The notes below the pieces were generated by a model, which did no database searches, was not told the DNA's origin, and worked only from the letters and a program-made list of their open reading frames with translations. A program made the position numbers and the translations under genes. 64,000 nt of DNA from Ruminococcaceae bacterium AM07-15 (GTDB lineage: Bacteria > Bacillota > Clostridia > Oscillospirales > Butyricicoccaceae), in the NCBI GenBank assembly GCA_003477405.1, contig QUDE01000002.1, positions 124,001 through 188,000 on the forward strand, written 5' to 3'. Positions 1 through 64,000 of this stretch are shown here, in pieces. Positions within the stretch are counted from its first letter, which is position 1. Every line of letters starts with the position of its first letter.

Positions 1-785
1 AGACCATCGCCAAAAATCGGGATTTTATGAAGAGCAACTTCGGCCATGTAGAATATGTGTCCGACCAGCAGAAACTGCTGCCTCAGCCGCCTCTGGTGAA
101 AGCGGCCAGGAGTGAGGAGCGCATTCCTCTGACTATGGAGTTTGGAAAAGTGGTAAAAGAGCACGATTATGTGGCCCTGCTGCGGGATCGGGTGAGCAAC
201 CGGTTTTATGCCGAGGACCCCATGACCTTGGATCAGCTGGCCTTCCTGCTGTGGTCCACCCAGGGCGTGCGGGCCATCCGTGGCAAGAACTACGCCGCTT
301 TGCGTCCGGTGCCTTCGGCAGGGGCCCGTCATGCCTTTGAAACCTATCTGCTGGTCAGCCGGGTGGAAGGGCTGAAAGAAGGGGTCTATCACTATCTGCC
401 CATGGAGCATGCATTGGAGCCCATTTCCCTGGAAGGGGATATGGCGGAAAAGGCCATCCACTGTGCCTGCGACCAGAAGTGGGCGGGCAAGGCCGCGGTG
501 ACCTTTGTCTATACGGCTGTAGCCTACCGGGGCGAGTGGCGGTATAACATCAATGCCCATCGGGTGATGCTCATCGATGCCGGTCATGTGGTGCAGAATC
601 TGTATCTCAGCGCCCAGGCCATTGGCTGCGGCACCTGCGCCATCGCCGCGTTCCGCCAGGAAGACACCGACAAGCTGCTGCAGGTGGACGGCAAGGAGGA
701 ATTTGCCGTGTATATGGCACCGGTGGGTGTGCGGGACGAAAGCAAAAACGAACAGAACACCAAGAAACTCTATGCCAATGTATAA
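1..785 (+). CDS. SagB/ThcOx-family nitroreductase-like oxidoreductase, 5' partial
   Basis: FMN-dependent nitroreductase-fold protein of the SagB/ThcOx type. The frame is open through the first base of the window (reading T-I-A-K-N-R-D-F before the first ATG at 27), and related proteins carry such a K-N-R-D-F segment near their N terminus, so the true start probably lies before the window. Visible family features are the VSNRFY segment, the LLWSTQG helix, the RPVPSAGARHAFETYL flavin-site strand, and QNLYLSAQAIGCGTCAIAAF near the C terminus. The substrate cannot be told from sequence. The stop overlaps the start of the following amidohydrolase, so the two are probably co-translated. Family call is firm; precise activity is unknown. 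Confidence 0.85.
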   Translation, partial: TIAKNRDFMKSNFGHVEYVSDQQKLLPQPPLVKAARSEERIPLTMEFGKVVKEHDYVALLRDRVSNRFYAEDPMTLDQLAFLLWSTQGVRAIRGKNYAALRPVPSAGARHAFETYLLVSRVEGLKEGVYHYLPMEHALEPISLEGDMAEKAIHCACDQKWAGKAAVTFVYTAVAYRGEWRYNINAHRVMLIDAGHVVQNLYLSAQAIGCGTCAIAAFRQEDTDKLLQVDGKEEFAVYMAPVGVRDESKNEQNTKKLYANV

Positions 786-1965
786 AGAAGGAATTCACAT
801 TGATGCTTCCCGCTTGCGGGAGAGCCTGGAGGGGCTGGCCGACCTGGCCCGTACGCCGGAGGGCATCTGCCGCCTGACCTTTACCCCGGCCTACGCCCGC
901 TCCTGCGATTATGTGCAGGAGAAGATGGAGCAGGCGGGAATGACCGTCCAGCGGGGAAAGCTGGGCAATGTGGTGGGGATCTATCCCGGAGAGACCGACC
1001 GGCGCATTGTGCTGGGCTCCCACATCGATTCGGTGCCAAACGGCGGAATGTTCGATGGCTGCCTGGGCGTGATGGGGGCCATTGAAGCGGTGCGGGCCCT
1101 TCATGAAAAGGGCATCCGCCTGCGGCACACGGTGGAGGTGGTGGCCTTTGCCGAAGAGGAGGGCGCCACCATCAGCAGTCTGGTGGGCAGTCGGGCCTTC
1201 TGCGGTCTGCCCCTGGAGCCGCTGCAGCAGGAAAAGATCGCCCAGTTCGGGGTGACAAGCCAGGATGTGGAGGCCTGCCGGGAGACAAACCCCATCGATT
1301 TCTCCTTGGAACTGCACATTGAGCAGGGGGGCGTTCTGGACACCCAGGGTATTTCCATCGGCGTGGTCACCGGTATCGTGTCCCAGAAGCTGTATGAGCT
1401 GGAGTTTTCCGGAAAAGCCAATCATGCAGGAACCACTCCCATGGATCTGCGGGACGATGCCTTGGTGAAGGCCGCCCGGCTGATCTCTTTCTGTGCTCCT
1501 GTGGCCAAACTGATCAGCGAGGATATGGTCATCACTGTGGGGCGGCTGGAGGTGTTCCCCGGGGCCACCAATGTGGTGCCGGAAAAGGTGCGCCTCAGCC
1601 TGGAGATCCGGGCCCGGGAGGACTGGATGGTGGACAAGGCCTATGAACGGCTGATGGAGCAGTGCGGGGAGGATGTTTCTTCCTTCCGGCTTCTTTGGCA
1701 GGAAGAGGCCCATCCCATGGATTCCGGTGTGATGGATGCCATTTCGGAAGCGGCCCGGATGCTGGGCCTTTCCCACAAGCGGATGGTCAGCGGCGCCGGA
1801 CACGATTCCATGACCTTGTCCCAGGTGACCCGGTCGGGCATGATCTTTGTGCCCAGCGTGGGCGGTTTGAGCCATTGCAAGGAGGAATACACCCGGTGGG
1901 AGGATTGTGCCGCCGGATGTGATGTGCTATTGCACACCCTTTTCCAGCTGGACAATATGGAATGA
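772..1965 (+). CDS. Zn-dependent M20-family amidohydrolase (hydantoinase/carbamoylase type)
   Basis: Predicted cytosolic binuclear metal hydrolase of the N-carbamoyl-amino-acid hydrolase / allantoate amidohydrolase group. Metal-ligand motifs are in order: LGSHIDSVPNGG with His84, FDG with Asp95, the AEEEG block near residues 128-131, HIEQGGVLD near 200, and a C-terminal GLSHCKEE histidine. The dimerisation-domain signature GKANHAGTTPMDLRDDA is also present. Length (397 aa) is normal for the family. Start ATG 772 (or the in-frame ATG at 778) overlaps the stop of the upstream gene; neither has a clear Shine-Dalgarno sequence, so translation is probably coupled. The exact substrate (carbamoyl amino acid, ureidoglycine or allantoate) is undetermined. 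Confidence 0.9.
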   Translation: MPMYKEGIHIDASRLRESLEGLADLARTPEGICRLTFTPAYARSCDYVQEKMEQAGMTVQRGKLGNVVGIYPGETDRRIVLGSHIDSVPNGGMFDGCLGVMGAIEAVRALHEKGIRLRHTVEVVAFAEEEGATISSLVGSRAFCGLPLEPLQQEKIAQFGVTSQDVEACRETNPIDFSLELHIEQGGVLDTQGISIGVVTGIVSQKLYELEFSGKANHAGTTPMDLRDDALVKAARLISFCAPVAKLISEDMVITVGRLEVFPGATNVVPEKVRLSLEIRAREDWMVDKAYERLMEQCGEDVSSFRLLWQEEAHPMDSGVMDAISEAARMLGLSHKRMVSGAGHDSMTLSQVTRSGMIFVPSVGGLSHCKEEYTRWEDCAAGCDVLLHTLFQLDNME

Positions 1966-1972
1966 TAAAAAG

Positions 1973-2009
1973 AAAAGCCATTTCCGCAGAATGCGGAAAT
2001 GGCTTTTTT
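1973..2009 (+). terminator. Bidirectional rho-independent terminator
   Basis: A 15-bp perfect stem (arms 1973-1987 and 1993-2007, loop AGAAT) is flanked by A residues on the left and a T run on the right. It therefore can end both the amidohydrolase transcript and the convergent rodA transcript. Confidence 0.9.
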
Positions 2010-2026
2010 CTTTGTCTGTGTTAAGA

Positions 2027-3154
2027 TTACTCGTCGCTGCTTCGCAGCCAGGCCGGGCGCTGGCGGAGGACAAAGCCGGCCACAATGCCCAAAGAGAGGA
2101 ACATGGTCACCAGAGAAGAACCGCCATAGCTGAAGAAGGGGAGGGTCAGACCGATCACCGGCATGACGCCCACACACATACCGATATTGATGAGAATCTG
2201 AATGGTGAACATACTGGCAATGCCGGCGCAGACCAAAAGGCTGAAGCGGTTGTCACACTGGCTGGCGTTATAAAACAGACGAAGCACCAGGGTGCCCAGC
2301 AGTACAATGACCACACAGCAGCCCACAAAGCCAAACTCCTCACCGATCACCGAAAAGATGGAGTCGGTGTATTTGGCGGGCAGGATGTTGTACTGGGTCT
2401 GCCGCCCCTGCATATAGCCGGAGCCGAGAAACTGCCCGGCCCCCAGAGCCAGGATGCTTTGGTCGGTCTGGTAATAGATGCTGGGGTCGATGGCCGGATC
2501 GAAAAGCACCAGAATACGGTTGCGTTGATAGTCCCCCAAGAACTGCCACACAAGGGGAGAGACTGCCACGGCGCTCGCCGTGATGCCGCCGATCCATTTC
2601 CAGCTCAGGCCGGAGGAAAACATCATAATGGCGAAGATGAACACATAGGCCACCGCCATGCCCAGGTCCTTGGAGGGGATGTAAACCGCGGCCACCGTCA
2701 GAAGGAAGTGGAGGGTCAGCTGGGCTACCGCTTTCACCGAATTGATCCGGTCTTTCAGCCGGTCGATGTGGCAGGCCAGGGTGCAGATGAAGATGATTTT
2801 GCCGAATTCCGCCGGTTGGATGCCGATGCCGCCGAAACGGATCCAGCTGCGGTTGCCGGTGTCACCGGCGGTACCCAGCACAAAGAGGGACAACTGGAAG
2901 AGAATGTTGAAGACAAAGAAGAACTTCCAGAACCGGGCGATGTTCTCCAGATCGATGAGGGAGGCCGCCACAAAACAAAAGACCCCCAGCACCAAAGCGG
3001 CGCTTTGCACAATGACATATTTATTGGAGTGATAGCTGAGGGTGGCGCTGTATATGGCCACCAGTCCCAGCAGGGAAGAAATAATCGCCAGATTCAAAAG
3101 CAGCAGATCGGTGTGGCGCAGATAGCTTTTGATGGCTTTGAATACTTTGACCAT
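2027..3154 (-). CDS. rodA: RodA-type SEDS peptidoglycan polymerase
   Basis: Polytopic SEDS-family glycosyltransferase that polymerises lipid II for cell elongation. The 375-aa protein has about ten hydrophobic segments. It shows the family's GIGIQPAEFGK block, the loop GSGYMQGRQTQYNILP followed by DSIFSVIGEEFGF (the RodA rather than FtsW pattern), and a C-terminal LPFFSYGGSS motif. The frame stays open far upstream on this strand, but the ATG at 3154 is preceded by AGGAAAGG at a suitable distance, and the upstream translation has no family similarity. It is monocistronic, with its own promoter and a shared terminator. A SpoVE/FtsW paralogue role cannot be fully excluded. Confidence 0.9.
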   Translation of the reverse strand: MVKVFKAIKSYLRHTDLLLLNLAIISSLLGLVAIYSATLSYHSNKYVIVQSAALVLGVFCFVAASLIDLENIARFWKFFFVFNILFQLSLFVLGTAGDTGNRSWIRFGGIGIQPAEFGKIIFICTLACHIDRLKDRINSVKAVAQLTLHFLLTVAAVYIPSKDLGMAVAYVFIFAIMMFSSGLSWKWIGGITASAVAVSPLVWQFLGDYQRNRILVLFDPAIDPSIYYQTDQSILALGAGQFLGSGYMQGRQTQYNILPAKYTDSIFSVIGEEFGFVGCCVVIVLLGTLVLRLFYNASQCDNRFSLLVCAGIASMFTIQILINIGMCVGVMPVIGLTLPFFSYGGSSLVTMFLSLGIVAGFVLRQRPAWLRSSDE

Positions 3155-3182
3155 GGGACACAACCTTTCCTGTGTTCCTATT

Positions 3183-3211
3183 ATTTTATCATCTGGCGGC
3201 GGATTATTCAA
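3183..3211 (-). promoter_or_regulatory. Predicted sigma-A promoter for rodA
   Basis: Reading the minus strand: TTGAAT (3211-3206), a 17-nt spacer, and TAAAAT (3188-3183), about 30 nt upstream of the rodA start codon. Confidence 0.6.
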
Positions 3212-3318
3212 TTCTTCCCGGAGAAGAAAAGACACCTTGTCCGGCAGATTTATAAAAAGTTTACACCTTGGGCCGGAGAAGACTAAATGAGAAAAGAAAC
3301 TATTTTTAACAATTTCAC

Positions 3319-3347
3319 TTTCCATGCAGGCACGCGGATGGTATAAT
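3319..3347 (+). promoter_or_regulatory. Predicted extended -10 promoter upstream of the formamidase-tsaE operon
   Basis: TTTCCA at 3319-3324, a 17-nt spacer, then TATAAT at 3342-3347 preceded by TGG, an extended -10. The -35 match is weak. The -10 lies inside the left arm of a perfect inverted repeat. A second TGGTATAAT at 3446-3454 could be another -10 but has no visible -35. Confidence 0.5.
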
Positions 3348-3454
3348 AACCGCATACCGGTTATTATACGGATTTTGCAGCCGTTTTCTCGTCCCTTGCA
3401 GGGACAACCGAAAACATGGCCATTATACCACTTCGCCTTGCTTCGTGGTATAAT
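3341..3454 (+). repeat. Cluster of three nested inverted repeats in a 5' intergenic region
   Basis: Three dyads lie in 114 bp. The first has 12-bp perfect arms (3341-3352 and 3358-3369, loop CATAC). The second is gtccct/agggac (3391-3396/3400-3405), extended outward by gttttc/gaaaac. The third has 10-bp arms (3422-3431 and 3445-3454). TATAAT cores recur in the outer dyads on both strands, and TGGTATAAT (3339-3347) can also pair with ATTATACCA (3422-3430), so alternative folds compete. The rest of the 3155-3517 gap holds the rodA promoter and no gene. The cluster could be an operator or leader, a small structured RNA, or a MITE-like element. Confidence 0.6.
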
Positions 3455-3517
3455 CATAAATAAATACAAAAACACAGAACGGACAGCGCTTCCCAAAGCA
3501 TGGCTCAGGAGGCGCGG

Positions 3518-4423
3518 ATGGGAGTGAAAGATATGCAGACCCTTGTTAGAGATCAGGTGCATTTCGCCTTTTCGCCGGACAATGTCCCCGTTTATCGTGC
3601 CCACAGCGGGGATACCGTCCTGTTTCAGTGTCAGGACTGCTATGCCGGCCAGCTGACAGAAGACGGCCAGCAGATGGAAAGCATGAACATGGCCCACAAC
3701 AACCCGGCCACCGGCCCTCTCTATATTGAGGAAGCCGTTCCTGGGGATGTGCTGCGGGTGGAGATTCTCTCCATTCAGATCGCAAAAGAAGGCTCCATGT
3801 GCGCTCGGGAGGGAGCGGGGATCTACGGGGTCACCGGCTGCCATTGCCGCCGCTTCCCGGTGGAAGGGGAAGAAATGGTTTTTGACAAGGGCATCCGGGT
3901 GCCCCTGCGTCCCATGATCGGCGTCATCGGTGTGGCCCCGGCAGAGGGCAGCGTGCCCACCACCGTTCCCGGTGAGCATGGCGGCAATCTGGATATCCGG
4001 GATATGAACGAAGGGGCCGTTTTGTATCTGCCGGTAAATGTGCCGGGGGCCCTTTTGTCCATGGGCGACCTCCACGGTGTCCAGGGGGACGGGGAGACGG
4101 TGATCTGCGCTTTGGAAGTGCCGGGAGAAGTAACGGTACGGGTCACTGTGCTGAAAGACCGGGGAGATATCCCAACCCCCTTCCTTGTGACAAAAGACCG
4201 GTATCTCACCACCGCCGCCGATCCTTCCCTGGATGTGTGTAGCGTGAAGGCGGCCCGGAAAATGCAGAAATTCCTCCAGGATCACGCCGGACTTTCTCCA
4301 GAACAGGCGGGAATGCTTTTGTCCCTGGTGGGAAATCTGCGCATCAGCCAGGTGGTCAATCCGGCCAAGGGCTGCATCATGGAGCTGCCCCGTGGACTGG
4401 CCAAGGAGAGTTTTACACTATGA
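3518..4423 (+). CDS. Acetamidase/formamidase family protein
   Basis: Predicted amide hydrolase of the FmdA/AmdA family, which releases ammonia from short amides. The SGDTVLFQCQDCYAG segment, VEPGD-like VPGDVLRVEI, the GVIGVAPAEG turn, GEHGGNLDIRD, and LPVNVPGALLSMGDLHGVQGDGE are characteristic. At 301 aa it is a normal length for the short bacterial form. Start ATG 3518 has a perfect AGGAGG five bases upstream; an ATG at 3533 is an alternative. Its TGA overlaps the ATG of tsaE (ATGA), so it is the first gene of an operon with t6A synthesis genes, an unrelated pathway. The physiological amide is unknown. Confidence 0.88.
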   Translation: MGVKDMQTLVRDQVHFAFSPDNVPVYRAHSGDTVLFQCQDCYAGQLTEDGQQMESMNMAHNNPATGPLYIEEAVPGDVLRVEILSIQIAKEGSMCAREGAGIYGVTGCHCRRFPVEGEEMVFDKGIRVPLRPMIGVIGVAPAEGSVPTTVPGEHGGNLDIRDMNEGAVLYLPVNVPGALLSMGDLHGVQGDGETVICALEVPGEVTVRVTVLKDRGDIPTPFLVTKDRYLTTAADPSLDVCSVKAARKMQKFLQDHAGLSPEQAGMLLSLVGNLRISQVVNPAKGCIMELPRGLAKESFTL

Positions 4424-4878
4424 TAGAGGAATTGCCATTGATCCCGATCAAAACAAAAGAGACCCATTCTCCGGAAGAAACAGAAAGCCTGGGGGCCTAT
4501 GTGGGGGAAACCTATCCGGACACTCGGGTGATCGCCCTGTTGGGGGAGCTGGGAGCAGGAAAGACCGCCTTTGTCCGGGGCCTGGCCCGGCAGAGGCAGA
4601 CGGTGGATCAGGTTTCCAGCCCCACCTATGCCATTGTCAATGAATACCGGGGAAAGCGTCCCATTTATCATTTTGATATGTACCGGATCACTGACAGCGA
4701 CAGTCTGTATGACATCGGCTGGGAGGATTATCTTTCCTCCGGCGGCTTGTGCGTGGTGGAGTGGAGCGAAAACATCCTGGACGCCCTGCCTGAAGGGACC
4801 TTGTTTGTCCGCATCGAAAAGACAGGAGAACAAAGCCGCCGTATCACTTTGCTGAAAAAGGAGGGGGAAGGATGCTGA
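4420..4878 (+). CDS. tsaE: tRNA t6A biosynthesis ATPase TsaE
   Basis: ATPase that works with TsaB and TsaD to make N6-threonylcarbamoyladenosine at position 37 of ANN-decoding tRNAs. It has a Walker A motif GELGAGKT at residues 42-49, the SSPTY switch at 66-70, HFDMYR at 84-89, and the VEWSE segment near 113-117. All are standard for the family, as is the 152-aa length. It overlaps both neighbours by a few bases, consistent with tight coupling to tsaB downstream. Confidence 0.96.
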   Translation: MIEELPLIPIKTKETHSPEETESLGAYVGETYPDTRVIALLGELGAGKTAFVRGLARQRQTVDQVSSPTYAIVNEYRGKRPIYHFDMYRITDSDSLYDIGWEDYLSSGGLCVVEWSENILDALPEGTLFVRIEKTGEQSRRITLLKKEGEGC

Positions 4879-5558
4879 TCTTGGCTTTGGATACTACATC
4901 CCGGGTGGCTTCGGCTGCTTTGTGCCGGGATGGGGAGATCATCGGTTATGGGGAAAAGGATTCCCAGATGAACCACAGCCGCACCATTTTGCCGGTGGTG
5001 CAGCATTTGCTGGAACAAAACGGCCTGGCCCTTTCGGGGGTGGATGTGTTTGCCGCCACCGTGGGCCCCGGCTCTTTTACCGGGGTGCGCATCGGCGTGG
5101 CCGCCATCAAAGGCTATGCCATGGCCCTGAATAAGCCCTGCGCCGCCGTGTCTACTTTGGAGTCGGCCGCATGGGCCGCCAAGGACAAAAAAGGGATTCT
5201 CTGCGCCGGGGTACAGGCCCGGCAGGATGAATTCTTTTATGCTTTTTTTGAAAACGACGGGGAGATCCGCAGGAAAAGTGCCGATCAGGTGGGGAAGGCC
5301 CAGGAGATCCTGAGTCAGATGGAGGAATGCACCGGGCCCCTTTGGATCACCGGGGACGGCGGCGGGCTTTTGATGGAATACGCAGAAAAAGCCGGATTGT
5401 CGCCTCTTCTGGCAGAAGGATGCCGGCAGAATGCCGCCGCCACGGCCCTTCGGGCCTTTCAGATGGCGGAGAGGGGAGAGCTGACCGACTGTCACCATCT
5501 GACTCCCAGCTATCTGCGGCTTTCCCAGGCCGAGCGGATGAAACTGCAAAACAAGTAA
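4872..5558 (+). CDS. tsaB: tRNA t6A biosynthesis protein TsaB
   Basis: ASKHA-fold partner of TsaD and TsaE in threonylcarbamoyl transfer to tRNA. The N terminus ILALDTTS, the NHSRTILPVV helix, and the GPGSFTGVRIG motif at residues 65-75 identify it. The start ATG lies within the last codons of tsaE, preceded by GGGGGAAGG. The 228-aa length is normal. TsaD itself is not in this window. Confidence 0.96.
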   Translation: MLILALDTTSRVASAALCRDGEIIGYGEKDSQMNHSRTILPVVQHLLEQNGLALSGVDVFAATVGPGSFTGVRIGVAAIKGYAMALNKPCAAVSTLESAAWAAKDKKGILCAGVQARQDEFFYAFFENDGEIRRKSADQVGKAQEILSQMEECTGPLWITGDGGGLLMEYAEKAGLSPLLAEGCRQNAAATALRAFQMAERGELTDCHHLTPSYLRLSQAERMKLQNK

Positions 5559-5588
5559 AAATTCAGATAAAAGAAAGGAACGATCAGT

Positions 5589-6032
5589 ATGAAAATCGCT
5601 ATGGGATCGGATCACGCAGGCTTTGCTTTGAAAGAGCAGGTCAAGCAGCATTTGAAGGAAATGGGCTGCGAAGTAGAGGATTTGGGCACTTATGACGAAA
5701 AGTCCTGCCACTATCCCATCTATGCCCAGAAAGTGGCCATGGAAGTGGTCAGCGGCCGGGCCGGTCAGGGCATTCTGATCTGCGGCACCGGAGCCGGTAT
5801 GGCCATCGCCGCAAACAAGATCAAGGGCATCCGGGCGGTAACAGTGTCCGATTGCTTCACTGCACGGGCCGTGCGGATGCATAATGACGCCAATGTGCTG
5901 TGCATGGGCGCCCGGGTCATCGGTTCGGGCCTGGCCTGCCTGATTGCCCAGCTGTTTGTGGAGACCGAATTTGAAGGCGGACGCCATCAGACCCGGCTGG
6001 ATATGATCGCCGACATCGAAAACGGCAAATAA
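5589..6032 (+). CDS. rpiB: Ribose-5-phosphate isomerase B
   Basis: RpiB/LacAB-family sugar-phosphate isomerase interconverting ribose 5-phosphate and ribulose 5-phosphate in the pentose phosphate pathway. The N terminus MKIAMGSDHAGF and the active-site ICGTGAGMAIAANK segment with Cys65 are typical, as is the 147-aa length. AAAGGAACG precedes the start. An allose-6-phosphate isomerase activity is also known in this family. It lies between tsaB and upp, giving a pentose/PRPP-linked pair. Confidence 0.94.
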   Translation: MKIAMGSDHAGFALKEQVKQHLKEMGCEVEDLGTYDEKSCHYPIYAQKVAMEVVSGRAGQGILICGTGAGMAIAANKIKGIRAVTVSDCFTARAVRMHNDANVLCMGARVIGSGLACLIAQLFVETEFEGGRHQTRLDMIADIENGK

Positions 6033-6036
6033 ATTT

Positions 6037-6072
6037 CCGTTTTCCATCATAGGGCCGGAAAACGGCCGGAGG
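6037..6072 (+). promoter_or_regulatory. Two mutually exclusive hairpins abutting the upp ribosome binding site
   Basis: A 9-bp hairpin (6037-6045 with 6057-6065) overlaps an alternative GC-rich hairpin GGCCG/CGGCC (6053-6057 with 6063-6067, loop GAAAA). The second ends directly at the GGAGG ribosome binding site (6068-6072) of upp. Neither has a T run, so control of translation is more likely than termination. Function is inferred only. Confidence 0.35.
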
Positions 6073-6076
6073 AATC

Positions 6077-6712
6077 ATGGAACACAACAATTTACATCTG
6101 TTGGACCATCCGCTGATCCAGCACAAGATGGCTTTTTTGCGGGACAAGAACACCGGTGTCAAGGAATTCCGCACATTGATCGGGGAAGTGTCCACTCTGC
6201 TGTGTCTGGAAGCCACCCGGGATCTGCCATTGCGCCCGGCGCAGGTGGAAACTCCCATAGGGAAGGCCGATGTACAGATGCTGGCCGGGCGGAAGCTGGC
6301 CATCGTCCCCATTCTGCGGGCGGGGCTGGGCATGGTGGACGGCATTTTGCAGCTGGTCCCCGCAGCCAAAACCGGGCACATCGGCCTGGAGCGGGATCAC
6401 GATACCCTGAAACCCCGGGAGTATTATTGTAAGCTGCCTTCGGATATCTCCCAGCGGGATGTGCTGCTGCTGGACCCCATGCTGGCCACTGGCGGCAGTG
6501 CTTCGGCGGCCATCCAGCTTCTGAAAGAGAAGGGAGTACGGCGCCTGAGCTTTGTGTGCGTGGTGGCCGCTCCGGAAGGGGTGGAGCGCATCACACGGGA
6601 GCATCCCGAAATTCCTATTTATTGCGCCGCCCTGGATCAGGGGCTCAATGAAAATGGTTACATCGTCCCCGGTCTGGGAGATGCGGGAGACCGGATCTTC
6701 GGCACCGAATAA
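6077..6712 (+). CDS. upp: Uracil phosphoribosyltransferase
   Basis: Pyrimidine salvage enzyme joining uracil and PRPP to give UMP. The PRPP-binding loop [10 protein letters not shown] sits at residues 133-142. The [10 protein letters not shown] segment near 78-87 and the C-terminal uracil-site block [25 protein letters not shown] match the family closely. Length (211 aa) is standard. GGAGG lies four bases before the ATG, right after the hairpins described for the leader. Confidence 0.97.
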
Positions 6713-6719
6713 AGGACAC

Positions 6720-6750
6720 AAAAAAGGGAGGAGACCTGAGGTCTCCTCCC
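6720..6750 (-). terminator. Rho-independent terminator for the dacF-like gene
   Basis: An 11-bp perfect stem (6726-6736 and 6740-6750, loop TGA) is followed on the minus strand by six T (complement of A6720-6725). On the + strand no T tract follows, so it acts mainly for the convergent carboxypeptidase gene. Confidence 0.85.
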
Positions 6751-6767
6751 GGAAATGGGAAAGTCTG

Positions 6768-8099
6768 TTACCGTCTGCCGTGTCCCGAAGAATAGCGGCT
6801 GCGGGCACGCCTTCTGCGGCGGGTGCGGCGCCGTTTGGTGGACACAAAGATCAGAAGCAGAATCAGCAGGATCAGTACCACCAGAATGATGCGGAACAAC
6901 GGACTTTTGAAGAACTCCTGCACCTGGAAGAGGGCATAGAGCACATCGGAACGCTCGATGTCCTCCGAGGCCACCAGATCGATGGTGCCATACTCGGTAT
7001 CGCCGATGAACACCTTGGCCGTGCCCAGCTTTTCTCCCTTTTTGATGGGAGCATCGGCGGTGGACACAGCGTCCACTTCGTAGGTCACCTGGCTCAGGTC
7101 GGTGTCATTGTGAAGCAGCAGCTCGCTGTCGGCGGCAGCCACCAGCTTGGTGTGTTCCTTGCCGGCGGCAAAGCGCACAGGCACTTCCTGAATGGGGGTA
7201 TCGGCTGAGGTGATGGTCTGGAGGGAGAAATTCTTCTTGGCGTAATCCAGCAGCTTGATGGTCTCGGTGTAGCAGCCGATGTCGCCGGTCTCCGGGTCCT
7301 TTTCACCGCCCAGCACCACAGTGATGTAATCCAGCTCGCCGCTCTGAGCGCCGCCGATGAGGCAGTAGCCGGCGGGAGTGGTGGTGCCGGTCTTGATGCC
7401 ATAGGCCCCTTTGTAGAAGTACCGGCCATCCTTCAGACGGGAGATCAGGTGGTTGGTGGTGGTGATGGTGGTCTCGTTTTCGTGCATATTGGTGGGCTGG
7501 AGCTTATACTGGGTCTTGCCCACGATCTCCCGCAGTTCGGGAATTTTCATGGCGGCCTGGGCGATGATGCCCAGATCCCGGGCGGAAGTGTAGTGGTTTT
7601 CGTCATGGAGACCGCTGGGGTTTGCAAAGTGGGTGTTCTGGCATCCCAGCTCCTCAGCCTTCTCATTCATCAGCTCGGCAAAAGCGCTGTTGGACGAACT
7701 GATGTGTTCGGCCAGAGCATTGGCGGCATCGTTGCCCGAGGCGATGAGAAGATAGTGGAGCATATCCATAAACTCCATCTGTTCTCCTGCTTTGAGGAAG
7801 ACGCTGCTGCCCTGTTCCGTCAGACCGTCCACCGCCTGCTGGGACACCGAGATCATATCGCCGGGGGAACAGTGTTCCCAGGCCACCAGGGCGGTCATCA
7901 GTTTGGTGGTGCTGGCCGGGTAGAGCTTGTCGTCTGCGTGGTATTCATAAAGGACTTGGCCGGTGGTGGTTTCCACCAGGAAAGCCGCTTTGGCATTGAT
8001 GGTAAGGTCCGGTTCTTCTGTCACCGGCGCGGCTTGGGCCGACACCGCGAAGATCATGATAAGCGCGAGGAAAAGCGCTGTCAGCTGTTTTGGTTTCAT
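6768..8099 (-). CDS. D-alanyl-D-alanine carboxypeptidase (PBP5/DacF type)
   Basis: Secreted, membrane-anchored penicillin-binding protein that trims the terminal D-Ala from peptidoglycan stem peptides. A signal peptide covers residues 1-23. The active-site motifs are STTK at 63-66, SGN at 121-123 and KTG at 236-238. A C-terminal domain follows, then a transmembrane segment near 400-420 and a very basic tail with a run of Arg residues. The ATG chosen has AGGAGG upstream; two earlier in-frame ATGs lack spacing for it. A second family member lies at 56681-57799. A role in vegetative wall or spore cortex cannot be settled here. Confidence 0.94.
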   Translation of the reverse strand: MKPKQLTALFLALIMIFAVSAQAAPVTEEPDLTINAKAAFLVETTTGQVLYEYHADDKLYPASTTKLMTALVAWEHCSPGDMISVSQQAVDGLTEQGSSVFLKAGEQMEFMDMLHYLLIASGNDAANALAEHISSSNSAFAELMNEKAEELGCQNTHFANPSGLHDENHYTSARDLGIIAQAAMKIPELREIVGKTQYKLQPTNMHENETTITTTNHLISRLKDGRYFYKGAYGIKTGTTTPAGYCLIGGAQSGELDYITVVLGGEKDPETGDIGCYTETIKLLDYAKKNFSLQTITSADTPIQEVPVRFAAGKEHTKLVAAADSELLLHNDTDLSQVTYEVDAVSTADAPIKKGEKLGTAKVFIGDTEYGTIDLVASEDIERSDVLYALFQVQEFFKSPLFRIILVVLILLILLLIFVSTKRRRTRRRRRARSRYSSGHGRR

Positions 8100-8157
8100 A
8101 TCCATCCTCCTGCACAATCAAAATATCCGCTCCCCGATTTTTGGGGATACGAATGCT

Positions 8158-8186
8158 ATTGTATCAAAAGAGCGGCTGCAATGCAA
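8158..8186 (-). promoter_or_regulatory. Predicted sigma-A promoter for the dacF-like gene
   Basis: Minus strand: TTGCAT (8186-8181), a 17-nt spacer, TACAAT (8163-8158). The leader to the start codon is about 60 nt and contains a short TCCCC/GGGGA hairpin. Confidence 0.6.
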
Positions 8187-8242
8187 CGATCAGGGTGGAT
8201 TTTTAAGAAAATGGAGAGAACTACATACCAGAGTGAGCAACT

Positions 8243-8629
8243 ATGAAAAAGAGGGCGTTGGATCTTCTGATGGCCGCCTGTCTCCTTGTTTGCCTGGGAT
8301 TTCTGGGCGGAAGAATGAGCGTGATGCTGGAAGGCCCCACCTTGTCTCTGTCCCAGGGAGCGCAGCTTGTGCGTTTGCCGGAACTGGCGCTGGAAACATA
8401 CCAGGTGGAGGAAAATGATGAGACGCCCGGGGAACTCCGGGTCAACATCAATAAGGCCGGGGAAGAGGAGCTTTGCCAGCTTCCCCAGATCGGGCCGGCC
8501 AGAGCCAAGAATATCCTGGAATACCGGGAGAAACACGGGCCGTTTGCATCCATCGAAGAAATTCGGGCAGTCAGCGGCATTGGCGATGGGATCTTTCAGC
8601 AGATCAGGGAGCATATCACCGTGGACTGA
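8243..8629 (+). CDS. ComEA-like helix-hairpin-helix protein
   Basis: Membrane-anchored DNA-binding protein related to ComEA, the DNA receptor for transformation. One N-terminal transmembrane helix (about residues 7-24) is followed by a short linker and a C-terminal HhH domain (about 64-126). The HhH domain shows VNINKAGEEELCQLPQIGPARAKNILEYRE and a second GIGDG hairpin. At 128 aa it is shorter than Bacillus ComEA. No comEB or comEC gene is adjacent, so a role in DNA uptake is inferred from the family only. The ribosome binding site (GAGTGAG) is weak. Confidence 0.85.
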   Translation: MKKRALDLLMAACLLVCLGFLGGRMSVMLEGPTLSLSQGAQLVRLPELALETYQVEENDETPGELRVNINKAGEEELCQLPQIGPARAKNILEYREKHGPFASIEEIRAVSGIGDGIFQQIREHITVD

Positions 8630-8664
8630 AAGTCTGCGGAGACAATTTTGACGGAGGGGAACAT

Positions 8665-9369
8665 ATGCGAGTATTAGTGGTAGACGACGAAAAATTGCTG
8701 GTCAAAGGCATCAAATTCAATTTGGAAAACGACGGATATCAGGTGGATACCGCCTATGATGGGGCGCAGGCTCTGTCCATGGTCAAGGAACAGAAGTATG
8801 ACATCATCATTTTGGACCTGATGCTGCCCGAGGTCAACGGGCTGGAGGTCTGCCGGAAGATCCGGGAAAACTCCAATGTGCCGGTGATTATGCTCACCGC
8901 CAAAAGCGAAGGGGTGGATAAGCTCATCGGCTTTGAATACGGGGCCGATGACTATGTGACCAAGCCCTTTGATATTCTGGAGCTGAAAGCCCGCATCCGG
9001 GCCATTCTCCGCCGGGCCGGCAACCAACCGGCTGCCGATCTCCAGGACGATCAGATCAAAGTGGGGGATCTTCTCATCGACACCGCCCAGCGTTCGGTGT
9101 TCAAAAACGGCCGCGCCACCGATCTCACAGCCAAAGAGTTTGACCTTCTGGTGATGCTGGCCCGGAACCCGGGCCGGGTGTTCAGCCGGGAAGGATTGCT
9201 CAGCGTGGTGTGGGGCGAGGATTACCCCGGAGACATCCGTACGGTGGATGTGCATGTCCGCCGCCTGAGAGAAAAATTGGAAACAGATGACGCCAATCCC
9301 GAATACATTCTGACCAAGTGGGGGGTCGGTTACTATTTCAAGCCCAACAGCAGCGCTCAAGCTGATTAA
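8665..9369 (+). CDS. OmpR/PhoB-family response regulator
   Basis: DNA-binding response regulator. The receiver domain (1-115) has the acidic pair in VVDDE, phospho-acceptor Asp51 in ILDLMLP, MLTAKS near 77-82 and the TKPFDILEL lysine near 101. A winged-helix output domain follows (about 130-228), with LTAKEFDLLVMLA and the RTVDVHVRRLREKLE recognition helix. The chosen ATG has GGAGGGG upstream; the open frame before it is not protein-like. It overlaps the upstream end of the histidine kinase frame, forming a two-component pair. The target genes are unknown; the GerMN lipoprotein gene directly after the kinase is a candidate. Confidence 0.95.
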   Translation: MRVLVVDDEKLLVKGIKFNLENDGYQVDTAYDGAQALSMVKEQKYDIIILDLMLPEVNGLEVCRKIRENSNVPVIMLTAKSEGVDKLIGFEYGADDYVTKPFDILELKARIRAILRRAGNQPAADLQDDQIKVGDLLIDTAQRSVFKNGRATDLTAKEFDLLVMLARNPGRVFSREGLLSVVWGEDYPGDIRTVDVHVRRLREKLETDDANPEYILTKWGVGYYFKPNSSAQAD

Positions 9370-9397
9370 AACCCTTCGCTTCCGCATCGCTTTTTCC

Positions 9398-10780
9398 ATG
9401 CTGATCACGGTGGTCACATTGCTTTTGGTGCTGAATTTTTATCCGGCCCAGGCGGTGCGCAAGCTGATTATCAGTTCCAAGGAAACAGAACTTTTGGAGC
9501 GGGCTAGAACCTTTTCGGCCACTTTGGAGGAGTTCACCACCCTGACCCAGGAGAATATTCTGGTATCGGTGCAGGTGCTGGATCTGGATGAGGAACAGCG
9601 CATTCTGGTCACCGATGGCTTTGGCAGCGTGATTTATGACAACTCCAAAGTCAGCTCCCTGGCGGGGACCTATGCTCTTCTGCCCGATATCGTAGCCGCA
9701 CTGGAAGGCTGCGATGTGTTCCGCTGCCGCTATGGGGAAACGGCCTTCATTTCCGACGCGGCCTCCCCGGTGATGAAAGGGGAGAAGGCCATCGGCGCCG
9801 TTTATATCTATGACTATGACACCGAGCAGGCGGCCTTCCTCAACAGCACCCGCAGCAACATTTTCCGTATTTCCCTGGTGCTGGCTGTGGTAGGGGCGGC
9901 GGCTCTGGGCTTCCTCATGGTCTATTTCGGAAAAAGAGTGGGACAGCTGGTGCGGGGCATTCAGTCCATGAGCGCCGGCAATTACGATTCCCGCATCCAT
10001 CTGAAGGGCCAGGACGAGCTGTCCCAGGTGGCCGACGAATTCAACGAGCTGGCCGACCGTCTGCAAAAAACCGAAGAACTGCGCCGGGAATTTGTCTCCA
10101 ACGCATCCCATGAGCTCAAGACGCCGCTGGCCTCCATCAAGCTGCTGTCCGATTCCATTTTGCAGACCCGGGACATCCCCAGAGAGTCGGTGAACGAGTT
10201 CCTCACCGATATCAACGAGGAAATCGACCGTCTGACCCGGATCACCGAACGGCTTTTGCAGCTGACCAAGCTGGATTATGTGTCCTCCAATCAGATGCAG
10301 CCCTGTGACTTAAACGGCCTTGTGAAAAAGATCACCGATCTGCTGAAAGAAAACGCCGCCCATGCCCAGGTGGAGCTGGAAAACCAGCTGGAAGAGGATC
10401 TGTGGGTGTTGTTTGACCGGGATGGCCTTTATCAGGTGGTGTTCAATTTGGTGGAAAACGCCATCAAATACAACCGAAAAGGCGGAAAAGTGGTGCTGAA
10501 AGGCTGGAAAGAAACGGGAGAAGAGGACCGGGTGTGCCTGACGGTGCAGGATACCGGCATCGGCATCCCGGAAGAAGAGCTGCCTCATATTTTCGAACGG
10601 TTTTACCGGGTGGATAAAGCCCGCAGCCGGGAGAAGGGCGGCACTGGCCTGGGCCTGGCCATTGTGGCCGACTGGCTGAAAAATGCCGGAGGCGATATCC
10701 AAGTGGAAAGCACATTGGGCGAAGGCACCACATTCCGGGTCACGCTGCTGGCGGGGCCTTGTGAGGAGGTGACGCCATGA
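9398..10780 (+). CDS. Sensor histidine kinase, partner of the upstream regulator
   Basis: Membrane sensor kinase with TM1 at the N terminus, an extracytoplasmic sensor of about 125 residues, and TM2 near 156-177. A HAMP linker (about 178-226), HisKA with His238 in SHELKTPLASIK, and HATPase motifs (DTGIGIPEEELPHIFERFYR, GGTGLGLAI) follow. The first ATG falls in the middle of TM1. The same frame continues upstream with basic residues reading K-L-I-K-T-L-R-F-R-I-A-F-S, which look like the true N terminus but contain no ATG, GTG or TTG. Initiation at a rare codon such as ATT 9365, coupled to the regulator stop at 9367-9369, is likely. Function is assigned by domains only. Confidence 0.92.
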   Translation: MLITVVTLLLVLNFYPAQAVRKLIISSKETELLERARTFSATLEEFTTLTQENILVSVQVLDLDEEQRILVTDGFGSVIYDNSKVSSLAGTYALLPDIVAALEGCDVFRCRYGETAFISDAASPVMKGEKAIGAVYIYDYDTEQAAFLNSTRSNIFRISLVLAVVGAAALGFLMVYFGKRVGQLVRGIQSMSAGNYDSRIHLKGQDELSQVADEFNELADRLQKTEELRREFVSNASHELKTPLASIKLLSDSILQTRDIPRESVNEFLTDINEEIDRLTRITERLLQLTKLDYVSSNQMQPCDLNGLVKKITDLLKENAAHAQVELENQLEEDLWVLFDRDGLYQVVFNLVENAIKYNRKGGKVVLKGWKETGEEDRVCLTVQDTGIGIPEEELPHIFERFYRVDKARSREKGGTGLGLAIVADWLKNAGGDIQVESTLGEGTTFRVTLLAGPCEEVTP

Positions 10781-11697
10781 AGCGAACCATGAAGCGGACG
10801 GTATTTCTGCTTTTGTGTCTGCTGATGCTGTGTGCCGCCGGAGTGGCCAGCTGCCATCAGCAGAAAAAAGAAGCAGGGGAAGGGGAGCTTCAGCTCCAGA
10901 TCTATTGCCTGCGCATGGATGGAGAGAAAAAGCAGCCCCGGGGCCTGGCCGCCGAGGAAGTCACCATGCCTCAGGGGGAGAATATCCAGGAAACGGTGGA
11001 GGATATTCTGCTCAAAATCAAGCAGGTCAACGGAGGGGGAAAGGCTGCGGCCATTCCCGCCGGGGTGACGGTGAACGAAGTGGCCTTTTATGGCAACAGC
11101 GTCATCGTCAGTCTGTCCTCCACCTTTGATGAATTGCCGGAGGTGGAAAAAAGCCTGGCGGCCGCCGCCATTGCCTTGACCCTGACCCAACTGGATTCCA
11201 TCGACTATGTGAAGGTCTCCTGTGCCACCGACAGCTATAACGCTTCCAACGACTTTTACCTCAACGGGGACAATGTGATTTTGGACGAAAGCTCCATCCA
11301 GTTCAACACCTTTGACATCACATTGTATCTGGTGAACACCCAGACCGAGCAGCTGGAAAAAGTGGTGCGCACCCTGAAAACCGAAGAGGATCAGGTGTAT
11401 CTCAACGGTGTGTTCAGCGAACTGGTGCGCCAGCCGGAGGAGGAAAACCTCCAGTCGCCCGTTCCCCAGGGAATGATGCTGCGGCGGCTGTCTTCGGAAA
11501 ACGGCGTGTGTGAACTGGATTTTCTGGAGATCGGCGCCGAAAAGGTGAAGGAGCTGGACGAGCTGTCCGTTCAGGCCATCGTCAAGACGATGTGTGCTCA
11601 GGACGGCGTCCGGGGCGTATTGCTGCGCATCGATGGAAAACCCTTGTCCGAATATGGTCTGGAAGGGTATGACGATGTGCTGACTTGCGAAAAATAA
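10777..11697 (+). CDS. GerMN-domain lipoprotein
   Basis: Predicted exported lipoprotein. A hydrophobic signal ends in a lipobox V-A-S-C with Cys26, followed by two GerMN-like domains (roughly 40-165 and 180-300). GerMN domains occur in GerM, a Bacillus sporulation/germination protein involved in forespore engulfment complexes. The start overlaps the kinase stop by ATGA, so the gene belongs to the two-component operon and may be linked to envelope sensing. No catalytic motif is visible. Role in sporulation is inferred from the domain. Confidence 0.8.
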   Translation: MKRTMKRTVFLLLCLLMLCAAGVASCHQQKKEAGEGELQLQIYCLRMDGEKKQPRGLAAEEVTMPQGENIQETVEDILLKIKQVNGGGKAAAIPAGVTVNEVAFYGNSVIVSLSSTFDELPEVEKSLAAAAIALTLTQLDSIDYVKVSCATDSYNASNDFYLNGDNVILDESSIQFNTFDITLYLVNTQTEQLEKVVRTLKTEEDQVYLNGVFSELVRQPEEENLQSPVPQGMMLRRLSSENGVCELDFLEIGAEKVKELDELSVQAIVKTMCAQDGVRGVLLRIDGKPLSEYGLEGYDDVLTCEK

Positions 11698-11707
11698 AGA
11701 CACAAAC

Positions 11708-11743
11708 AAAATGCCATGGGCTTTCGTAGCCCATGGCATTTTT
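11708..11743 (+). terminator. Bidirectional rho-independent terminator
   Basis: A 15-bp perfect stem (11708-11722 and 11728-11742, loop TTCGT) has A residues on its left and T residues on its right. It separates the convergent GerMN and deacetylase-like genes. Confidence 0.9.
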
Positions 11744-11758
11744 GCGTCTTTTCCTATG

Positions 11759-13015
11759 TTACCGCATTTCCCGGATCTGATTGATGGGGGTGATGGTTTC
11801 AGAGATGGGGCGGATTTCGCAGTTGTTCTGGCGGAAATACGAGACCAGGGAGGACAGGGCCTGAACGCTGGAAGAGTTGCTCATCAAGGAGAGCACCACA
11901 TTGCCCGAGGTGTTTTCCAACAGGGAAACACAGGAGGAATAGATGGCGGAAGCGGAGCCCCAGAGCCGGGTGTCACCGCTGGGGTCCCACAGACGATAGC
12001 CGGCCTGGATCAAAGCGTCCCGCCCTTCCTGGGAGAGATTCTGGCTACCTCCCGGTACCATCAAAGCCCGGCTGTGGGTTTTGGTCACCGCCTGGATCAC
12101 ATCCTGGGTGTCCTGGGCCTGGCGGAGAAGTTCTTCGGTGGATTGGAAGGTGGAGCCGTCCCCATAGAGATTGTTGCCGATCACATGGCCGCTGGCCGCG
12201 GCCCGCAGCAGGTAATCGCTGTTTTGTCCCTGGCTCCGGGGGGTGACAAAGAAGGCAGCGGTGTAATTGTTGCTGTCCAGAATGTCCAGAATCTCGGCGG
12301 TGTATTCGTTCACATCCCCCTGGATGGCCAGATAAACCACTTTGGCGTTGGGGGTTTCCGGCGTATCCGGCTCGCCGCTGGTGTTGGGAATCTCCGGTTC
12401 ACCTGGATCTGTGGGCGTGTCGGGGTCCACCGGCGTAGGCGGTGTCGGGGTGTCCGGGTCCGGATCGGTGCCCTGGTTGTAGGCGGCCTGGTACTGGTCA
12501 TAGATGCTGCGCATCACCGAAAAACCTTTGCTCACCAGATCTTCATCGGATATGCCGCTGTCGTCGGTGTTGATGCGGATCACCGGCCCCAGCAATGTGC
12601 TGGACAGATAGGAATACCGGAAGCCGAAGGCGTCGCACACCACACGGGCCGGCACATAATAGGTGCCGTTGTAGCGCACAGCATTGGCGGGATACACATT
12701 GCCCTGCTCGTCCCGGGTGATGGCGTTGGCCATGTCGAAGGTGAGAATGTGGTTGATGTTATAGAGAACCAGCTGGTTGTTGACGCTGTCATATTTACCC
12801 ATCAGGCCGGGGTTGGGCGCGGCGGTGAATGTGGTATAGGGAACATAGGGCAGGCCGCCGATGATGGTGGGCATAGTGGAAGGGGTCAGGTTCCGCAGGA
12901 AGGTGTCGTTGATGGCGGTGAAAATGACGCTGGGCGCGGCCCGGGTGGGCAGCGGGGAAATACAGGCGCAGAAAAACAGCAGGGAAAGCACCAAAGCACA
13001 GAACCGTTTTTTCAC
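11759..13015 (-). CDS. Secreted polysaccharide-deacetylase-like protein, catalytic motifs degenerate
   Basis: Exported two-domain protein: signal peptide (1-27), a copper-amine-oxidase-N-like/stalk domain (about 28-150), a Pro/Asp/Thr-rich linker (183-224), and a C-terminal NodB-fold-like domain (225-418). Its C-terminal layout follows polysaccharide deacetylases, but the metal and catalytic residues are missing. The TFDDG motif is replaced by L-A-I-Q-G-D-V (229-235), the second motif reads GHVIGNNLY (276-284) without the two His, and VPGGSQ replaces RPPGG. It is probably a non-catalytic carbohydrate-binding or regulatory protein. The start is GTG with GGAGGG upstream. It is monocistronic with its own promoter. 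Confidence 0.75.
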   Translation of the reverse strand: MKKRFCALVLSLLFFCACISPLPTRAAPSVIFTAINDTFLRNLTPSTMPTIIGGLPYVPYTTFTAAPNPGLMGKYDSVNNQLVLYNINHILTFDMANAITRDEQGNVYPANAVRYNGTYYVPARVVCDAFGFRYSYLSSTLLGPVIRINTDDSGISDEDLVSKGFSVMRSIYDQYQAAYNQGTDPDPDTPTPPTPVDPDTPTDPGEPEIPNTSGEPDTPETPNAKVVYLAIQGDVNEYTAEILDILDSNNYTAAFFVTPRSQGQNSDYLLRAAASGHVIGNNLYGDGSTFQSTEELLRQAQDTQDVIQAVTKTHSRALMVPGGSQNLSQEGRDALIQAGYRLWDPSGDTRLWGSASAIYSSCVSLLENTSGNVVLSLMSNSSSVQALSSLVSYFRQNNCEIRPISETITPINQIREMR

Positions 13016-13055
13016 CGGGAACCCTCCTTTTTTATTTCTCAGCCCATTTCTATTC

Positions 13056-13084
13056 ATTATATCGGAATTCTTTTCGGGGTGCAA
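13056..13084 (-). promoter_or_regulatory. Predicted sigma-A promoter for the deacetylase-like gene
   Basis: Minus strand: TTGCAC (13084-13079), a 17-nt spacer and a perfect TATAAT (13061-13056), about 40 nt before the GTG start. Confidence 0.7.
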
Positions 13085-13141
13085 GGAGGGAACGCTGGAA
13101 AAAGCAGCGCATAGACTGAAGGGAGGAGGTGTGCTTTTTTT

Positions 13142-13396
13142 ATGAAAAATCCCAGTTTAATGATATTTCGCTCGGTGACTTATGCCCAGCGAGCCGGAAG
13201 AGTGCTGGAGAAACAGGGGATCACCACTTATATGCTGCGCAGTCAGGCCATTCTGGGCGGCGGTTCTTGCAGCTATGCGCTGAAGGTGGCCCCCAGGGAG
13301 CTGGAACGCTCTTTGGAGATTTTGCGCCAATGTCAGATCCCGGTGAACGGGGTTTATGTGCTGGATCAGTGGGGGCATTACCAAAAGGCCCAATAA
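13142..13396 (+). CDS. DUF3343 protein, putative Se/S carrier-like
   Basis: Small (84 aa) protein of the DUF3343 family, which commonly lies beside cysteine desulfurase or selenium-metabolism genes and is thought to carry sulfur or selenium. A fold-typical N terminus reading IFRSVTYAQRAGRVLEKQGI leads to a single conserved cysteine in GGGSCSYALKV, followed by a helix and a C-terminal strand. AGGAGGT lies 11 bases before the ATG, a rather long spacing. It directly precedes a cysteine desulfurase-family gene with an 18-bp gap, which fits the known association. Chemical role is inferred. Confidence 0.8.
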   Translation: MKNPSLMIFRSVTYAQRAGRVLEKQGITTYMLRSQAILGGGSCSYALKVAPRELERSLEILRQCQIPVNGVYVLDQWGHYQKAQ

Positions 13397-13413
13397 AACA
13401 GGAGGGGAATCGG

Positions 13414-14544
13414 ATGATTTATTTGGACAGCGGCGCCACCACTTTTCAGAAACCCCGGCAGGTGTTTCGGGCGGTGCAGAAGGCCATGGAATCTTGCGCC
13501 AACCCGGGACGAAGCGGTCACAAACCAGCCCGGGAGGCCGAACGGGTGGTCTATTCCTGTCGGGAAGAGGCAGCGGAGCTCTTTGGCTTGGATCGGCCGG
13601 AGCGGGTGGTTTTTACGCAGAATGCCACCCATAGCCTGAACCTGGCCATCAAAAGTCTGCTTCATGAAGGGGGCCACGCCGTCATCACCGGTTATGAACA
13701 CAACAGCGTGGTGCGGCCCCTGGAGGCCATGAAAGGGCAGGGGGTCACTTATACCGCCGTGTCCTCCTGCCTGTTTGACCCGGAGGACATGGCCCGGCAG
13801 ATGGAACGGGCCATCACAGAGGAGACCCGGTGCATGATCGTGTGCCATGCGTCCAATGTGTTTGGCTCCATCGCTCCTTTGGATGAACTGGACCGGATCT
13901 GCCTGCGGCATGGGCTGCCCATGATCGTGGACGCTTCCCAGTCGGCAGGTACTTTGCCCCTTTCGGTGAAAAAGTACCCCAGTGCGGCCTTTTTCTGTAT
14001 GCCGGGGCACAAGGGCCTCTATGGGCCCCAGGGGACAGGACTGCTGATTTGCTGTAAAGATAGTCCTCTTTACACCATTATGGAAGGCGGGACGGGGAGC
14101 CGGTCGCTGGAGGTGACCCAGCCGGATTTTCTGCCGGATGCTCTGGAAAGCGGTACCCTCAATGTGCCCGGGATCGCCGGGCTTTGGGAAGGACTGAAAT
14201 TCATAAAGCGGCAGGGGGAGAAGGAAATTCTCCGGTGGGAGCAGGAGCTGATCGGTACCTTGGTGCAGCAGCTGAAGGGCCATCCTTCTCTGCGGGTGTT
14301 CGCCGGAGGCGAAAACCAGGGCGGGGTGCTGTCGGTGGTTTTTCCCATTCCCTCAGAGGAAGCGGCGGAAAAGCTGGCCAGCCAGGGAATCTGCGTCCGG
14401 GCCGGGCTCCACTGTGCGCCCCTGGCCCACCGCACCGCAGGAACCCTGCCTGACGGCACTGTACGCCTGAGCGTTTCGGCGTTCAACACAAAGCGGGAGA
14501 TGCTCCGGGCCGCCGATGCCATGGCCAAAATGTTAACGAATTAA
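13414..14544 (+). CDS. Cysteine desulfurase-family aminotransferase class V
   Basis: PLP enzyme of the SufS/CsdB-like group (376 aa) that removes sulfur (or selenium) from cysteine or selenocysteine. Motifs: MIYLDSGATTFQKP N terminus, THSLNLAIKSL, a VDASQSAG PLP-ring Asp region, PLP-lysine in GHKGLYGPQGTG, and catalytic Cys in RAGLHCAPLAH. GGAGGGG precedes the start. It forms a pair with the DUF3343 gene and has no isc/suf scaffold neighbour. This suggests a dedicated S/Se transfer role rather than general Fe-S assembly; that part is inference. Confidence 0.9.
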   Translation: MIYLDSGATTFQKPRQVFRAVQKAMESCANPGRSGHKPAREAERVVYSCREEAAELFGLDRPERVVFTQNATHSLNLAIKSLLHEGGHAVITGYEHNSVVRPLEAMKGQGVTYTAVSSCLFDPEDMARQMERAITEETRCMIVCHASNVFGSIAPLDELDRICLRHGLPMIVDASQSAGTLPLSVKKYPSAAFFCMPGHKGLYGPQGTGLLICCKDSPLYTIMEGGTGSRSLEVTQPDFLPDALESGTLNVPGIAGLWEGLKFIKRQGEKEILRWEQELIGTLVQQLKGHPSLRVFAGGENQGGVLSVVFPIPSEEAAEKLASQGICVRAGLHCAPLAHRTAGTLPDGTVRLSVSAFNTKREMLRAADAMAKMLTN

Positions 14545-14637
14545 AAATGTTTCCCATTTTTTCTTTTTTGATATTGAAAAGAAGAGCGCTTATTGATAGT
14601 ATAATAAGTAAATTATACATTGAAAATAGGTGTTTCC

Positions 14638-15486
14638 ATGGAATTTGTCGATAATCTGACCCATTTTATCCGATTGCTTACCGTGGCGGACCTGGTGGAT
14701 ATCCTGCTGATCTCTGTGGTGGTCTACAAGGCCCTCAAGCTCATCCGTCACACCAATGCGGAAAAACTGGTCAAAGGCATTGTTCTATTGCTTTTGGCCA
14801 CGCTGGTCTCCGGCGTCTTCAAACTGAAAGTTATCCAGTTTTTGCTGGATCAGCTGATGCGGATGGGCCCCATTGCGGTGGTGGTCATCTTCCAACCCGA
14901 ACTGCGGAAAATGCTGGAGCAGTTCGGGCGGAGCAAGCTGCCCTTTTTGCACCGGCCCGGTGCCATGGGGGATGAAAAGACTTTGCAGATTGCCATTATG
15001 CGCATCATGGAGGCCGTCTCTTCCATGGCCTGGTCCAAAACCGGCGTGCTGCTGGTGTTCGAGCGGGGAGATAACCTGGATCATATCGTCAAAACAGGCT
15101 CTACCATCGACGCCGAAGTCAATGCGGAACTTCTGAAAAACATCTTTTACAACAAAGCGCCCCTGCATGATGGCGCCGTCATCATCAGCCAGGGCCGGAT
15201 CAAGGCGGCGGGCTGTCTGCTGCCCCTTTCGGCCAATCTGAACATCAGCAAAGAGCTGGGGACCCGTCACCGGGCCGCCGTGGGCATGAGCGAAAATTCC
15301 GACGCTTTGTGCGTGGTGGTTTCGGAGGAAACCGGCTCCATCTCCCTGGCCGAGGGCGGCATGCTCAAACGGCATCTGGCGGTGGAGACCCTGGAGCGGC
15401 TGCTCATCAACGGCCTGATGCCCGCCGATGAGGAAAAGACCTCTTCGGGCAACCTGTTTGCAAAGCTCAGGGGGAAGAAAAAATGA
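14638..15486 (+). CDS. cdaA: Diadenylate cyclase CdaA
   Basis: Membrane-bound DAC-domain enzyme making c-di-AMP from two ATP. It has three N-terminal transmembrane helices (about 20-38, 46-62, 76-86), a short coiled linker and the DAC domain with DGA at 178-180 and RHR at 210-212. The length of 282 aa is typical. The start ATG has AGGTG five bases upstream; a TTG 18 bases earlier is possible. Its TGA overlaps the ATG of the YbbR-domain gene, the standard cdaA-cdaR arrangement. Upstream lies an AT-rich stretch with a TATAAT at 14600-14605 but no well-placed -35. The third usual gene, glmM, does not follow. Confidence 0.96.
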   Translation: MEFVDNLTHFIRLLTVADLVDILLISVVVYKALKLIRHTNAEKLVKGIVLLLLATLVSGVFKLKVIQFLLDQLMRMGPIAVVVIFQPELRKMLEQFGRSKLPFLHRPGAMGDEKTLQIAIMRIMEAVSSMAWSKTGVLLVFERGDNLDHIVKTGSTIDAEVNAELLKNIFYNKAPLHDGAVIISQGRIKAAGCLLPLSANLNISKELGTRHRAAVGMSENSDALCVVVSEETGSISLAEGGMLKRHLAVETLERLLINGLMPADEEKTSSGNLFAKLRGKKK

Positions 15487-16727
15487 TGGAATGGATTCGA
15501 AAACACGATATTCTCACCCGGGTGCTTTCGGTGCTGGTGGCCATGATGCTTTGGCTCTATGTGGTGGAAAACAACGATGAGGACACCACCAAAACCTATC
15601 GGGACATCGGCATCCAGATCCAGGGTCTGGATACTTTGCGGGAAAACGGCATGACGATCATCGATGGCGCCGATACCACGGTGGATGTGACGGTGATCGG
15701 CAAATGGGACGCCCTGCTCAATGTGCGGCAGGACAAATTCCTGATCACAGTGGATGTGTCCAACATCACAGCTCCCGGTGTATATGAGCTTCAATACACC
15801 GTGGCCACCAATGTGGACGGGGCCCGGGTGGCGGACAAAAACCCCCGTCTGATTACCCTGACCATCGACCGGATCATCAATAAGAGCGTTCCGGTGGATC
15901 TGGAAGTCACCGGCTCGGTGCCCGATGGGTATCTGCTGGATGACAACTATGTGGTTTCTCCCACGGCGGTGGAGGTCCAGGGGCCGGAAAGCCAGCTGCA
16001 GAGCATCGAAACGGCCTATGCTACTGTGGATGTCAGCGATTTGAAGCAGACCTCTACCATGAAGGTTTCCTACACTCTGCTGGACGCTCAGGGCCAGCCG
16101 GTGGACATGAGCCGCATCACGGTGGAAGAAGCGGCGGTGAGTGTTACCATTCAGGTGCACAAAGCGGGCGTGGTGCCCTTGGTGCTGGATGTGACCGGCA
16201 TCCCCGGTCTGCCGGACAGCGCTGTCACCTATACCATTGACCCGGCCAATGTGGAGATCAAGGGAACGCCGGAGACATTGGCCACCATCAACAGCATCAA
16301 TCTGGGCAGCGTCAGCCTGGCCGCTTTGCTGGCCCAGGGTCAGACTGAGGTGACTTTGCCCATCATCCTTCCCAATGGCGTCACATCGGAGAATGCTCCG
16401 GCGGAAGCCACAGTCACCTTTGACTTCAGCCATCTGGAGGAGAAGACCCTCCAGATCCCAGCGGAACAGTTCACCGCTGTGGAGGGGTATGAATTTGTGA
16501 CCCAGTCCCTGGAAGTGCGGCTGCTGGGTGTGGAGCAGGCCGTGAGTGCACTGACCACCCAGGATGTGGCAGTCACCTTCGATCCTGCGGAGTTGGGTGA
16601 GCTGGCCGAAGGCGAACAGGCCACAGTTACGGCGGTGGTCACCTGCGGCGCCGATGATGTGGTGGTGCTGGGCAAATATGAGCTGACGGTGACGCCGGCT
16701 GTAGTGGAAGTGGTACCAGAAGAATGA
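15483..16727 (+). CDS. cdaR: YbbR-domain protein, CdaA regulator CdaR
   Basis: Extracytoplasmic regulator that binds CdaA and modulates c-di-AMP synthesis. A single N-terminal transmembrane helix (about 14-28, MMLWLYVVENN at its end) is followed by YbbR repeats through about residue 400, each with the V-x-V-x-G-x-P beta pattern. At 414 aa it fits a three- to four-repeat protein. Translation is coupled to cdaA by an ATGA overlap. Confidence 0.92.
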   Translation: MMEWIRKHDILTRVLSVLVAMMLWLYVVENNDEDTTKTYRDIGIQIQGLDTLRENGMTIIDGADTTVDVTVIGKWDALLNVRQDKFLITVDVSNITAPGVYELQYTVATNVDGARVADKNPRLITLTIDRIINKSVPVDLEVTGSVPDGYLLDDNYVVSPTAVEVQGPESQLQSIETAYATVDVSDLKQTSTMKVSYTLLDAQGQPVDMSRITVEEAAVSVTIQVHKAGVVPLVLDVTGIPGLPDSAVTYTIDPANVEIKGTPETLATINSINLGSVSLAALLAQGQTEVTLPIILPNGVTSENAPAEATVTFDFSHLEEKTLQIPAEQFTAVEGYEFVTQSLEVRLLGVEQAVSALTTQDVAVTFDPAELGELAEGEQATVTAVVTCGADDVVVLGKYELTVTPAVVEVVPEE

Positions 16728-18316
16728 GTTTGATTGTTTCAGGCATCCGCCTGCCCTTTGAGCAGGCGGATGCATCCGCGCTGGAGCAGGCGCGCCGGCA
16801 GTGCGGCCTGGGCAAAAACCAGGTGACCGCCAGCCGGATCTATAAAAAATCCCTGGATCTGCGCCATGGGAAATTGACCAAGGTTTTTTCCGTTTTGCTG
16901 GATACCCCCTTGGAAGAGCGGGTCTTGCAGCAAAAGGGAGAAGGGCCTATCCGGAAAAAAGCGGCGCCTTTGCAGCTTTCTCCCGGGGGAGAAAAGAAGA
17001 TGGCCCATCCGCCGGTGGTGGTAGGGCTGGGGCCTGCCGGGTTGTTTGCCGCTTTGATTCTGGCCGAGCAGGGCTACCGGCCTTTGGTGCTGGAGCAGGG
17101 CGCGCCCCTGGATGAACGAGATCGGGTGATAAAGGCCTTCCAGGATGGCGGCCCTTTGCATGAAAAGATCAATATCCAGTTTGGCGAAGGCGGGGCGGGG
17201 GCCTATTCTGACGGAAAGCTCACCACCCGTATCCATGATCCCCGGTGCGAGTTGGTGTTGGAGCAGCTGTTGCGCCATGGTGCGCCGCCGGAGACTGCAC
17301 TGGCCGCCAAGCCTCACATCGGCACCGATCTTCTCAAAGGCGTGGTCACCTCCATCCGTCAGCGCATCCAGCAGCTGGGAGGACAGGTGGAGTTTCACTG
17401 CACTGTCACCGGTTTTCGCCGGGAAGGGGACAGGCTGAAGGCCATTGTTACCGACAAAGGGGAGATCCCCTGTGAGGTGGCGGTGTTGGCCGTGGGCCAC
17501 AGCGCCCGGCCCTTGTTCCGTACTTTGGCGGATGAGGGATTTACCCTGATGCGGAAAGCCTTTTCTGTGGGAGTGCGTGCCGAGCATCTTCAGGAGACCA
17601 TCGACCGGGGCCGATATGGGGCCTATGCCGGAAAAGCAGAACTGCCTCCGGCGGAATACAACCTGTCCTGGCGGCGGGGAGAACGGGCCTGTTATTCTTT
17701 TTGTATGTGCCCGGGAGGTCAGGTGGTGGCCGCGGCCAGCGAGCAAGGGGGCGTTGTCACCAACGGCATGAGTTATCACGCCCGGGATGGGCGCAATGCC
17801 AACGCCGCTCTGGCGGTGTCGGTGCTGCCGGAGGACCTTCCCGGAAGCGATCCTTTGGAAGGGGTTCGGTTCCAGCGGCAGCTGGAGCAAAAAGCCTTCC
17901 AGATAGCAGGAAAGAATTTTGCCGCTCCGGTGCAGACCTATGGGGATCTGCGGGAAGGCCGGGTGTCCAGCCGGTTTGGCCGGGTGCAGCCCACCTATGA
18001 CCGTGGTACGGAATTTGCCGATCTGCGGCAGGTGCTGCCTCCCTTTGTGTGGGAGATGCTGCTGGGGGCCATGCCTCGGTTTGGCCGTCAGGTGCCCGGG
18101 TTTGATGGAGAGGACACCCTGTTTACCGGGGTGGAGACCAGAACATCCTCGCCGGTACGCATTCTGCGGGGAGAGAATCTGTTCGCTCCAGGCTGTCAGG
18201 GGCTCATTCCCTGCGGGGAAGGGGCTGGCTACGCCGGCGGGATCATGAGCGCCGCCGTGGACGGCATCCGGGCGGCGGAGCGGATTTTGGAAGAATACCG
18301 TCCTTTGGAGGAGTGA
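16724..18316 (+). CDS. COG2509-type FAD-dependent dehydrogenase
   Basis: Uncharacterised flavoprotein of the COG2509 family (530 aa). An N-terminal alpha/beta extension (about 1-90) with the LDLRHGKLTKVFSV strand precedes a Rossmann FAD site VVVGLGPAGLFAA (98-110). The family hallmark FGEGGAGAYSDGKLTTR comes next, then a C-terminal GEGAGYAGGIMSAAVDG flavin-closing motif. The start overlaps the cdaR stop. It lies directly before an RseC-like membrane protein, suggesting a redox or Fe-S link. The reaction is not known for the family. Confidence 0.88.
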   Translation: MSLIVSGIRLPFEQADASALEQARRQCGLGKNQVTASRIYKKSLDLRHGKLTKVFSVLLDTPLEERVLQQKGEGPIRKKAAPLQLSPGGEKKMAHPPVVVGLGPAGLFAALILAEQGYRPLVLEQGAPLDERDRVIKAFQDGGPLHEKINIQFGEGGAGAYSDGKLTTRIHDPRCELVLEQLLRHGAPPETALAAKPHIGTDLLKGVVTSIRQRIQQLGGQVEFHCTVTGFRREGDRLKAIVTDKGEIPCEVAVLAVGHSARPLFRTLADEGFTLMRKAFSVGVRAEHLQETIDRGRYGAYAGKAELPPAEYNLSWRRGERACYSFCMCPGGQVVAAASEQGGVVTNGMSYHARDGRNANAALAVSVLPEDLPGSDPLEGVRFQRQLEQKAFQIAGKNFAAPVQTYGDLREGRVSSRFGRVQPTYDRGTEFADLRQVLPPFVWEMLLGAMPRFGRQVPGFDGEDTLFTGVETRTSSPVRILRGENLFAPGCQGLIPCGEGAGYAGGIMSAAVDGIRAAERILEEYRPLEE

Positions 18317-18320
18317 GAAT

Positions 18321-18731
18321 ATGGAACAGACAGGAAGAGTGGTGGGCATTTTGCCGAACGGCCGGGCTCAGGTGGAGATCCAGCGCCGGGCTGCCTGCGC
18401 CTCCGACTGTGAGAAATGCGGCGGCTGTTCCCATCCGGAGCAGACCATGCTGGTGGAGGCCCCCAACGGCTGCGGCGCCAAAGTGGGAGAAAAAGTGGTG
18501 ATCGAAGCCCATACGGCCAGCATCTTGTCCATTGCGGCCCTGGTGTATCTCATGCCGGTGCTTCTGATGATCGCCTGCTATTTTGTGCCGGTGCCCGGAG
18601 GGGAAGGAGTGCGGATTTTGTGCTCCCTGGCGGGACTGGCCATCGGGACCGCCCTTTGTATGCTTTATTCCCGGCGGATGAAGAAAAATCGCCGGGTGCT
18701 GTTTGAGATCCGGCCTCTTCGCCGGGGCTGA
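18321..18731 (+). CDS. RseC/MucC-family integral membrane protein
   Basis: RseC-like protein of 136 aa. A soluble N-terminal domain with a cysteine cluster (ACASDCEKCGGC, about residues 24-35) precedes two transmembrane helices (about 70-90 and 98-115) and a basic cytosolic tail. In other bacteria RseC acts in SoxR reduction and the family occurs with Rnf-type electron-transfer genes. In Clostridia the role is unclear. The cysteines suggest metal or Fe-S binding. GAGGAG precedes the start, and only four bases separate it from the flavoprotein gene. Confidence 0.85.
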   Translation: MEQTGRVVGILPNGRAQVEIQRRAACASDCEKCGGCSHPEQTMLVEAPNGCGAKVGEKVVIEAHTASILSIAALVYLMPVLLMIACYFVPVPGGEGVRILCSLAGLAIGTALCMLYSRRMKKNRRVLFEIRPLRRG

Positions 18732-18760
18732 TTGCCAAAACAGGCGGGATGTGCTATAAT
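18732..18760 (+). promoter_or_regulatory. Sigma-A promoter for the yicC-to-thiN core operon
   Basis: TTGCCA (18732-18737), 17-nt spacer, perfect TATAAT (18755-18760) with an extended TG. It starts right after the rseC-like stop codon and is the best match seen at the head of this long gene run. Confidence 0.8.
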
Positions 18761-18795
18761 CAATGAGTTACCTTGGAAACAAGGGGGAATAGAAA

Positions 18796-19674
18796 ATGAT
18801 CAAGAGCATGACCGGCTACGGCCGGCAAAAAGGAGAGAACGAACGGCGGGAAGTCCAGGTGGAGATCAAATCGGTAAACCACCGGTATCTGGACCTGAAT
18901 GTGAAGGTGCCCCGCATCTATTCTTTCCTGGAAGAACCCATCAAAACGGCGGTGAGTGCTGCCGTGGCCCGGGGTAAAGTGGATATTTATCTGTCCATCA
19001 CCGCCAAGGAAGGCGGGGATGTGAAGGTATCGCCCAACCTGGCTCTGGCCGGGGAATATCTGCGGGCTTTATGGCAGGTGCGGGACACCTACTCCCTGAA
19101 AGACGATATCTCGGTGATGGAATTGGCCCATATGCCCGATCTTCTCACCGTGGCCCGGGAAGAGCCGGACGCCGAAGAAGTGAAAGCCCAGGTGCTGGAA
19201 GTTCTGGGGCGGGCTTTGGAAGAGTACAACGCCATGCGGCGCACCGAGGGCGAGCGCCTTTGTGAGGATATTGCCCGCCGGGGTCAGGAGATCGGCAAAA
19301 TGGTGGACCAGGTGGAACAGCGTTCCCCGCAATCGGTGGAGGAGTACCGCCAGAAGATCGCCCAGCGGATGACCGAGATCCTGGGCGACAGCGACATTGC
19401 CGAACAGCGCATCCTGGCCGAAGCGGCCCTTTTTGCCGACAAGGTGTCGGTGACCGAGGAAGTGGTGCGTCTGCGCAGCCATCTTTCCCAGCTCCAAAAG
19501 ATGGTGCAGGGAGACGCTCCGGTGGGCCGGAAGCTGGATTTCCTGGTGCAGGAACTGAACCGGGAGGCCAATACCATCGGTTCCAAGGCCAACGACTACG
19601 AGCTGGCCCAGATCGTCATCGAGATCAAAGCAGAGATCGAAAAGATCCGGGAACAGATCCAGAACCTGGAGTGA
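18796..19674 (+). CDS. yicC: YicC family endoribonuclease-like protein
   Basis: YicC/YloC family protein of 292 aa; recent work attributes endoribonuclease activity to family members. Signatures: N-terminal MIKSMTGYGR, SVNHRYLDLNVKVPR near 33-47, and a C-terminal DUF1732-type block with GRKLDFLVQELNREANTIGSKAND. As in Bacillus (yloC) it leads the remA-gmk-rpoZ gene run. GGGGG lies upstream of the ATG. Confidence 0.93.
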   Translation: MIKSMTGYGRQKGENERREVQVEIKSVNHRYLDLNVKVPRIYSFLEEPIKTAVSAAVARGKVDIYLSITAKEGGDVKVSPNLALAGEYLRALWQVRDTYSLKDDISVMELAHMPDLLTVAREEPDAEEVKAQVLEVLGRALEEYNAMRRTEGERLCEDIARRGQEIGKMVDQVEQRSPQSVEEYRQKIAQRMTEILGDSDIAEQRILAEAALFADKVSVTEEVVRLRSHLSQLQKMVQGDAPVGRKLDFLVQELNREANTIGSKANDYELAQIVIEIKAEIEKIREQIQNLE

Positions 19675-19680
19675 GCAGCT

Positions 19681-19953
19681 ATGAAACTGATCAACATCGG
19701 CTTTGGAAATATGGTCTCCGCCAGCCGTCTGGTGGCCATCGTCAGCCCGGAATCGGCGCCCATCAAGCGGGTCATCCAAAATGCCAAAGAGAAGAATATG
19801 CTCATCGACGCCACCTACGGCCGGCGCACCCGGGCGGTGCTTATCACCGACTCCGAGCATGTGATTTTGTCGCCTTTGCAGCCGGAGACCGTGGCCAATC
19901 GCTTGGGCAATCTGGACTATGACGAGGATGAAGGGGAAGAGGAAGATGAGTAA
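19681..19953 (+). CDS. remA: RemA-family DNA-binding regulator (DUF370)
   Basis: Small regulator of 90 aa. In Bacillus, RemA activates matrix and osmoprotection genes by binding DNA as a multimeric ring. The conserved core [26 protein letters not shown] and the [13 protein letters not shown] strand are intact. An acidic C-terminal tail ([12 protein letters not shown]) extends beyond the usual end. It overlaps the start of gmk by eight bases. Targets in this organism are unknown. Confidence 0.93.
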
Positions 19954-20536
19954 AGGCAATCTGTTTATCGTCACCGGCCCTTCCGGTGCCGGAAAGGGCA
20001 CTGTGCTGGGACGGCTTCTGCCCACCATGGAGCAGCTGCAATATTCCGTTTCGGCCACAACCCGCGCTCCACGGGAAGGGGAAGAGGACGGGGTCAACTA
20101 CTATTTCCTGAATCGGAATGATTTTCTCAATATGGTGGACCGGGGCGAGTTTTTGGAATATGCCGAGTATGTGGGCAATTTCTATGGCACCCCCGCAGGC
20201 CCGGTGGACGAATGTCTGGAAAAGGGCGTGGATGTGATACTGGAGATCGAGGTCCAGGGCGCGCTGACGGTGAAAAGCAAGCGGCCTGAGGCCAAGTTGG
20301 TCTTTATCATCCCTCCCACTTTTGCCGACCTGGAGCTGCGGCTGCGCTCCCGGGGCAGTGAAAGCGATGAAGTTATCGCAAAACGGCTGGAAAAGGCCAA
20401 GGAAGAATATTCCATGGCGAACCACTATGATTACATTGTGTGCAATGGGGAAGTGGAGCAGGCAGTGGAAGAGCTGCGCTCCATCATCAAAGCGGCCCGG
20501 TGCACCGTGGATCGCCGAATCAATTTGCTGAGGTGA
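19946..20536 (+). CDS. gmk: Guanylate kinase
   Basis: Converts GMP to GDP with ATP. P-loop [12 protein letters not shown] near residues 9-20; [24 protein letters not shown]-binding segment; [21 protein letters not shown]-like [12 protein letters not shown]. The preferred ATG (196 aa) follows GGGGAAGAGGAAG and starts inside the remA tail; an earlier in-frame ATG at 19919 would add an unlikely basic leader. Confidence 0.97.
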
Positions 20537-20543
20537 ATAAGTT

Positions 20544-20858
20544 ATGATGCTGGAACCTACCATGAGCGATCTGCTCAAGACGATTTCCAACCGGTATTTG
20601 CTGGTGAACATTGCTGCAAAGCGTGCCCGGGACATTGCCGACGCCGCTGAAATGGCGGAGGAGCCCCTGGAGGACAAGCCGGTGAAGCTGGCTCTTTATG
20701 ATATCATCGATCATCGGATCCGTCCGGTACTCCATCCTGTGGAGGAGACCGAGATCGAAAGCACCAGCCCGGAAGCCATTCTGTCTGCTCTGGAACAGTC
20801 GGAGCCGGAAGAGCAGGATCTGGGGCTGGATATGGAAGCGGAAGACGAGGAAGAGTAA
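20544..20858 (+). CDS. rpoZ: RNA polymerase omega subunit
   Basis: Omega subunit stabilising the beta-prime assembly in RNA polymerase. LLKTISNRYLLVNIAAKRARDI (residues 10-31) is the family core. A linker and an acidic C-terminal tail follow, giving 104 aa, longer than Bacillus omega. GAGGTG overlapping the gmk stop serves as its ribosome binding site. The position after gmk is the conserved Firmicute order; coaBC, which follows in Bacillus, is absent here. Confidence 0.94.
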   Translation: MMLEPTMSDLLKTISNRYLLVNIAAKRARDIADAAEMAEEPLEDKPVKLALYDIIDHRIRPVLHPVEETEIESTSPEAILSALEQSEPEEQDLGLDMEAEDEEE

Positions 20859-20963
20859 AGATTTGCAGATGAGGGGTTGTCTTGGCGCGGCCGGGAAAAG
20901 GCGGGGAATGTTTCCGCCTGTCTCCCTGCGCCGGGGCGGCCCCTTTTGCCGGTGAGGGATGGT

Positions 20964-23429
20964 ATGTATCTGATTGCAAAGGTGGCGGTGGCCGGGGCGG
21001 TCATTTCCATCGACAAAGCCTATGATTATCTGGTGCCGCCTTCGCTGGAGGAAGAAGCTCAAAGGGGAAGGCGGGTCACCGCTCCTTTTGGCCGGGGCAA
21101 TCAGCTGACCGACGGCTTTATTCTGGAAACGGAGCAAAGGGAGGAAAAGCCCCGGGGCGTCAAGGTTCTGGCCCACATCTTTGGCCCGGAAGCGGCGCTG
21201 GATGAGGAGGGGCTGTCTCTGGCAGGTACCTTGCGCCGCCGGTATTTCTGCACCTTTTTCGAAGCGGCCAATCTGATGATGCCCCCAGGCGTCTGGTCCC
21301 GCCGGACCTATTACCGGCTGGCTCCCGGGCTGACGGTGGAAGAAGCCTGCGCCCGGTGGGAAAATGACTGGGATGCCCAGGCCGTCTGCCAGACCCTGGG
21401 AGACAAGGGAGAAGCCGTGGCGGAGGAGGTTTTGAAAAAAAGCCTGTCGGCCACAGCGCTGAAAAGGGTGTGCAAAGCCCTTTTACAGGATCATACCATG
21501 GAAAAGACGGTGCGCTTTGACGGCGGCCCCCGGGATCAGACCATCCGCATTTTGCGTCTGGCTATGCCTCTTTCTCAGGCGGTGGCCGCACTGCGCCGTG
21601 GCAAGGGCTATGAGAAGCGGGTGGAAGCTCTGGAGTGCATTGCAGGCTTTCAGGGCATACCGGAAAAAGAGGTGTGCTATCTCACTGGCATTCCCCAGAG
21701 CGCTTTGCGGCGTATGGAACAAAATGGCCTTTTGTCCTGCCGGATGGAAGAGACTTTCCGCCGGGTGACGGTCTCACAAGGAGAGGAAGCGCCGCCCTTA
21801 TGTTTGGAGTCGGAGCAGCAAAAGGTCTGCGAAGGCATCCAGGCCATGGGCTTGCAGCAGCCCGGGGCCGCGTTGCTCCAGGGAGTCACTGGCAGCGGCA
21901 AGACCCAGGTATATATCAAGCTGATCCAGTGGGCGCTGGAGCAGGGGCGCACCGCCATGGTGCTGGTGCCGGAAATCTCCCTGACCCCCCAGCTGCTTCG
22001 CCGGTTCTGTGCCTATTTCAAAGAGGATGTGGCGGTGTTCCACAGCGGCCTGACCCCAGGACAGCGCTACGACGAATACAAACGGGTGAAAACCGGCAAG
22101 GCCCGGGTGGTTCTAGGCACCCGCAGCGCCGTGTTCGCCCCTCTGGACAATATCGGCCTGATTATTTTGGACGAAGAACAGGAATGGACCTATAAATCCG
22201 ATGTGACGCCCCGGTACCACGCCCGGGAAGTGGCTAAATACCGGTGCGTTCACCACAAAGCCCTGCTTCTGCTGGGCAGCGCCACCCCGGCCATGGAAAG
22301 CCGGTTTCTGGCGGAAGAGGGGAAATACCGGTTTTTCCGCCTGGATCACCGGTACCGGAACACTCCCTTGCCCCGGGTGATCGTGGACGATCTGCGGCAG
22401 CAGCTGCGGGAAGGGGAGCCGGACATCATCGGAAGGGCTTTGCAGCAGGAGCTGGAGCACAATCTTCAGAACGGAGAGCAAAGCGTCTTTTTCCTCAACC
22501 GCCGGGGCAATAGCCGCCTGGTCACTTGCGTCAGCTGTGGCTATATCCCCCAGTGCGAGAACTGCTCGGTGGCCCTGACCTATCATTCCAAAAATGGCCG
22601 GCTCATGTGTCATCACTGCGGCTATTCCCAGCCCATGCCGGAAAAATGCCCCCAGTGTGGGGAAGAGCATCTGCGGCTGGTGGGCTTCGGCACCCAGAAG
22701 GTGCAGCAGGAGCTGGAAAGCAAATTTCCCGGCATCCAGATTATTCGCATGGACGCCGATACCACGGTGCAGCGTACTTCCCACGAAACATTGCTGGACG
22801 CCTTCGGCCGGGGGGAAGCCCAGGTGCTGCTGGGAACTCAGATGATCGCCAAAGGGCTGGATTTTGACAATGTGACCCTGGTAGGGGTGCTGGACGCCGA
22901 TCTATCTTTGTACAGCGGAGACTACCGGGCGGGAGAACGCACTTTTTCCTTGCTCACTCAGGTCATTGGCCGGGCGGGAAGGCGGGAGCGGGAAGGCCGG
23001 GCGGTGATCCAGACTTATACGCCGAAAAATCCGGTGATTTTAGCGGCCGCAGCCCAGGATTACGACAGTTTTTATGACTATGAGATCGATGTGCGTCAGG
23101 CGCTGCTGGCGCCGCCCTTTGCCCATGTGATCTCCTTCCTTCTCAGCGGGGAAAACCAGGAGCGAACCCTTCGTTCGGCTCAGCGCCTGGCCGCTACGCT
23201 GGAAGGGTGCTTTTGGGGGCCTTATGCCGCCTTGCGTGCTCCGGTGCTGGGGCCTGCACCGCCGGCCATTCAGGTGCTGGGCCGAAAGTATCGTTATCAG
23301 GTGTCCTTCCGGGGCAAGGATGACGCCGTGACCCGACGCCTGGTGATGGATCTGCTCCGGGCCTTTTATGGGGACTCGGCCAACCGGGGTATTACCCTGG
23401 TGGCCGATATCGATCCCTATTCCTTATAA
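20964..23429 (+). CDS. priA: Primosomal replication restart helicase PriA
   Basis: Superfamily 2 DNA helicase restarting stalled forks. N-terminal DNA-binding domain (to about 190), then Walker A GVTGSGKTQVYI and the DEEQEW box. A zinc-binding insert has eight cysteines (CVSCGYIPQCENC, CHHCG, CPQCG), followed by the motif V-VI block GTQMIAKGLDFDNVTLVGVLDADL and QVIGRAGR. The ATG at 20964 has GAGGG upstream and gives 821 aa. The frame is open further upstream but has no PriA-like sequence. The 105-bp GC-rich gap before it has only weak hairpins. Confidence 0.97.
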   Translation: MYLIAKVAVAGAVISIDKAYDYLVPPSLEEEAQRGRRVTAPFGRGNQLTDGFILETEQREEKPRGVKVLAHIFGPEAALDEEGLSLAGTLRRRYFCTFFEAANLMMPPGVWSRRTYYRLAPGLTVEEACARWENDWDAQAVCQTLGDKGEAVAEEVLKKSLSATALKRVCKALLQDHTMEKTVRFDGGPRDQTIRILRLAMPLSQAVAALRRGKGYEKRVEALECIAGFQGIPEKEVCYLTGIPQSALRRMEQNGLLSCRMEETFRRVTVSQGEEAPPLCLESEQQKVCEGIQAMGLQQPGAALLQGVTGSGKTQVYIKLIQWALEQGRTAMVLVPEISLTPQLLRRFCAYFKEDVAVFHSGLTPGQRYDEYKRVKTGKARVVLGTRSAVFAPLDNIGLIILDEEQEWTYKSDVTPRYHAREVAKYRCVHHKALLLLGSATPAMESRFLAEEGKYRFFRLDHRYRNTPLPRVIVDDLRQQLREGEPDIIGRALQQELEHNLQNGEQSVFFLNRRGNSRLVTCVSCGYIPQCENCSVALTYHSKNGRLMCHHCGYSQPMPEKCPQCGEEHLRLVGFGTQKVQQELESKFPGIQIIRMDADTTVQRTSHETLLDAFGRGEAQVLLGTQMIAKGLDFDNVTLVGVLDADLSLYSGDYRAGERTFSLLTQVIGRAGRREREGRAVIQTYTPKNPVILAAAAQDYDSFYDYEIDVRQALLAPPFAHVISFLLSGENQERTLRSAQRLAATLEGCFWGPYAALRAPVLGPAPPAIQVLGRKYRYQVSFRGKDDAVTRRLVMDLLRAFYGDSANRGITLVADIDPYSL

Positions 23430-23468
23430 ATCTAAGATACCCATTTTAATCACGAAGGAGTTTTGAAA

Positions 23469-23936
23469 ATGGCAATTCGTACCATTGTCACTGAAGGGGA
23501 TAGCTGCCTTACGAAGGTATGCCGTCCTGTCACCGATTTCAACGACCGTCTCCATATGCTGCTGGATGATATGCGGGACACCCTGGAAAAGGCCGAGGGA
23601 GCCGGTCTGGCCGCACCCCAGGTGGGCATTCTCCGCCGGGCCGCTTTGATCATGGACGGCCAGGGTGGCTATATCGAACTGATCAATCCGGTGATCACCT
23701 GGGAAGAGGGAAGCCAGGACGGCCCCGAGGGCTGTCTCAGCGTTCCCGGCCGCTACGGCATGGTAGAGCGGCCTCAGCGGGTGACTGTCCGCTTCCAGGA
23801 CAGAAACGGCAAGGATCAGGAGATCCATCTGGAGGACTTCCTGGCCCGGGCCGCCTGCCACGAGATCGACCATCTGGATGGTTTGCTGTACACCCGCCTG
23901 GTGACAAAATATCTGAACCCTGAGGATTTTGAATGA
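23469..23936 (+). CDS. def: Peptide deformylase
   Basis: Fe/Zn enzyme removing the formyl group from nascent N-terminal Met. All three motifs are intact: GAGLAAPQVG (motif 1), EGCLSVPG (motif 2, metal Cys) and HEIDHLDG (motif 3, HExxH). Length is 155 aa. AAGGAG sits nine bases before the ATG; a TTG two codons earlier is possible. It overlaps fmt, coupling formylation and deformylation. Confidence 0.97.
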   Translation: MAIRTIVTEGDSCLTKVCRPVTDFNDRLHMLLDDMRDTLEKAEGAGLAAPQVGILRRAALIMDGQGGYIELINPVITWEEGSQDGPEGCLSVPGRYGMVERPQRVTVRFQDRNGKDQEIHLEDFLARAACHEIDHLDGLLYTRLVTKYLNPEDFE

Positions 23937-24862
23937 TGCGTATTGTTTATATGGGAACGCCGGAATTTGCCGTGGCCCCCTTGGAAGGGCTGTTGGAAAT
24001 GGGGGAAACTGTGGTGGGGGTCTTTACCCAGCAGGACAAACCCCAGGGCCGGGGCATGAAAATGGCGCCGCCGCCGGTGAAAAAGGCGGCGCTGGAGCAT
24101 GATCTTCCGGTGTTTCAGCCCCGGAGCTTCAAGGAAGAGGAAGCCTTCCAGCAGCTGAAAGACCTGGAGCCCGATCTGGTGGTGGTGACGGCCTATGGGC
24201 AGATTTTGCCCAAGCGGGTGCTGGAGCTGCCCCGGTACGGTTGTGTCAATGTTCACGCTTCTCTGCTCCCTGATTACCGGGGGGCCAGCCCCATTCAACA
24301 GGTGATTTTGCGGGGAGAGACCAAAACCGGCGTGACCATCATGCAGATGGACCGGGGACTGGATACCGGGGATATTTTGCTCATGCAGGAGATTTCCATC
24401 GAGCCCCGGGAGACGGCGGACAGTCTCCACGACAAACTGGCTTTGCTGGGCAAAGAGACTTTGTGCCTCTTTATGGAAAAACTGAAAAAAGGGGAGATCA
24501 CTCCGGAGCCTCAGCCCGAAGAATGCCGGTTTTATGCGCCGCTGATCAAAAAGCAGGACGGGCAGATCCATTTTACCGAAAGTGCTGTGACAATCGACCG
24601 GATGGCCCGGGGCCTGACGCCCTGGCCGGGAATTTTCACCACTTTCCAGGGGAAGACTATCAAATTGTTCGGAATTCATGTGAAAGAGGGGTCTGGCGGT
24701 GAGCCGGGAGCCATCCTGGATTGCTCGCCGGAAGGACTGACGGTGGCCTGTCCCGATGGACAGGTGGTCATCGACCAGCTTCAGGCCCCCGGGGGAAAGA
24801 GAATGGCCTGTGTTGACTATTTCAGAGGGCATCCGTATAATAAGGACGACCGTTTCGAATAG
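23933..24862 (+). CDS. fmt: Methionyl-tRNA formyltransferase
   Basis: Transfers a formyl group from 10-formyl-THF to initiator Met-tRNA. RIVYMGTPEFAVAPLEGL N terminus, the NVHASLLPDYRGASPIQ catalytic block (Asn, His) and the TGVTIMQMDRGLDTGDIL Asp region are present, then a C-terminal OB-like tRNA-binding domain. The first of two tandem ATGs overlaps the def stop. Length of 309 aa is typical. Confidence 0.97.
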   Translation: MMRIVYMGTPEFAVAPLEGLLEMGETVVGVFTQQDKPQGRGMKMAPPPVKKAALEHDLPVFQPRSFKEEEAFQQLKDLEPDLVVVTAYGQILPKRVLELPRYGCVNVHASLLPDYRGASPIQQVILRGETKTGVTIMQMDRGLDTGDILLMQEISIEPRETADSLHDKLALLGKETLCLFMEKLKKGEITPEPQPEECRFYAPLIKKQDGQIHFTESAVTIDRMARGLTPWPGIFTTFQGKTIKLFGIHVKEGSGGEPGAILDCSPEGLTVACPDGQVVIDQLQAPGGKRMACVDYFRGHPYNKDDRFE

Positions 24863-24879
24863 CAGAAAGGACGATCTTC

Positions 24880-25566
24880 ATGTTTTTTGATTATTACTAT
24901 CTGGTCCTGGTCATGCCTGCCATTTTGTTCGCTCTGTGGGCCCAGGCGCAGGTGAGCGGAACATTTGCAAAGTTTTCCAAAGTGCGCACCATGCGGGGGC
25001 TTACCGGCGCTCAGGCGGCAGAAGCCGTTTTGCGGGCCGGGGGCGTTTACGATGTGCGCATCGAGCGCATTTCCGGCAACCTCACCGACCACTTCGATCC
25101 CCGGGCCAAGGTGATTCGCCTGTCCGATTCGGTGTATGACAGCCCCAGTGTGGCGGCCGTGGGTGTTGCGGCCCACGAAGCGGGCCACGCCGTACAGCAC
25201 GCTCAGGATTATTTCCCCATCAAGGTGCGTTCGGCCATCATTCCGGTGACCCAGATCGGCTCTTCTCTGGCTCTGCCTTTGATCATCATCGGCCTGCTGC
25301 TTTCCAGCCTGAATCTGGTTTATCTGGGCATCGCCTTTTTCGGTCTGTCCACCGTGTTCCAGGCAGTGACTCTGCCGGTGGAGTTTGACGCTTCCCGCCG
25401 GGCCATCGCCACGCTGGGAGAAGAGGGGCTTTTGGCCCGTGAAGAATTGCCCGGTGCCAAAAAGACCCTGCGGGCCGCTGCTCTCACCTATGTGGCGGCG
25501 CTGGCCGTCTCCCTGGCCCAACTGCTTCGGCTGCTGCTGGTCTTTGGCGGCCGCCGGGACGACTGA
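24880..25566 (+). CDS. Membrane zinc metallopeptidase (YugP/COG2738 family)
   Basis: Integral membrane peptidase of 228 aa. N-terminal transmembrane segment (about 8-22), a soluble stretch with ISGNLTDHFDPRAKVIRLS, and the zinc motif HEAGH at residues 99-103. A hydrophobic pair (about 128-162) and a C-terminal helix follow. No substrate is known. Its insertion between fmt and rsmB departs from the Bacillus order but is common in Clostridia. Its TGA overlaps the rsmB ATG. Confidence 0.9.
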   Translation: MFFDYYYLVLVMPAILFALWAQAQVSGTFAKFSKVRTMRGLTGAQAAEAVLRAGGVYDVRIERISGNLTDHFDPRAKVIRLSDSVYDSPSVAAVGVAAHEAGHAVQHAQDYFPIKVRSAIIPVTQIGSSLALPLIIIGLLLSSLNLVYLGIAFFGLSTVFQAVTLPVEFDASRRAIATLGEEGLLAREELPGAKKTLRAAALTYVAALAVSLAQLLRLLLVFGGRRDD

Positions 25567-26900
25567 TGGCCGCTTCGGCCCGCTCCGCCGCTTTGGAAGG
25601 GCTGAAAGCCTGGCGGCTGCGGGGGACCTGGCCCGATCAGTTTGTGAAAAAAGAGCTGCCCGCCCTGGGTCTTTCTACAAAGGACAAGGGCCTTTCGGTG
25701 CAGCTGTTATATGGTACCATCCAGAATTTGCAGCGCATTGATTTTTATATCGGCTGCTATTCCTCGGTGAAATTGCGCAAGATCATGCCCCAGGTGCTGG
25801 ACTGTCTGCGGCTGGGGGTCTATCAGCTGGTGTTCCTCCAGAAGATTCCCGTCAGCGCCGCGGTGAACGAGTCGGTGAACCTGGCCAAGAAGGCCGGGGG
25901 AGCGCGGGCGGGCGGCTTTGCCAACGCCATTTTGCGGAAGGTGGCTTCCCAGCGGGATAGTCTGCCGGAAGTGACCGGGGAGGATGTCTCTGCACGCATG
26001 GCGGTCTATTACTCCCATCCTTTGTGGTTCGTCCGGCGGATGGTCTCTCTTTTGGGAGAAGAGGAGACCCGCGAGCTTCTGGAGGCCGACAATATGCCGC
26101 CGCCTGTGACCGCCCGGGTCAACCGGCTTCGTCTGACGGGAGAAGAACTGATCGCCCGGTTGGCAGAGGAAGGGGTCACGGCCCATCTTCATCCCTGGCT
26201 GCCCGACTGCATCGTTTTTGAAACAGGGGGCGACCTGACGAGCACCCACTGTTTTGCAGAGGGGCTGTTTTACATCCAGGACGCCGCCAGTCAGCTTCCG
26301 CCCTGGGCACTGGACATCCAGCCGGGGGAGAATGTGGTGGATGTGTGCGCCGCCCCCGGCGGCAAAACCCTCATCGCAGGGCAGATGCAGCAGGGGCAGG
26401 GGAGGCTCATTGCCATGGATCTTCACCCCTTCAAATGCCGCCAGCTGGAGGAGACCGGAAAATGCATGGGGCTTTCTCAGCTCTCCGTGCGCTCCTGGGA
26501 TTCCACCACGGCCGCTTCCGATCTTCTGGGCCAGGCGGATAAAGTGATCTGCGATGTGCCCTGTTCAGGCCTGGGCATTTTGCGGAAAAAGGCCGATATC
26601 CGCTTCAAAAAAGAGGAAGAACTTTCGGATCTGCCCCAGATCCAGGGGAAGATCCTGGGGGCCGCCGCCTCTTATTGCCGTCCTGGCGGAAAGCTGGTCT
26701 ATTCCACCTGCACCATTCTGCCGGAGGAAAACCAGCAGGTGGTGGAGGCCTTTTTGAAGCAGAACAAGGAGTTTTCCCTTTGTCCTCTGGTATTGCCGGG
26801 GGACATGGGAGCGGAAGAGGGATACCGCACCTTCTATCCTCACAAAGATGGCACCGACGGGTTCTTTATCGCCTGTCTGCGCCGGAATCAGGAGTCCTGA
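25566..26900 (+). CDS. rsmB: 16S rRNA (cytosine-967-C5) methyltransferase
   Basis: NusB-like RNA-binding N-terminal domain (about 1-140) joined to a SAM methyltransferase domain. SAM motif I is VVDVCAAPGGKT; the Cys-containing motif IV is CDVPCSGLG and motif VI is YSTCTI with the catalytic Cys. Length of 444 aa is normal. Context between fmt and rlmN matches the conserved translation-related operon. Confidence 0.96.
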   Translation: MAASARSAALEGLKAWRLRGTWPDQFVKKELPALGLSTKDKGLSVQLLYGTIQNLQRIDFYIGCYSSVKLRKIMPQVLDCLRLGVYQLVFLQKIPVSAAVNESVNLAKKAGGARAGGFANAILRKVASQRDSLPEVTGEDVSARMAVYYSHPLWFVRRMVSLLGEEETRELLEADNMPPPVTARVNRLRLTGEELIARLAEEGVTAHLHPWLPDCIVFETGGDLTSTHCFAEGLFYIQDAASQLPPWALDIQPGENVVDVCAAPGGKTLIAGQMQQGQGRLIAMDLHPFKCRQLEETGKCMGLSQLSVRSWDSTTAASDLLGQADKVICDVPCSGLGILRKKADIRFKKEEELSDLPQIQGKILGAAASYCRPGGKLVYSTCTILPEENQQVVEAFLKQNKEFSLCPLVLPGDMGAEEGYRTFYPHKDGTDGFFIACLRRNQES

Positions 26901-26901
26901 T

Positions 26902-27951
26902 ATGGAGAAAGTTTGCATCAAATCCATGCTGCCCGGGCAGGTGCAGGAATACATGGTTTCCCTGGGAGAGCCTTCTTACCGGGGCAAGCAGGTCTTTCGC
27001 TGGCTGACCCAGGGGGTCACTTCCTTTGACGAAATGAGCGACCTGTCCAAGCCTCTGCGGGAAAAGCTGAAGGAGAAGGCTTTTATCACAAAGCCGGAGA
27101 TCGTCCGGAAGCAGGTTTCCGCCCGGGACGGCACGGTGAAATACTTATTCGGCCTTGCAGACGGCAACTGTGTGGAAACGGTGGTCATGCGTTACCAGCA
27201 TGGCAACAGCGTCTGCCTTTCCACCCAGGCCGGGTGTCATATGGGCTGCGCCTTCTGCGCCTCCTTTGAAAAAGGGGAGACACGGGATCTGACTCCGGCG
27301 GAAATACTGGATCAGGTGCTGTTTGCCCAAAAGGACAGCGGACTGAAAATTTCCAACATCGTGCTCATGGGCACCGGGGAGCCGCTGGACAACTACGACA
27401 ATGTGGTGCAGTTTCTCCGTCTGGTCAGCTGTCCGGAGGGGCTCAATATCGGAATGCGCCACATTTCCCTTTCCACCTGTGGGCTGGTGCCTCGGATCCG
27501 GGAGCTTTCTCAGCTGGATTTCCAGCTGACGCTGTCCATCTCCCTTCATGCGCCCAACAACAAGATCCGCAGCACCATCATGCCGGTGAACAACAAATAC
27601 CCGGTGGAGGAGCTGATACGGGCCTGCCGGGATTACTTCGCCGCCACCGGGCGGCGCATCTCCTTTGAATATGCCATGATTGCCGGGGTCAATGACAGCG
27701 ACGGGTGCGCCAGAGAGCTGGCCGCTCTTTTGCGGGGGCTGATGTGCCACATCAACCTGATCCCCCTCAATCATGTGGAGGGAAGCCCTCTGGCCCCCTC
27801 CAGCCGGGAGACCATCCGGCGTTTTCAGGAGATCTTGCAGAAGAAGGGTTTCAATGTGACGGTGCGCCGCAGTCTGGGCGGGGATATTGACGCATCCTGC
27901 GGCCAGCTTCGGCGCAAGGCCATGGCGGAAAAGAGGAATCAAAACAAATGA
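26902..27951 (+). CDS. rlmN: Dual-specificity rRNA/tRNA adenine C2-methyltransferase RlmN
   Basis: Radical SAM enzyme methylating A2503 of 23S rRNA and A37 of some tRNAs. The 4Fe-4S cluster cysteines C112-x3-C116-x2-C119 are in GCHMGCAFC, with MGTGEPLDNYDNV as the SAM-binding GGE-like motif. A second catalytic Cys lies near the C terminus in DIDASCGQL. GGAG precedes the chosen ATG; the upstream open frame overlaps rsmB and is not conserved. Confidence 0.97.
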   Translation: MEKVCIKSMLPGQVQEYMVSLGEPSYRGKQVFRWLTQGVTSFDEMSDLSKPLREKLKEKAFITKPEIVRKQVSARDGTVKYLFGLADGNCVETVVMRYQHGNSVCLSTQAGCHMGCAFCASFEKGETRDLTPAEILDQVLFAQKDSGLKISNIVLMGTGEPLDNYDNVVQFLRLVSCPEGLNIGMRHISLSTCGLVPRIRELSQLDFQLTLSISLHAPNNKIRSTIMPVNNKYPVEELIRACRDYFAATGRRISFEYAMIAGVNDSDGCARELAALLRGLMCHINLIPLNHVEGSPLAPSSRETIRRFQEILQKKGFNVTVRRSLGGDIDASCGQLRRKAMAEKRNQNK

Positions 27952-28682
27952 AATTTTGGGGAAATTCCGATACGGGAATGGTGCGCAGCGAAAATCAGGA
28001 TACTTACCTGATGGCCTCTTTGCCCCGGGGAGCCGAGCTTTTGCTGGTGTGTGACGGCATGGGCGGCGCCCAGGGAGGAAAAGTGGCCAGCACCATTGCC
28101 TGCCGCGCCTTTGAAGAAGAAGCACGCCGCCTTCTCCAGAAGGAAGAGGGGGAACAGCCTCCGCTTTCCGATGTGGTCACCGTCTCGGCCCAGGCGGCCA
28201 ACCGGGCGGTGTACGAAAGCGCCCGGCAGGATGCCCACCTTACGGGAATGGGCACCACGCTGGTGTGCTTGCTCACCGACGGCAAACAGGCGGTGGTGGG
28301 CAATATCGGCGACAGCCGGGCCTATCTCATCGATGGGGACGGCCTGCGTCAGGTGACAAGCGACCATTCTCTTGTGGCTGAGATGGTGCGGCGGGGAGAG
28401 CTGTCTCCCGGCGAGGCCCGGCACCATCCCAACAAAAATGTGATCACCCGGGCTTTGGGTGTGGAGCAGTCGGTGAGCTGTGATGTGTTCCCTCTGACAC
28501 CGGGGAAAGGCCAGTTTGTGCTGCTTTGTTCCGACGGCTTGACCAATGAGGTCAGCGAACCGGAGATCTATTATGAAGTGTTCCAGTCCCAGGAGCCGGA
28601 AAAGGCCTGCGACACCCTGATCGACATCGCCAAGGATCGGGGCGGACGGGACAATATCACTGTTTTGCTGGCATCATTCTAG
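27948..28682 (+). CDS. prpC: PP2C-type Ser/Thr phosphatase
   Basis: Mn/Mg-dependent phosphatase antagonising the PASTA kinase encoded next. PP2C motifs: RSENQDTYL, LLLVCDGMGGAQGG (metal Asp), GMGTTLVCLL, NIGDSRAYLI, LLCSDGLTNEV and GGRDNITVLL. Length of 244 aa is standard. It overlaps rlmN by ATGA. Confidence 0.96.
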   Translation: MKFWGNSDTGMVRSENQDTYLMASLPRGAELLLVCDGMGGAQGGKVASTIACRAFEEEARRLLQKEEGEQPPLSDVVTVSAQAANRAVYESARQDAHLTGMGTTLVCLLTDGKQAVVGNIGDSRAYLIDGDGLRQVTSDHSLVAEMVRRGELSPGEARHHPNKNVITRALGVEQSVSCDVFPLTPGKGQFVLLCSDGLTNEVSEPEIYYEVFQSQEPEKACDTLIDIAKDRGGRDNITVLLASF

Positions 28683-28694
28683 GAGGAGTGTACG

Positions 28695-30710
28695 GTGGAT
28701 AAATATATCGGCAAAATGCTCGATAACCGCTATGAGATTCTGGAGGTTATCGGGCGCGGCGGCATGGCCGTTGTATACAAGGCAAAGTGCCACAGACTCA
28801 ACCGGTTTGTGGCGGTGAAGATTCTCAAGGAGGAGCTGGCCCAGGACGAGGAGTTCCGCCGGCGCTTCCGGGATGAATCCCAGGCGGTAGCTATGCTGTC
28901 CCATCCCAACATCGTGTCGGTGTACGATGTGTCCCGCACAGGGGATGTGGAGTACATCGTCATGGAGCTGATCGACGGCATCACCCTGAAGGATTACATG
29001 GAGCGGAAAAGCCCTCTGGGGTGGAAGGAAACGGTTTTCTTTGCCCTCCAGATCGCAAAGGCGCTGGAGCACGCCCATGGCCGGGGCATCATCCATAGGG
29101 ATATCAAGCCCCAGAACATCATGGTGCTGCGGGACGGCACGGTGAAGGTGGCCGATTTCGGCATCGCCCGCCAGGCCGCCAGCAACAATACTTACAATAT
29201 GCGGGAGGCCATTGGTTCGGTTTATTATGTGTCTCCCGAGCAGGCCCGGGGCGGCCATATCGACAACCGCTCGGATCTTTACTCTCTGGGCGTTGTCATG
29301 TATGAAATGCTCACCGGGCGTCTGCCCTTTGAAGGAGACACCCCTCTGGCGGTGGCCTTGCAGCACATCAACTCGGTGCCCCTGCCCCCCAGAGATCATG
29401 TGCCCGACATTCCCAAGACGCTGGAAGACATTGTGATGAAGGCCATGGCGCCTCAGCCGGCCGACCGCTACCGCAGCGCCACGGATATGATCCGGGATAT
29501 GGAGAATTTCCGGGATGATCCCCATTACAAGATCGATGTGGCCGCGGTTCACCCGGTGAGTGCTGCCCGATCCCGGGACCCGGAAGAGACCCAGGTGATT
29601 CAGTATTCTTCGGAGCTCCAGGCTGCGGCCCAGCGCAAGAATGCCCAGCGTCTGAAAACGGCAGCTCCGGTGGAAGAGGATGACGAGGAGGAAGAAGAGG
29701 AAGAGCGGGGAAAACGACGGATTTCCAGCTCGCTGATTTTCACCATTCTGGCCATCGCCATTTTCGCCATCGGTGCAGGTTTCTTTATCTTTGCCGTCAT
29801 CAATCCTTTTGGCAGCGACAAAAAACCGGCGGCTGAAACTACTTTGAAAGCCCCCAGGCTGGTGGGCAAGGTTTATCAGGATGTGATTGCCGATCCGGAG
29901 ATCACAGAGCAGGGGATCATCATCAAAGAAAAGACCCGCATTTATGACAAAGATGCCAAAGAAGGGGAGATCCTCAGCCAGGACCCCGAAGCCGGGGAAA
30001 CCCTGGGCGAGGACAAAGTGATCTATGTAGAGGTGTGCAAAGGCGCACCGGCCATGGAAATGGTGGATGTGGTGGGCCAGACTTCCCGCCAGGCCGAACT
30101 GGATATCAAGAATGCCGCCACCAAAGCGGGCATCACCATCACTGTGCAGACCCAGGAGGAGTATTCCGACGATGACGCCGAAGATACCGTCATCCGCACG
30201 GTGCCCGAAAAGGGAGAAGAACTGAGCGACGGGGATGTGGTGACCCTGTATGTGAGCATGGGGCCGGAGATCCCCCAGAAAAAGACGCCTAATTTCCTCC
30301 AATGGAACATCAACGATGTGACCCGCAGCGAAGTGGAGAAATACGGCCTGACCATGGGTTCCACCACCGAAGTGGAGAGCAGCCAGCCGGCGGGAACCAT
30401 TGTGGGCCAGTCCCCCGATCCGGGCGACATGGTGGATGAAAACACACCGCTGAATTTCGAAGTGAGCAAAGGGCCTCAGCAGAAGGAAGTGACCATCACT
30501 CAGGTGATCACGCTGGTGCCCAGTGAAGACGATCCCACAGCTCCCATCCGCGTGGTGGTGGAAGTGGACGGCGAAGTGGCCTATGAAAAGGAACACGATC
30601 CCTCCGAAGGTACAGTGAGCGTGCGTCTCAAGGCGCTGGAAGGAGATCATGAGGTACACATTATGGAAAATGGCCAGACCATTTCCCGGGAAACGGTGAC
30701 CTTCCAATGA
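28695..30710 (+). CDS. prkC: PASTA-domain Ser/Thr protein kinase
   Basis: Membrane kinase sensing peptidoglycan fragments or lipid II. Cytosolic kinase domain (about 1-270): GRGGMAVVYKA glycine loop, VAVKIL lysine, HRDIKPQN catalytic loop, and the DFGIAR segment. A juxtamembrane acidic/basic stretch has a run of Glu near 330, then a TM helix (about 345-368), three PASTA repeats (about 375-575) and a beta-rich C-terminal domain. The start is GTG with AGGAGGAG upstream. It forms the prpC-prkC-rsgA core module. Confidence 0.96.
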   Translation: MDKYIGKMLDNRYEILEVIGRGGMAVVYKAKCHRLNRFVAVKILKEELAQDEEFRRRFRDESQAVAMLSHPNIVSVYDVSRTGDVEYIVMELIDGITLKDYMERKSPLGWKETVFFALQIAKALEHAHGRGIIHRDIKPQNIMVLRDGTVKVADFGIARQAASNNTYNMREAIGSVYYVSPEQARGGHIDNRSDLYSLGVVMYEMLTGRLPFEGDTPLAVALQHINSVPLPPRDHVPDIPKTLEDIVMKAMAPQPADRYRSATDMIRDMENFRDDPHYKIDVAAVHPVSAARSRDPEETQVIQYSSELQAAAQRKNAQRLKTAAPVEEDDEEEEEEERGKRRISSSLIFTILAIAIFAIGAGFFIFAVINPFGSDKKPAAETTLKAPRLVGKVYQDVIADPEITEQGIIIKEKTRIYDKDAKEGEILSQDPEAGETLGEDKVIYVEVCKGAPAMEMVDVVGQTSRQAELDIKNAATKAGITITVQTQEEYSDDDAEDTVIRTVPEKGEELSDGDVVTLYVSMGPEIPQKKTPNFLQWNINDVTRSEVEKYGLTMGSTTEVESSQPAGTIVGQSPDPGDMVDENTPLNFEVSKGPQQKEVTITQVITLVPSEDDPTAPIRVVVEVDGEVAYEKEHDPSEGTVSVRLKALEGDHEVHIMENGQTISRETVTFQ

Positions 30711-31591
30711 GCAATCAAGTGGAAGGGGTGATCCTCAAGGGGATCGGCGGCTTTTACTATGTCCACACTGGCCGACGGCAGATCGAGTGCAAGGCCGGAG
30801 GACGGCTTCGCCTCAACCGCCGGGAAAAACCGGCGGTGGGCGACCGGGTGATGGTGGAAGAGCGGGGGGAAGAAGGGCTGATTACCCAGATCCTGCCCCG
30901 GAAAAACTTCCTCCAGCGCCCGCCCATCGCCAACATCGACCAGCTGTTCATCGTGGCCAGCCAGGCCAGCCCGGTGACAGATCCCTATCTCATCGACAAG
31001 GTGAGCGTCATCGCTCTGCGCCAGGGGATTCAGCCTATTCTGGTGCTCAACAAGCAGGATGTGGACCCGAGCCGGGATTTTCGCCTGATTTACGAAAAAG
31101 CCGGGTTTCCCGTGCTCTCCACCAGCGCCGAGACCGGCGAAGGGGTGGAGGAGCTGCGGCAGATGCTGCGGGGGAAGGTGTCGGCCTTCACCGGCAACTC
31201 AGGCATCGGCAAATCCAGCCTGCTCAATCGCCTGGAAGAGGGGGTGCTGATGGAGACCGGCTCCATCAGCCGCATCAGCCGGGGACGGCACACCACCCGC
31301 CGGGTGGAGCTGTTCTTCGTGGCCGAAGGGTATCTGGCCGATACCCCCGGCTTTTCCTCCTTTGATATCTCCCGGATGGAGCACATCCCCAAGGAGGAAC
31401 TGGAGCAGTATTTCCCCGAGTTTGAACCCTTTCTGGGCCAGTGCCGTTTTTCCGGCTGCGCCCATTGCAAAGAGCCGGACTGCGCCGTGGACCAAGGGGC
31501 CCGGGAAGGGGCCATTGCTCCCTCCCGGCTGGAAAGCTACCGGAAGCTCTATGAGGAGATGGCCCAATGGAAAGAGTGGGAAAACAAATGA
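30707..31591 (+). CDS. rsgA: Ribosome small-subunit GTPase RsgA
   Basis: Circularly permuted GTPase in late 30S maturation (294 aa). OB domain (about 1-70), LVLNKQD G4 motif, GNSGIGKSSLLNRL P-loop, and DTPGFSSF G3. A C-terminal zinc finger C-x4-C-x2-C-x4-C is in CRFSGCAHCKEPDC. ATGA overlap with prkC; its own TGA overlaps the thiN ATG, so rpe (between them in Bacillus) is absent. Confidence 0.96.
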   Translation: MSNQVEGVILKGIGGFYYVHTGRRQIECKAGGRLRLNRREKPAVGDRVMVEERGEEGLITQILPRKNFLQRPPIANIDQLFIVASQASPVTDPYLIDKVSVIALRQGIQPILVLNKQDVDPSRDFRLIYEKAGFPVLSTSAETGEGVEELRQMLRGKVSAFTGNSGIGKSSLLNRLEEGVLMETGSISRISRGRHTTRRVELFFVAEGYLADTPGFSSFDISRMEHIPKEELEQYFPEFEPFLGQCRFSGCAHCKEPDCAVDQGAREGAIAPSRLESYRKLYEEMAQWKEWENK

Positions 31592-32208
31592 ACTGGGCCT
31601 TTGTCATTGCCGCATCTCCCGAAGAGGAGATCGGCTATATCCGATCGGCCTATGATGCTCTGCCGTCTCCTCTGGTGCTTTGCGCCGACGGGGGACTGCA
31701 AAAGGCGGAAAAACTGGGCATCCCCTGTGATATCCTCATCGGTGATATGGATTCCGGCGGGGGAGACGGGGCAAAAGATGTGGTGCGTCTTCCCATGGAA
31801 AAGGACTTCACCGACACCCAGAGCTGCCTGGAGGAAGCAGTGCGGCGGGGATGCAGCCATGTGCTCATCACCGGCGCCACCGGCGGGCGGCTGGATCATT
31901 TGCTTTGCAATCTTCATTTGCTGGAGGCCCTGGAGAAAAAAGGGGTGCATGGGCTGATTGCAGACCGGGATAACCTGGTGCAGCTTTTGGAAAGCGGCCC
32001 GGTGCAGGTGCCGGCCTGTTACCGGTATTTTTCCATTTTGCCCATCGATCAGGAGCTGCGGGGAGTGACCATCCGGGGGGCGAAATATCCCCTCCAGGAT
32101 GCTGTAGTCCAGCGGGATGATTCTCTCACTGTGAGCAACGAAGCGCCTTCAGGGGAAGTGATCATCCAGGTGAAAGAGGGCCGGGCCTTCCTGATCTTTT
32201 CCCGATAG
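31588..32208 (+). CDS. thiN: Thiamine pyrophosphokinase
   Basis: Transfers pyrophosphate from ATP to thiamine to give TPP. LCADGGLQKAEKLGI, DILIGDMDS and the EKDFTDTQSCLEEA block are the catalytic-domain motifs, and GATGGRLDH follows. The C-terminal beta domain contains the thiamine site. Length of 206 aa is normal. It ends the conserved core run; the next gene in Bacillus would be spoVM, which here lies 2.3 kb away. Confidence 0.94.
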   Translation: MNWAFVIAASPEEEIGYIRSAYDALPSPLVLCADGGLQKAEKLGIPCDILIGDMDSGGGDGAKDVVRLPMEKDFTDTQSCLEEAVRRGCSHVLITGATGGRLDHLLCNLHLLEALEKKGVHGLIADRDNLVQLLESGPVQVPACYRYFSILPIDQELRGVTIRGAKYPLQDAVVQRDDSLTVSNEAPSGEVIIQVKEGRAFLIFSR

Positions 32209-32241
32209 CGGCTGGTCGCTTAACACCATACTGATTTCTGC

Positions 32242-32271
32242 AAGGGCAGCGCCTTCTGGCGCTGCCCTTTT
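32242..32271 (+). terminator. Rho-independent terminator after thiN
   Basis: A 12-bp stem (32242-32253 and 32258-32269, loop TTCT) followed by TTTT. It closes the yicC-thiN transcript and marks the left edge of the accessory segment. Confidence 0.88.
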
Positions 32272-32311
32272 GTTGGTATGCGCAGAGTTTTTTCGGAAGT
32301 TCTTGGAATAC

Positions 32312-32340
32312 TTGATTTGACAAGTAAAACTTGGTATAGT
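32312..32340 (+). promoter_or_regulatory. Predicted sigma-A promoter of the accessory segment
   Basis: TTGATT (32312-32317), 17-nt spacer, TATAGT (32335-32340) with an extended TGG. It lies just after the thiN terminator and 70 nt before the frameshifted gene, showing the insert has its own transcription start. Confidence 0.6.
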
Positions 32341-32409
32341 TGAAAGATAAAATAGGATGTGTAACAACAGAACAAAAAGTATGTAGTCAATACACGGGAG
32401 GTAACCGAT

Positions 32410-32699
32410 ATGGTAGTGAAATATGTACTAAATCGGGATCGTGGCGTACTACATATCAAAACCTGTTTTGCGGCGAAAAACATCTTCCACAGCGAAGTAC
32501 CGACCGTTTTTTTTGGTTCTATCGCCGCTGCCGCATCCGGTACGGGATTGTGGACAATAGGGACCTGGCCCCGCCGGAGAACCGGCAGTGGGTGCTGGTG
32601 CTGGCGGCAGAATATGGTTGGACTTATTCCGTGGAGCGGCTGGGACGAATGCTGGATCATCTAAGGCCGAAGTATGAGGCTCTGAGGCGGGACATATAG
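32410..32699 (+). pseudogene. Small gene interrupted (or recoded) at a T8 run; 96-aa product if shifted -1
   Basis: A well-placed GGGAGG leads an ATG whose frame reads sensibly for 35 residues (N terminus MVVKYVLNRDRGVLH, then H-x3-C). It then becomes Trp/Cys-rich nonsense ending at 32664. Directly at a run of eight T (32507-32514) the -1 frame continues as a protein-like sequence (YGIVDNRD, ENRQWVLVLAAEYGWTYS, a C-terminal helix) to a stop at 32697-32699. The run presents T-TTT-TTT in exactly the register of a -1 slippery heptamer. It may be a decayed gene, a sequencing homopolymer error, or programmed frameshifting. The Y-V-L-N...H-x3-C start faintly recalls Ada-like zinc motifs. No family is recognised. 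Confidence 0.5.
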
Positions 32700-32830
32700 A
32701 CGCAGACGGGAGGGAATGTGGAGCGGCATGGAGAAAACCAAAGCAGCTGAGAGCTGTGGCTGCTTTGCTGGTACCAGTTGTAGCAGGTCCTTATAAATAA
32801 AAATGATGTGTACGGATGGAGGAATGAAAG

Positions 32831-33991
32831 ATGGACAGTGCAGTTATGTTCCCTATGATCTTTGCGATTGCGTGTTTCGTTGCAGGGATGGTATATGATG
32901 AGAAGAAGAAAAAGAAAGTAGAAAGACAAAGGGAGTTGGACAGGCCGAAGAATGAAGCATTATTTTTTGACCGCTGCGTAGAGAAGGGAATTTTTACAAT
33001 CAGTGATAATCTTGGCATAAAAGAGGAAGTGCGAAAAACTGCAATAGAGTGTAATTTGCTGCCAACGGATACATATTTGTTATCTGGAAAGGACCAAGTC
33101 ATGCTGGGGGATGTATTCCAGATCAAGAAAGAGTCAGACGAAGGCAGGAAAAAAAACAGAAACAAGCAGAAGGAAATTGAAAAAGCGGAATGGGCGGAGC
33201 TCACGGCCTACGCCGATCTGCCCCCGGAAGATAAACTTCAGACCATGGCTGCCGATGAAATACGGAGACTGCGGGGAGGCCCTTCACCCAAGCTACTCCA
33301 GACCAAAAAGACATCAGACGGCATGATACTGGCGGGTACGGCGGCAGGGATCGGCGGCCCCATTCCCGCTCTCGCATCCCTGTCCCGGACAGCGGAGCGG
33401 AACGCTCAGATTGAGGCATACAACCAGGGGGTCAATGCAGTCAATGCCATGGTGATCAGCGTTGGGATGAACGCAAGGACTGCCGCAGGCAAAACAGAGG
33501 AGATGGCAAAACGGTTTTCAAGCAAAAAGATCGCAGACCTGCCCAAGGAAAAGATATTAGAATATCTTCACTTTGATGAAATAAATGTCGCTCCGTATTC
33601 TTACAATTCCGAAGAGTACAAGACCGGCACACTTGCTGTAACTGTGGAAATGGATCCGGCGTCCATTAAAATCGGTGACACCTCCTATTTTGTGGACGGA
33701 TCTCTCACTGCGGAGATCTTTGACGGAGCTAAGAAAGTCGGGGAGGCTACTCTGGTGCTTCCAATGTGCGGCTCCAGTCTGGACAATCATTATCTGTCTT
33801 TGCCATATGTTAAGTTGAGTGACAGGGAGAGAGTCATCAAATTAAAAGGAATCTGCCTGTACTGCAAAGCGGCTGAGAATAAAAGCTGGAGTGAATTAGA
33901 CAAGTGGAAAGTAAAGATCGTGCCCGGGAAGTACCTGTGGGCGATGGAAGATCTTTCAGGGTTTGATAAATCGCAAATCGATCGAGCGTAA
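32831..33991 (+). CDS. Unrecognised membrane-anchored protein of 386 aa
   Basis: I do not recognise this protein. Visible: an N-terminal transmembrane helix (about 6-22) followed by a very basic Lys-rich stretch (25-33), so most of the protein is probably cytosolic. A charged helical region with a Lys/Arg/Glu coiled-coil-like stretch lies near 98-122. A small Gly/Ala/Ile hydrophobic segment (about 167-186) could be a second membrane or hairpin helix. The C-terminal half looks like beta-sandwich strands (VTVEMDPASIKIGDTSYFVDG, ATLVLPMCGSSLDNHYLSLPYV) with a CxxC pair near 346-349. GGAGG lies eight bases upstream of the ATG. Codon use is more AT-rich than the flanks, suggesting transfer. Confidence 0.75.
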   Translation: MDSAVMFPMIFAIACFVAGMVYDEKKKKKVERQRELDRPKNEALFFDRCVEKGIFTISDNLGIKEEVRKTAIECNLLPTDTYLLSGKDQVMLGDVFQIKKESDEGRKKNRNKQKEIEKAEWAELTAYADLPPEDKLQTMAADEIRRLRGGPSPKLLQTKKTSDGMILAGTAAGIGGPIPALASLSRTAERNAQIEAYNQGVNAVNAMVISVGMNARTAAGKTEEMAKRFSSKKIADLPKEKILEYLHFDEINVAPYSYNSEEYKTGTLAVTVEMDPASIKIGDTSYFVDGSLTAEIFDGAKKVGEATLVLPMCGSSLDNHYLSLPYVKLSDRERVIKLKGICLYCKAAENKSWSELDKWKVKIVPGKYLWAMEDLSGFDKSQIDRA

Positions 33992-34175
33992 GGGGGCATA
34001 ATGATTGTTTTCTGGTTTGATCCAGCCACTCTTTCCCTTGGGATAAAGTGTCCCATAGGTGCGCCATGATAAGAGCGGCACCGCAAAGGAGGCCGTGATT
34101 GAGATACATCTACCTCTTTTGATCTGACCTCCATCTGGGGGGATCGGAGAAAATACATCCCACTGCCTGTTTTTG

Positions 34176-34214
34176 GGGCGTGGATAGCCAAGTCGCTATC
34201 CACGCCCTATTTTT
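34176..34214 (+). terminator. Strong rho-independent terminator
   Basis: A 13-bp perfect stem (34176-34188 and 34195-34207, loop CAAGTC) followed by TATTTTTT. It ends transcription coming from the accessory genes. Confidence 0.9.
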
Positions 34215-34225
34215 TGCATATAGAA

Positions 34226-34248
34226 AACCACTCGCTAGGCGAGTGGTT
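34226..34248 (+). repeat. IS200/IS605-like terminal hairpin or remnant
   Basis: A 10-bp perfect dyad AACCACTCGC/GCGAGTGGTT with loop TAG. Its length, small loop and position beside a gene-poor junction resemble the subterminal hairpins recognised by Y1 (IS200/IS605) transposases. No transposase gene is present, so this would be a relic or a non-autonomous end. Family assignment is inference. Confidence 0.35.
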
Positions 34249-34386
34249 CAAAAGAAGCCTTGTGGCGATGCATGACATACAAGCTAGCAACAAAGGGTTT
34301 TACCCGTCTATGAAAAAATCAAGATCCCATCACAAAAAGATGCCGGGGCCAATATACTGGTAGTACAGAGTATTGGAGTGTTGCAC

Positions 34387-34527
34387 ATGAGACCTTGCTG
34401 TAACAGACGGGGATGCCTGCCCTGCCTGGCTGCGCTGGTGGCCGGCATTTTGTTGGCGATGCTTCTGCCGCCCTGGCTGTGCTTTGTCATCATCATGGCC
34501 GTCCTTGTCTGCCTGTGCCTGCTTTGA
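34387..34527 (+). CDS. 46-aa Cys-rich single-span membrane peptide upstream of spoVM
   Basis: A short gene led by GGAGTG eight bases before its ATG. The peptide has an N-terminal basic, cysteine-rich head (MRPCCNRRGCLPC) followed by one long hydrophobic segment ending at the stop, so it is a small membrane protein with four cysteines outside the helix. It ends 23 bases before the spoVM start and is probably co-transcribed with it. No family is recognised. A role in forespore or engulfing-membrane biology is inferred only from context. Confidence 0.6.
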   Translation: MRPCCNRRGCLPCLAALVAGILLAMLLPPWLCFVIIMAVLVCLCLL

Positions 34528-34550
34528 CGCTGGATTGGGAGGTGTGTTGG

Positions 34551-34631
34551 GTGAAGATCATGGTGGTGAAGGCCCCGAAAATGTTCCGCGGCCTGCTGCG
34601 GAAGGTGTTCGGCATCGGCGGCGAAGAATGA
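34551..34631 (+). CDS. spoVM: Stage V sporulation protein SpoVM (26 aa)
   Basis: An amphipathic helical peptide that recognises the convex forespore outer membrane and anchors SpoIVA at the start of coat assembly. The translated peptide (GTG start, GGGAGG eight bases upstream) begins MKIMVVKAPKMFRG and ends FGIGGEE. It is exactly 26 residues, like Bacillus SpoVM, and keeps the family's KxPK-[FM]-x-[RG]-G pattern with the helix-breaking Pro9. Gene context agrees: SipL-like and SpoIVA genes follow. Its size means automated callers easily miss it. Confidence 0.88.
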   Translation: MKIMVVKAPKMFRGLLRKVFGIGGEE

Positions 34632-34642
34632 AGCAAAAAAGG

Positions 34643-34678
34643 GGGCCGTTTCGGAAATTTTTCCGAAGCGGCCCTTTT
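34643..34678 (+). terminator. Rho-independent terminator after spoVM
   Basis: A 13-bp stem with one G-T pair (34643-34655 and 34662-34674, loop AATTTT) followed by TTTT. It separates spoVM from the sipL-spoIVA transcript. Confidence 0.88.
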
Positions 34679-34742
34679 GTCATATCTTTCGGGACGAGGG
34701 CGTATAGATGCAATGATCAAAATTCGGGAAAGAAGGGTTACA

Positions 34743-36266
34743 ATGGAACTGATCAAAAGCCGCGCCCTCCAATATGCAACGGTATCCCGCGCGTCCACCA
34801 GCCACGAAGAGTCCCTGGATGCCATCGTGCCGGATACATTCCCCGATATAGAGACCATCTGCTGTGCTCTGGGTTCGCTGGAGATCCGGGAAAAGCTGGT
34901 GCAGACCGATCGGGTGATGGTGTCGGGGAACATCCGGGGGACCTTGGTCTATAAAGGGGAACAGGGCGGGCCGCTGTGTGCGCTGGACTGCACCATTCCC
35001 TTTGCCGCCTTGGTGGAGGCCAGAGGGTGCAAGGGACAGGATCTGGTGTTTGTCAAAGGCTCCCTCCACCGGCTGGAGGGGCGGATGCTCAACCCCCGGA
35101 AATTCACTTTGCGGGCCCAGTTCGGACTGGAGACCCAGGTGTGCGCCCCCAAAGAATATGAGGTGTGCCAGGGAATCCGGGGCGGGGAAGAAGAGGGGAT
35201 GCAGGCTTTGACCCAGACTTTCTCCTTTGAGTCCGCCCTCTCCATGAAGGAAAAGGGATTTTCCCTCCACGAAGATGTGCGCCAGAAAAGCCCGGAAGGA
35301 TCGACGGGAGACAAAGTGCTGCGCACCAGCTGCAAACTGGTCACCGAGGACATCCGGGTGATCTCCGGAAAGGTGATGCTCCGGGGCAGCGCCCAGGGGG
35401 AGGCCCTGCTGCTGCGGCAGAGCACCGGGGCCATGGAAAAGGAGAGCTTTTCCATTCCCTATTCCCAGATCGTGGAGCTGGAAGGGGCGGAGGAAGGGGA
35501 TGCCGCCCAGGTGGAATACAGCGTGAAAAACTGCGCCTGCAATTTGTCCTCTGACGAGGAAGGCCCCTTCCTTTCCTGGGATATCGCCGCCGATGTGATG
35601 GTGTCCATTCACCGGCCGGTGCAGTATGAAGTGCTGATGGATGCCTTTTCCACCAAAGGGGGATGCACCTTGCAGCAGGAGCCGCTGGATCTGCCTCTGG
35701 CCCGGTGCGAGAGAGAGGCTTCCGCCGAAATGCGGGCCACTCTTTCGCCTCCGGAGCAGGCCGACACACTGCTGGATTGGTCGGCCAGCGTGAAAAGCTG
35801 CGGGGCCATTGGCAAAGAAGGGGTGGCTCATGGAGAAGTGTGCGTCAATCTGCTGTGCATGACAGGGGATGGCCAGCCCATGCAGTATGACCAGGTGGTT
35901 TCCTGGGAGGGACATTTTCCACCCATGGAAGGGGAGGACTGCCTGTGCCAGTGTGATATTTCCGGCCTGAGCCTGAAATGGGCCGACGGTGCATGCCAGC
36001 TCACAGGGCCGGTGGCTTTCCATCTCACCGGCCAGAGCGGAAAGCCGGTGCGTCAGGTGGTGGATTGCCAGATGGACGAAAACGCCCCGGCGCCCGCACG
36101 CCCCAAGGCTTCCCTCATTCTTCGCCGGGCCGAGGGCGGGGAAACCGTGTGGCTTCTGGCCAAGAGCTTCCGCACATCCCCGGGGGATATCATGGCGGCA
36201 AACCATCTGGAAACGGGCGGCGCTTTGGAAAAGGGCCAGCTGGTGATGATCCCCTTTCAGCGCTGA
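34743..36266 (+). CDS. SipL-like spore coat morphogenetic protein (SPOCS/DUF3794 plus LysM)
   Basis: Predicted mother-cell coat protein. An N-terminal domain and SPOCS (DUF3794) repeats (about 30-430; note the ILxKAVxG-like VMVSGNIRGTLVY strand and FxFxxPF-like segments) are followed by a C-terminal LysM-like domain (about 455-505, GETVWLLAKSFRTSPGDI, LEKGQLVMIP). In C. difficile, SipL has this architecture and binds SpoIVA. The ATG used has AAGGG upstream, giving 507 aa. It directly precedes spoIVA with a 29-bp gap. A sigma-E-like sequence at 34680-34709 has correct spacing but a poor -10. Confidence 0.85.
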   Translation: MELIKSRALQYATVSRASTSHEESLDAIVPDTFPDIETICCALGSLEIREKLVQTDRVMVSGNIRGTLVYKGEQGGPLCALDCTIPFAALVEARGCKGQDLVFVKGSLHRLEGRMLNPRKFTLRAQFGLETQVCAPKEYEVCQGIRGGEEEGMQALTQTFSFESALSMKEKGFSLHEDVRQKSPEGSTGDKVLRTSCKLVTEDIRVISGKVMLRGSAQGEALLLRQSTGAMEKESFSIPYSQIVELEGAEEGDAAQVEYSVKNCACNLSSDEEGPFLSWDIAADVMVSIHRPVQYEVLMDAFSTKGGCTLQQEPLDLPLARCEREASAEMRATLSPPEQADTLLDWSASVKSCGAIGKEGVAHGEVCVNLLCMTGDGQPMQYDQVVSWEGHFPPMEGEDCLCQCDISGLSLKWADGACQLTGPVAFHLTGQSGKPVRQVVDCQMDENAPAPARPKASLILRRAEGGETVWLLAKSFRTSPGDIMAANHLETGGALEKGQLVMIPFQR

Positions 36267-36295
36267 GAGACAAACATCCGCAGGGAGGAATAGCA

Positions 36296-37774
36296 GTGGA
36301 AAAGAGCAGCATTTATGAGGATATCGCCCTTCGTACCGAAGGGGATATCTATATCGGCGTGGTGGGGCCGGTGCGCACAGGCAAGTCCACCTTCATCAAA
36401 AGCTTTATGGAGACCATGGTTCTGCCCCGCATCGACAATGTGTATCTGCGGGAGCGGGCCAAAGACGAGCTGCCCCAAAGCGGCAGCGGCCGCACCATCA
36501 TGACGGCGGAGCCCAAGTTCGTCCCCGAGGACGCCGTGGACATCGCCCTGGACGAAAACACCCATTTCAATGTGCGGATGATCGACTGTGTGGGGTATAT
36601 GATCGACGGGGCCCTGGGCCAGCTGGAGGGAGACGCTCCCCGGATGGTCTCTACCCCCTGGTTCGATCACGAAGTCTCCCTGCGGGAAGCGGCGGAGACC
36701 GGCACCCGGAAGGTCATCACCGAACACTCCACCATCGGCATTGTGGTCACCACCGACGGGACCATTTCCGATCTGCCCCGGGAGGAATACATCCAGGCGG
36801 AAGAGCGGGTGGTGGAAGAGCTGAAGGAGCTGCAAAAGCCCTTTGTGCTGGTGCTCAACAGCGTGGAGCCTCGTTCCCCCGAGGCCCAGAAGCTGCGGCG
36901 GCAGCTGGAAGAGCGGTACCAGGTGAGCTGTCTGGCTCTGGACTGTGCCAACCTCACCCAGGGGGATATCGAAGGGGTACTGCGCACCGTGCTGTACGAA
37001 TTCCCAGCCAAGGAGTTCCGCTACACTCTGCCCAGCTGGGTCAATGTGCTGGAGCCGGACAACGAGATCCGCTGCCAGATCTATGACACCATCTATCGCT
37101 GTACTGGCCAGATCAGCCGGATGCGGGATGTGAAGCAGGCCCTGGAAGGGCTTTCGGAGTGCCCCTACATCAGCGACAGCCTGATCACCTCTATGCCCCT
37201 GGGAGAGGGAGCGGTGGAGATCCGCATCATGGCGGAGGATTCCCTTTATTACACCATCCTTTCCCAGCGCAGCGGCATTGAGATCCGGGACCAGGCCGAT
37301 TTCCTACCCTTGCTCTGTGAGCTTTCCAGCATCCGGGAAGAATACGGACGCATCCGCAGTGCCCTGGATCAGGTGCGGCAGACGGGCTACGGCATCGTCA
37401 TGCCCTCCCGCAGCGAAATGACCCTGGATGAGCCGGAGATCGTCCGCCAGGGGGGACGCTTTGGGGTGCGGCTCAAGGCCAGCGCCCCTTCCATTCACAT
37501 GATCCGGGCCGACATCAAAACCGAGGTCTCTCCCATTGTGGGCAGCGAGCGGCAGTCGGAGGAGCTGGTGCACTACCTGCTCAGCGAGTTCGAGGACTCC
37601 CCGGAGAAGATCTGGGAGAGCAACATCTTCGGCAAATCCCTCCACGAGCTGGTGAACGAGGGACTGAACAACAAGCTCTACCGGATGCCCGAAGAGGCCC
37701 GGGCCAAGATCCAGGAGACCTTGCAGCGGATCGTCAACGAAAACAGCAGCGGGCTGATCTGCATCATTTTGTAG
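36296..37774 (+). CDS. spoIVA: Stage IV sporulation protein A, coat ATPase
   Basis: ATP-hydrolysing cytoskeletal protein that polymerises into the basement layer of the spore coat. GTG start with GGAGG five bases upstream yields 492 aa, the same length as Bacillus SpoIVA. Features: N terminus IYEDIALRTEGDIYIG, Walker A GPVRTGKS at 24-31, a switch segment GSGRTIMTAEPKFVPE, DCVGYMIDGA, the TDGTISDLPREEY block, and the C-terminal ISGLICIIL-like tail (SSGLICIIL) needed for SpoVM binding in homologues. Sigma-E control is expected from the family. Confidence 0.97.
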   Translation: MEKSSIYEDIALRTEGDIYIGVVGPVRTGKSTFIKSFMETMVLPRIDNVYLRERAKDELPQSGSGRTIMTAEPKFVPEDAVDIALDENTHFNVRMIDCVGYMIDGALGQLEGDAPRMVSTPWFDHEVSLREAAETGTRKVITEHSTIGIVVTTDGTISDLPREEYIQAEERVVEELKELQKPFVLVLNSVEPRSPEAQKLRRQLEERYQVSCLALDCANLTQGDIEGVLRTVLYEFPAKEFRYTLPSWVNVLEPDNEIRCQIYDTIYRCTGQISRMRDVKQALEGLSECPYISDSLITSMPLGEGAVEIRIMAEDSLYYTILSQRSGIEIRDQADFLPLLCELSSIREEYGRIRSALDQVRQTGYGIVMPSRSEMTLDEPEIVRQGGRFGVRLKASAPSIHMIRADIKTEVSPIVGSERQSEELVHYLLSEFEDSPEKIWESNIFGKSLHELVNEGLNNKLYRMPEEARAKIQETLQRIVNENSSGLICIIL

Positions 37775-37797
37775 CAGGGAAGCAGAGGAGGGATTCC

Positions 37798-38820
37798 ATG
37801 CAAAGCCGAAGATATAAACCGGTGAAGGCGGCCCGCAGGGCTTACAGCCGGGGCTATGGCCGGGGCAGGGAAGAAGAAGGAGGGCCTCGGATACGCACCA
37901 TCCTGCTTTGCGCTCTTGTGGCGCTGGCCCTCTATCTCCGTTTTTCCCCCGGCGAGACACCCCAGGCGGTACGGCAGACGGTGGCATCCCTTTTTGGCGG
38001 GGATATGGATCTGAAGGAAGCGGTGGCCGTGCTGGGACGCCAGGTGGCCGGGCAGGAAGACGAAGAGGACGCCCTCTTTGTCTTTGGCAAAAAGCTGCTG
38101 GGCCAGGACGGAGAAGAAAGCGGGGAGGAAGAGGAAAAAACGGAAAAACAGGAAACACAGGAAGAAGATCAGGGGAACGCGGCGGACTATCAGGAGCCTT
38201 CTCAGGAGGAGATCGATGAAATTTCGCCGGAATCCGCCCAGATCGAAAAGACGGCCGGAGTGAAAACCGGCCGCCTTTTTTTATGGCAGAGCGAAACCGG
38301 CGGCGTGTGTGAGGCCCCCTATCCCGCCTGGGAGGTGTCCCAGCTGCAGCTGATCTGGGGGAAAGGGGAGGAAAGCGCCGATTCTTCTTTGCCGGAAGAG
38401 GTGGACGGCAACACCTACACCTTTTCCGCGCCCTGCGCCGCGCCTTTGCAGGGAGTGGTCACATCCCCCTACGGATGGCGGGATCATCCCATCGACGGGG
38501 AATATAAATTTCACCACGGGGTGGACATCGGGGCTAACAAGGGCACTCCCATCGGCAGCTTTGCCGGAGGAACGGTGCTGGAAGTGGGAGTGGGCACGGT
38601 GTATGGCAACTATGCCCTGGTGGACCACGGGGACGGCTTCACCTCCTTTTACGGCCACATGGACAGCGTGACGGTGAAAAAGGGCCAGCAGGTGGAAATG
38701 GGGCAGGAAATCGGCAAGGTGGGTTCCACCGGCCAGTCCACCGGGCCTCATCTTCACTTCCAAATGAAAAAGAACGGCAAGATCATCGATCCCAACGATT
38801 ATGTAAAGCTGGGGGCTTAG
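37798..38820 (+). CDS. M23 peptidase, SpoIVFA/SpoIIQ-like
   Basis: Membrane-anchored M23 (LytM) protein of 340 aa: basic cytosolic N terminus, TM helix (34-49), a long acidic Glu-rich linker (85-150), and an M23 domain (about 205-340). Zinc and catalytic residues are present: H240 and D243 in HHGVDIG, H287 in YGHM, and H318/H320 in HLHF. It precedes an M50 protease gene by four bases, the SpoIVFA-SpoIVFB arrangement. Unlike Bacillus SpoIVFA it keeps the metal ligands, so endopeptidase activity (as in SpoIIQ of some Clostridia) is possible. GAGGAGG precedes the start. Confidence 0.82.
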   Translation: MQSRRYKPVKAARRAYSRGYGRGREEEGGPRIRTILLCALVALALYLRFSPGETPQAVRQTVASLFGGDMDLKEAVAVLGRQVAGQEDEEDALFVFGKKLLGQDGEESGEEEEKTEKQETQEEDQGNAADYQEPSQEEIDEISPESAQIEKTAGVKTGRLFLWQSETGGVCEAPYPAWEVSQLQLIWGKGEESADSSLPEEVDGNTYTFSAPCAAPLQGVVTSPYGWRDHPIDGEYKFHHGVDIGANKGTPIGSFAGGTVLEVGVGTVYGNYALVDHGDGFTSFYGHMDSVTVKKGQQVEMGQEIGKVGSTGQSTGPHLHFQMKKNGKIIDPNDYVKLGA

Positions 38821-38824
38821 AGAT

Positions 38825-39436
38825 ATGGGGAAAAAATACGGTCTTTCCGGGGCCTTTGTGCTGCTTTGTGCCCTGCTGCTGTGCTGCGAGAGCATCTCTC
38901 TTCTGGCCGCCCTTTTATTGGCCGTGGCCATCCACGAAGGCGGGCACATAGGGGCCATCTGGTTGTGCGGCGGGCAGGTGGAGCGGCTGGTGCTGGGACT
39001 GGGGGGCATGGATATCCGCTATCGGTGCAGCCGGGACACCTATGGCAAGGATGCTTTCATCGCCCTTATGGGGCCGGGGATGAATCTGCTTTCCTGCGGA
39101 GTGGGGGCTTTTCTGGCCAACCGGCTGCCTTGGGAGGGGATTTATCTGTTCTGCGGATGCAGCGCCATTCTGGGCTGTTTCAATCTTCTGCCCGCTCTGC
39201 CCTTGGATGGGGGTGTCTTCCTCCGGGCCATGCTGCTGCGCAGGGGAGAGCTGGAGTGGAGCGACCGGGTGCTCACCGCATCCTCCCTGGCGGTGGGGGT
39301 GCTGCTCCTTTGTGCCGGGGCCGTCCTCTTCGTTTCCTCCGGGGGAAACTGCACCTTGCTGGTGTGCGCCGGGGCCGTGCTGGGGCGTTTGGTACGAAAT
39401 TACTTTACACCGGGCCGGAAAAGCTTTATAGTATAA
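38825..39436 (+). CDS. M50 intramembrane metalloprotease, SpoIVFB-like
   Basis: Site-2-protease family protein of 203 aa with about six hydrophobic segments. The zinc motif HEGGH lies at 37-41 and the third ligand in NLLPALPLDGG (Asp128). Without the C-terminal CBS domain of Bacillus SpoIVFB, it resembles the minimal SpoIVFB-like group. Pairing with an M23 partner next to spoIVA suggests processing of a pro-sigma factor (sigma-K) or another mother-cell substrate; this is inference. A second, different M50 protease lies at 53582-54232. Confidence 0.82.
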   Translation: MGKKYGLSGAFVLLCALLLCCESISLLAALLLAVAIHEGGHIGAIWLCGGQVERLVLGLGGMDIRYRCSRDTYGKDAFIALMGPGMNLLSCGVGAFLANRLPWEGIYLFCGCSAILGCFNLLPALPLDGGVFLRAMLLRRGELEWSDRVLTASSLAVGVLLLCAGAVLFVSSGGNCTLLVCAGAVLGRLVRNYFTPGRKSFIV

Positions 39437-39464
39437 GGTATCGAATGGCTTTTCGGGAGGAAAC

Positions 39465-41300
39465 ATGGACTATAAAATCAAACAATGTCTGGACAATGTG
39501 CGAAAGCCCGCCCGGTATACCGGCGGGGAATACAATCAGGTGGTGAAGGACAAAGAGCAGGTGGATTGCCGCTTTGCCCTTTGCTTTCCGGAGCTTTATG
39601 AGATTGCCATGAGCCATCTGGGCTCCAAGATCCTCTATGGCCGCTTAAACGCCATGGAGGGCGTGTGGTGCGAGCGGATGTATGCTCCCGCCCCGGATAT
39701 GGAGCGGGAGATGCGCCGTCATGGCGTGCCCCTCTATGGCCTGGAGAGCAAGGACTACGCTTCGGAATTTGACATTTTCGGCTTTTCTCTTCAGTATGAG
39801 CTGAATTATACCACGGTGCTCAATATGCTGGATCTGGCGGGGGTGCCCAAGTTCTCCCGGGAGAGAACAGAGCTGACCCCGCTGGTCATTGCCGGCGGCC
39901 CCTGTGTTTACAATGTGGAGCCGGTGGTGGACTTTTTCGACATCATTCTGGTGGGAGAAGGGGAGGAGAACCTGCCGGCCTTGGTGGAGCTTTACCGCAA
40001 AGCCAAAAAAGAGGGCTGGGACAAGGAAACCTTCCTGAAAGCGTCCCTTTCCATCGAAGGGGTTTATGTGCCCGCCTTCTACGATGTGACCTACAATGAG
40101 GACGGCACCGTTCAGGCCATTACGGCGAAAAACGGAGCGCCCCAGCAGGTGAAGAAGGCCATCATCCGGGATCTGGACAAGGTCTATTATCCCGACAGCT
40201 TCATCGTCCCCTCCACCGACATCGTCTTTGACCGGGCCATGGTGGAGCTGTTCCGCGGCTGCCGCCGTGGCTGCCGGTTCTGCCAGGCCGGGTACACCTA
40301 CCGGCCCATCCGGGCCAAAAATGCCGCCACTCTGGTGGAGCAGGCCAAGAAGCTGGTGGAGAGCACCGGTTATGACGAGGTGTCCCTCACCTCTCTCAGT
40401 TCCAGCGACTATCCGCAGCTGGACGAGCTGTGCACCGAGCTGGTGGATTACTGCGAGCCCCGCCATGTGAACCTGGCCCTGCCCTCTCTCCGGGCGGATA
40501 ACTTCAACCTGGAGCTGATGGAGAATGTGCAGAAGGTGCGCAAAAGCGGCCTGACCTTTGCACCGGAAGCAGGCACTCAGCGGCTGCGGGATGTGATCAA
40601 CAAAAATCTGTACGAAGAGGATCTGCTCCATTCCTGCGCCATCGCCTTCGGCGCGGGCTACAACAGCGTCAAGCTGTACTTTATGATGGGCCTGCCCACC
40701 GAGACCGACGAGGATCTGGCGGGTATTGCCCAGATCGTCCGGGATGTGATCTACACCTTCCGGAAGACCGCCAAAAACAAGGCCCGGGGCATCAAGATCA
40801 ATGTGGGCGTGTCCACCTTTGTGCCCAAGGCCCAGACCCCCTTCCAGTGGGTGGGACAGGCCACACGGGAAGAGGTGCGGCGGAAGCAGGAACTGCTGCG
40901 GGAGCAGCTGAAGATCAAGAATGTCAGCTTTAACTTGCACCATGGGGACGCAAGCTATCTGGAAGCGGTGTTCGCCCGGGGTGACCGGCGGCTGTCTCAG
41001 GTGATTTACAAGGCCTGGGAGAAGGGCTGCAACCTGGACGCCTGGGATGAATATTTCAAGTTCGATGCCTGGATGGAAGCCTTTCAGGAGTGCTCTCTGG
41101 ACCCGGATTTCTATGCCTACCGCTCGCCCAAGGAAGAAGAGGTCCTGCCCTGGGATCACATTTTCTCCGGTGTGTGCAAAAGTTATCTGTGGAGCGAATA
41201 CCAGCAGGCCCTCAAGGGGGTCGCCACACCGGACTGCGCCGCCGGATGCCGGAATTGCGGCGCGCTGACTCTGTCCTGCGGGAGGCCCTGTGATGTTTAA
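39465..41300 (+). CDS. TIGR03960-type radical SAM protein with B12-binding-like N-terminal domain
   Basis: Large (611 aa) radical SAM protein of unknown reaction. An N-terminal Rossmann-like B12-binding-type domain (about 35-200) includes SHLGSKILYGRLN and VIAGGPCVYNVEPVVDFFDIILVGEGE. The radical SAM core carries C266-x3-C270-x2-C273 in CRRGCRFCQAG, and the C terminus ends in a cysteine group (CAAGCRNCG, SCGRPC). It overlaps the DUF2344 gene downstream; in other bacteria the two are adjacent or fused. GGGAGG precedes the ATG. Confidence 0.9.
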   Translation: MDYKIKQCLDNVRKPARYTGGEYNQVVKDKEQVDCRFALCFPELYEIAMSHLGSKILYGRLNAMEGVWCERMYAPAPDMEREMRRHGVPLYGLESKDYASEFDIFGFSLQYELNYTTVLNMLDLAGVPKFSRERTELTPLVIAGGPCVYNVEPVVDFFDIILVGEGEENLPALVELYRKAKKEGWDKETFLKASLSIEGVYVPAFYDVTYNEDGTVQAITAKNGAPQQVKKAIIRDLDKVYYPDSFIVPSTDIVFDRAMVELFRGCRRGCRFCQAGYTYRPIRAKNAATLVEQAKKLVESTGYDEVSLTSLSSSDYPQLDELCTELVDYCEPRHVNLALPSLRADNFNLELMENVQKVRKSGLTFAPEAGTQRLRDVINKNLYEEDLLHSCAIAFGAGYNSVKLYFMMGLPTETDEDLAGIAQIVRDVIYTFRKTAKNKARGIKINVGVSTFVPKAQTPFQWVGQATREEVRRKQELLREQLKIKNVSFNLHHGDASYLEAVFARGDRRLSQVIYKAWEKGCNLDAWDEYFKFDAWMEAFQECSLDPDFYAYRSPKEEEVLPWDHIFSGVCKSYLWSEYQQALKGVATPDCAAGCRNCGALTLSCGRPCDV

Positions 41301-41949
41301 AGTGAGAATCAAATTTGAGAAAAACGAATACTCCGCCTATATTTCCCATCTGGACCTGATGAACACCCTCCAGCGGTCCTTGGTGCGGGCCAAACTGCCT
41401 GTGCGGTACACCGAGGGGTTCAATCCTCATATCTATCTGTCCATTCTGGTGCCTCTGTCCACCGGCTACCAAAGCCAGTGCGAGCTGGCCGATTTCGACC
41501 TGACGGAGGACACTCTGCCGGAGGATCTGGCCCATCGGCTCAACGGGGTTTTGCCCCACGGTCTGCGGGTGCTGGAAGTGGGACAGGCATCCTGCCCGGT
41601 GAACCAGATCGCCTTTTGCGGCTATGAGGTGCACTATTCCTCTCCCTGGGATGAGAGCATCCCCGCTTTGTTTGAGGGAGAAGTGAAGATTTTGAAGCAT
41701 TCCAAACGGGGCGACCGGGAAGTGGTGCTGGGGGATTATGTGCGCTCCCTGGAGTTTTTTTCCGAAGGGGAAGGCTTCTGCTGCCGGTGCGTGCTCAAGG
41801 CCGGGGACGATCCGCTGAACCCCAGCTACATCACCGACATCCTCCGTTTCCATGACAAAATAGAGCGGGAGGACAGGCCCCTTTATGTGCGCCAGAGCAT
41901 CCTGGATGGGGAAGGGAAGGACTTTTTCCAAACGGGGAAAGGGAAATAA
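41293..41949 (+). CDS. DUF2344/TIGR03936 protein, partner of the radical SAM gene
   Basis: Protein of 218 aa in the DUF2344 family, found almost always beside or fused to TIGR03960 radical SAM enzymes. The typical N terminus RIKFEKNEYSAYISHLDLMNTLQRSLVRA and the YTEGFNPHIYLSILVPLSTGYQS segment are clear. The ATG sits inside the end of the radical SAM gene with GGAGG seven bases upstream; a GTG one codon earlier is an alternative. The joint function, possibly RNA or ribosome modification given the neighbours, is unknown. Confidence 0.88.
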   Translation: MFKVRIKFEKNEYSAYISHLDLMNTLQRSLVRAKLPVRYTEGFNPHIYLSILVPLSTGYQSQCELADFDLTEDTLPEDLAHRLNGVLPHGLRVLEVGQASCPVNQIAFCGYEVHYSSPWDESIPALFEGEVKILKHSKRGDREVVLGDYVRSLEFFSEGEGFCCRCVLKAGDDPLNPSYITDILRFHDKIEREDRPLYVRQSILDGEGKDFFQTGKGK

Positions 41950-42006
41950 AACCATTCCCCTCTGGCGCCCGGGAAAGAAAAAACTTTCAAAAAAACCAGG
42001 AAACCC

Positions 42007-42038
42007 TTGCAATCAGGGGATTTGTGTGGTATTATAAT
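42007..42038 (+). promoter_or_regulatory. Predicted sigma-A promoter for rplS
   Basis: TTGCAA (42007-42012), 17-nt spacer, TATTAT (42030-42035) overlapping a TATAAT at 42033-42038. It is followed by a short structured leader. Confidence 0.65.
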
Positions 42039-42043
42039 CGGGC

Positions 42044-42096
42044 ATGCATTACGGATGGTCCTCTGCCGCAGTCAGGGCACGAACATCTATGAACGA
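42044..42096 (+). ncRNA. L19 leader-type RNA upstream of rplS
   Basis: The leader folds as GATG (42054-42057) with CATC (42084-42087), enclosing TGCC (42064-42067) with GGCA (42076-42079). Unpaired purine-rich GAA segments follow and lead to AAAGGAA before the start codon. Size, position and nested two-stem shape match the L19 leader described for Firmicutes, thought to let L19 control its own synthesis. A covariance-model search would decide. Confidence 0.5.
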
Positions 42097-42110
42097 AAGG
42101 AAAGAGAATT

Positions 42111-42452
42111 ATGGATCTCGTAAAAAAACTGACCGAATCCCAGCTGAAGCCTGACGCTGTCAACTTCGGCATCGGCGACACCGTTCGGGTGCACGCCAAG
42201 ATCAAAGAAGGCAACCGTGAAAGAATTCAGGTCTTTGAGGGCACCGTCATCGCTATGAAGCACGGCGGCATCCAGGAGACATTCACCGTTCGCCGCGTAT
42301 CCTACGGCGTAGGCGTAGAAAAGGCTTTCCCCGTCCATTCCCCCAACCTGGAGAAGGTGGAAGTGGTCCGCAAGGGCAAAGTCAGAAGAGCCAAGCTTTA
42401 CTACCTGCGTAACAGAGTTGGCAAGGCTGCTAAAGTCAAACAGGATATCTAA
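42111..42452 (+). CDS. rplS: Ribosomal protein L19
   Basis: 50S protein at the 30S-50S interface (113 aa). [44 protein letters not shown] and the C-terminal [21 protein letters not shown] are diagnostic. It has its own promoter, leader and terminator, so it is a single-gene unit. AAAGGAAAG serves as ribosome binding site. Confidence 0.98.
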
Positions 42453-42460
42453 GAGGATGC

Positions 42461-42489
42461 AGGGACGGAGCAATTCTGTCCCTCTTCTT
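42461..42489 (+). terminator. Rho-independent terminator after rplS
   Basis: A 10-bp stem containing two G-T pairs (42461-42470 and 42474-42483, loop CAA) followed by CTTCTTTTT. Confidence 0.75.
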
Positions 42490-42545
42490 TTTATACCCAG
42501 CCGGGCCTGTGAAACGGCCCGTCCCGCGCTTTGGAGGATGATGTG

Positions 42546-43166
42546 ATGGACGAACAGCAATTCCGTGAGGAAGAGGAAACAGAGCTTTCAAAGCAAAAAG
42601 AGCCTTGGGAGGACGATGGCAAAAAGCGCTCCGTCAGCGCCGATCTGTTCGATTGGGCCGAGGCATTGGTCTATGCCCTGGCCGTCTTAGTGGTGATCTG
42701 TGCCTTTTTTGTGCGTCTTTCCGGTGTGGTGGGGTCTTCCATGTATCCCACCCTTCACGAGGGGGATCAGCTTTTGATTTCTTCCTTCGGCTATGATGAG
42801 CCGGAGCGGGGGGATATTGTGGTGCTTATGGCCGATGGTTTTATGGATGAGCCGTTGGTCAAGCGTGTCATTGCCTTGGGGGGCGACACGGTGGAGATCG
42901 ATGGGGAAGAGGGCGTGGTCTATGTAAACGGCGAAGCCCTGTATGAGCCCTATATCAACGATCTGGCCGGCCAGGCCATGTACACCGGTGACCTTACCGG
43001 CGCCTTTACTGTGCCGGAAGGGGAAGTGTTTGTCATGGGCGATAACCGCAACGGCAGCTCGGACAGCCGCAAACTCTATGAAGTGGGCACGATCCCCTAT
43101 GAAAAAATCGTGGGGAAGGCGATCTTCCGCATCTTCCCCTTTAGCAGGGTGGGTTCTTTGTCATGA
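42546..43166 (+). CDS. lepB: Signal peptidase I
   Basis: Type I signal peptidase cleaving Sec and Tat signal peptides outside the membrane. An acidic N-terminal tail, one TM helix (about 41-57), catalytic Ser65 in GSSMYPTL, Lys106 in PLVKRVIALGGD, and the C-terminal GDNRNGSSDSR box are all present. Length of 206 aa fits a single-span Firmicute type. GGAGG lies eight bases before the selected ATG. It couples to rbgA by ATGA. Confidence 0.96.
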   Translation: MDEQQFREEEETELSKQKEPWEDDGKKRSVSADLFDWAEALVYALAVLVVICAFFVRLSGVVGSSMYPTLHEGDQLLISSFGYDEPERGDIVVLMADGFMDEPLVKRVIALGGDTVEIDGEEGVVYVNGEALYEPYINDLAGQAMYTGDLTGAFTVPEGEVFVMGDNRNGSSDSRKLYEVGTIPYEKIVGKAIFRIFPFSRVGSLS

Positions 43167-44026
43167 AGATCAACTGGTATCCTGGCCATATGGCCAAAAC
43201 CAAGCGCCTGATGCAGGAGGATATCCGCCAGATCGATCTGGTGTGCGAGCTGCTGGACGCCCGGATTCCCTGGGCTTCCCGCAATCCCGATCTTTCCGCC
43301 CTGGCCGGGCAGAAAAAACGGATCATCGTCCTCAACCGGGCCGATCAGGCCGATCCTCAACGCACCGAGGGCTGGAAGGATTATTTCAAAAAACAGGGTT
43401 TTCCGGTGATCGCTCTGGACAGCCAGAACGGCGGCGGCTACGGGGAGTTTCTCCCCCTGGTGCGCCAGGTGATGGCCCAGCAGATCGCCCGCAATGAGGA
43501 AAAGGGGCTGAAGGGCAAAAGCATCCGCATTATGGCCTGCGGTATCCCCAATGTGGGAAAATCCTCTTTCATCAACCGGATTCTGGGCCGTCGTTCGGCG
43601 GTGGCTCAGGACAGACCCGGCGTCACCCGGCAGAAACAGTGGTTCGCCCTGAAAGGGGGCGTGGAGCTGATGGACACCCCGGGTATGCTGTGGCCCAAAA
43701 TCGAAGATGAAGAGACGGGTTTGATGCTGGCTTTCACCGGTACCATCAACGATGAGATTCTGGAGCTGGAAGAGCTGGCCTGCCACCTCATCGACACCTT
43801 GCGCCAACAGGCGCCGGGTGCTTTGGAAAAACGGTATAAGGTGGAGAGCACGGCGGACAAGCCTTCCTATGATGTGCTGGAAGATCTGGCCCGGGCCCGG
43901 GGATTCCTCCAGGCCGGAGGCTATTGCAACACCGAGCGGATGGCCCGGGTGCTGCTGGATGAATTCCGCAGCGGCAAACTGGGGCGGATCACTTTGCAGC
44001 CGCCTCCGGAGGACGCCCATGAATAA
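43163..44026 (+). CDS. rbgA: Ribosome biogenesis GTPase RbgA/YlqF
   Basis: Circularly permuted GTPase for late 50S assembly. WYPGHMAKTKRLM N terminus, LNRADQ as G4, the P-loop GIPNVGKSSFINRI, the RPGVTRQKQW G2 region and DTPGML G3, then a C-terminal helical domain. Length of 287 aa is typical. The order rplS-lepB-rbgA-rnhB is the conserved Firmicute order. Confidence 0.96.
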   Translation: MKINWYPGHMAKTKRLMQEDIRQIDLVCELLDARIPWASRNPDLSALAGQKKRIIVLNRADQADPQRTEGWKDYFKKQGFPVIALDSQNGGGYGEFLPLVRQVMAQQIARNEEKGLKGKSIRIMACGIPNVGKSSFINRILGRRSAVAQDRPGVTRQKQWFALKGGVELMDTPGMLWPKIEDEETGLMLAFTGTINDEILELEELACHLIDTLRQQAPGALEKRYKVESTADKPSYDVLEDLARARGFLQAGGYCNTERMARVLLDEFRSGKLGRITLQPPPEDAHE

Positions 44027-44645
44027 AAGCAGCGAGCTGTATCTGTTTGACGAGCTTTTCCGGCAAAAGGGATTTTCCGCCCTTTGCGGTATTGACGAAG
44101 CCGGTCGTGGGCCTTTGGCCGGGCCGGTGTGCGCCGCGGCGGTGATTCTGGACCCCACAGAGCCTTTGGAGGGGCTGGATGATTCCAAAAAAATCTCGCC
44201 CCGCCGCCGGGAGATCCTGTTCAGCCAGATCACGGCCAAGGCCCTGGCCTTCGGGGTAGGGTGGGCCGATGAAAAGGAAATCGACCAGCTGAACATTTTG
44301 CAGGCCACTTTTTTGGCCATGCACCGGGCGGTGGAGCAGATGGGGCTCGCCCCTGATCTATTGCTGGTGGACGGCAACCGGGACCCGGGATTTTCCGGGA
44401 TCGAGACGGTGTGCGTGGTAGGCGGAGACCGGCAGAGCGCCAGTGTGGCCGCCGCGTCCATCCTGGCCAAGGTGAGCCGGGACCGGTACATGGAAAAAAT
44501 GGAGGAGGCCTATCCGGGCTATGGCTTTGCAAAGCACAAGGGCTATGGTACCAAGGATCACCGGCAGGCCATCTTGGAAAAAGGTCCCTGTCCCATTCAC
44601 CGGGAGAGTTTTCTGGGCAAGATCCTGAGCGGTGGCAAAAAATGA
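44019..44645 (+). CDS. rnhB: Ribonuclease HII
   Basis: Cleaves RNA in RNA-DNA hybrids and removes single ribonucleotides. GIDEAGRGPLAGPV (first acidic residues), LDDSKKISPRRRE, LLVDGNRD and ASILAKVSRDRYM with KHKGYGTKDH give the full DEDD set. The ATG overlaps the end of rbgA by eight bases; the long open frame upstream of it is a shadow. Length 208 aa. Confidence 0.96.
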   Translation: MNKSSELYLFDELFRQKGFSALCGIDEAGRGPLAGPVCAAAVILDPTEPLEGLDDSKKISPRRREILFSQITAKALAFGVGWADEKEIDQLNILQATFLAMHRAVEQMGLAPDLLLVDGNRDPGFSGIETVCVVGGDRQSASVAAASILAKVSRDRYMEKMEEAYPGYGFAKHKGYGTKDHRQAILEKGPCPIHRESFLGKILSGGKK

Positions 44646-44983
44646 ACACCACTCTGGCTGGAAAGCGAGGGGAGGCTCTGGCGGCGGAATACCTGCGGAA
44701 AAAGGGTTATACCTTGCTGGAGGCCGGTTACCGCAGCCGCTATGGGGAGATCGATCTCATTGTGAAAAAACGGGGGATCGTGGCCATGGTGGAGGTGAAA
44801 AGCCGGAAGAGCGACCGGTTTGCCAAGGCCCTGGAGGCGGTGGACGCCCACAAGCAGCAAAGGCTGCGGCTGACCGCTTTGCAATGGCTGAGTGCACAGG
44901 AAAAGCCGCCTCAGATCCGCTTTGATGTGATCGAGGTCTATCCCGGCGGTGAGATTCATCACCTGGAAAACGCCTTTGAATAA
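44642..44983 (+). CDS. YraN-family (UPF0102) nuclease-like protein
   Basis: Small (113 aa) protein with an endonuclease-like fold: GKRGEALAAEYLRKKGY, RSRYGEIDLIV and VAMVEVKSR carry the D-x(n)-E-x-K residues of the PD-(D/E)XK type, followed by KQQRLRLTALQWL. It starts at the end of rnhB (ATGA overlap), the usual position. Cellular role is not established. Confidence 0.93.
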   Translation: MNTTLAGKRGEALAAEYLRKKGYTLLEAGYRSRYGEIDLIVKKRGIVAMVEVKSRKSDRFAKALEAVDAHKQQRLRLTALQWLSAQEKPPQIRFDVIEVYPGGEIHHLENAFE

Positions 44984-44995
44984 AAGGAGGGGAGC

Positions 44996-45709
44996 ATGGC
45001 GCTCTATACCATTGGAGACCTGCACCTGTCGGAGTCCAGCGGCAAACCCATGGATGTGTTCGGGGGCGTGTGGCAGGATTACCGGCGAAAGATCGTGGAA
45101 GCCTTCTCCCAGACCCTGAAGGAGGACGACACCGTGGTGCTTTGCGGCGATCTGTCCTGGGGGCTCAACCTGGAGCAGGCCCTGGCCGATTTCAAGCTGG
45201 TGGATTCCTTCCCGGGGAAAAAGATTCTCATCAAGGGCAATCACGATCTTTGGTGGCAGACGGTCACCAAAATGAATAAATTTTTTGAAAATCATCAAAT
45301 AAAGACCTTGTCTTTTTTGCATAATAATTGTATTTTTTATAAGGACACCGCCTTGTGCGGCACCCGGGGCTGGTGCTATGATCCATCGGACCCGGCCGCA
45401 GGAGATGAAAAGGTGTTCAAGCGGGAGCTTTGCCGTCTGGAAGCGTCGCTGCAGGCGGCCCGGCAGCAAAGTCCCCAGGGAGAAATCTTCTGTTTTCTCC
45501 ATTATCCCCCCATCTTGGCAGGGAAGGACCCTTATGAGGTGCGGGAGATCACCGGGCTTTTGCGCCGCTATGGCGTCAGCCGGTGCTATTACGGCCACCT
45601 TCATGGGGAAAGCCTGCGGGGGGCCTTTTCCGGCGAGCGGGACGGGGTGAGTTACCAGGTGGTATCCGCCGATTATCTCCGCTTCCGGCCAGTGATGATA
45701 AAACCTTAA
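44996..45709 (+). CDS. Calcineurin-like metallophosphoesterase
   Basis: Predicted phosphoesterase of 237 aa. Metal motifs: GDLHL (near residue 7), CGDLSWG, KGNHDLWW, FLHYPP and YGHLHG. Substrate is unknown. The middle of the gene (about 45265-45345) is strikingly AT-rich compared with both sides, encoding KMNKFFENHQIKTLSFLHNN with AT-ended codons. GGAGGGG precedes the start. Confidence 0.9.
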   Translation: MALYTIGDLHLSESSGKPMDVFGGVWQDYRRKIVEAFSQTLKEDDTVVLCGDLSWGLNLEQALADFKLVDSFPGKKILIKGNHDLWWQTVTKMNKFFENHQIKTLSFLHNNCIFYKDTALCGTRGWCYDPSDPAAGDEKVFKRELCRLEASLQAARQQSPQGEIFCFLHYPPILAGKDPYEVREITGLLRRYGVSRCYYGHLHGESLRGAFSGERDGVSYQVVSADYLRFRPVMIKP

Positions 45710-45741
45710 AAGAAAGATATTTGTATGAGGAGGAAACTCAA

Positions 45742-47073
45742 ATGCAGCTGAAGGGCATTGAGAAAAAGGAAAAGAATCAGGTGGAGCTGACCATCGAAGT
45801 CGGCAAGGAAGAGTTCGAAAAGGCCATGGAACAGGCCTATCGGAAAAATGTGGGTCGTATGAGCGTCCCCGGCTTCCGCAAGGGCAAGGCTCCCCGGAAG
45901 ATCATCGAGAAGTTGTATGGCGAAGGCGTTTTCTTTGAGGACGCTGTGAATATGTGCTATCCCGAAGCCTATGACAAGGCCGTGGAAGAGAGCAAGATCC
46001 AGCCCGTGGATCATCCCCAGATCATGGTGGATGACATCTCTCCCGAAGGCTTCACCTTCAAGGCCACTGTCACCGTCAAGCCCGAAGTGAAGATCGAGGG
46101 CTACAAGGGCCTGACCGTGGAAAAGGGCCGGGTTTCCGTCACCGAGAAGGATGTGAAGGAAGAGCTCAGCCGCATGGTGGACCGCAACGCCCGCCTGGTC
46201 ACCGTGGAGCGGGAAGTGAAGGACGGCGACACCGTTGTCTTTGACTTTGAAGGCTTTGTGGACGACAAGCCCTTTGAAGGCGGCAAGGCTGAAAATTACA
46301 CCCTGGGCATTGGTTCCGGCATGTTCATCCCCGGCTTTGAGAGCCAGATGGTGGGCAAGAAAGTGGACGAGCCCTTTGATGTGAATGTGACTTTCCCCGA
46401 AGAGTACCAGGCCAAGGAGCTGGCCGGCAAGCCCGCCGTGTTCAAGTGCCTGATCCACGAGGTCAAGGAGACCCAGAAGCCCGAGCTGGACGACGAGTTC
46501 GCCAAGGATGTGTCCGAGTTTGACACCCTGGATGAGCTGAAGGCCGACCTGAAGACCAAGATCCGGGAGCAGAAGGAAAAGGCTGCCGAGAACGAGTATG
46601 ACGAGAAGCTGATCGACGCCATGCTGGAGCACTTCGAAGCCGACATCCCCGAAGTGATGATCGAAGCACAAATCGACAGAATTGTCGAGGACTTTGGGTA
46701 TAGACTGTCCATGCAGGGCGTCACACTGGATATGTACCTGAAGATGAACGATATGTCCATGGAATCCTTCCGCAAGCTGTTCCGTGAGCAGGGCGAGAAG
46801 CAGGTGAAGGTCCGCCTGGCTCTGGAAGAGATCGCCAAGCTGGAGAACATGGAAGTGAGCGAAGAAGAGCTGGAGAAGGAATTTGCCAGCCTGGCCGAGC
46901 AGAACAAGATCGATGTGGAGCGGGTCAAGCAGCTGCTGCCTGCCCAGTCCCTGAAGGACGATCTGCTGACTCAGAAGGCTGTGGAGCTCATCAAGTCCAC
47001 CGCCAAGAAGCCCGCCAAGAAGACGGCCAAGAAGGCGGAAAAGACAGAGGAAAAGGAAGAGGAGAGCAAGTAA
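45742..47073 (+). CDS. tig: Trigger factor
   Basis: Ribosome-associated chaperone with peptidyl-prolyl isomerase activity. The ribosome-binding loop is GFRKGKAPRKIIEKLYG (near residues 45-61), the FKBP-type PPIase domain covers about 155-245, and the helical C-terminal domain ends in a Lys/Ala/Glu-rich tail. GAGGAGG precedes the ATG. Length of 443 aa is typical, and location before clpP-clpX is conserved. Confidence 0.97.
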   Translation: MQLKGIEKKEKNQVELTIEVGKEEFEKAMEQAYRKNVGRMSVPGFRKGKAPRKIIEKLYGEGVFFEDAVNMCYPEAYDKAVEESKIQPVDHPQIMVDDISPEGFTFKATVTVKPEVKIEGYKGLTVEKGRVSVTEKDVKEELSRMVDRNARLVTVEREVKDGDTVVFDFEGFVDDKPFEGGKAENYTLGIGSGMFIPGFESQMVGKKVDEPFDVNVTFPEEYQAKELAGKPAVFKCLIHEVKETQKPELDDEFAKDVSEFDTLDELKADLKTKIREQKEKAAENEYDEKLIDAMLEHFEADIPEVMIEAQIDRIVEDFGYRLSMQGVTLDMYLKMNDMSMESFRKLFREQGEKQVKVRLALEEIAKLENMEVSEEELEKEFASLAEQNKIDVERVKQLLPAQSLKDDLLTQKAVELIKSTAKKPAKKTAKKAEKTEEKEEESK

Positions 47074-47121
47074 GTCCTGCCATGCCTTCCTTCCTGTGCT
47101 GCAGAAAGGAGTTTTCCCATT

Positions 47122-47706
47122 ATGTCCCTTGTACCTATGGTAGTGGAGCAGACCAGCAAAGGGGAGCGTTCGTACGACATTTATTCCCGGCTGCTCAATG
47201 ACCGTATCATCATTTTGTCCGAGGAAGTCAATGACACCACCGCAAGCCTGGTGGTGGCCCAGCTGCTCTATCTGGAGAGCCAGGACCCGGACAAGGATAT
47301 CAGCTTTTATATCAACAGCCCCGGCGGCTCCATCAGTGCCGGTATGGCCATTTATGACACCATGCAGTATATCAAGTGCGATGTGAGCACCATCTGCATC
47401 GGCATGGCGGCCAGCATGGGCTCCTTTTTGCTGGCGGCCGGCGCCAAGGGCAAGCGCTATGCGCTGCCCAACAGCGAGATCATGATCCACCAGCCCCTGG
47501 GCGGGATGCAGGGTCAGGCCACCGATATCAAGATCCACGCCGACCACATCATCCGCATCAAGGACCGGATGAACCGTCTGCTCAGCCAGATGACCGGCCA
47601 GCCTTTGGAGGTCATCCAGCAGGACACCGAGCGGGATAATTTCATGACCGCGCAGCAGGCTCAGGAATACGGCCTGATCGACAAGGTGTTTGAGCATCGG
47701 GAGTAA
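47122..47706 (+). CDS. clpP: ATP-dependent Clp protease proteolytic subunit
   Basis: Serine protease core of the ClpXP machine. Catalytic triad Ser98 in GMAASMGS, His123 in MIHQPLGG, and Asp172 in DTERDNF. AAAGGAG precedes the ATG. Length 194 aa is standard. Directly followed by clpX. Confidence 0.98.
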
Positions 47707-47748
47707 TCTCTGATTTTCAAAATGTCAAACCGATGGAAGAGGTAAGTC

Positions 47749-49017
47749 ATGTCCGAAGAACAAAAAGAGATCCGCTGCAGTTTCTGCGGCCGTTCTCAAA
47801 AGGAAGTGCGCCGGATCATCGCGGGCCCCGGGGCCTATATCTGCAACGAATGCATTGAGATCTGCAAAGATCTTCTGGACGAGGAGCGGGCGGAGGAAGC
47901 CCGCTCCCGGGGCAAGAAGAAAGAGGATGAACTGCTCCGGCCTGCCCAGCTGAAAAAGATCCTGGACGAATATGTCATCGGCCAGGACCGGGCCAAAGTG
48001 GTGCTTTCGGTGGCGGTGTACAACCACTATAAGCGCATCCGCTCTTTGGAAAAAGGCGGCGAGGACGGGACCGATGTGGAGATCCAGAAGAGCAACATCC
48101 TCATGCTGGGCCCCACCGGCAGCGGCAAAACCATGCTGGCCCAGACGCTGGCCCGCACCCTCAATGTGCCCTTTGCCATTGCCGACGCCACCACCCTCAC
48201 CGAGGCCGGGTATGTGGGCGAAGATGTGGAAAACATCCTTCTGCGCCTGATCCAGGCTGCCGATTACGATGTGGAGCAGGCCGAAAAGGGCATCATCTAC
48301 ATCGATGAGCTGGATAAGATCGCCCGGAAGAGCGAAAATCCCTCCATCACAAGAGATGTGAGCGGAGAAGGGGTGCAGCAGGCCCTGCTGAAAATTCTGG
48401 AGGGCACTGTGGCCAATGTGCCGCCTCAGGGTGGACGGAAGCATCCCCAGCAGGAGTTCATCCAGATCGACACCAGCAACATCCTCTTTATCTGCGGCGG
48501 CGCTTTTGACGGCCTGGGCCAGATCATCGAAAAGCGCTGCGGCAACCAGGGACTGGGCTTCGGCGCCCAGGTGCTGTCCAAAAAGCAGAGCGAGAAAAAC
48601 GACATTCTCCAGAAGGTGGAGCCTCAGGACATCCTGAAGTTCGGTATCATTCCCGAACTGATCGGCCGTCTGCCCATTATCACCGCTCTGGACCCCCTGG
48701 ACAAGGAGGCTCTGGTCAGCATCCTCACAAAGCCCAAAAATGCTCTGACCAAGCAGTACCAGTATCTCTTTGATCTGGACGGGGTGGAGCTGGAGTTTGA
48801 AGAGGACGCTCTGGAGGCCATCGCCGAAAAGACTATGGAGCGGAACACCGGCGCCCGTGGCCTGCGTTCTGTGCTGGAAGATATCATCACCGGCATCATG
48901 TTCGATGTGCCTTCCGATCCCACCATCAGCCGTGTGGTGGTCACCCGGGATGCGGTGGAGAAGAAAGCCGCCCCCAAGGTGGAGCACAACCGGAAACCGC
49001 CGAAGAAAAAAGGATAA
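47749..49017 (+). CDS. clpX: ATP-dependent Clp protease ATP-binding subunit ClpX
   Basis: AAA+ unfoldase feeding ClpP. N-terminal C4 zinc finger (CSFCG ... CNEC), Walker [11 protein letters not shown], Walker [11 protein letters not shown], the pore loop GYVGED, and the ClpP-binding LGF loop (NQGLGFGAQ). Length 422 aa is typical. Confidence 0.98.
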
Positions 49018-49033
49018 GACCGGAATATATTTT

Positions 49034-49066
49034 GAAAAAGTGGCTTTCGGGCCACTTTTTCTTTTT
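49034..49066 (+). terminator. Rho-independent terminator after clpX
   Basis: An 11-bp stem (49034-49044 and 49051-49061, loop TTTCGG) that ends in TTTTTCTTTTT. It isolates lon from the tig-clpP-clpX group. Confidence 0.88.
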
Positions 49067-49128
49067 CACTCCATTTGAATGAAGAGGCGTCATTTTTTGC
49101 GAAGTGCACAATCTTTTTCTGCAAAAAC

Positions 49129-49157
49129 TTGTGAAAATTGCGGCGATGTGCTATACT
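49129..49157 (+). promoter_or_regulatory. Predicted sigma-A promoter for lon
   Basis: TTGTGA (49129-49134), 17-nt spacer, TATACT (49152-49157), about 60 nt upstream of the start. No clear CIRCE or CtsR operator is visible between promoter and start. Confidence 0.65.
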
Positions 49158-49216
49158 GATTTTATCTATGATGACTTACATAAAACCGTCCCCCATGGGG
49201 ATGGGAAGGAGAACTT

Positions 49217-51625
49217 ATGCAGAATACAGAACAAAACACCTCGGCCCGGCCGATGCTGCTTTTGCCCCTGCGGGGCCTGGCGATTTTCCCGGGTATGGTG
49301 TCTCATTTTGATGTGGGGAGACAGAAATCCATCAAGACCCTGGAGCTGGCCATGTCCCGGCGGGAGCCGGTGTTTTTGCTGGCCCAGCGGGATATGAAGG
49401 TGGACGACCCCCAGCGGGAAGATCTTTATGACATCGGCACTGTGGGCCATATCAAGCAGATCCTCAAGATCCACGGGGATGTGTTCCGGGTGCTGGTGGA
49501 AGGGGAGTGCCGGGGCAAACTGCTGGAGCTGACCAGCACGGAGCCGGTGTTCTCCGCCATGGTGGAGCCCATCCAGCCGGAAGAGCCGGCCCATCTCACC
49601 AAGCGGGATGAGGCTATGATCCGCAATGTGCAGGAGCTGTTTGTGGATTATACCGATCTGGTACCCAAGGTCAACAGCGATGTGGTGCTCAATGTGATGG
49701 AAAGCCGGGAGGTAGGCTATCTGTGCGACTATGTGGCCCAGAACACCGCCCTCAAATACCCGGACAAGCAGGAAGTGCTGGAGCAGCTCAATCCCCGCCG
49801 CCGGATGGCTTTGCTCATCAAGAAGCTGGCCAGCGAAGTGGATATCCTGCGCATCGAGGACGAGATCCAGAACAAGGTGCGCAGCCAGATGGATCAGAAC
49901 CAGCGGGATTACTATCTGCGGGAGCAGATCAAGGTGATCAATGAAGAGCTGGGAGAGGATGAGGACACCGCCGCCGAAGCCCAGCGCTACACCGAGCGGA
50001 TTCTGGCCTTGGGCCTGCCGGAGGAATCGGAAAAGAAGATGCTCAAGGAGGCCGCCCGCCTCCAGAAGCTCCAGCCCTTTTCTCCCGAGGCCGGTGTGGT
50101 GCGCACCTGGCTGGACACCTGCCTGGATCTGCCCTGGAAAACCGTGACGAAGGAGAATACCAGCCTGAAAAAGGCGGAAACCATTCTGAACAGCCAGCAT
50201 TACGGCCTGGAAAAGGTGAAGGAGCGGATTCTGGAGCTGTTTGCCGTCAAGCAGAAGGTGGGCAGCATCAAGGGCCAGATCCTTTGTCTGGTGGGCCCGC
50301 CGGGCGTGGGCAAAACCTCGGTGGCCCGGTCGGTGGCCGATGCGCTGGGCCGGAACTATGCCCGGCTTTCTCTGGGCGGCGTGCGGGATGAGGCCGATAT
50401 CCGGGGCCACCGGAAGACCTACATCGGCGCCATGCCCGGACGGATCATCAACGCCTTGCAGCAGGCGGGCAGCCGGAATGCATTGATTCTGGTGGATGAG
50501 ATCGACAAGATGGCCAGCGATTTCCGAGGCGATCCGGCCTCGGCCCTGCTGGAGGTCTTTGACACCGAGCAGAACCACGCCTTCCGGGATCATTTTGTGG
50601 AGCTGCCCTTTGATCTCACCGATATCCTGTTCATCACCACGGCCAACACCCTGGACACCATCCCCCGGCCTTTGCTGGACCGGATGGAGATCATCGAGCT
50701 GCCGGGGTACACGGTGGAGGAAAAGGTTCAGATCGCAAAGCGCCACCTGATCCCCAAGCAGATGGAAAAGCACGGTTTGAACAGCAAAGAGCTGAAAATC
50801 AGCGAAAACGCCCTGCGGAAGATCATCTCGGGCTATACCCGGGAGGCCGGTGTGCGTACCCTGGAACGGCAGATCGCCCGGGTGTGCCGGAAAACCGACA
50901 AAATTCTGCTGGAAAAGAAGCAGAAATCGGTGTCTGTGACCCCGGCCAATCTGGGAGATTTCCTGGGCGTTATCCGGTATAAGGAAGAAGTCCATTCTCA
51001 GCGCAGCGAATGCGGCGTAGTCAACGGCCTGGCCTGGACCAGCGTAGGCGGCGAGATCCTGGAAGTGGAAGTCAATGTAATGGAAGGCAGCGGCAAGCTG
51101 GAGCTGACAGGCAACCTGGGCGATGTGATGAAGGAGTCGGCCAAGGCGGCCATCAGCTACATCCGCACCCGCACCAAGACCCTGGGTATCCAGGATGATT
51201 TCTACAAGAAGAAGGACATCCATATCCATTTCCCCGAAGGGGCCGTGCCCAAGGACGGGCCTTCGGCGGGCATCACCACCTGCACCGCTTTGGTGTCGGC
51301 CTTGATGGATGTACCCATGCCCCAGGATATCGCCATGACCGGTGAAGTGACCATCCGGGGCCGGGTGCTGCCCATCGGCGGACTGAAGGAAAAAACCATG
51401 GCGGCCTATCGGGCCCATATGAAAACCGTGATCGTGCCTGCGGACAATGAGCCGGATATCAGCGAGATCGATCCGGTGGTGGCCAAAAATCTGCGCTTTG
51501 TCTATGCCAAGCACATGGACGATGTGCTGGAGGCCGCCCTGGGCGTGCGCACCGGGCCGGAGGAATCCCCCCAGGTGCTGCCCCATCCCACAAAGGAAAG
51601 CGAAAGCCTGCCTTTGCGGCAGTAA
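49217..51625 (+). CDS. lon: ATP-dependent protease Lon
   Basis: Single-chain AAA+ serine protease for quality control. LON substrate domain (about 15-205), AAA+ module with Walker A GPPGVGKTS and ILVDEIDKM, and C-terminal protease domain with the catalytic Ser in KDGPSAGIT and Lys in GGLKEKTMAAYRA. Length 802 aa is normal. AAGGAG lies before the ATG. The gene has its own promoter and is followed closely by engB. Confidence 0.97.
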   Translation: MQNTEQNTSARPMLLLPLRGLAIFPGMVSHFDVGRQKSIKTLELAMSRREPVFLLAQRDMKVDDPQREDLYDIGTVGHIKQILKIHGDVFRVLVEGECRGKLLELTSTEPVFSAMVEPIQPEEPAHLTKRDEAMIRNVQELFVDYTDLVPKVNSDVVLNVMESREVGYLCDYVAQNTALKYPDKQEVLEQLNPRRRMALLIKKLASEVDILRIEDEIQNKVRSQMDQNQRDYYLREQIKVINEELGEDEDTAAEAQRYTERILALGLPEESEKKMLKEAARLQKLQPFSPEAGVVRTWLDTCLDLPWKTVTKENTSLKKAETILNSQHYGLEKVKERILELFAVKQKVGSIKGQILCLVGPPGVGKTSVARSVADALGRNYARLSLGGVRDEADIRGHRKTYIGAMPGRIINALQQAGSRNALILVDEIDKMASDFRGDPASALLEVFDTEQNHAFRDHFVELPFDLTDILFITTANTLDTIPRPLLDRMEIIELPGYTVEEKVQIAKRHLIPKQMEKHGLNSKELKISENALRKIISGYTREAGVRTLERQIARVCRKTDKILLEKKQKSVSVTPANLGDFLGVIRYKEEVHSQRSECGVVNGLAWTSVGGEILEVEVNVMEGSGKLELTGNLGDVMKESAKAAISYIRTRTKTLGIQDDFYKKKDIHIHFPEGAVPKDGPSAGITTCTALVSALMDVPMPQDIAMTGEVTIRGRVLPIGGLKEKTMAAYRAHMKTVIVPADNEPDISEIDPVVAKNLRFVYAKHMDDVLEAALGVRTGPEESPQVLPHPTKESESLPLRQ

Positions 51626-51646
51626 GAAACAAAAGGCGGAAGTAAG

Positions 51647-52237
51647 ATGAATTTTTCCAAAGCGGAATTTGTGCGCTCGGCGGCATCGTCCCGGGATTTT
51701 CCCCGGGACAGCCTGCCCCGGGTGATTTTTGCAGGCAGATCCAATGTGGGCAAGTCCTCCTCCATCAACTGCCTGCTTCAGCGGAAGAACTTTGCAAGGG
51801 TCAGCGCCGTGCCGGGAAAGACGGTGTTTGTCAACCTGTTTCTGGTGGACAAGGCGCTGTGGCTGGTGGATCTGCCCGGCTATGGTTATGCCCGGGTGTC
51901 CCAGCGGGAAAAGGAACGGTTTTCCCAGCTGATCGAGGAATATATGAACGCCGACCGGGACAATGTGGGCAGGGCCTATCTCATTGTGGACGCCCGTCAC
52001 GATCCCACCGCCGACGATCGGCTGATGGCCGATTGGTTCCGGGCCTACGGGGTTCCCATGGCGGTGATCGCCAACAAGGTGGACAAGCTGAAAAAGAGTC
52101 AGGTGGAGCCCAATATGGAGCGGATTCGCCAGGTGTTGGAACTGGACGAAAACACCCCGCTGTTTCCCTTTTCCGCTGAAAAGGGGACGGGCCGGGAAGA
52201 GGTGCGCCGGGATATCCTGGGGCTTTTGAACCGTTAG
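51647..52237 (+). CDS. engB: Ribosome biogenesis GTPase EngB/YsxC
   Basis: Essential GTPase for 50S assembly. P-loop GRSNVGKSSSINCL, G3 DLPGYGYA, G4 NKVDKLKKS and G5 FSAEKGTG. The length of 196 aa matches YsxC, and lon-ysxC adjacency is conserved in Firmicutes. The ribosome binding site (GGAAG) is modest. Confidence 0.96.
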   Translation: MNFSKAEFVRSAASSRDFPRDSLPRVIFAGRSNVGKSSSINCLLQRKNFARVSAVPGKTVFVNLFLVDKALWLVDLPGYGYARVSQREKERFSQLIEEYMNADRDNVGRAYLIVDARHDPTADDRLMADWFRAYGVPMAVIANKVDKLKKSQVEPNMERIRQVLELDENTPLFPFSAEKGTGREEVRRDILGLLNR

Positions 52238-52258
52238 AGAGAAAAAGGAGGGGAGACC

Positions 52259-53557
52259 ATGGAGGAATATCAGAGCTTTTCCCTGGGCAGCCAAGGGGAA
52301 CTGACCATGGGAGGGGTGAGCCTTCCCGCTTTGGCCGAAAAATACGGCACCCCTTTGTATGTGATGGATGAGGAAAAAATCCGCCATACCTGCCGGGCCT
52401 ATCAAAGGGCCATGAAGCGGAACTTTGGAGATGCGTTCCATGTGTCCTATGCCAGCAAGGCCCTGTGCGTCAAAGGCATCTATCCCATTTTGAAAGAAGA
52501 GGGGATGTGCGCCGATGTGGTGTCTGGCGGAGAGCTTTACACCGCTTTGCAGGCCGGGTTTGATCCGGCCAAACTGCACTTCCACGGCAACAACAAATCC
52601 CGGGAAGAGATGACCATGGCCATCAAGGCGGGCATCGGTTCCTTCATCGCCGACAGCGAGGAGGAGATTCACACTCTCAATGAACTGGGAGGCCAGTTGG
52701 GCAAGACTGTCCAGGTGGCCCTGCGGGTCAAGCCGGGAGTGGATGCCCACACCCATGAGTTTATCTCCACCGGGGATCTGGACAGCAAATTCGGCTTCGG
52801 TTATGAAAACGGCCACGCTCTGAAGGCGGCCTGTCTGGTGTCCAGCCTGCCCCATCTGGAGCTTTGCGGCATCCATTGCCACATCGGCTCCCAGGTGTTC
52901 CTGACAGAGCCCTATAAGCTGGCCTGCCGGGTGATGTTTCAGCTGCTCACCGAGATCGGCCGGGAGACCGGAACAGTGCCCCCGGGGCTCAACCTGGGCG
53001 GCGGCTTCGGCATCGCCTATGGCCCGGAGGACAAGCCCCTGCCGGTGGATGAGATGATCGATGCCCTGGGTGAAGCGGTGCGGGAAGGATGCCAAAAGCA
53101 CAACCTGCCCCAGCCCTTCATCACCATTGAGCCGGGACGGAGTATCGTGGGCCCGGCGGGTGTGACGCTGTACCGGGTGGGCTCGGTGAAGCACATTGAG
53201 AATGTGCGCACCTATGTGGCCGTGGACGGAGGAATGCCCGACAATCCCCGTTACGCCCTGTACGGAGCCAGCTACCAGGCGGTGAAAGCCACCGATCCCA
53301 AAGGGGAGCGCACCCTGTGGGCAGCCATTGCCGGCAAGTGCTGTGAAAGCGGAGACCTTGTCACGAAAGATGCGTTGATCCAGCCGGTACAGGCCGGGGA
53401 TCTGCTGTGTGTCTTTGCCACCGGCGCCTATAACTATTCCATGGCCAGCAACTATAACCGTCTGCCCCGGCCGCCCATCGTCATGGTGCGGGATGGGAAG
53501 GACCGGCTGCTGGTGAAGCGGGAAAGCTATGAGCAGCTGGTGCAGAACGATATGTGA
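52259..53557 (+). CDS. lysA: Diaminopimelate decarboxylase
   Basis: PLP enzyme for the final step of lysine synthesis. PLP-lysine lies in YASKALCVK, followed by HFHGNNKS, GGGFGIAY, the EPGRSIVGPAG phosphate-binding segment and a CCESGD active-site Cys/Glu. The YNY-type substrate site (GAYNYSMASNYN) is also present. Length 432 aa. GGAGGGG lies directly upstream. Its product competes with peptidoglycan use of meso-DAP. Confidence 0.96.
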   Translation: MEEYQSFSLGSQGELTMGGVSLPALAEKYGTPLYVMDEEKIRHTCRAYQRAMKRNFGDAFHVSYASKALCVKGIYPILKEEGMCADVVSGGELYTALQAGFDPAKLHFHGNNKSREEMTMAIKAGIGSFIADSEEEIHTLNELGGQLGKTVQVALRVKPGVDAHTHEFISTGDLDSKFGFGYENGHALKAACLVSSLPHLELCGIHCHIGSQVFLTEPYKLACRVMFQLLTEIGRETGTVPPGLNLGGGFGIAYGPEDKPLPVDEMIDALGEAVREGCQKHNLPQPFITIEPGRSIVGPAGVTLYRVGSVKHIENVRTYVAVDGGMPDNPRYALYGASYQAVKATDPKGERTLWAAIAGKCCESGDLVTKDALIQPVQAGDLLCVFATGAYNYSMASNYNRLPRPPIVMVRDGKDRLLVKRESYEQLVQNDM

Positions 53558-53581
53558 TTGGAACCTTGATAAGGAGACGCC

Positions 53582-54232
53582 ATGTTTGGAAACTCTCTTC
53601 AGAAATACATGATCCTCATTCCGGCGGTGCTCATCGCCCTGATGTTTCATGAATTGGCCCACGGCCTTGTGGCATACTGGCTGGGGGACGACACCGCCAA
53701 GCGGGCCGGACGGCTCACCCTCAACCCTCTGGACCATCTGGACCCGCTGGGTACATTGTGCATGATCTTTTTCGGCTTTGGCTGGGCCAAGCCGGTGCCG
53801 GTGAACACCAGCCGGTTCCGCCATCGGAAAGTGGGCATGGCCCTTACCGCTCTGGCCGGGCCTTTGGCCAATTTCCTTCTGAGTTTTGTGCTCATTTTGA
53901 TAGCCCTTCTGATGCAGACCCTGGCTCCCACAAACCAGATTCTGCTGGCCCTCAGCCGGTTTTTCATTCAGACCGGACAGCTCAGCGTCTGCCTGGGCGT
54001 ATTCAACCTGATCCCCATTCCGCCGCTGGACGGCTCCCGGGTGCTTCAGGTGCTGCTGCCCAACAAAATCTATTATAAGCTTTATCAATACGAGGCCTAT
54101 TTCCAGATCGGCCTGATCGTGCTTTTGTTCCTGGGGGCCTTCAATAATCTGCTCTACACCCTCCAGGTGGATATGCTCTCCCTCATTGTGGAGGGGGCGG
54201 CCCGGGTGCTTTTGGTGCTGGGGCTTCTATGA
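53582..54232 (+). CDS. Site-2 protease family (M50) membrane protein
   Basis: Intramembrane zinc protease-like protein (216 aa, about six TM segments): zinc motif HELAH at 23-27 and NLIPIPPLDGSR near residue 141-152. It belongs to the Rhomboid-like minimal S2P group beside scpA in many Firmicutes. The substrate is unknown. AAGGAG precedes the ATG, and the end overlaps scpA. Confidence 0.92.
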   Translation: MFGNSLQKYMILIPAVLIALMFHELAHGLVAYWLGDDTAKRAGRLTLNPLDHLDPLGTLCMIFFGFGWAKPVPVNTSRFRHRKVGMALTALAGPLANFLLSFVLILIALLMQTLAPTNQILLALSRFFIQTGQLSVCLGVFNLIPIPPLDGSRVLQVLLPNKIYYKLYQYEAYFQIGLIVLLFLGAFNNLLYTLQVDMLSLIVEGAARVLLVLGLL

Positions 54233-54945
54233 AAAGCCCGCTGACCTATCATCTGGAGGCCTTTGACGGGCCGCTGGATCTGCTGCTCCATCTGATTTCC
54301 AAAAACAAGGTGAGCATTTACGACATCCCTATTGCTCAGATCTTGGAGCAATATATGGACGAACTGCGCCGGATGGAGGAGATGGACCTGGAGGTCACCA
54401 GCGATTTTGTGGCCATGGCGGCCCAGCTGATGTACATTAAGTCCAAAATGCTGCTGCCGGTCTATCCGGAGGAAGGGGAGGAAGATCCCCGGAAGCCCTT
54501 GGTGGAGGCCCTGCTGGAATACAAAAAGTGCAAAATGGCCAGCGGCCTTCTGGAAGAGCGGATGGAACTGGGCCGGGATCTTTACACCAAACCCCCAGAG
54601 GTGCAGAAAAGAGAAGAACAGCCGGAATACCATTACACCGCCCAGGTGCTGCAAAAGGCCATCGAGACCATTCTCCAGCGCCAGGAGCGGAGGAGCCCGC
54701 CTCCTTTGCGGCTGTTTCATGGGGTGGTGGGAAGAGAGCCGGTGCCGGTGGCAGGGAAACTCCAGATGATCGCCCGTCGGCTGGCCGTGCAGCACCACCT
54801 GGATTTTGAAAGCCTGGTGCTGGAGTGCCGCAGCCGTTCCGAGGTGGTGGCCCTGTTTCTGGCGGTGCTGGAGCTTTCCAAAGCCCATAAACTGGCCATT
54901 GTGGAGCAGGAAGAGGGATATCTTTTGACGCTTGCGGGAGAATAG
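54229..54945 (+). CDS. scpA: Segregation and condensation protein A
   Basis: Kleisin subunit of the SMC-ScpAB condensin. YHLEAFDGPLDLLLHLISKNKVSIYDIPIAQI is the Smc-head-binding N-terminal region, with FVAMAAQLMYIKSKMLLP after it. A central ScpB-binding stretch and a C-terminal winged helix (RSEVVALFLAVLELSK) complete 238 aa. Start overlaps the M50 gene. Confidence 0.96.
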   Translation: MKSPLTYHLEAFDGPLDLLLHLISKNKVSIYDIPIAQILEQYMDELRRMEEMDLEVTSDFVAMAAQLMYIKSKMLLPVYPEEGEEDPRKPLVEALLEYKKCKMASGLLEERMELGRDLYTKPPEVQKREEQPEYHYTAQVLQKAIETILQRQERRSPPPLRLFHGVVGREPVPVAGKLQMIARRLAVQHHLDFESLVLECRSRSEVVALFLAVLELSKAHKLAIVEQEEGYLLTLAGE

Positions 54946-54946
54946 A

Positions 54947-55546
54947 ATGGAAGCCAATGAATTGCAGTGTGCTCTGGAAGCGGTGCTTTTTGCCGCAGGG
55001 GAGCCGGTGGCCGTGGACAAGCTGTGCCAGGTGCTGGAAGTGCCGGAGCAGGTTCTCCACGAGGCCGCCCAGGCTTTGGCGGGAGAATATGACTACAGCC
55101 GCCGGGGGATCAAACTGGTGCGGCTGGAGGACCGGTATCAGCTGTGCTCCCGGGCCGATTACGCTCCGTGGGTGCGCCGGACGCTGGAAACGCGCCGGGC
55201 CCCCACCTTGTCGGCGGCGGCTCTGGAAGTGCTGGCCATCGCCGCCTACCGGCAACCGGTGACCAGGGTGTATATCGAACAGGTGCGGGGCGTGGACAGC
55301 AGCTATACCATTCGCTCTTTGTGCGAAAAGGGGCTGCTGGAGGAATGCGGGAAGCTGGATGTGCCCGGCCGGCCCACTCTCTTTCGCACCACCGGTGATT
55401 TTCTCCGTTCCTTTGGCCTTTCCTCCCTCACCGAACTGCCGGAGATCGAGGGGCTGGAGGACGAGCGGATGGAGCAGCTGACCCTGCCCATGATGGAAGA
55501 AGAAGCGAAAACGGACACCGAAGGGGCGGAGGCGGCAACGAAGTGA
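54947..55546 (+). CDS. scpB: Segregation and condensation protein B
   Basis: Kite subunit that dimerises on ScpA. Two winged-helix domains: ALEAVLFAAGEPVAVDKLCQVL near the start and SAAALEVLAIAAYRQPVTRVYIEQVRGVDS in the second, then GRPTLFRTTGDFLRSFGL. The ATG has GGGAG six bases upstream and gives 199 aa. The acidic tail is followed by a GTGA overlap with the next gene. Confidence 0.96.
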   Translation: MEANELQCALEAVLFAAGEPVAVDKLCQVLEVPEQVLHEAAQALAGEYDYSRRGIKLVRLEDRYQLCSRADYAPWVRRTLETRRAPTLSAAALEVLAIAAYRQPVTRVYIEQVRGVDSSYTIRSLCEKGLLEECGKLDVPGRPTLFRTTGDFLRSFGLSSLTELPEIEGLEDERMEQLTLPMMEEEAKTDTEGAEAATK

Positions 55547-56265
55547 AGATCCTGTTATGGGTGCTGATAGGGTTGGGAGGGCTTCTCCTTTTCCTTCTGG
55601 TGCTTTTGCTCCTGGTTCTGCTGCTCCCCGCCCGGGTGCGGGTGATGCTGCGGCAGGAAAAGTTCTTTTTATGGGTGGGGCTGGGGCCTTTCCGCCTGCG
55701 GCTGCTGCCATGGAAAGAGAAAAAGCCCAAAAAACAAAAAAAGCCTGAAAAGCAAGAAAAGCCAAAGCCGCAGAAGAGGGAATCTCCGCCGTCGCCGCCA
55801 CCCCAGGCAGCAAGACACGGGGAGGCGGCCGGTCCGGCGCCTCAGATCCGCAAGGAAAAGGAGAGTGCTCCGGTTTCCGGCGGCATGGAGAAGCTGGACA
55901 TCCCCTATATCATGGAATTGATCCATCTGGGGCTTTCGGCCATGGAGCAGTTCCGGCGGGCGCTGCGGGTGGATCGTTTTCTGCTGGATTGTGCCATCGC
56001 CACGGGGGATGCCGCCAAAACCGCCATGGCCTATGGGGCCGCTGCCGCGGGAGTGGGGATGTTCCTGCCTTTGCTGGAGGAAAATCTGCGGGTGCGGAAA
56101 AAAGACATCCAGGTAATTTGTGATTTTGAAGGAACAGAAAGCCAGATCTTCTTGGAAGTACAGGTGTCAGCGCTGGTTTTCCAGCTGCTGATCATTGGAA
56201 TCAAAGTGCTGCGGGAGTTCCTGCGGCTTCGGAAACAACATGACCAGGAGGCAGTGTCTGTATGA
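55543..56265 (+). CDS. DUF2953 membrane protein
   Basis: Protein of 240 aa starting with GTG inside the scpB stop. A strong N-terminal TM helix (about 4-29) leads to a beta-rich segment (VRVMLRQEKFFLWVGLGPFRLRLLP), a Lys/Pro/Gln-rich low-complexity linker (about 58-110), and a C-terminal domain with DRFLLDCAIATGDAAKTAMAYG typical of DUF2953. This family often precedes gerW/ytfJ, as here, and is linked to sporulation by context. Function is unknown. Confidence 0.85.
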   Translation: MKILLWVLIGLGGLLLFLLVLLLLVLLLPARVRVMLRQEKFFLWVGLGPFRLRLLPWKEKKPKKQKKPEKQEKPKPQKRESPPSPPPQAARHGEAAGPAPQIRKEKESAPVSGGMEKLDIPYIMELIHLGLSAMEQFRRALRVDRFLLDCAIATGDAAKTAMAYGAAAAGVGMFLPLLEENLRVRKKDIQVICDFEGTESQIFLEVQVSALVFQLLIIGIKVLREFLRLRKQHDQEAVSV

Positions 56266-56636
56266 ATGAGATCAGCGATGTGATGAAAGAGACCATGTCC
56301 AAAATCAAAGAGATGGTGGATGTGAACACCATCGTGGGCAACCCCATCACCACCCCCGACGGAGTGACCCTCATCCCGGTTTCCAAGGTGACCTTCGGCT
56401 TTGCCGCCGGAGGCAGTGACGGGAAGGCCAAGGAAACCGGCAAGCCGCCGGTGCGTTTTGGTGCGGGAAGCGGTGCCGGTGTGACCATTTCGCCGGTGGC
56501 CTTCATCGTCCTCACCGGGGAAAATGCCCGGCTTTTGTATGTAGATCCCCCGGCCAACACGGCGGTGGACAAGATCATCGATCTGGTGCCCCAGGTGGTG
56601 GATAAGATCAAGGAATACAAAGAAGGCAAAGAATAA
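56262..56636 (+). CDS. ytfJ: GerW family sporulation protein (YtfJ)
   Basis: Small (124 aa) spore protein required for normal germination in Bacillus. Conserved core: VNTIVGNPITTPDGVTLIPVSKVTFGFAAGG, then GAGSGAGVTISPVAFIVL and a C-terminal IDLVPQVVDKIKE helix. Overlaps the DUF2953 gene by ATGA. Forespore (sigma-F/G) expression is expected from the family; no promoter is seen because the operon is continuous. Confidence 0.94.
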   Translation: MNEISDVMKETMSKIKEMVDVNTIVGNPITTPDGVTLIPVSKVTFGFAAGGSDGKAKETGKPPVRFGAGSGAGVTISPVAFIVLTGENARLLYVDPPANTAVDKIIDLVPQVVDKIKEYKEGKE

Positions 56637-56680
56637 TCTTTCCGGCCTGCCCGTAAGTATCCCATGGGCAGGTGAGAAAA

Positions 56681-57799
56681 ATGAAAAAACGATTGACAGC
56701 AGCGGTTCTGGTGTGTTTGCTCCTTTTTCCCTTGGAGAGCCTGGGAGTGTGGCGGCAGCTGGAGGGAACAGAGGTATCGGCCAAAGGGGCCGCCTTGTAT
56801 GACCCTGCAGCCAAAACATTCCTCTATGAAAAGCAGGGGGATACCCAGCTTCCCATGGCCAGCACCACCAAGATCATGACGGCCCTTCTGGTGCTGGAGC
56901 ATCTTCCGCTGGAGGCGGAGCACATCATAAAGCCGGAGTGGACGGGGATCGAAGGCTCCTCCATCTATCTCAAGGCCGGAGAAAAACTGACCACCTATGA
57001 TCTGCTTTGCGGCCTTTTGCTGGAAAGCGGCAACGATGCGGCTGTGGCCCTTTCCTGCCTGGTTTCCGGCAGTGAAGAGGCCTTTTGCCGTCTGATGAAT
57101 GAAAAAGCGGCAGAATTGGGCCTTGTGAACACCCATTTCCAAAGCGCCAGCGGCCTGGATGGTGATGCACACTATACCACCGCCAAGGATCTGGCCGTTC
57201 TGACCGGCGCGGCCATGGCGCAGGAGGAGTTTGCTGCCATCGTTTCGCAAAAGACCATCGCCACCGGGGATCGGGTGATGAAAAACCACAACAAACTGCT
57301 GACCCTTTCCCAGGAGGTTTGCGGCGTCAAAACCGGCTTTACCAAAAAGGCGGGCCGGTGTCTGGTTTCGGCGGCCCGGCGGGAGGGGCGGCTGCTCATC
57401 GCCGTCACTCTGGGTGCTCCCGACGACTGGAACGACCATCTGCGCCTGTATGACAGCGCCTTTGCCCTGTGCGCTCCCCAGCAAGTGCTGGAGGGAGGAG
57501 CGGCGGGAAGCGCACTGGTGCTTTCCGGGGAAAAAAGCCAGGTGGAGCTTTACTACAATGGCTCGTTTGCTCCATTCCTCACAGAGGAAGAACGACAGAA
57601 TATAAGTGTGCAGATAGTAGGCCCACGGACGGTATGCGCCCCGGTGCAGGCCGGGCAGGTTTACGGCACGCTTCAGGTGCGGCTGGGGGATGGAGTGATC
57701 TACAAAACCCCGGTCTATTACAGAGAGACGGTGGAAAAACTGCCCCCGGCCAAAAATTTCTGGCAGAAGATCTGGCAGGGACTGTGGGGCGGAAAATAA
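56681..57799 (+). CDS. D-alanyl-D-alanine carboxypeptidase (DacB/DacF type)
   Basis: Second PBP5-family enzyme in the window, 372 aa. Signal peptide (about 1-22), active-site STTK at 61-64, SGN at 117-119 and KTG at 218-220, then a C-terminal beta domain. It ends in an amphipathic tail (WQKIWQGLWGGK) and not the TM plus poly-Arg tail of the paralogue at 6768-8099. Location after ytfJ suggests a role in spore cortex peptidoglycan, which DacB and DacF regulate in Bacillus; this is inference. The ATG follows AGGTGAG. Confidence 0.94.
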   Translation: MKKRLTAAVLVCLLLFPLESLGVWRQLEGTEVSAKGAALYDPAAKTFLYEKQGDTQLPMASTTKIMTALLVLEHLPLEAEHIIKPEWTGIEGSSIYLKAGEKLTTYDLLCGLLLESGNDAAVALSCLVSGSEEAFCRLMNEKAAELGLVNTHFQSASGLDGDAHYTTAKDLAVLTGAAMAQEEFAAIVSQKTIATGDRVMKNHNKLLTLSQEVCGVKTGFTKKAGRCLVSAARREGRLLIAVTLGAPDDWNDHLRLYDSAFALCAPQQVLEGGAAGSALVLSGEKSQVELYYNGSFAPFLTEEERQNISVQIVGPRTVCAPVQAGQVYGTLQVRLGDGVIYKTPVYYRETVEKLPPAKNFWQKIWQGLWGGK

Positions 57800-57833
57800 A
57801 GAAAGAGAGAAAAACGGGAAAGGGGGAAGGACC

Positions 57834-58562
57834 TTGAAGGAAAGACTGCAAAAAATCCTGTCGGCCAGCGGCGTCTGCTCCCGGCGGAAAGGGGAAGAGC
57901 TGATCGCTCAGGGACTGGTGACGGTGAACGGCCGGAAAGCCCAGGTGGGAGACAGTGCCGACCCGGAAAAGGACATCATTGCCGTGAGGGGAAAGCCTTT
58001 GGGTCAAAAACCCCCTGGCCTTTACATCATGCTCCACAAGCCTCGGGGCTATGTGACCACCGCCCAGGATGAAAAAGGACGGCGAACGGTACTGGATCTG
58101 TTGAGTGGCGTTCCTGGCCGGGTCTATCCTGTGGGGCGGCTGGATATGGATTCGGAAGGGCTGCTGCTTCTGACCAACGACGGCGATTTGACCCTCCAGC
58201 TGACCCACCCTTCCCATGAGGTGGGAAAGGAATACCTGCTGGAACTGGATACGCCGGAAGAGGACCCGGTGATGGGGCTGACCCGTCCCATGAGCCTGGA
58301 TGGCCGCCCGCTGGCTCCGGTGCAGGCCAAGCGGGTGAAAGAGGAAAAGGGCCGCACCTTTTTGCTGCTCACCATCCATGAGGGCCGCAACCGGCAGATC
58401 CGCCGGATGTGCCAGCAAAGGGGCTACCGGCTGCGGCGGCTCAAACGGGTGGCCATGGGCCGGCTTTCTTTGGGGGATTTGCCGCCGGGGAAATGGCGGC
58501 ATCTGACGGCCAGCGAAGTGGCCTATTTGAAAAACCTTGGGTCCATAAAGGATAGAGGATAG
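57834..58562 (+). CDS. RsuA/RluB-family pseudouridine synthase
   Basis: rRNA pseudouridine synthase (242 aa). N-terminal S4 domain (about 1-60, ERLQKILSASGVCSRRKGEELI), then LHKPRGYVTT and the catalytic GRLDMDSEGLLLLTNDG with its Asp, and RNRQIRRM near the C terminus. The start is a TTG preceded by AGGGGGAAGG; no ATG or GTG fits the S4 domain. Likely RluB-type acting on 23S rRNA, but the site is not determined. Confidence 0.92.
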   Translation: MKERLQKILSASGVCSRRKGEELIAQGLVTVNGRKAQVGDSADPEKDIIAVRGKPLGQKPPGLYIMLHKPRGYVTTAQDEKGRRTVLDLLSGVPGRVYPVGRLDMDSEGLLLLTNDGDLTLQLTHPSHEVGKEYLLELDTPEEDPVMGLTRPMSLDGRPLAPVQAKRVKEEKGRTFLLLTIHEGRNRQIRRMCQQRGYRLRRLKRVAMGRLSLGDLPPGKWRHLTASEVAYLKNLGSIKDRG

Positions 58563-58573
58563 GGGAAAAGAGA

Positions 58574-59425
58574 ATGAAACGAATCAACGACGCCATCAAC
58601 GAATCCTTCGGGGATTTCACCAAAAACCAAAAGGTATTGTCTCAGTTCATCCTCAGCTACTGCGACAAAGCCGCCTTCATGACGGCGGCAGAGATCGCCG
58701 CGGCCTCGGGGGTGAGCCAGTCCACCGTGGTGCGTTTTGCCTGGGCCCTGGGGTATGAAAGCTTCACCGCCTTTCACGACGCTCTCCAGAATGAACTGAA
58801 ATACCGGATCACCGCTTTGGAAAAATTCGAGCTTTTGAACAGCGAGGAGCTCTCCGATTCCTCGGTGTTTGAAAGCCTGGCCCAGGCCGATACCCTGAAC
58901 ATCAAAAAGACATTGGCGGTCAACAGCTCCGATGGGCTGAAAAATGTGTGCACCCGGCTGCAATTTGCCTCCAAGATCTACATATATGGCCAGGGGGCCT
59001 GTCAGTGCGGGGCGGTGTACCTGGGCTCCTATCTGCGCACTTTGCTGGGCAGTGTGTGCGTGGTCAATCAGACGGGGGAGGACCCGCTCACTTCCATTGC
59101 CACCATCGGCGGCAGCGATCTGCTGTTTTGCATCAGCCTGCCCCGGCACACCGAGCAGACCCGGATGCTGCTGGAATACGCCCAGGAGCGGGATGCCTGC
59201 ATCATCACCGTCAGCGAAGGCCCCGAGTCGGAGACGGCGGCCATGGCGGATATCAACCTCAGCGCCGAATGCGGCGATTATGGAGCCGCCGGGTCCCTGG
59301 CCCCGCTGCTCACTTTGCTCAACACCCTGGTGTGCCTCATCGTCCGCAGCGATGACAAAGCGGAAAAGCGGCTGCGTCTGGTGGACGAGCTTCCCCGGTA
59401 TCTGCTGCGGGAGGAAGACCGATGA
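58574..59425 (+). CDS. MurR/RpiR-family transcriptional regulator
   Basis: DNA-binding regulator of 283 aa: N-terminal HTH_6 domain (about 1-77) with AAEIAAASGVSQSTVVRFAWALGYESF, and a C-terminal SIS sugar-phosphate-binding domain (about 115-260, YIYGQGACQCGAVYLGS). Usual ligands are sugar phosphates. No sugar transport or metabolism gene is adjacent, so its regulon lies elsewhere or it controls the flavoprotein downstream, which its stop overlaps by ATGA. Confidence 0.92.
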   Translation: MKRINDAINESFGDFTKNQKVLSQFILSYCDKAAFMTAAEIAAASGVSQSTVVRFAWALGYESFTAFHDALQNELKYRITALEKFELLNSEELSDSSVFESLAQADTLNIKKTLAVNSSDGLKNVCTRLQFASKIYIYGQGACQCGAVYLGSYLRTLLGSVCVVNQTGEDPLTSIATIGGSDLLFCISLPRHTEQTRMLLEYAQERDACIITVSEGPESETAAMADINLSAECGDYGAAGSLAPLLTLLNTLVCLIVRSDDKAEKRLRLVDELPRYLLREEDR

Positions 59426-60657
59426 AAGAGGTTTTGGTCATCGGTGCCGGAGCGGCCGGCATGATGGCGGCCATCCGGGCCGCCCAGCAGGGCTGTAAGG
59501 TCACCGTGCTGGAAAAGGGAAGAGGGCCGGGCACCAAGCTGAACATCACCGGCAAAGGCCGGTGCAATGTGACAAACGACTGCGAGGTGGACACCCTGAT
59601 CCGCAATGTGCCCCGCAATGGCCGGTTTCTGTTCAGTGCCTTTCACGGCTTCACTTCACAGGATGCCATGGCCTTTTTTGAAGAACTGGGCGTGCCGCTG
59701 AAAACCGAACGGGGCCAGCGGGTCTTTCCGGTGAGCGACAGGGCCAGGGATGTGAGCGGCGCCTTGCGGGACCGGATGCACCGTCTGGGCGTGCGGGTCA
59801 TTTCCGCCCGGGCCAAGGAGATTTTAACAGAAGAAGGAAAAGTCTCCGGGGTGCTGACGGCCAAAGGGGAGCGTCTGACGGCCCAGAGCGTCATTGTGGC
59901 CACGGGGGGCCTGTCCTATCCCACCACCGGCTCCGACGGAGATGGTTTCCGGATGGCCCAGAGCCTGGGGCACACGGTAGAAAAGCCTCGGCCCTCCCTG
60001 ATCTGGCTGCGCACCCGGGAAAAAGACCCGGCCCGGCTGGAGGGGCTTTCTTTGCGGAATGTGCAGGTGTCCATCCGCAAGGGGAAAAAGAAGATCTATG
60101 AGGATTTCGGAGAGATGGTCTTTACCTCCCAGGGGGTGTCGGGGCCGGTGATCCTCAGTGCTTCGGCCCACATCTGCCGGAAACTGCCGGAAGAGGAATT
60201 TGATCTGTTCATCGACCTGAAGCCGGCCCTGGACAGAGAGACTCTGGACAAGCGTGTGCTGCGGGATTTTGAAAAGAACATCAACCGGGACTTTATCAAT
60301 GCCCTGGGTGAGCTTTTGCCCCACAAACTCATCCCGGTGGTGGTAGAGCGCTCGGGCATCGACGGGCGGAAAAAGGTGCATGAGATCACAAAAGGGGAGC
60401 GGGAACGCCTTTGTGAGGCTATAAAGGCCTTCCGCTTGACAGTGGTTGATGCAGGCCCCATGGAAGAGGCCATCGTCACTTCCGGCGGGGTGAAAGTCAA
60501 GGAGATCGACCCCCGCACCATGGAATCCAAATTGGTGCCGGGTCTTTACTTTGCCGGGGAAGTGATGGATGTGGACGCTTACACCGGCGGCTTTAATTTG
60601 CAGATCGCCTGGTCCACCGGCCATGCCGCCGGAATGGCCCAGGGAGAGGAGAGATAG
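59422..60657 (+). CDS. BaiN/HI0933-family NAD(P)/FAD-dependent oxidoreductase
   Basis: Flavoprotein of 411 aa. FAD site VLVIGAGAAGMMAAIRAA at the N terminus, NITGKGRCNVTN near 49-60, ATGGLSYPTTGSDGDGF, and the C-terminal LYFAGEVMDVDAYTGGFNLQIAWSTG. The family includes BaiN, a flavin enzyme of bile-acid metabolism, but most members are uncharacterised, so no reaction is assigned. It is translationally coupled to the RpiR regulator and leads into cmk. Confidence 0.92.
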   Translation: MKEVLVIGAGAAGMMAAIRAAQQGCKVTVLEKGRGPGTKLNITGKGRCNVTNDCEVDTLIRNVPRNGRFLFSAFHGFTSQDAMAFFEELGVPLKTERGQRVFPVSDRARDVSGALRDRMHRLGVRVISARAKEILTEEGKVSGVLTAKGERLTAQSVIVATGGLSYPTTGSDGDGFRMAQSLGHTVEKPRPSLIWLRTREKDPARLEGLSLRNVQVSIRKGKKKIYEDFGEMVFTSQGVSGPVILSASAHICRKLPEEEFDLFIDLKPALDRETLDKRVLRDFEKNINRDFINALGELLPHKLIPVVVERSGIDGRKKVHEITKGERERLCEAIKAFRLTVVDAGPMEEAIVTSGGVKVKEIDPRTMESKLVPGLYFAGEVMDVDAYTGGFNLQIAWSTGHAAGMAQGEER

Positions 60658-60660
60658 GAT

Positions 60661-61347
60661 ATGGGGAAAGAAACCATCAATGTGGCCATTGACGGCCCTT
60701 CGGGAGCGGGAAAGAGCACCATGGCCCGGCTGCTGGCCCAGCAGCTTCAATTCGTTTATGTGGACACCGGGGCCATGTACCGGGCCATCGGCCTGTTTGC
60801 CCAAAGGGCCGGGCTGAAAGAGGAGAACATAGGGCGGCTGGAAGGGATGCTCTGCGGCATTTCCATCGACATCCGCTATGAAGGGGGCTTCCAGCATATC
60901 TTCCTCAACGGGGAGGATGTGTCGGAACTGATCCGCACCGAGGAAATCTCCCGGTATGCCTCCCTGGTGTCGGCTCTGCCGCCGGTGCGTCAGTTCCTTC
61001 TGGGGCTGCAGCGGCGCCTGGCGGAGGAAAACGATGTGGTGATGGACGGCCGGGACATCGGCACGGTGATTTTGCCCCAGGCCCAGGTGAAGATTTTCCT
61101 CACCGCTACAGCGGAAGAGCGGGCCCACCGCCGCCATCGGGAACTGCTGGAAAAAGGGGAAAATATCTCCTATGAGCAGGTTTATCAGGATCTGCTCCGG
61201 CGGGACGAAAAGGACACCACCCGGGCAGCGGCTCCCCTTCGTCCGGCGGAGGACGCCGTGCTCTTCAACAGCACGGAATACAACCTGGAGGAAACGCTTC
61301 TTCAGCTGAAAAAAATCATAAGGGAGAAAACCGGCCATGCTGTATAA
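60661..61347 (+). CDS. cmk: Cytidylate kinase
   Basis: Phosphorylates CMP and dCMP. P-loop IDGPSGAGKSTMARLLA, VDTGAMYRAI, MDGRDIGTVILPQA and ATAEERAHRR (LID region). Length 228 aa is typical. Overlaps plsC at its 3' end. The order cmk-plsC-ispH-rpsA is conserved in Clostridia. Confidence 0.97.
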   Translation: MGKETINVAIDGPSGAGKSTMARLLAQQLQFVYVDTGAMYRAIGLFAQRAGLKEENIGRLEGMLCGISIDIRYEGGFQHIFLNGEDVSELIRTEEISRYASLVSALPPVRQFLLGLQRRLAEENDVVMDGRDIGTVILPQAQVKIFLTATAEERAHRRHRELLEKGENISYEQVYQDLLRRDEKDTTRAAAPLRPAEDAVLFNSTEYNLEETLLQLKKIIREKTGHAV

Positions 61348-61942
61348 TCTCATTGTGTATGTGGTGCACTTTGCCCTGCTTCCCATTTACCGGCTCAGGG
61401 TGCAGGGGGCGGAAAAGATCCCTGAGGGGGCCGCAGTGGTTTGCGGCAACCACACCGCCCGGGTGGATGCAGTGGTGCTGTTTCTGGCCCTGTTCCTGAA
61501 TGGGAACCGGCCGGCCATCATCGGCAAGGCCGAGCTGTTCCGCAATCCCATCGCCCGGTGGTTCTTCACCTATATGGGCGCGTTTCCCGTGGATCGGGGC
61601 AAGGCTGACCTGACGGCCATCAAAAAAGCCCTGACTGTGCTGAAACAGGGACAGAAGCTGATTATTTTCCCTGAGGGTACCCGGGTGAAGGAAGGAATGA
61701 GCGGAGAGGCCAAAAGCGGCGCTGCCATGATGGCCGTCCGCACAGGAAGCCCGGTGCTGCCGGTGTACATCACCCCTGGCCGGAAGGCCTTCCGGGGCTG
61801 CACCGTCACCTTCGGCGATCCCTTCTACCTGCCCAAGCCGGAAAAAGGGGAGCACGACCCCTACAAAAAAGGCGCCGACCAGATCATGGAGAAGATCTGG
61901 GAGATCGGCAAAAGCCGGGGGGAGGTAACACCTCGTGGCTAA
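61337..61942 (+). CDS. plsC: 1-acyl-sn-glycerol-3-phosphate acyltransferase
   Basis: Membrane-associated acyltransferase making phosphatidic acid. NHTARVD is the H-x4-D motif, MGAFPVDRG and FPEGTRVKEG are motifs II-III, and VLPVYITPG is motif IV. Length 201 aa. Start lies within cmk; end overlaps the ispH start. Confidence 0.95.
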   Translation: MLYNLIVYVVHFALLPIYRLRVQGAEKIPEGAAVVCGNHTARVDAVVLFLALFLNGNRPAIIGKAELFRNPIARWFFTYMGAFPVDRGKADLTAIKKALTVLKQGQKLIIFPEGTRVKEGMSGEAKSGAAMMAVRTGSPVLPVYITPGRKAFRGCTVTFGDPFYLPKPEKGEHDPYKKGADQIMEKIWEIGKSRGEVTPRG

Positions 61943-63893
61943 GATCACTGTGGCCAAAAACGCCGGTTACTGCTACGGCGTACGCCGGGCCATTGAAAAG
62001 GCCGAAAGCCTGGGTGGAAAAGGGCAGAAAGTGTATACCGCAGGGCCTTTGATCCACAACAAATTCGTTGTGGAGCAGCTTGAGGGGAAGGGCATCTTTT
62101 CCCGGGAGGACATTGAGAGCATCCCTGACGGGGCCGCTGTGGTGGTGCGGGCCCATGGCATCACTCTGGAGCAGCAGCGGCGGCTGATGGAAAAAGGCTG
62201 CCAGCTGGAAGACGCCACCTGTCCTCATGTAGGGCGTATTCACCGGATCGTGGAGGAAGAGAGCGGGAAGGGACGGCATATTCTGCTCATCGGCGCGGGA
62301 AAACATCCCGAGGTTCTGGGCATCGCTTCCCGGTGCAAAAGCTGCACGATACTGGAAAACCCGGCCCAGGCAGAGGAGTGGGCAGAAAAAAACAGTCAAA
62401 TAGCTGTATCGGTGGTGTCTCAAACCACCTTCAATCGTGAAATTTTTGTAAATTGCACAAAAATATTAAAAAACGCTTGTAAAAGCATCAACATCTTTGA
62501 TACAATATGTAATGCTACGGATGAACGCCAGAAAGAGGCGCGCACCCTGGCATCCGGATCTGACCTTGTGATCGTTATCGGCGACCAGACGAGCAGCAAT
62601 TCGCGCAGGCTCTACGAAATTTGCCTCCAGGTGTGCCCCGATACCCTTTTCGTGGAAAACGCCAAAGGGATTCCTGAAGGGTATGGCCGCGGGAAACAAG
62701 CGATTGCCATCGCCGCCGGTGCGTCCACGCCAGATCTGATAATTAAGGAGGTATATGACAAGATGACTGACGAAATGAACATCCAGGAAACAGAAAGCTT
62801 CGCTGAGCTGCTGGAGCAGACTCTGAAAACTTTACATACAGGAGAAAAGGTGACGGGCGTTATCACACAGATCAACCCCACGGACATCCATGTGGACCTG
62901 GGCGTCAAGCAGGCCGGCTACATCCCCACCACTGAGCTGAGCGACGACCCCAACTATGTGATCGCTGACAACATCCACATCGGCGACGAGATCGAAGCCT
63001 ATGTCATGCGCGTCAACGACCAGGAAGGCACCATCATGCTGTCCAAGAAGCGCCTGGACGCTGTGAAGAACTGGGAAGTTTTGGAGAAGGCTGTGGAGAC
63101 CGGCGAAGTCTATGACTGCGTCATCACCGATGTAAACAAGGGCGGCGTTATCGCCAATGTGCTGGGCATCCGGGTCTTTATCCCCGCCAGCCAGACCGGC
63201 CTGCCCCGGGAAGCTGACCTGTCCCAGATGGTCAAGACCCATCAGAAGGTGCGCATCACCGAAGTGACCCGTCCCCGCCGCCGCGTGGTCGGCTCCATCA
63301 AGGCTCCTCTCATGGAAGCCCGCCGGGAAGCTGCCGCCAAGATCTGGGAAGAGATCGAAGTGGGTTCGGTGTACACCGGCACCGTCAAGTCCTTCACCTC
63401 CTATGGCGCCTTTGTGGACATCGGCGGTGTGGACGGCATGATCCATATCTCCGAGCTGAGCTGGTCCCGGGTGAAGCATCCCTCTGATGTGCTGAAGATC
63501 GGCCAGACCGTTGAGGTGTATGTCATCGCTCTGGACAAGGAGAAGAAGAAGATCTCCCTGGGCTACAAGAAGGCCGAGGACAACCCCTGGACCAAGTTCG
63601 AGTCCAACTACAATGTGGGCGATGTGGCTCCTGTGAAGATCGTCAAGTTCATGCCCTTCGGCGCCTTTGCTGAGGTTCTGCCCGGCGTGGACGGCCTGAT
63701 CCACATTTCCCAGATCGCTGACCGCCGCATCGGCAAGCCCGAAGAGGTGCTGACCATCGGCGAGACTGTCAATGCCAAGATCACCGACATCGACAGCGAG
63801 AAGAAGAAGATCTCCCTGAGCATCCGCGCTCTGCTGGACGCTTCCAACACCGAGCCCGAAGCGGTGGAGGCCGAGGAGAACGACGCCGAATAA
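61935..63893 (+). CDS. Bifunctional IspH (HMBPP reductase) / ribosomal protein S1
   Basis: Single 652-aa frame with an N-terminal IspH domain (about 1-280) and four S1 domains (about 285-630). IspH makes IPP and DMAPP in the MEP pathway; its three cluster cysteines are in GYCYGVRRAIE, DATCPHV and DTICNATDERQ. The S1 part binds mRNA on the 30S subunit and ends in an acidic tail. GTG start with GGAGG upstream. Such fusions are known in Clostridia. A perfect AAGGAGGT at 62745-62752 stands before an in-frame ATG at 62763 at the domain junction, so free S1 may also be made. Confidence 0.96.
   Translation: MAKITVAKNAGYCYGVRRAIEKAESLGGKGQKVYTAGPLIHNKFVVEQLEGKGIFSREDIESIPDGAAVVVRAHGITLEQQRRLMEKGCQLEDATCPHVGRIHRIVEEESGKGRHILLIGAGKHPEVLGIASRCKSCTILENPAQAEEWAEKNSQIAVSVVSQTTFNREIFVNCTKILKNACKSINIFDTICNATDERQKEARTLASGSDLVIVIGDQTSSNSRRLYEICLQVCPDTLFVENAKGIPEGYGRGKQAIAIAAGASTPDLIIKEVYDKMTDEMNIQETESFAELLEQTLKTLHTGEKVTGVITQINPTDIHVDLGVKQAGYIPTTELSDDPNYVIADNIHIGDEIEAYVMRVNDQEGTIMLSKKRLDAVKNWEVLEKAVETGEVYDCVITDVNKGGVIANVLGIRVFIPASQTGLPREADLSQMVKTHQKVRITEVTRPRRRVVGSIKAPLMEARREAAAKIWEEIEVGSVYTGTVKSFTSYGAFVDIGGVDGMIHISELSWSRVKHPSDVLKIGQTVEVYVIALDKEKKKISLGYKKAEDNPWTKFESNYNVGDVAPVKIVKFMPFGAFAEVLPGVDGLIHISQIADRRIGKPEEVLTIGETVNAKITDIDSEKKKISLSIRALLDASNTEPEAVEAEENDAE
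62477..62506 (+). promoter_or_regulatory. Candidate promoter inside the ispH domain
   Basis: TTGTAA (62477-62482), 18-nt spacer, TACAAT (62501-62506), inside an AT-rich patch unlike the rest of the gene and about 255 nt upstream of the S1 restart codon. Confidence 0.45.
62745..62765 (+). promoter_or_regulatory. Internal ribosome binding site for free ribosomal protein S1
   Basis: AAGGAGGT (62745-62752) is fully complementary to the 16S 3' end and lies 10 nt before an in-frame ATG (62763) at the IspH/S1 boundary. Initiation there would give a 376-aa S1 protein. An out-of-frame ATG at 62755 stops after three codons. Confidence 0.5.
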
Positions 63894-63923
63894 GACCTGA
63901 TAGGGTCCATTGATTTGCCTGAC

Positions 63924-63955
63924 AGGGCGTGGGGATAAGCCCCACGCCCTTTTTT
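63924..63955 (+). terminator. Rho-independent terminator after ispH-rpsA
   Basis: An 11-bp stem (63924-63934 and 63940-63950, loop ATAAG) followed by six T. It closes the downstream operon; the last 45 bases of the window show nothing further. Confidence 0.92.
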
Positions 63956-64000
63956 GGTACTTTCCCCTGAAAAAACGCATAGAATGGCTTAAGGCCAATC

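Follow-up and report, generated by a model that had tools for sequence, protein, structure and literature searches.

The question raised by this locus is whether the DNA that separates thiN from spoVM in the window (the whole 64,000-nucleotide stretch of Ruminococcaceae bacterium AM07-15 DNA that was analysed) is an accessory insertion and, if so, what it consists of and how it came to lie there. On the left, thiN is preceded on the + strand by frames that, from their translations, we take to be PrpC-, PrkC- and RsgA-like. The RsgA-like and thiN frames (window 30707-32208) overlap at 31567-31591. On the right, a gene for a 49-aa peptide and spoVM are followed by a SipL/LysM gene, identified by a profile match, and beyond it by a large gene that is presumably spoIVA. 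The original prediction, set against the contiguous Bacillus order prpC-prkC-rsgA-rpe-thiN-spoVM, was that an accessory insert splits the thiN-spoVM junction. The window departs from the quoted order, as no open frame for rpe was present between the putative RsgA-like and thiN frames in the ORF list of the window.

To delimit the insert, the window was aligned by BLASTN with 80 kb of a contig of G001, the closest genome compared, which shares 26% of sampled 31-mers with the window. Four collinear blocks of 93.5, 91.0, 92.1 and 94.1% identity were obtained, and these left uncovered only about 100 bases near 3347-3446 and the bases 32274-34313 of the window. G001 carries about 0.2 kb extra near window 11713-11722, and besides the insert no indel above about 0.2 kb was present between the two. 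Similarity to G001 ends at 32273 and restarts at 34314, and a donor-like match to G301, a genome from another family of the order, begins at 32278. The edges (Table 1) therefore do not fall at the 32209 and 34386 first proposed. Identity to G001 reaches 97-99% at window 34314-35000, 42001-42500, 45001-48000 and 63001-63998, where the blocks average 91-94%; these stretches are possibly recombination tracts or strongly conserved.

In G001, thiN and its terminator are followed by 50 bp and then by the region upstream of spoVM, where the window has 2.04 kb. The sole further genome of the genus compared, G002, likewise has a compact junction, with no terminator seen behind thiN, the peptide gene starting about 62 bases and spoVM 236 bases past the thiN stop codon. 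The junction is compact, and the genes of the insert are missing from the site, in both (2 of 2) of the other genomes of the genus; the same genes at this place in all close relatives, which would have marked an ordinary locus of the lineage, were thus not what was found. Across the family, thiN was matched in 74 of 87 genomes and 30 of the loci were read. Only G001 and G002 among these have the peptide, SpoVM and SipL in order within about 1.5 kb behind thiN, the 1.5-kb flank bounding what the other 28 loci could show; a weak peptide match at locus L047 is on the wrong strand. Since only these two keep that order, the tight thiN-spoVM arrangement is a genus-level feature in the present data, and the window breaks it.

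Table 1. Features of the thiN-spoVM junction, in window coordinates
Feature	Position	Strand	Evidence
thiN (thiamine pyrophosphokinase), left neighbour, outside the insert	31567..32208	+	PF04263 E 1.2e-19, PF04265 E 3.4e-12
Intrinsic terminator 3' of thiN	32242..32269	+	12-bp stem; also in G001, not in the G002 junction
Insert, about 2.04 kb	32274..34317	.	left edge 32274-32278, right edge 34313-34319
Promoter and leader of accessory operon	32278..32391	+	98/114 columns identical to G301 L111 218-330 (86%)
Relic of operon gene 1	32340..32699	+	35/60 residues identical to G301 protein, E 1e-19
Leader block upstream of membrane-protein gene	32714..32833	+	86% over 120 columns to G017
Membrane-protein gene, 386 aa	32831..33991	+	12 proteins in the database, itself among them; 7 loci in genomes of GTDB species
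3' block with strong terminator	34071..34216	+	81% over 145 columns to G057; 80% over 147 to G011
IS200 left end, hairpin 34224-34248	34217..34274	+	91% over 66 and 92% over 61 columns to G018 IS200 left end
IS200 subterminal right-end remnant	34283..34317	+	30/35 bases identical to G018 IS200
49-aa peptide gene, right neighbour	34378..34527	+	100% identity in G001, 69% in G002
spoVM, right neighbour	34551..34631	+	NF033436 E 1.6e-6, 28 bits, below cut-off 31; conserved in G001 and G002

The GC content of the insert is lower (0.478, compared with 0.585 and 0.596 in the flanks). Atypical composition, together with absence at the syntenic site in G001 and G002, gives the insert both marks of an acquired islet at the level of the genus. 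A scan returned 6 promoter-like and 6 terminator-like sites compared with 2.5 and 2.4 in shuffles and, because of these shuffle counts, lends modest support by itself. A terminator had been predicted on each side, and both were located, at 32242-32269 and at 34174-34209, the latter followed by six T. The structured non-coding stretch matched no Rfam family at the gathering score, and the presence of a known RNA was rejected on this ground; the best weak match (E 0.009, 26.8 bits against a required 45) falls on the thiN terminator.

The insert had also been described as an islet or small mobile unit parked between operons. It is an accessory insert, but the mobile unit was not upheld: the three insert ORFs scanned gave no transposase or integrase family match, no repeat of at least 12 bases pairs the two ends, no att site or direct repeat (again of at least 12 bases) was seen there, and an IS200 stub is present at one end only. 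Of the outcomes expected from alignment across relatives, empty sites were found in G001 and G002, and the same two-gene cassette was not found elsewhere in the searches made, nor was the whole islet. Three separate pieces of the insert match three different genomic settings, in G301, in G017 and in G057/G011. The predicted accessory insertion was therefore borne out by the compact junctions of both relatives and by the recurrence of its pieces elsewhere in other combinations, and the insert is a chimera of pieces, not an intact mobile unit.

The first piece comes from the start of a three-gene accessory operon. In G301 (L111 365-2730) the products of this operon are a membrane protein of 119 aa, another small membrane protein, whose frame was picked out of the sequence by eye, and a protein of 578 aa. 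The whole operon is also present in G002, on another contig (L149 2951-6598), where genes 2 and 3, behind gene 1, encode proteins of 75 aa and about 641 aa; the third-gene proteins of the two genomes are 43% identical over 562 columns. The G002 copy directly follows a gene for a tyrosine recombinase (PF00589, E 1.6e-28), and the promoter and leader ahead of the copy match those of the window at 80% over 59 columns. The operon protein of about 600 aa carries RHS-like repeats, and the 75-aa protein is a membrane protein. In the window, the promoter that the insert was predicted to possess was identified as the promoter-like TTGATT-17-TATAGT at 32312-32340, in a stretch conserved in G301, and is followed by a relic of gene 1; genes 2 and 3 are absent. 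This relic had been read as a frameshifted small gene, but it is not simply frameshifted: only its C-terminal 60 or so residues match whole relatives, and the N-terminal membrane segment has been replaced. One database relative, P0013, has the same shape as the relic. Gene 1 itself was found in 1 of 87 genomes of the family, G002.

The other two pieces are shared with regions around genes for SLH proteins. The leader block precedes, in G017, an SLH-protein gene that is broken across frames (an SLH domain was matched in the G017 frame). The 3' block, whose terminator has its stem at 34174-34209 followed by T6G, lies in G057 just behind an SLH-domain gene (SLH E 1.6e-33) and in G011 behind a frame that ends like the G057 SLH gene, with an integrase gene within about 2.5 kb. 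Matches were obtained in 2 of 394 genomes for the leader block and 3 of 394 for the 3' block, one match each being short (22 or 34 bases), and the possibility that either is a widespread repeat was rejected on these counts; the genome searches with both blocks and with the insert undercount, because at most two candidates were scored per genome. At L108 6011-6822 of G017, a start resembling the membrane-protein family leads into a broken SLH/InlB-repeat gene, a layout as if the 5' and 3' ends of such surface genes were swapped.

Between these blocks lies the membrane-protein gene, the only gene of the insert that looks whole. An AlphaFold2 model (pLDDT 83.5) and hydropathy analysis gave a layout of an N-terminal membrane helix, a helical part, a Gly-rich segment at about residues 160-185, a long helix and a C-terminal beta domain. 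No Pfam or NCBIfam match above threshold and none in PHROGs was obtained, and scattered weak Pfam matches among 19 family members had a best E of 0.0016 in one member. The family carries no name in the curated libraries used. The prediction that the two genes of the insert match no family was thus accurate for the second gene as regards curated families, but 11 other database proteins are related to it, and the first gene is what remains of a gene found complete in G002 and G301. The protein family is rare and patchily distributed, with members in 2 of the 87 genomes of the bacterial family and in 1 of 245 from the order. At its seven loci in GTDB species genomes, three of which belong to one MAG, the gene stands alone and its surroundings vary; the named relatives belong to five MAGs titled Oscillospiraceae. 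P0002 agrees with the protein at 43 of the 77 residues aligned in positions 1-80 but at 263 of 266 from position 121 on, a pattern of intragenic recombination, and the relatives of the gene are recombinant.

No convincing relative of solved structure was found for the protein, the fold matches being middling, although the absence of a fold match is no evidence of a new fold. The predicted C-terminal domain alone has a fold like the beta-sandwich domains of GH2 beta-galactosidases and like ester-bond adhesin repeats. The N-terminal anchor, and flanks common to SLH-protein genes, suggest that the protein most likely acts at the cell envelope. It was not found in viral contigs (IMG/VR), phages or plasmids; an origin of the protein in any of these was rejected for this reason, and with the protein absent from the collections searched no carrier for the islet was found. 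The DNA of the insert matched viral, phage and plasmid data only through its IS200 end, in two records from plasmids and one from a phage.

The hairpin at that end, predicted to be IS200-like, proved to be a true IS200 end, matched to an element of G018 whose ORF is PF01797 Y1_Tnp (E 1.2e-41). The stub shares its left-end subterminal hairpin and its right subterminal sequence with the IS200 group of IS200/IS605, which have the Y1 transposase alone, but the Y1 transposase gene is missing (at about 100 bases, the stub is too short for tnpA), as is the terminal right hairpin that was read in the G018 element and in five of the several copies of a related element in G001. Lacking both, the stub is a remnant. 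PMC7290912 describes short relatives of IS200/IS605 that consist of ends only, as PATE-like sequences, and insertion of the IS200 group 3' of a short fixed sequence with no target duplication. In the window, the terminator at 34174-34209, T6G and the left end follow one another in the usual position of the group, and T6G precedes the left end as it does in most of its members.

We consider it probable that the insert is a mosaic accessory islet, with pieces common to other Oscillospirales genomes, set in the intergenic stretch that runs from the thiN terminator to the promoter region of spoVM. We infer the following order of events, and likewise any transfer route, expression and function of the islet. 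The islet would have been assembled from several pieces at a site where no gene is broken. The promoter, taken from the three-gene operon, would most likely now serve the adjoining membrane-protein gene, because gene 1 is a relic and genes 2 and 3 are absent, and the strong terminator at the end of the islet should shield spoVM. An IS200-type element would then have landed on the T-tract of that terminator and since eroded, leaving a stub about 100 bases long; the 3' block was probably in place before it, because the left end of the stub uses the terminator of that block. Genomic islets between operons are a general notion, and the insert resembles them in its low GC, patchy gene, relic gene, IS stub and lack of a housekeeping gene, but differs in having no integrase, att site or direct repeat at its ends. 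It would be a commonplace example of accessory DNA that collects where insertion does no harm, downstream of a terminator.

The compact G001 junction is no proof of recent arrival, because G001 may carry a deletion scar. The islet could predate the split between the species of the window and G001 and have been deleted from the latter, leaving the 50-base spacer as the scar, a history that we regard as possible but doubtful. The thiN terminator, common to G001 and the window and missing from the G002 junction, would fit such a deletion. The spacer was further aligned with six targets, using shuffles that keep single-base content only. Against one of these, the right end of the G018 IS200, its score was reached by 14 of 2000 shuffles, and resemblance to an IS200 right end would make G001 a deletion derivative; for the right end of G001's own IS200 the count was 102 of 2000. 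However, the other four comparisons gave scores typical of shuffles: of 2000 shuffles, 692 reached the score for the left edge of the window, 1062 that for its right remnant, 811 that for the G301 left edge and 1150 that for the whole insert. The alignments are short and gapped, and the same trace would be expected had IS200 inserted independently behind the thiN terminator in G001.

A very improbable alternative is that IS200 carried the islet as cargo, within a non-autonomous element with IS200 ends that was moved in trans. In its favour, the right edge of the insert is made up of an IS200 left end together with a right subterminal piece. However, these two pieces sit side by side at 34217-34317 and do not enclose the genes, the left edge of the insert gave no IS200 match, and the IS200 left end follows the terminator of the islet itself, just as left ends follow terminators in unrelated insertions of the group; this order of parts disfavours cargo. 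Independent loss of ancestral genes from G001 and G002, with no insertion, draws on the comparison of just two relatives of the genus and is hardly credible in view of the lower GC, the relic gene, the pieces common to other genera and families, and the patchy protein family.

For the mosaic islet, the proposed landing of IS200 on a terminator agrees with the siting of the group as a whole, and this terminator-sited group is the best lead from the locus. We lean towards the view that a clostridial IS200 group homes to intrinsic terminators: its Y1 transposase would recognise a hairpin plus T-tract (typically TTTTTTG) in single-stranded DNA and set the left end in one register, which would lead to gene-safe sites, and the terminator fold itself may be the target structure. 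Group IIC introns likewise insert 3' of the hairpins of intrinsic terminators, but they are retroelements whereas IS200 is a single-strand DNA transposon. If a minimal single-strand transposon does select terminator hairpins, this would be a simple route to harmless insertion and would help to explain the gathering of islets and IS stubs at the ends of operons.

In a first sample, part of which came from a query that included the T-tract, 29 of 31 distinct left-end contexts had a hairpin and T-tract directly upstream, compared with 6% of shuffles. A second sample, collected with a pattern that omitted the T-tract, matched 14 of 245 genomes of the class; with 30 of the 50 listed matches used as loci, 3 of them G001 copies already in the first sample, a hairpin and T-tract lay upstream in 29 of 30, compared with 5.6% of shuffles. 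In the union of the two, 55 of 58 distinct left ends (loci L005-L144 and the window) were directly behind a terminator-like hairpin, the T-tract being counted without deciding whether it belongs to the target or to the end of the element. By eye, the three misses (L018, L075 and L130) have hairpins with mismatches or a longer loop; one counted positive, L143, is weak, with a 6-pair stem. For comparison, 292 of 759 distinct T5G runs, from loci that are a non-random sample, passed the same hairpin test. The terminator hairpins belong to the hosts, because they vary between copies.

Targeting is claimed below certainty because the copies within a genome are not independent, survivorship, through the loss of harmful insertions, may contribute to the bias in siting, and the one copy checked for an empty site, the IS200 of G018, yielded none: its flanks were present in none (0 of 3) of the other genomes of that genus. 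Passages of PMC9208149 place IS200 among the families over-represented between convergent gene ends, a pattern that points the same way, there without naming terminators as targets. A preference for terminators was not found in the literature searched, including passages of PMC7290912, PMC5371812 and PMC9208149, and may be in print elsewhere, subscription literature being mostly outside the scope of the search.

Most of the left ends share one register. With a slightly looser pattern, the TTG fell 11 bases ahead of the stem in 46 of the 58 contexts, at a distance of 10, 12, 13 or 14 bases in 8, and was not found in 4. In 47 of 56 contexts, a frame of at least 100 codons ends on the same strand no more than 150 bases upstream.
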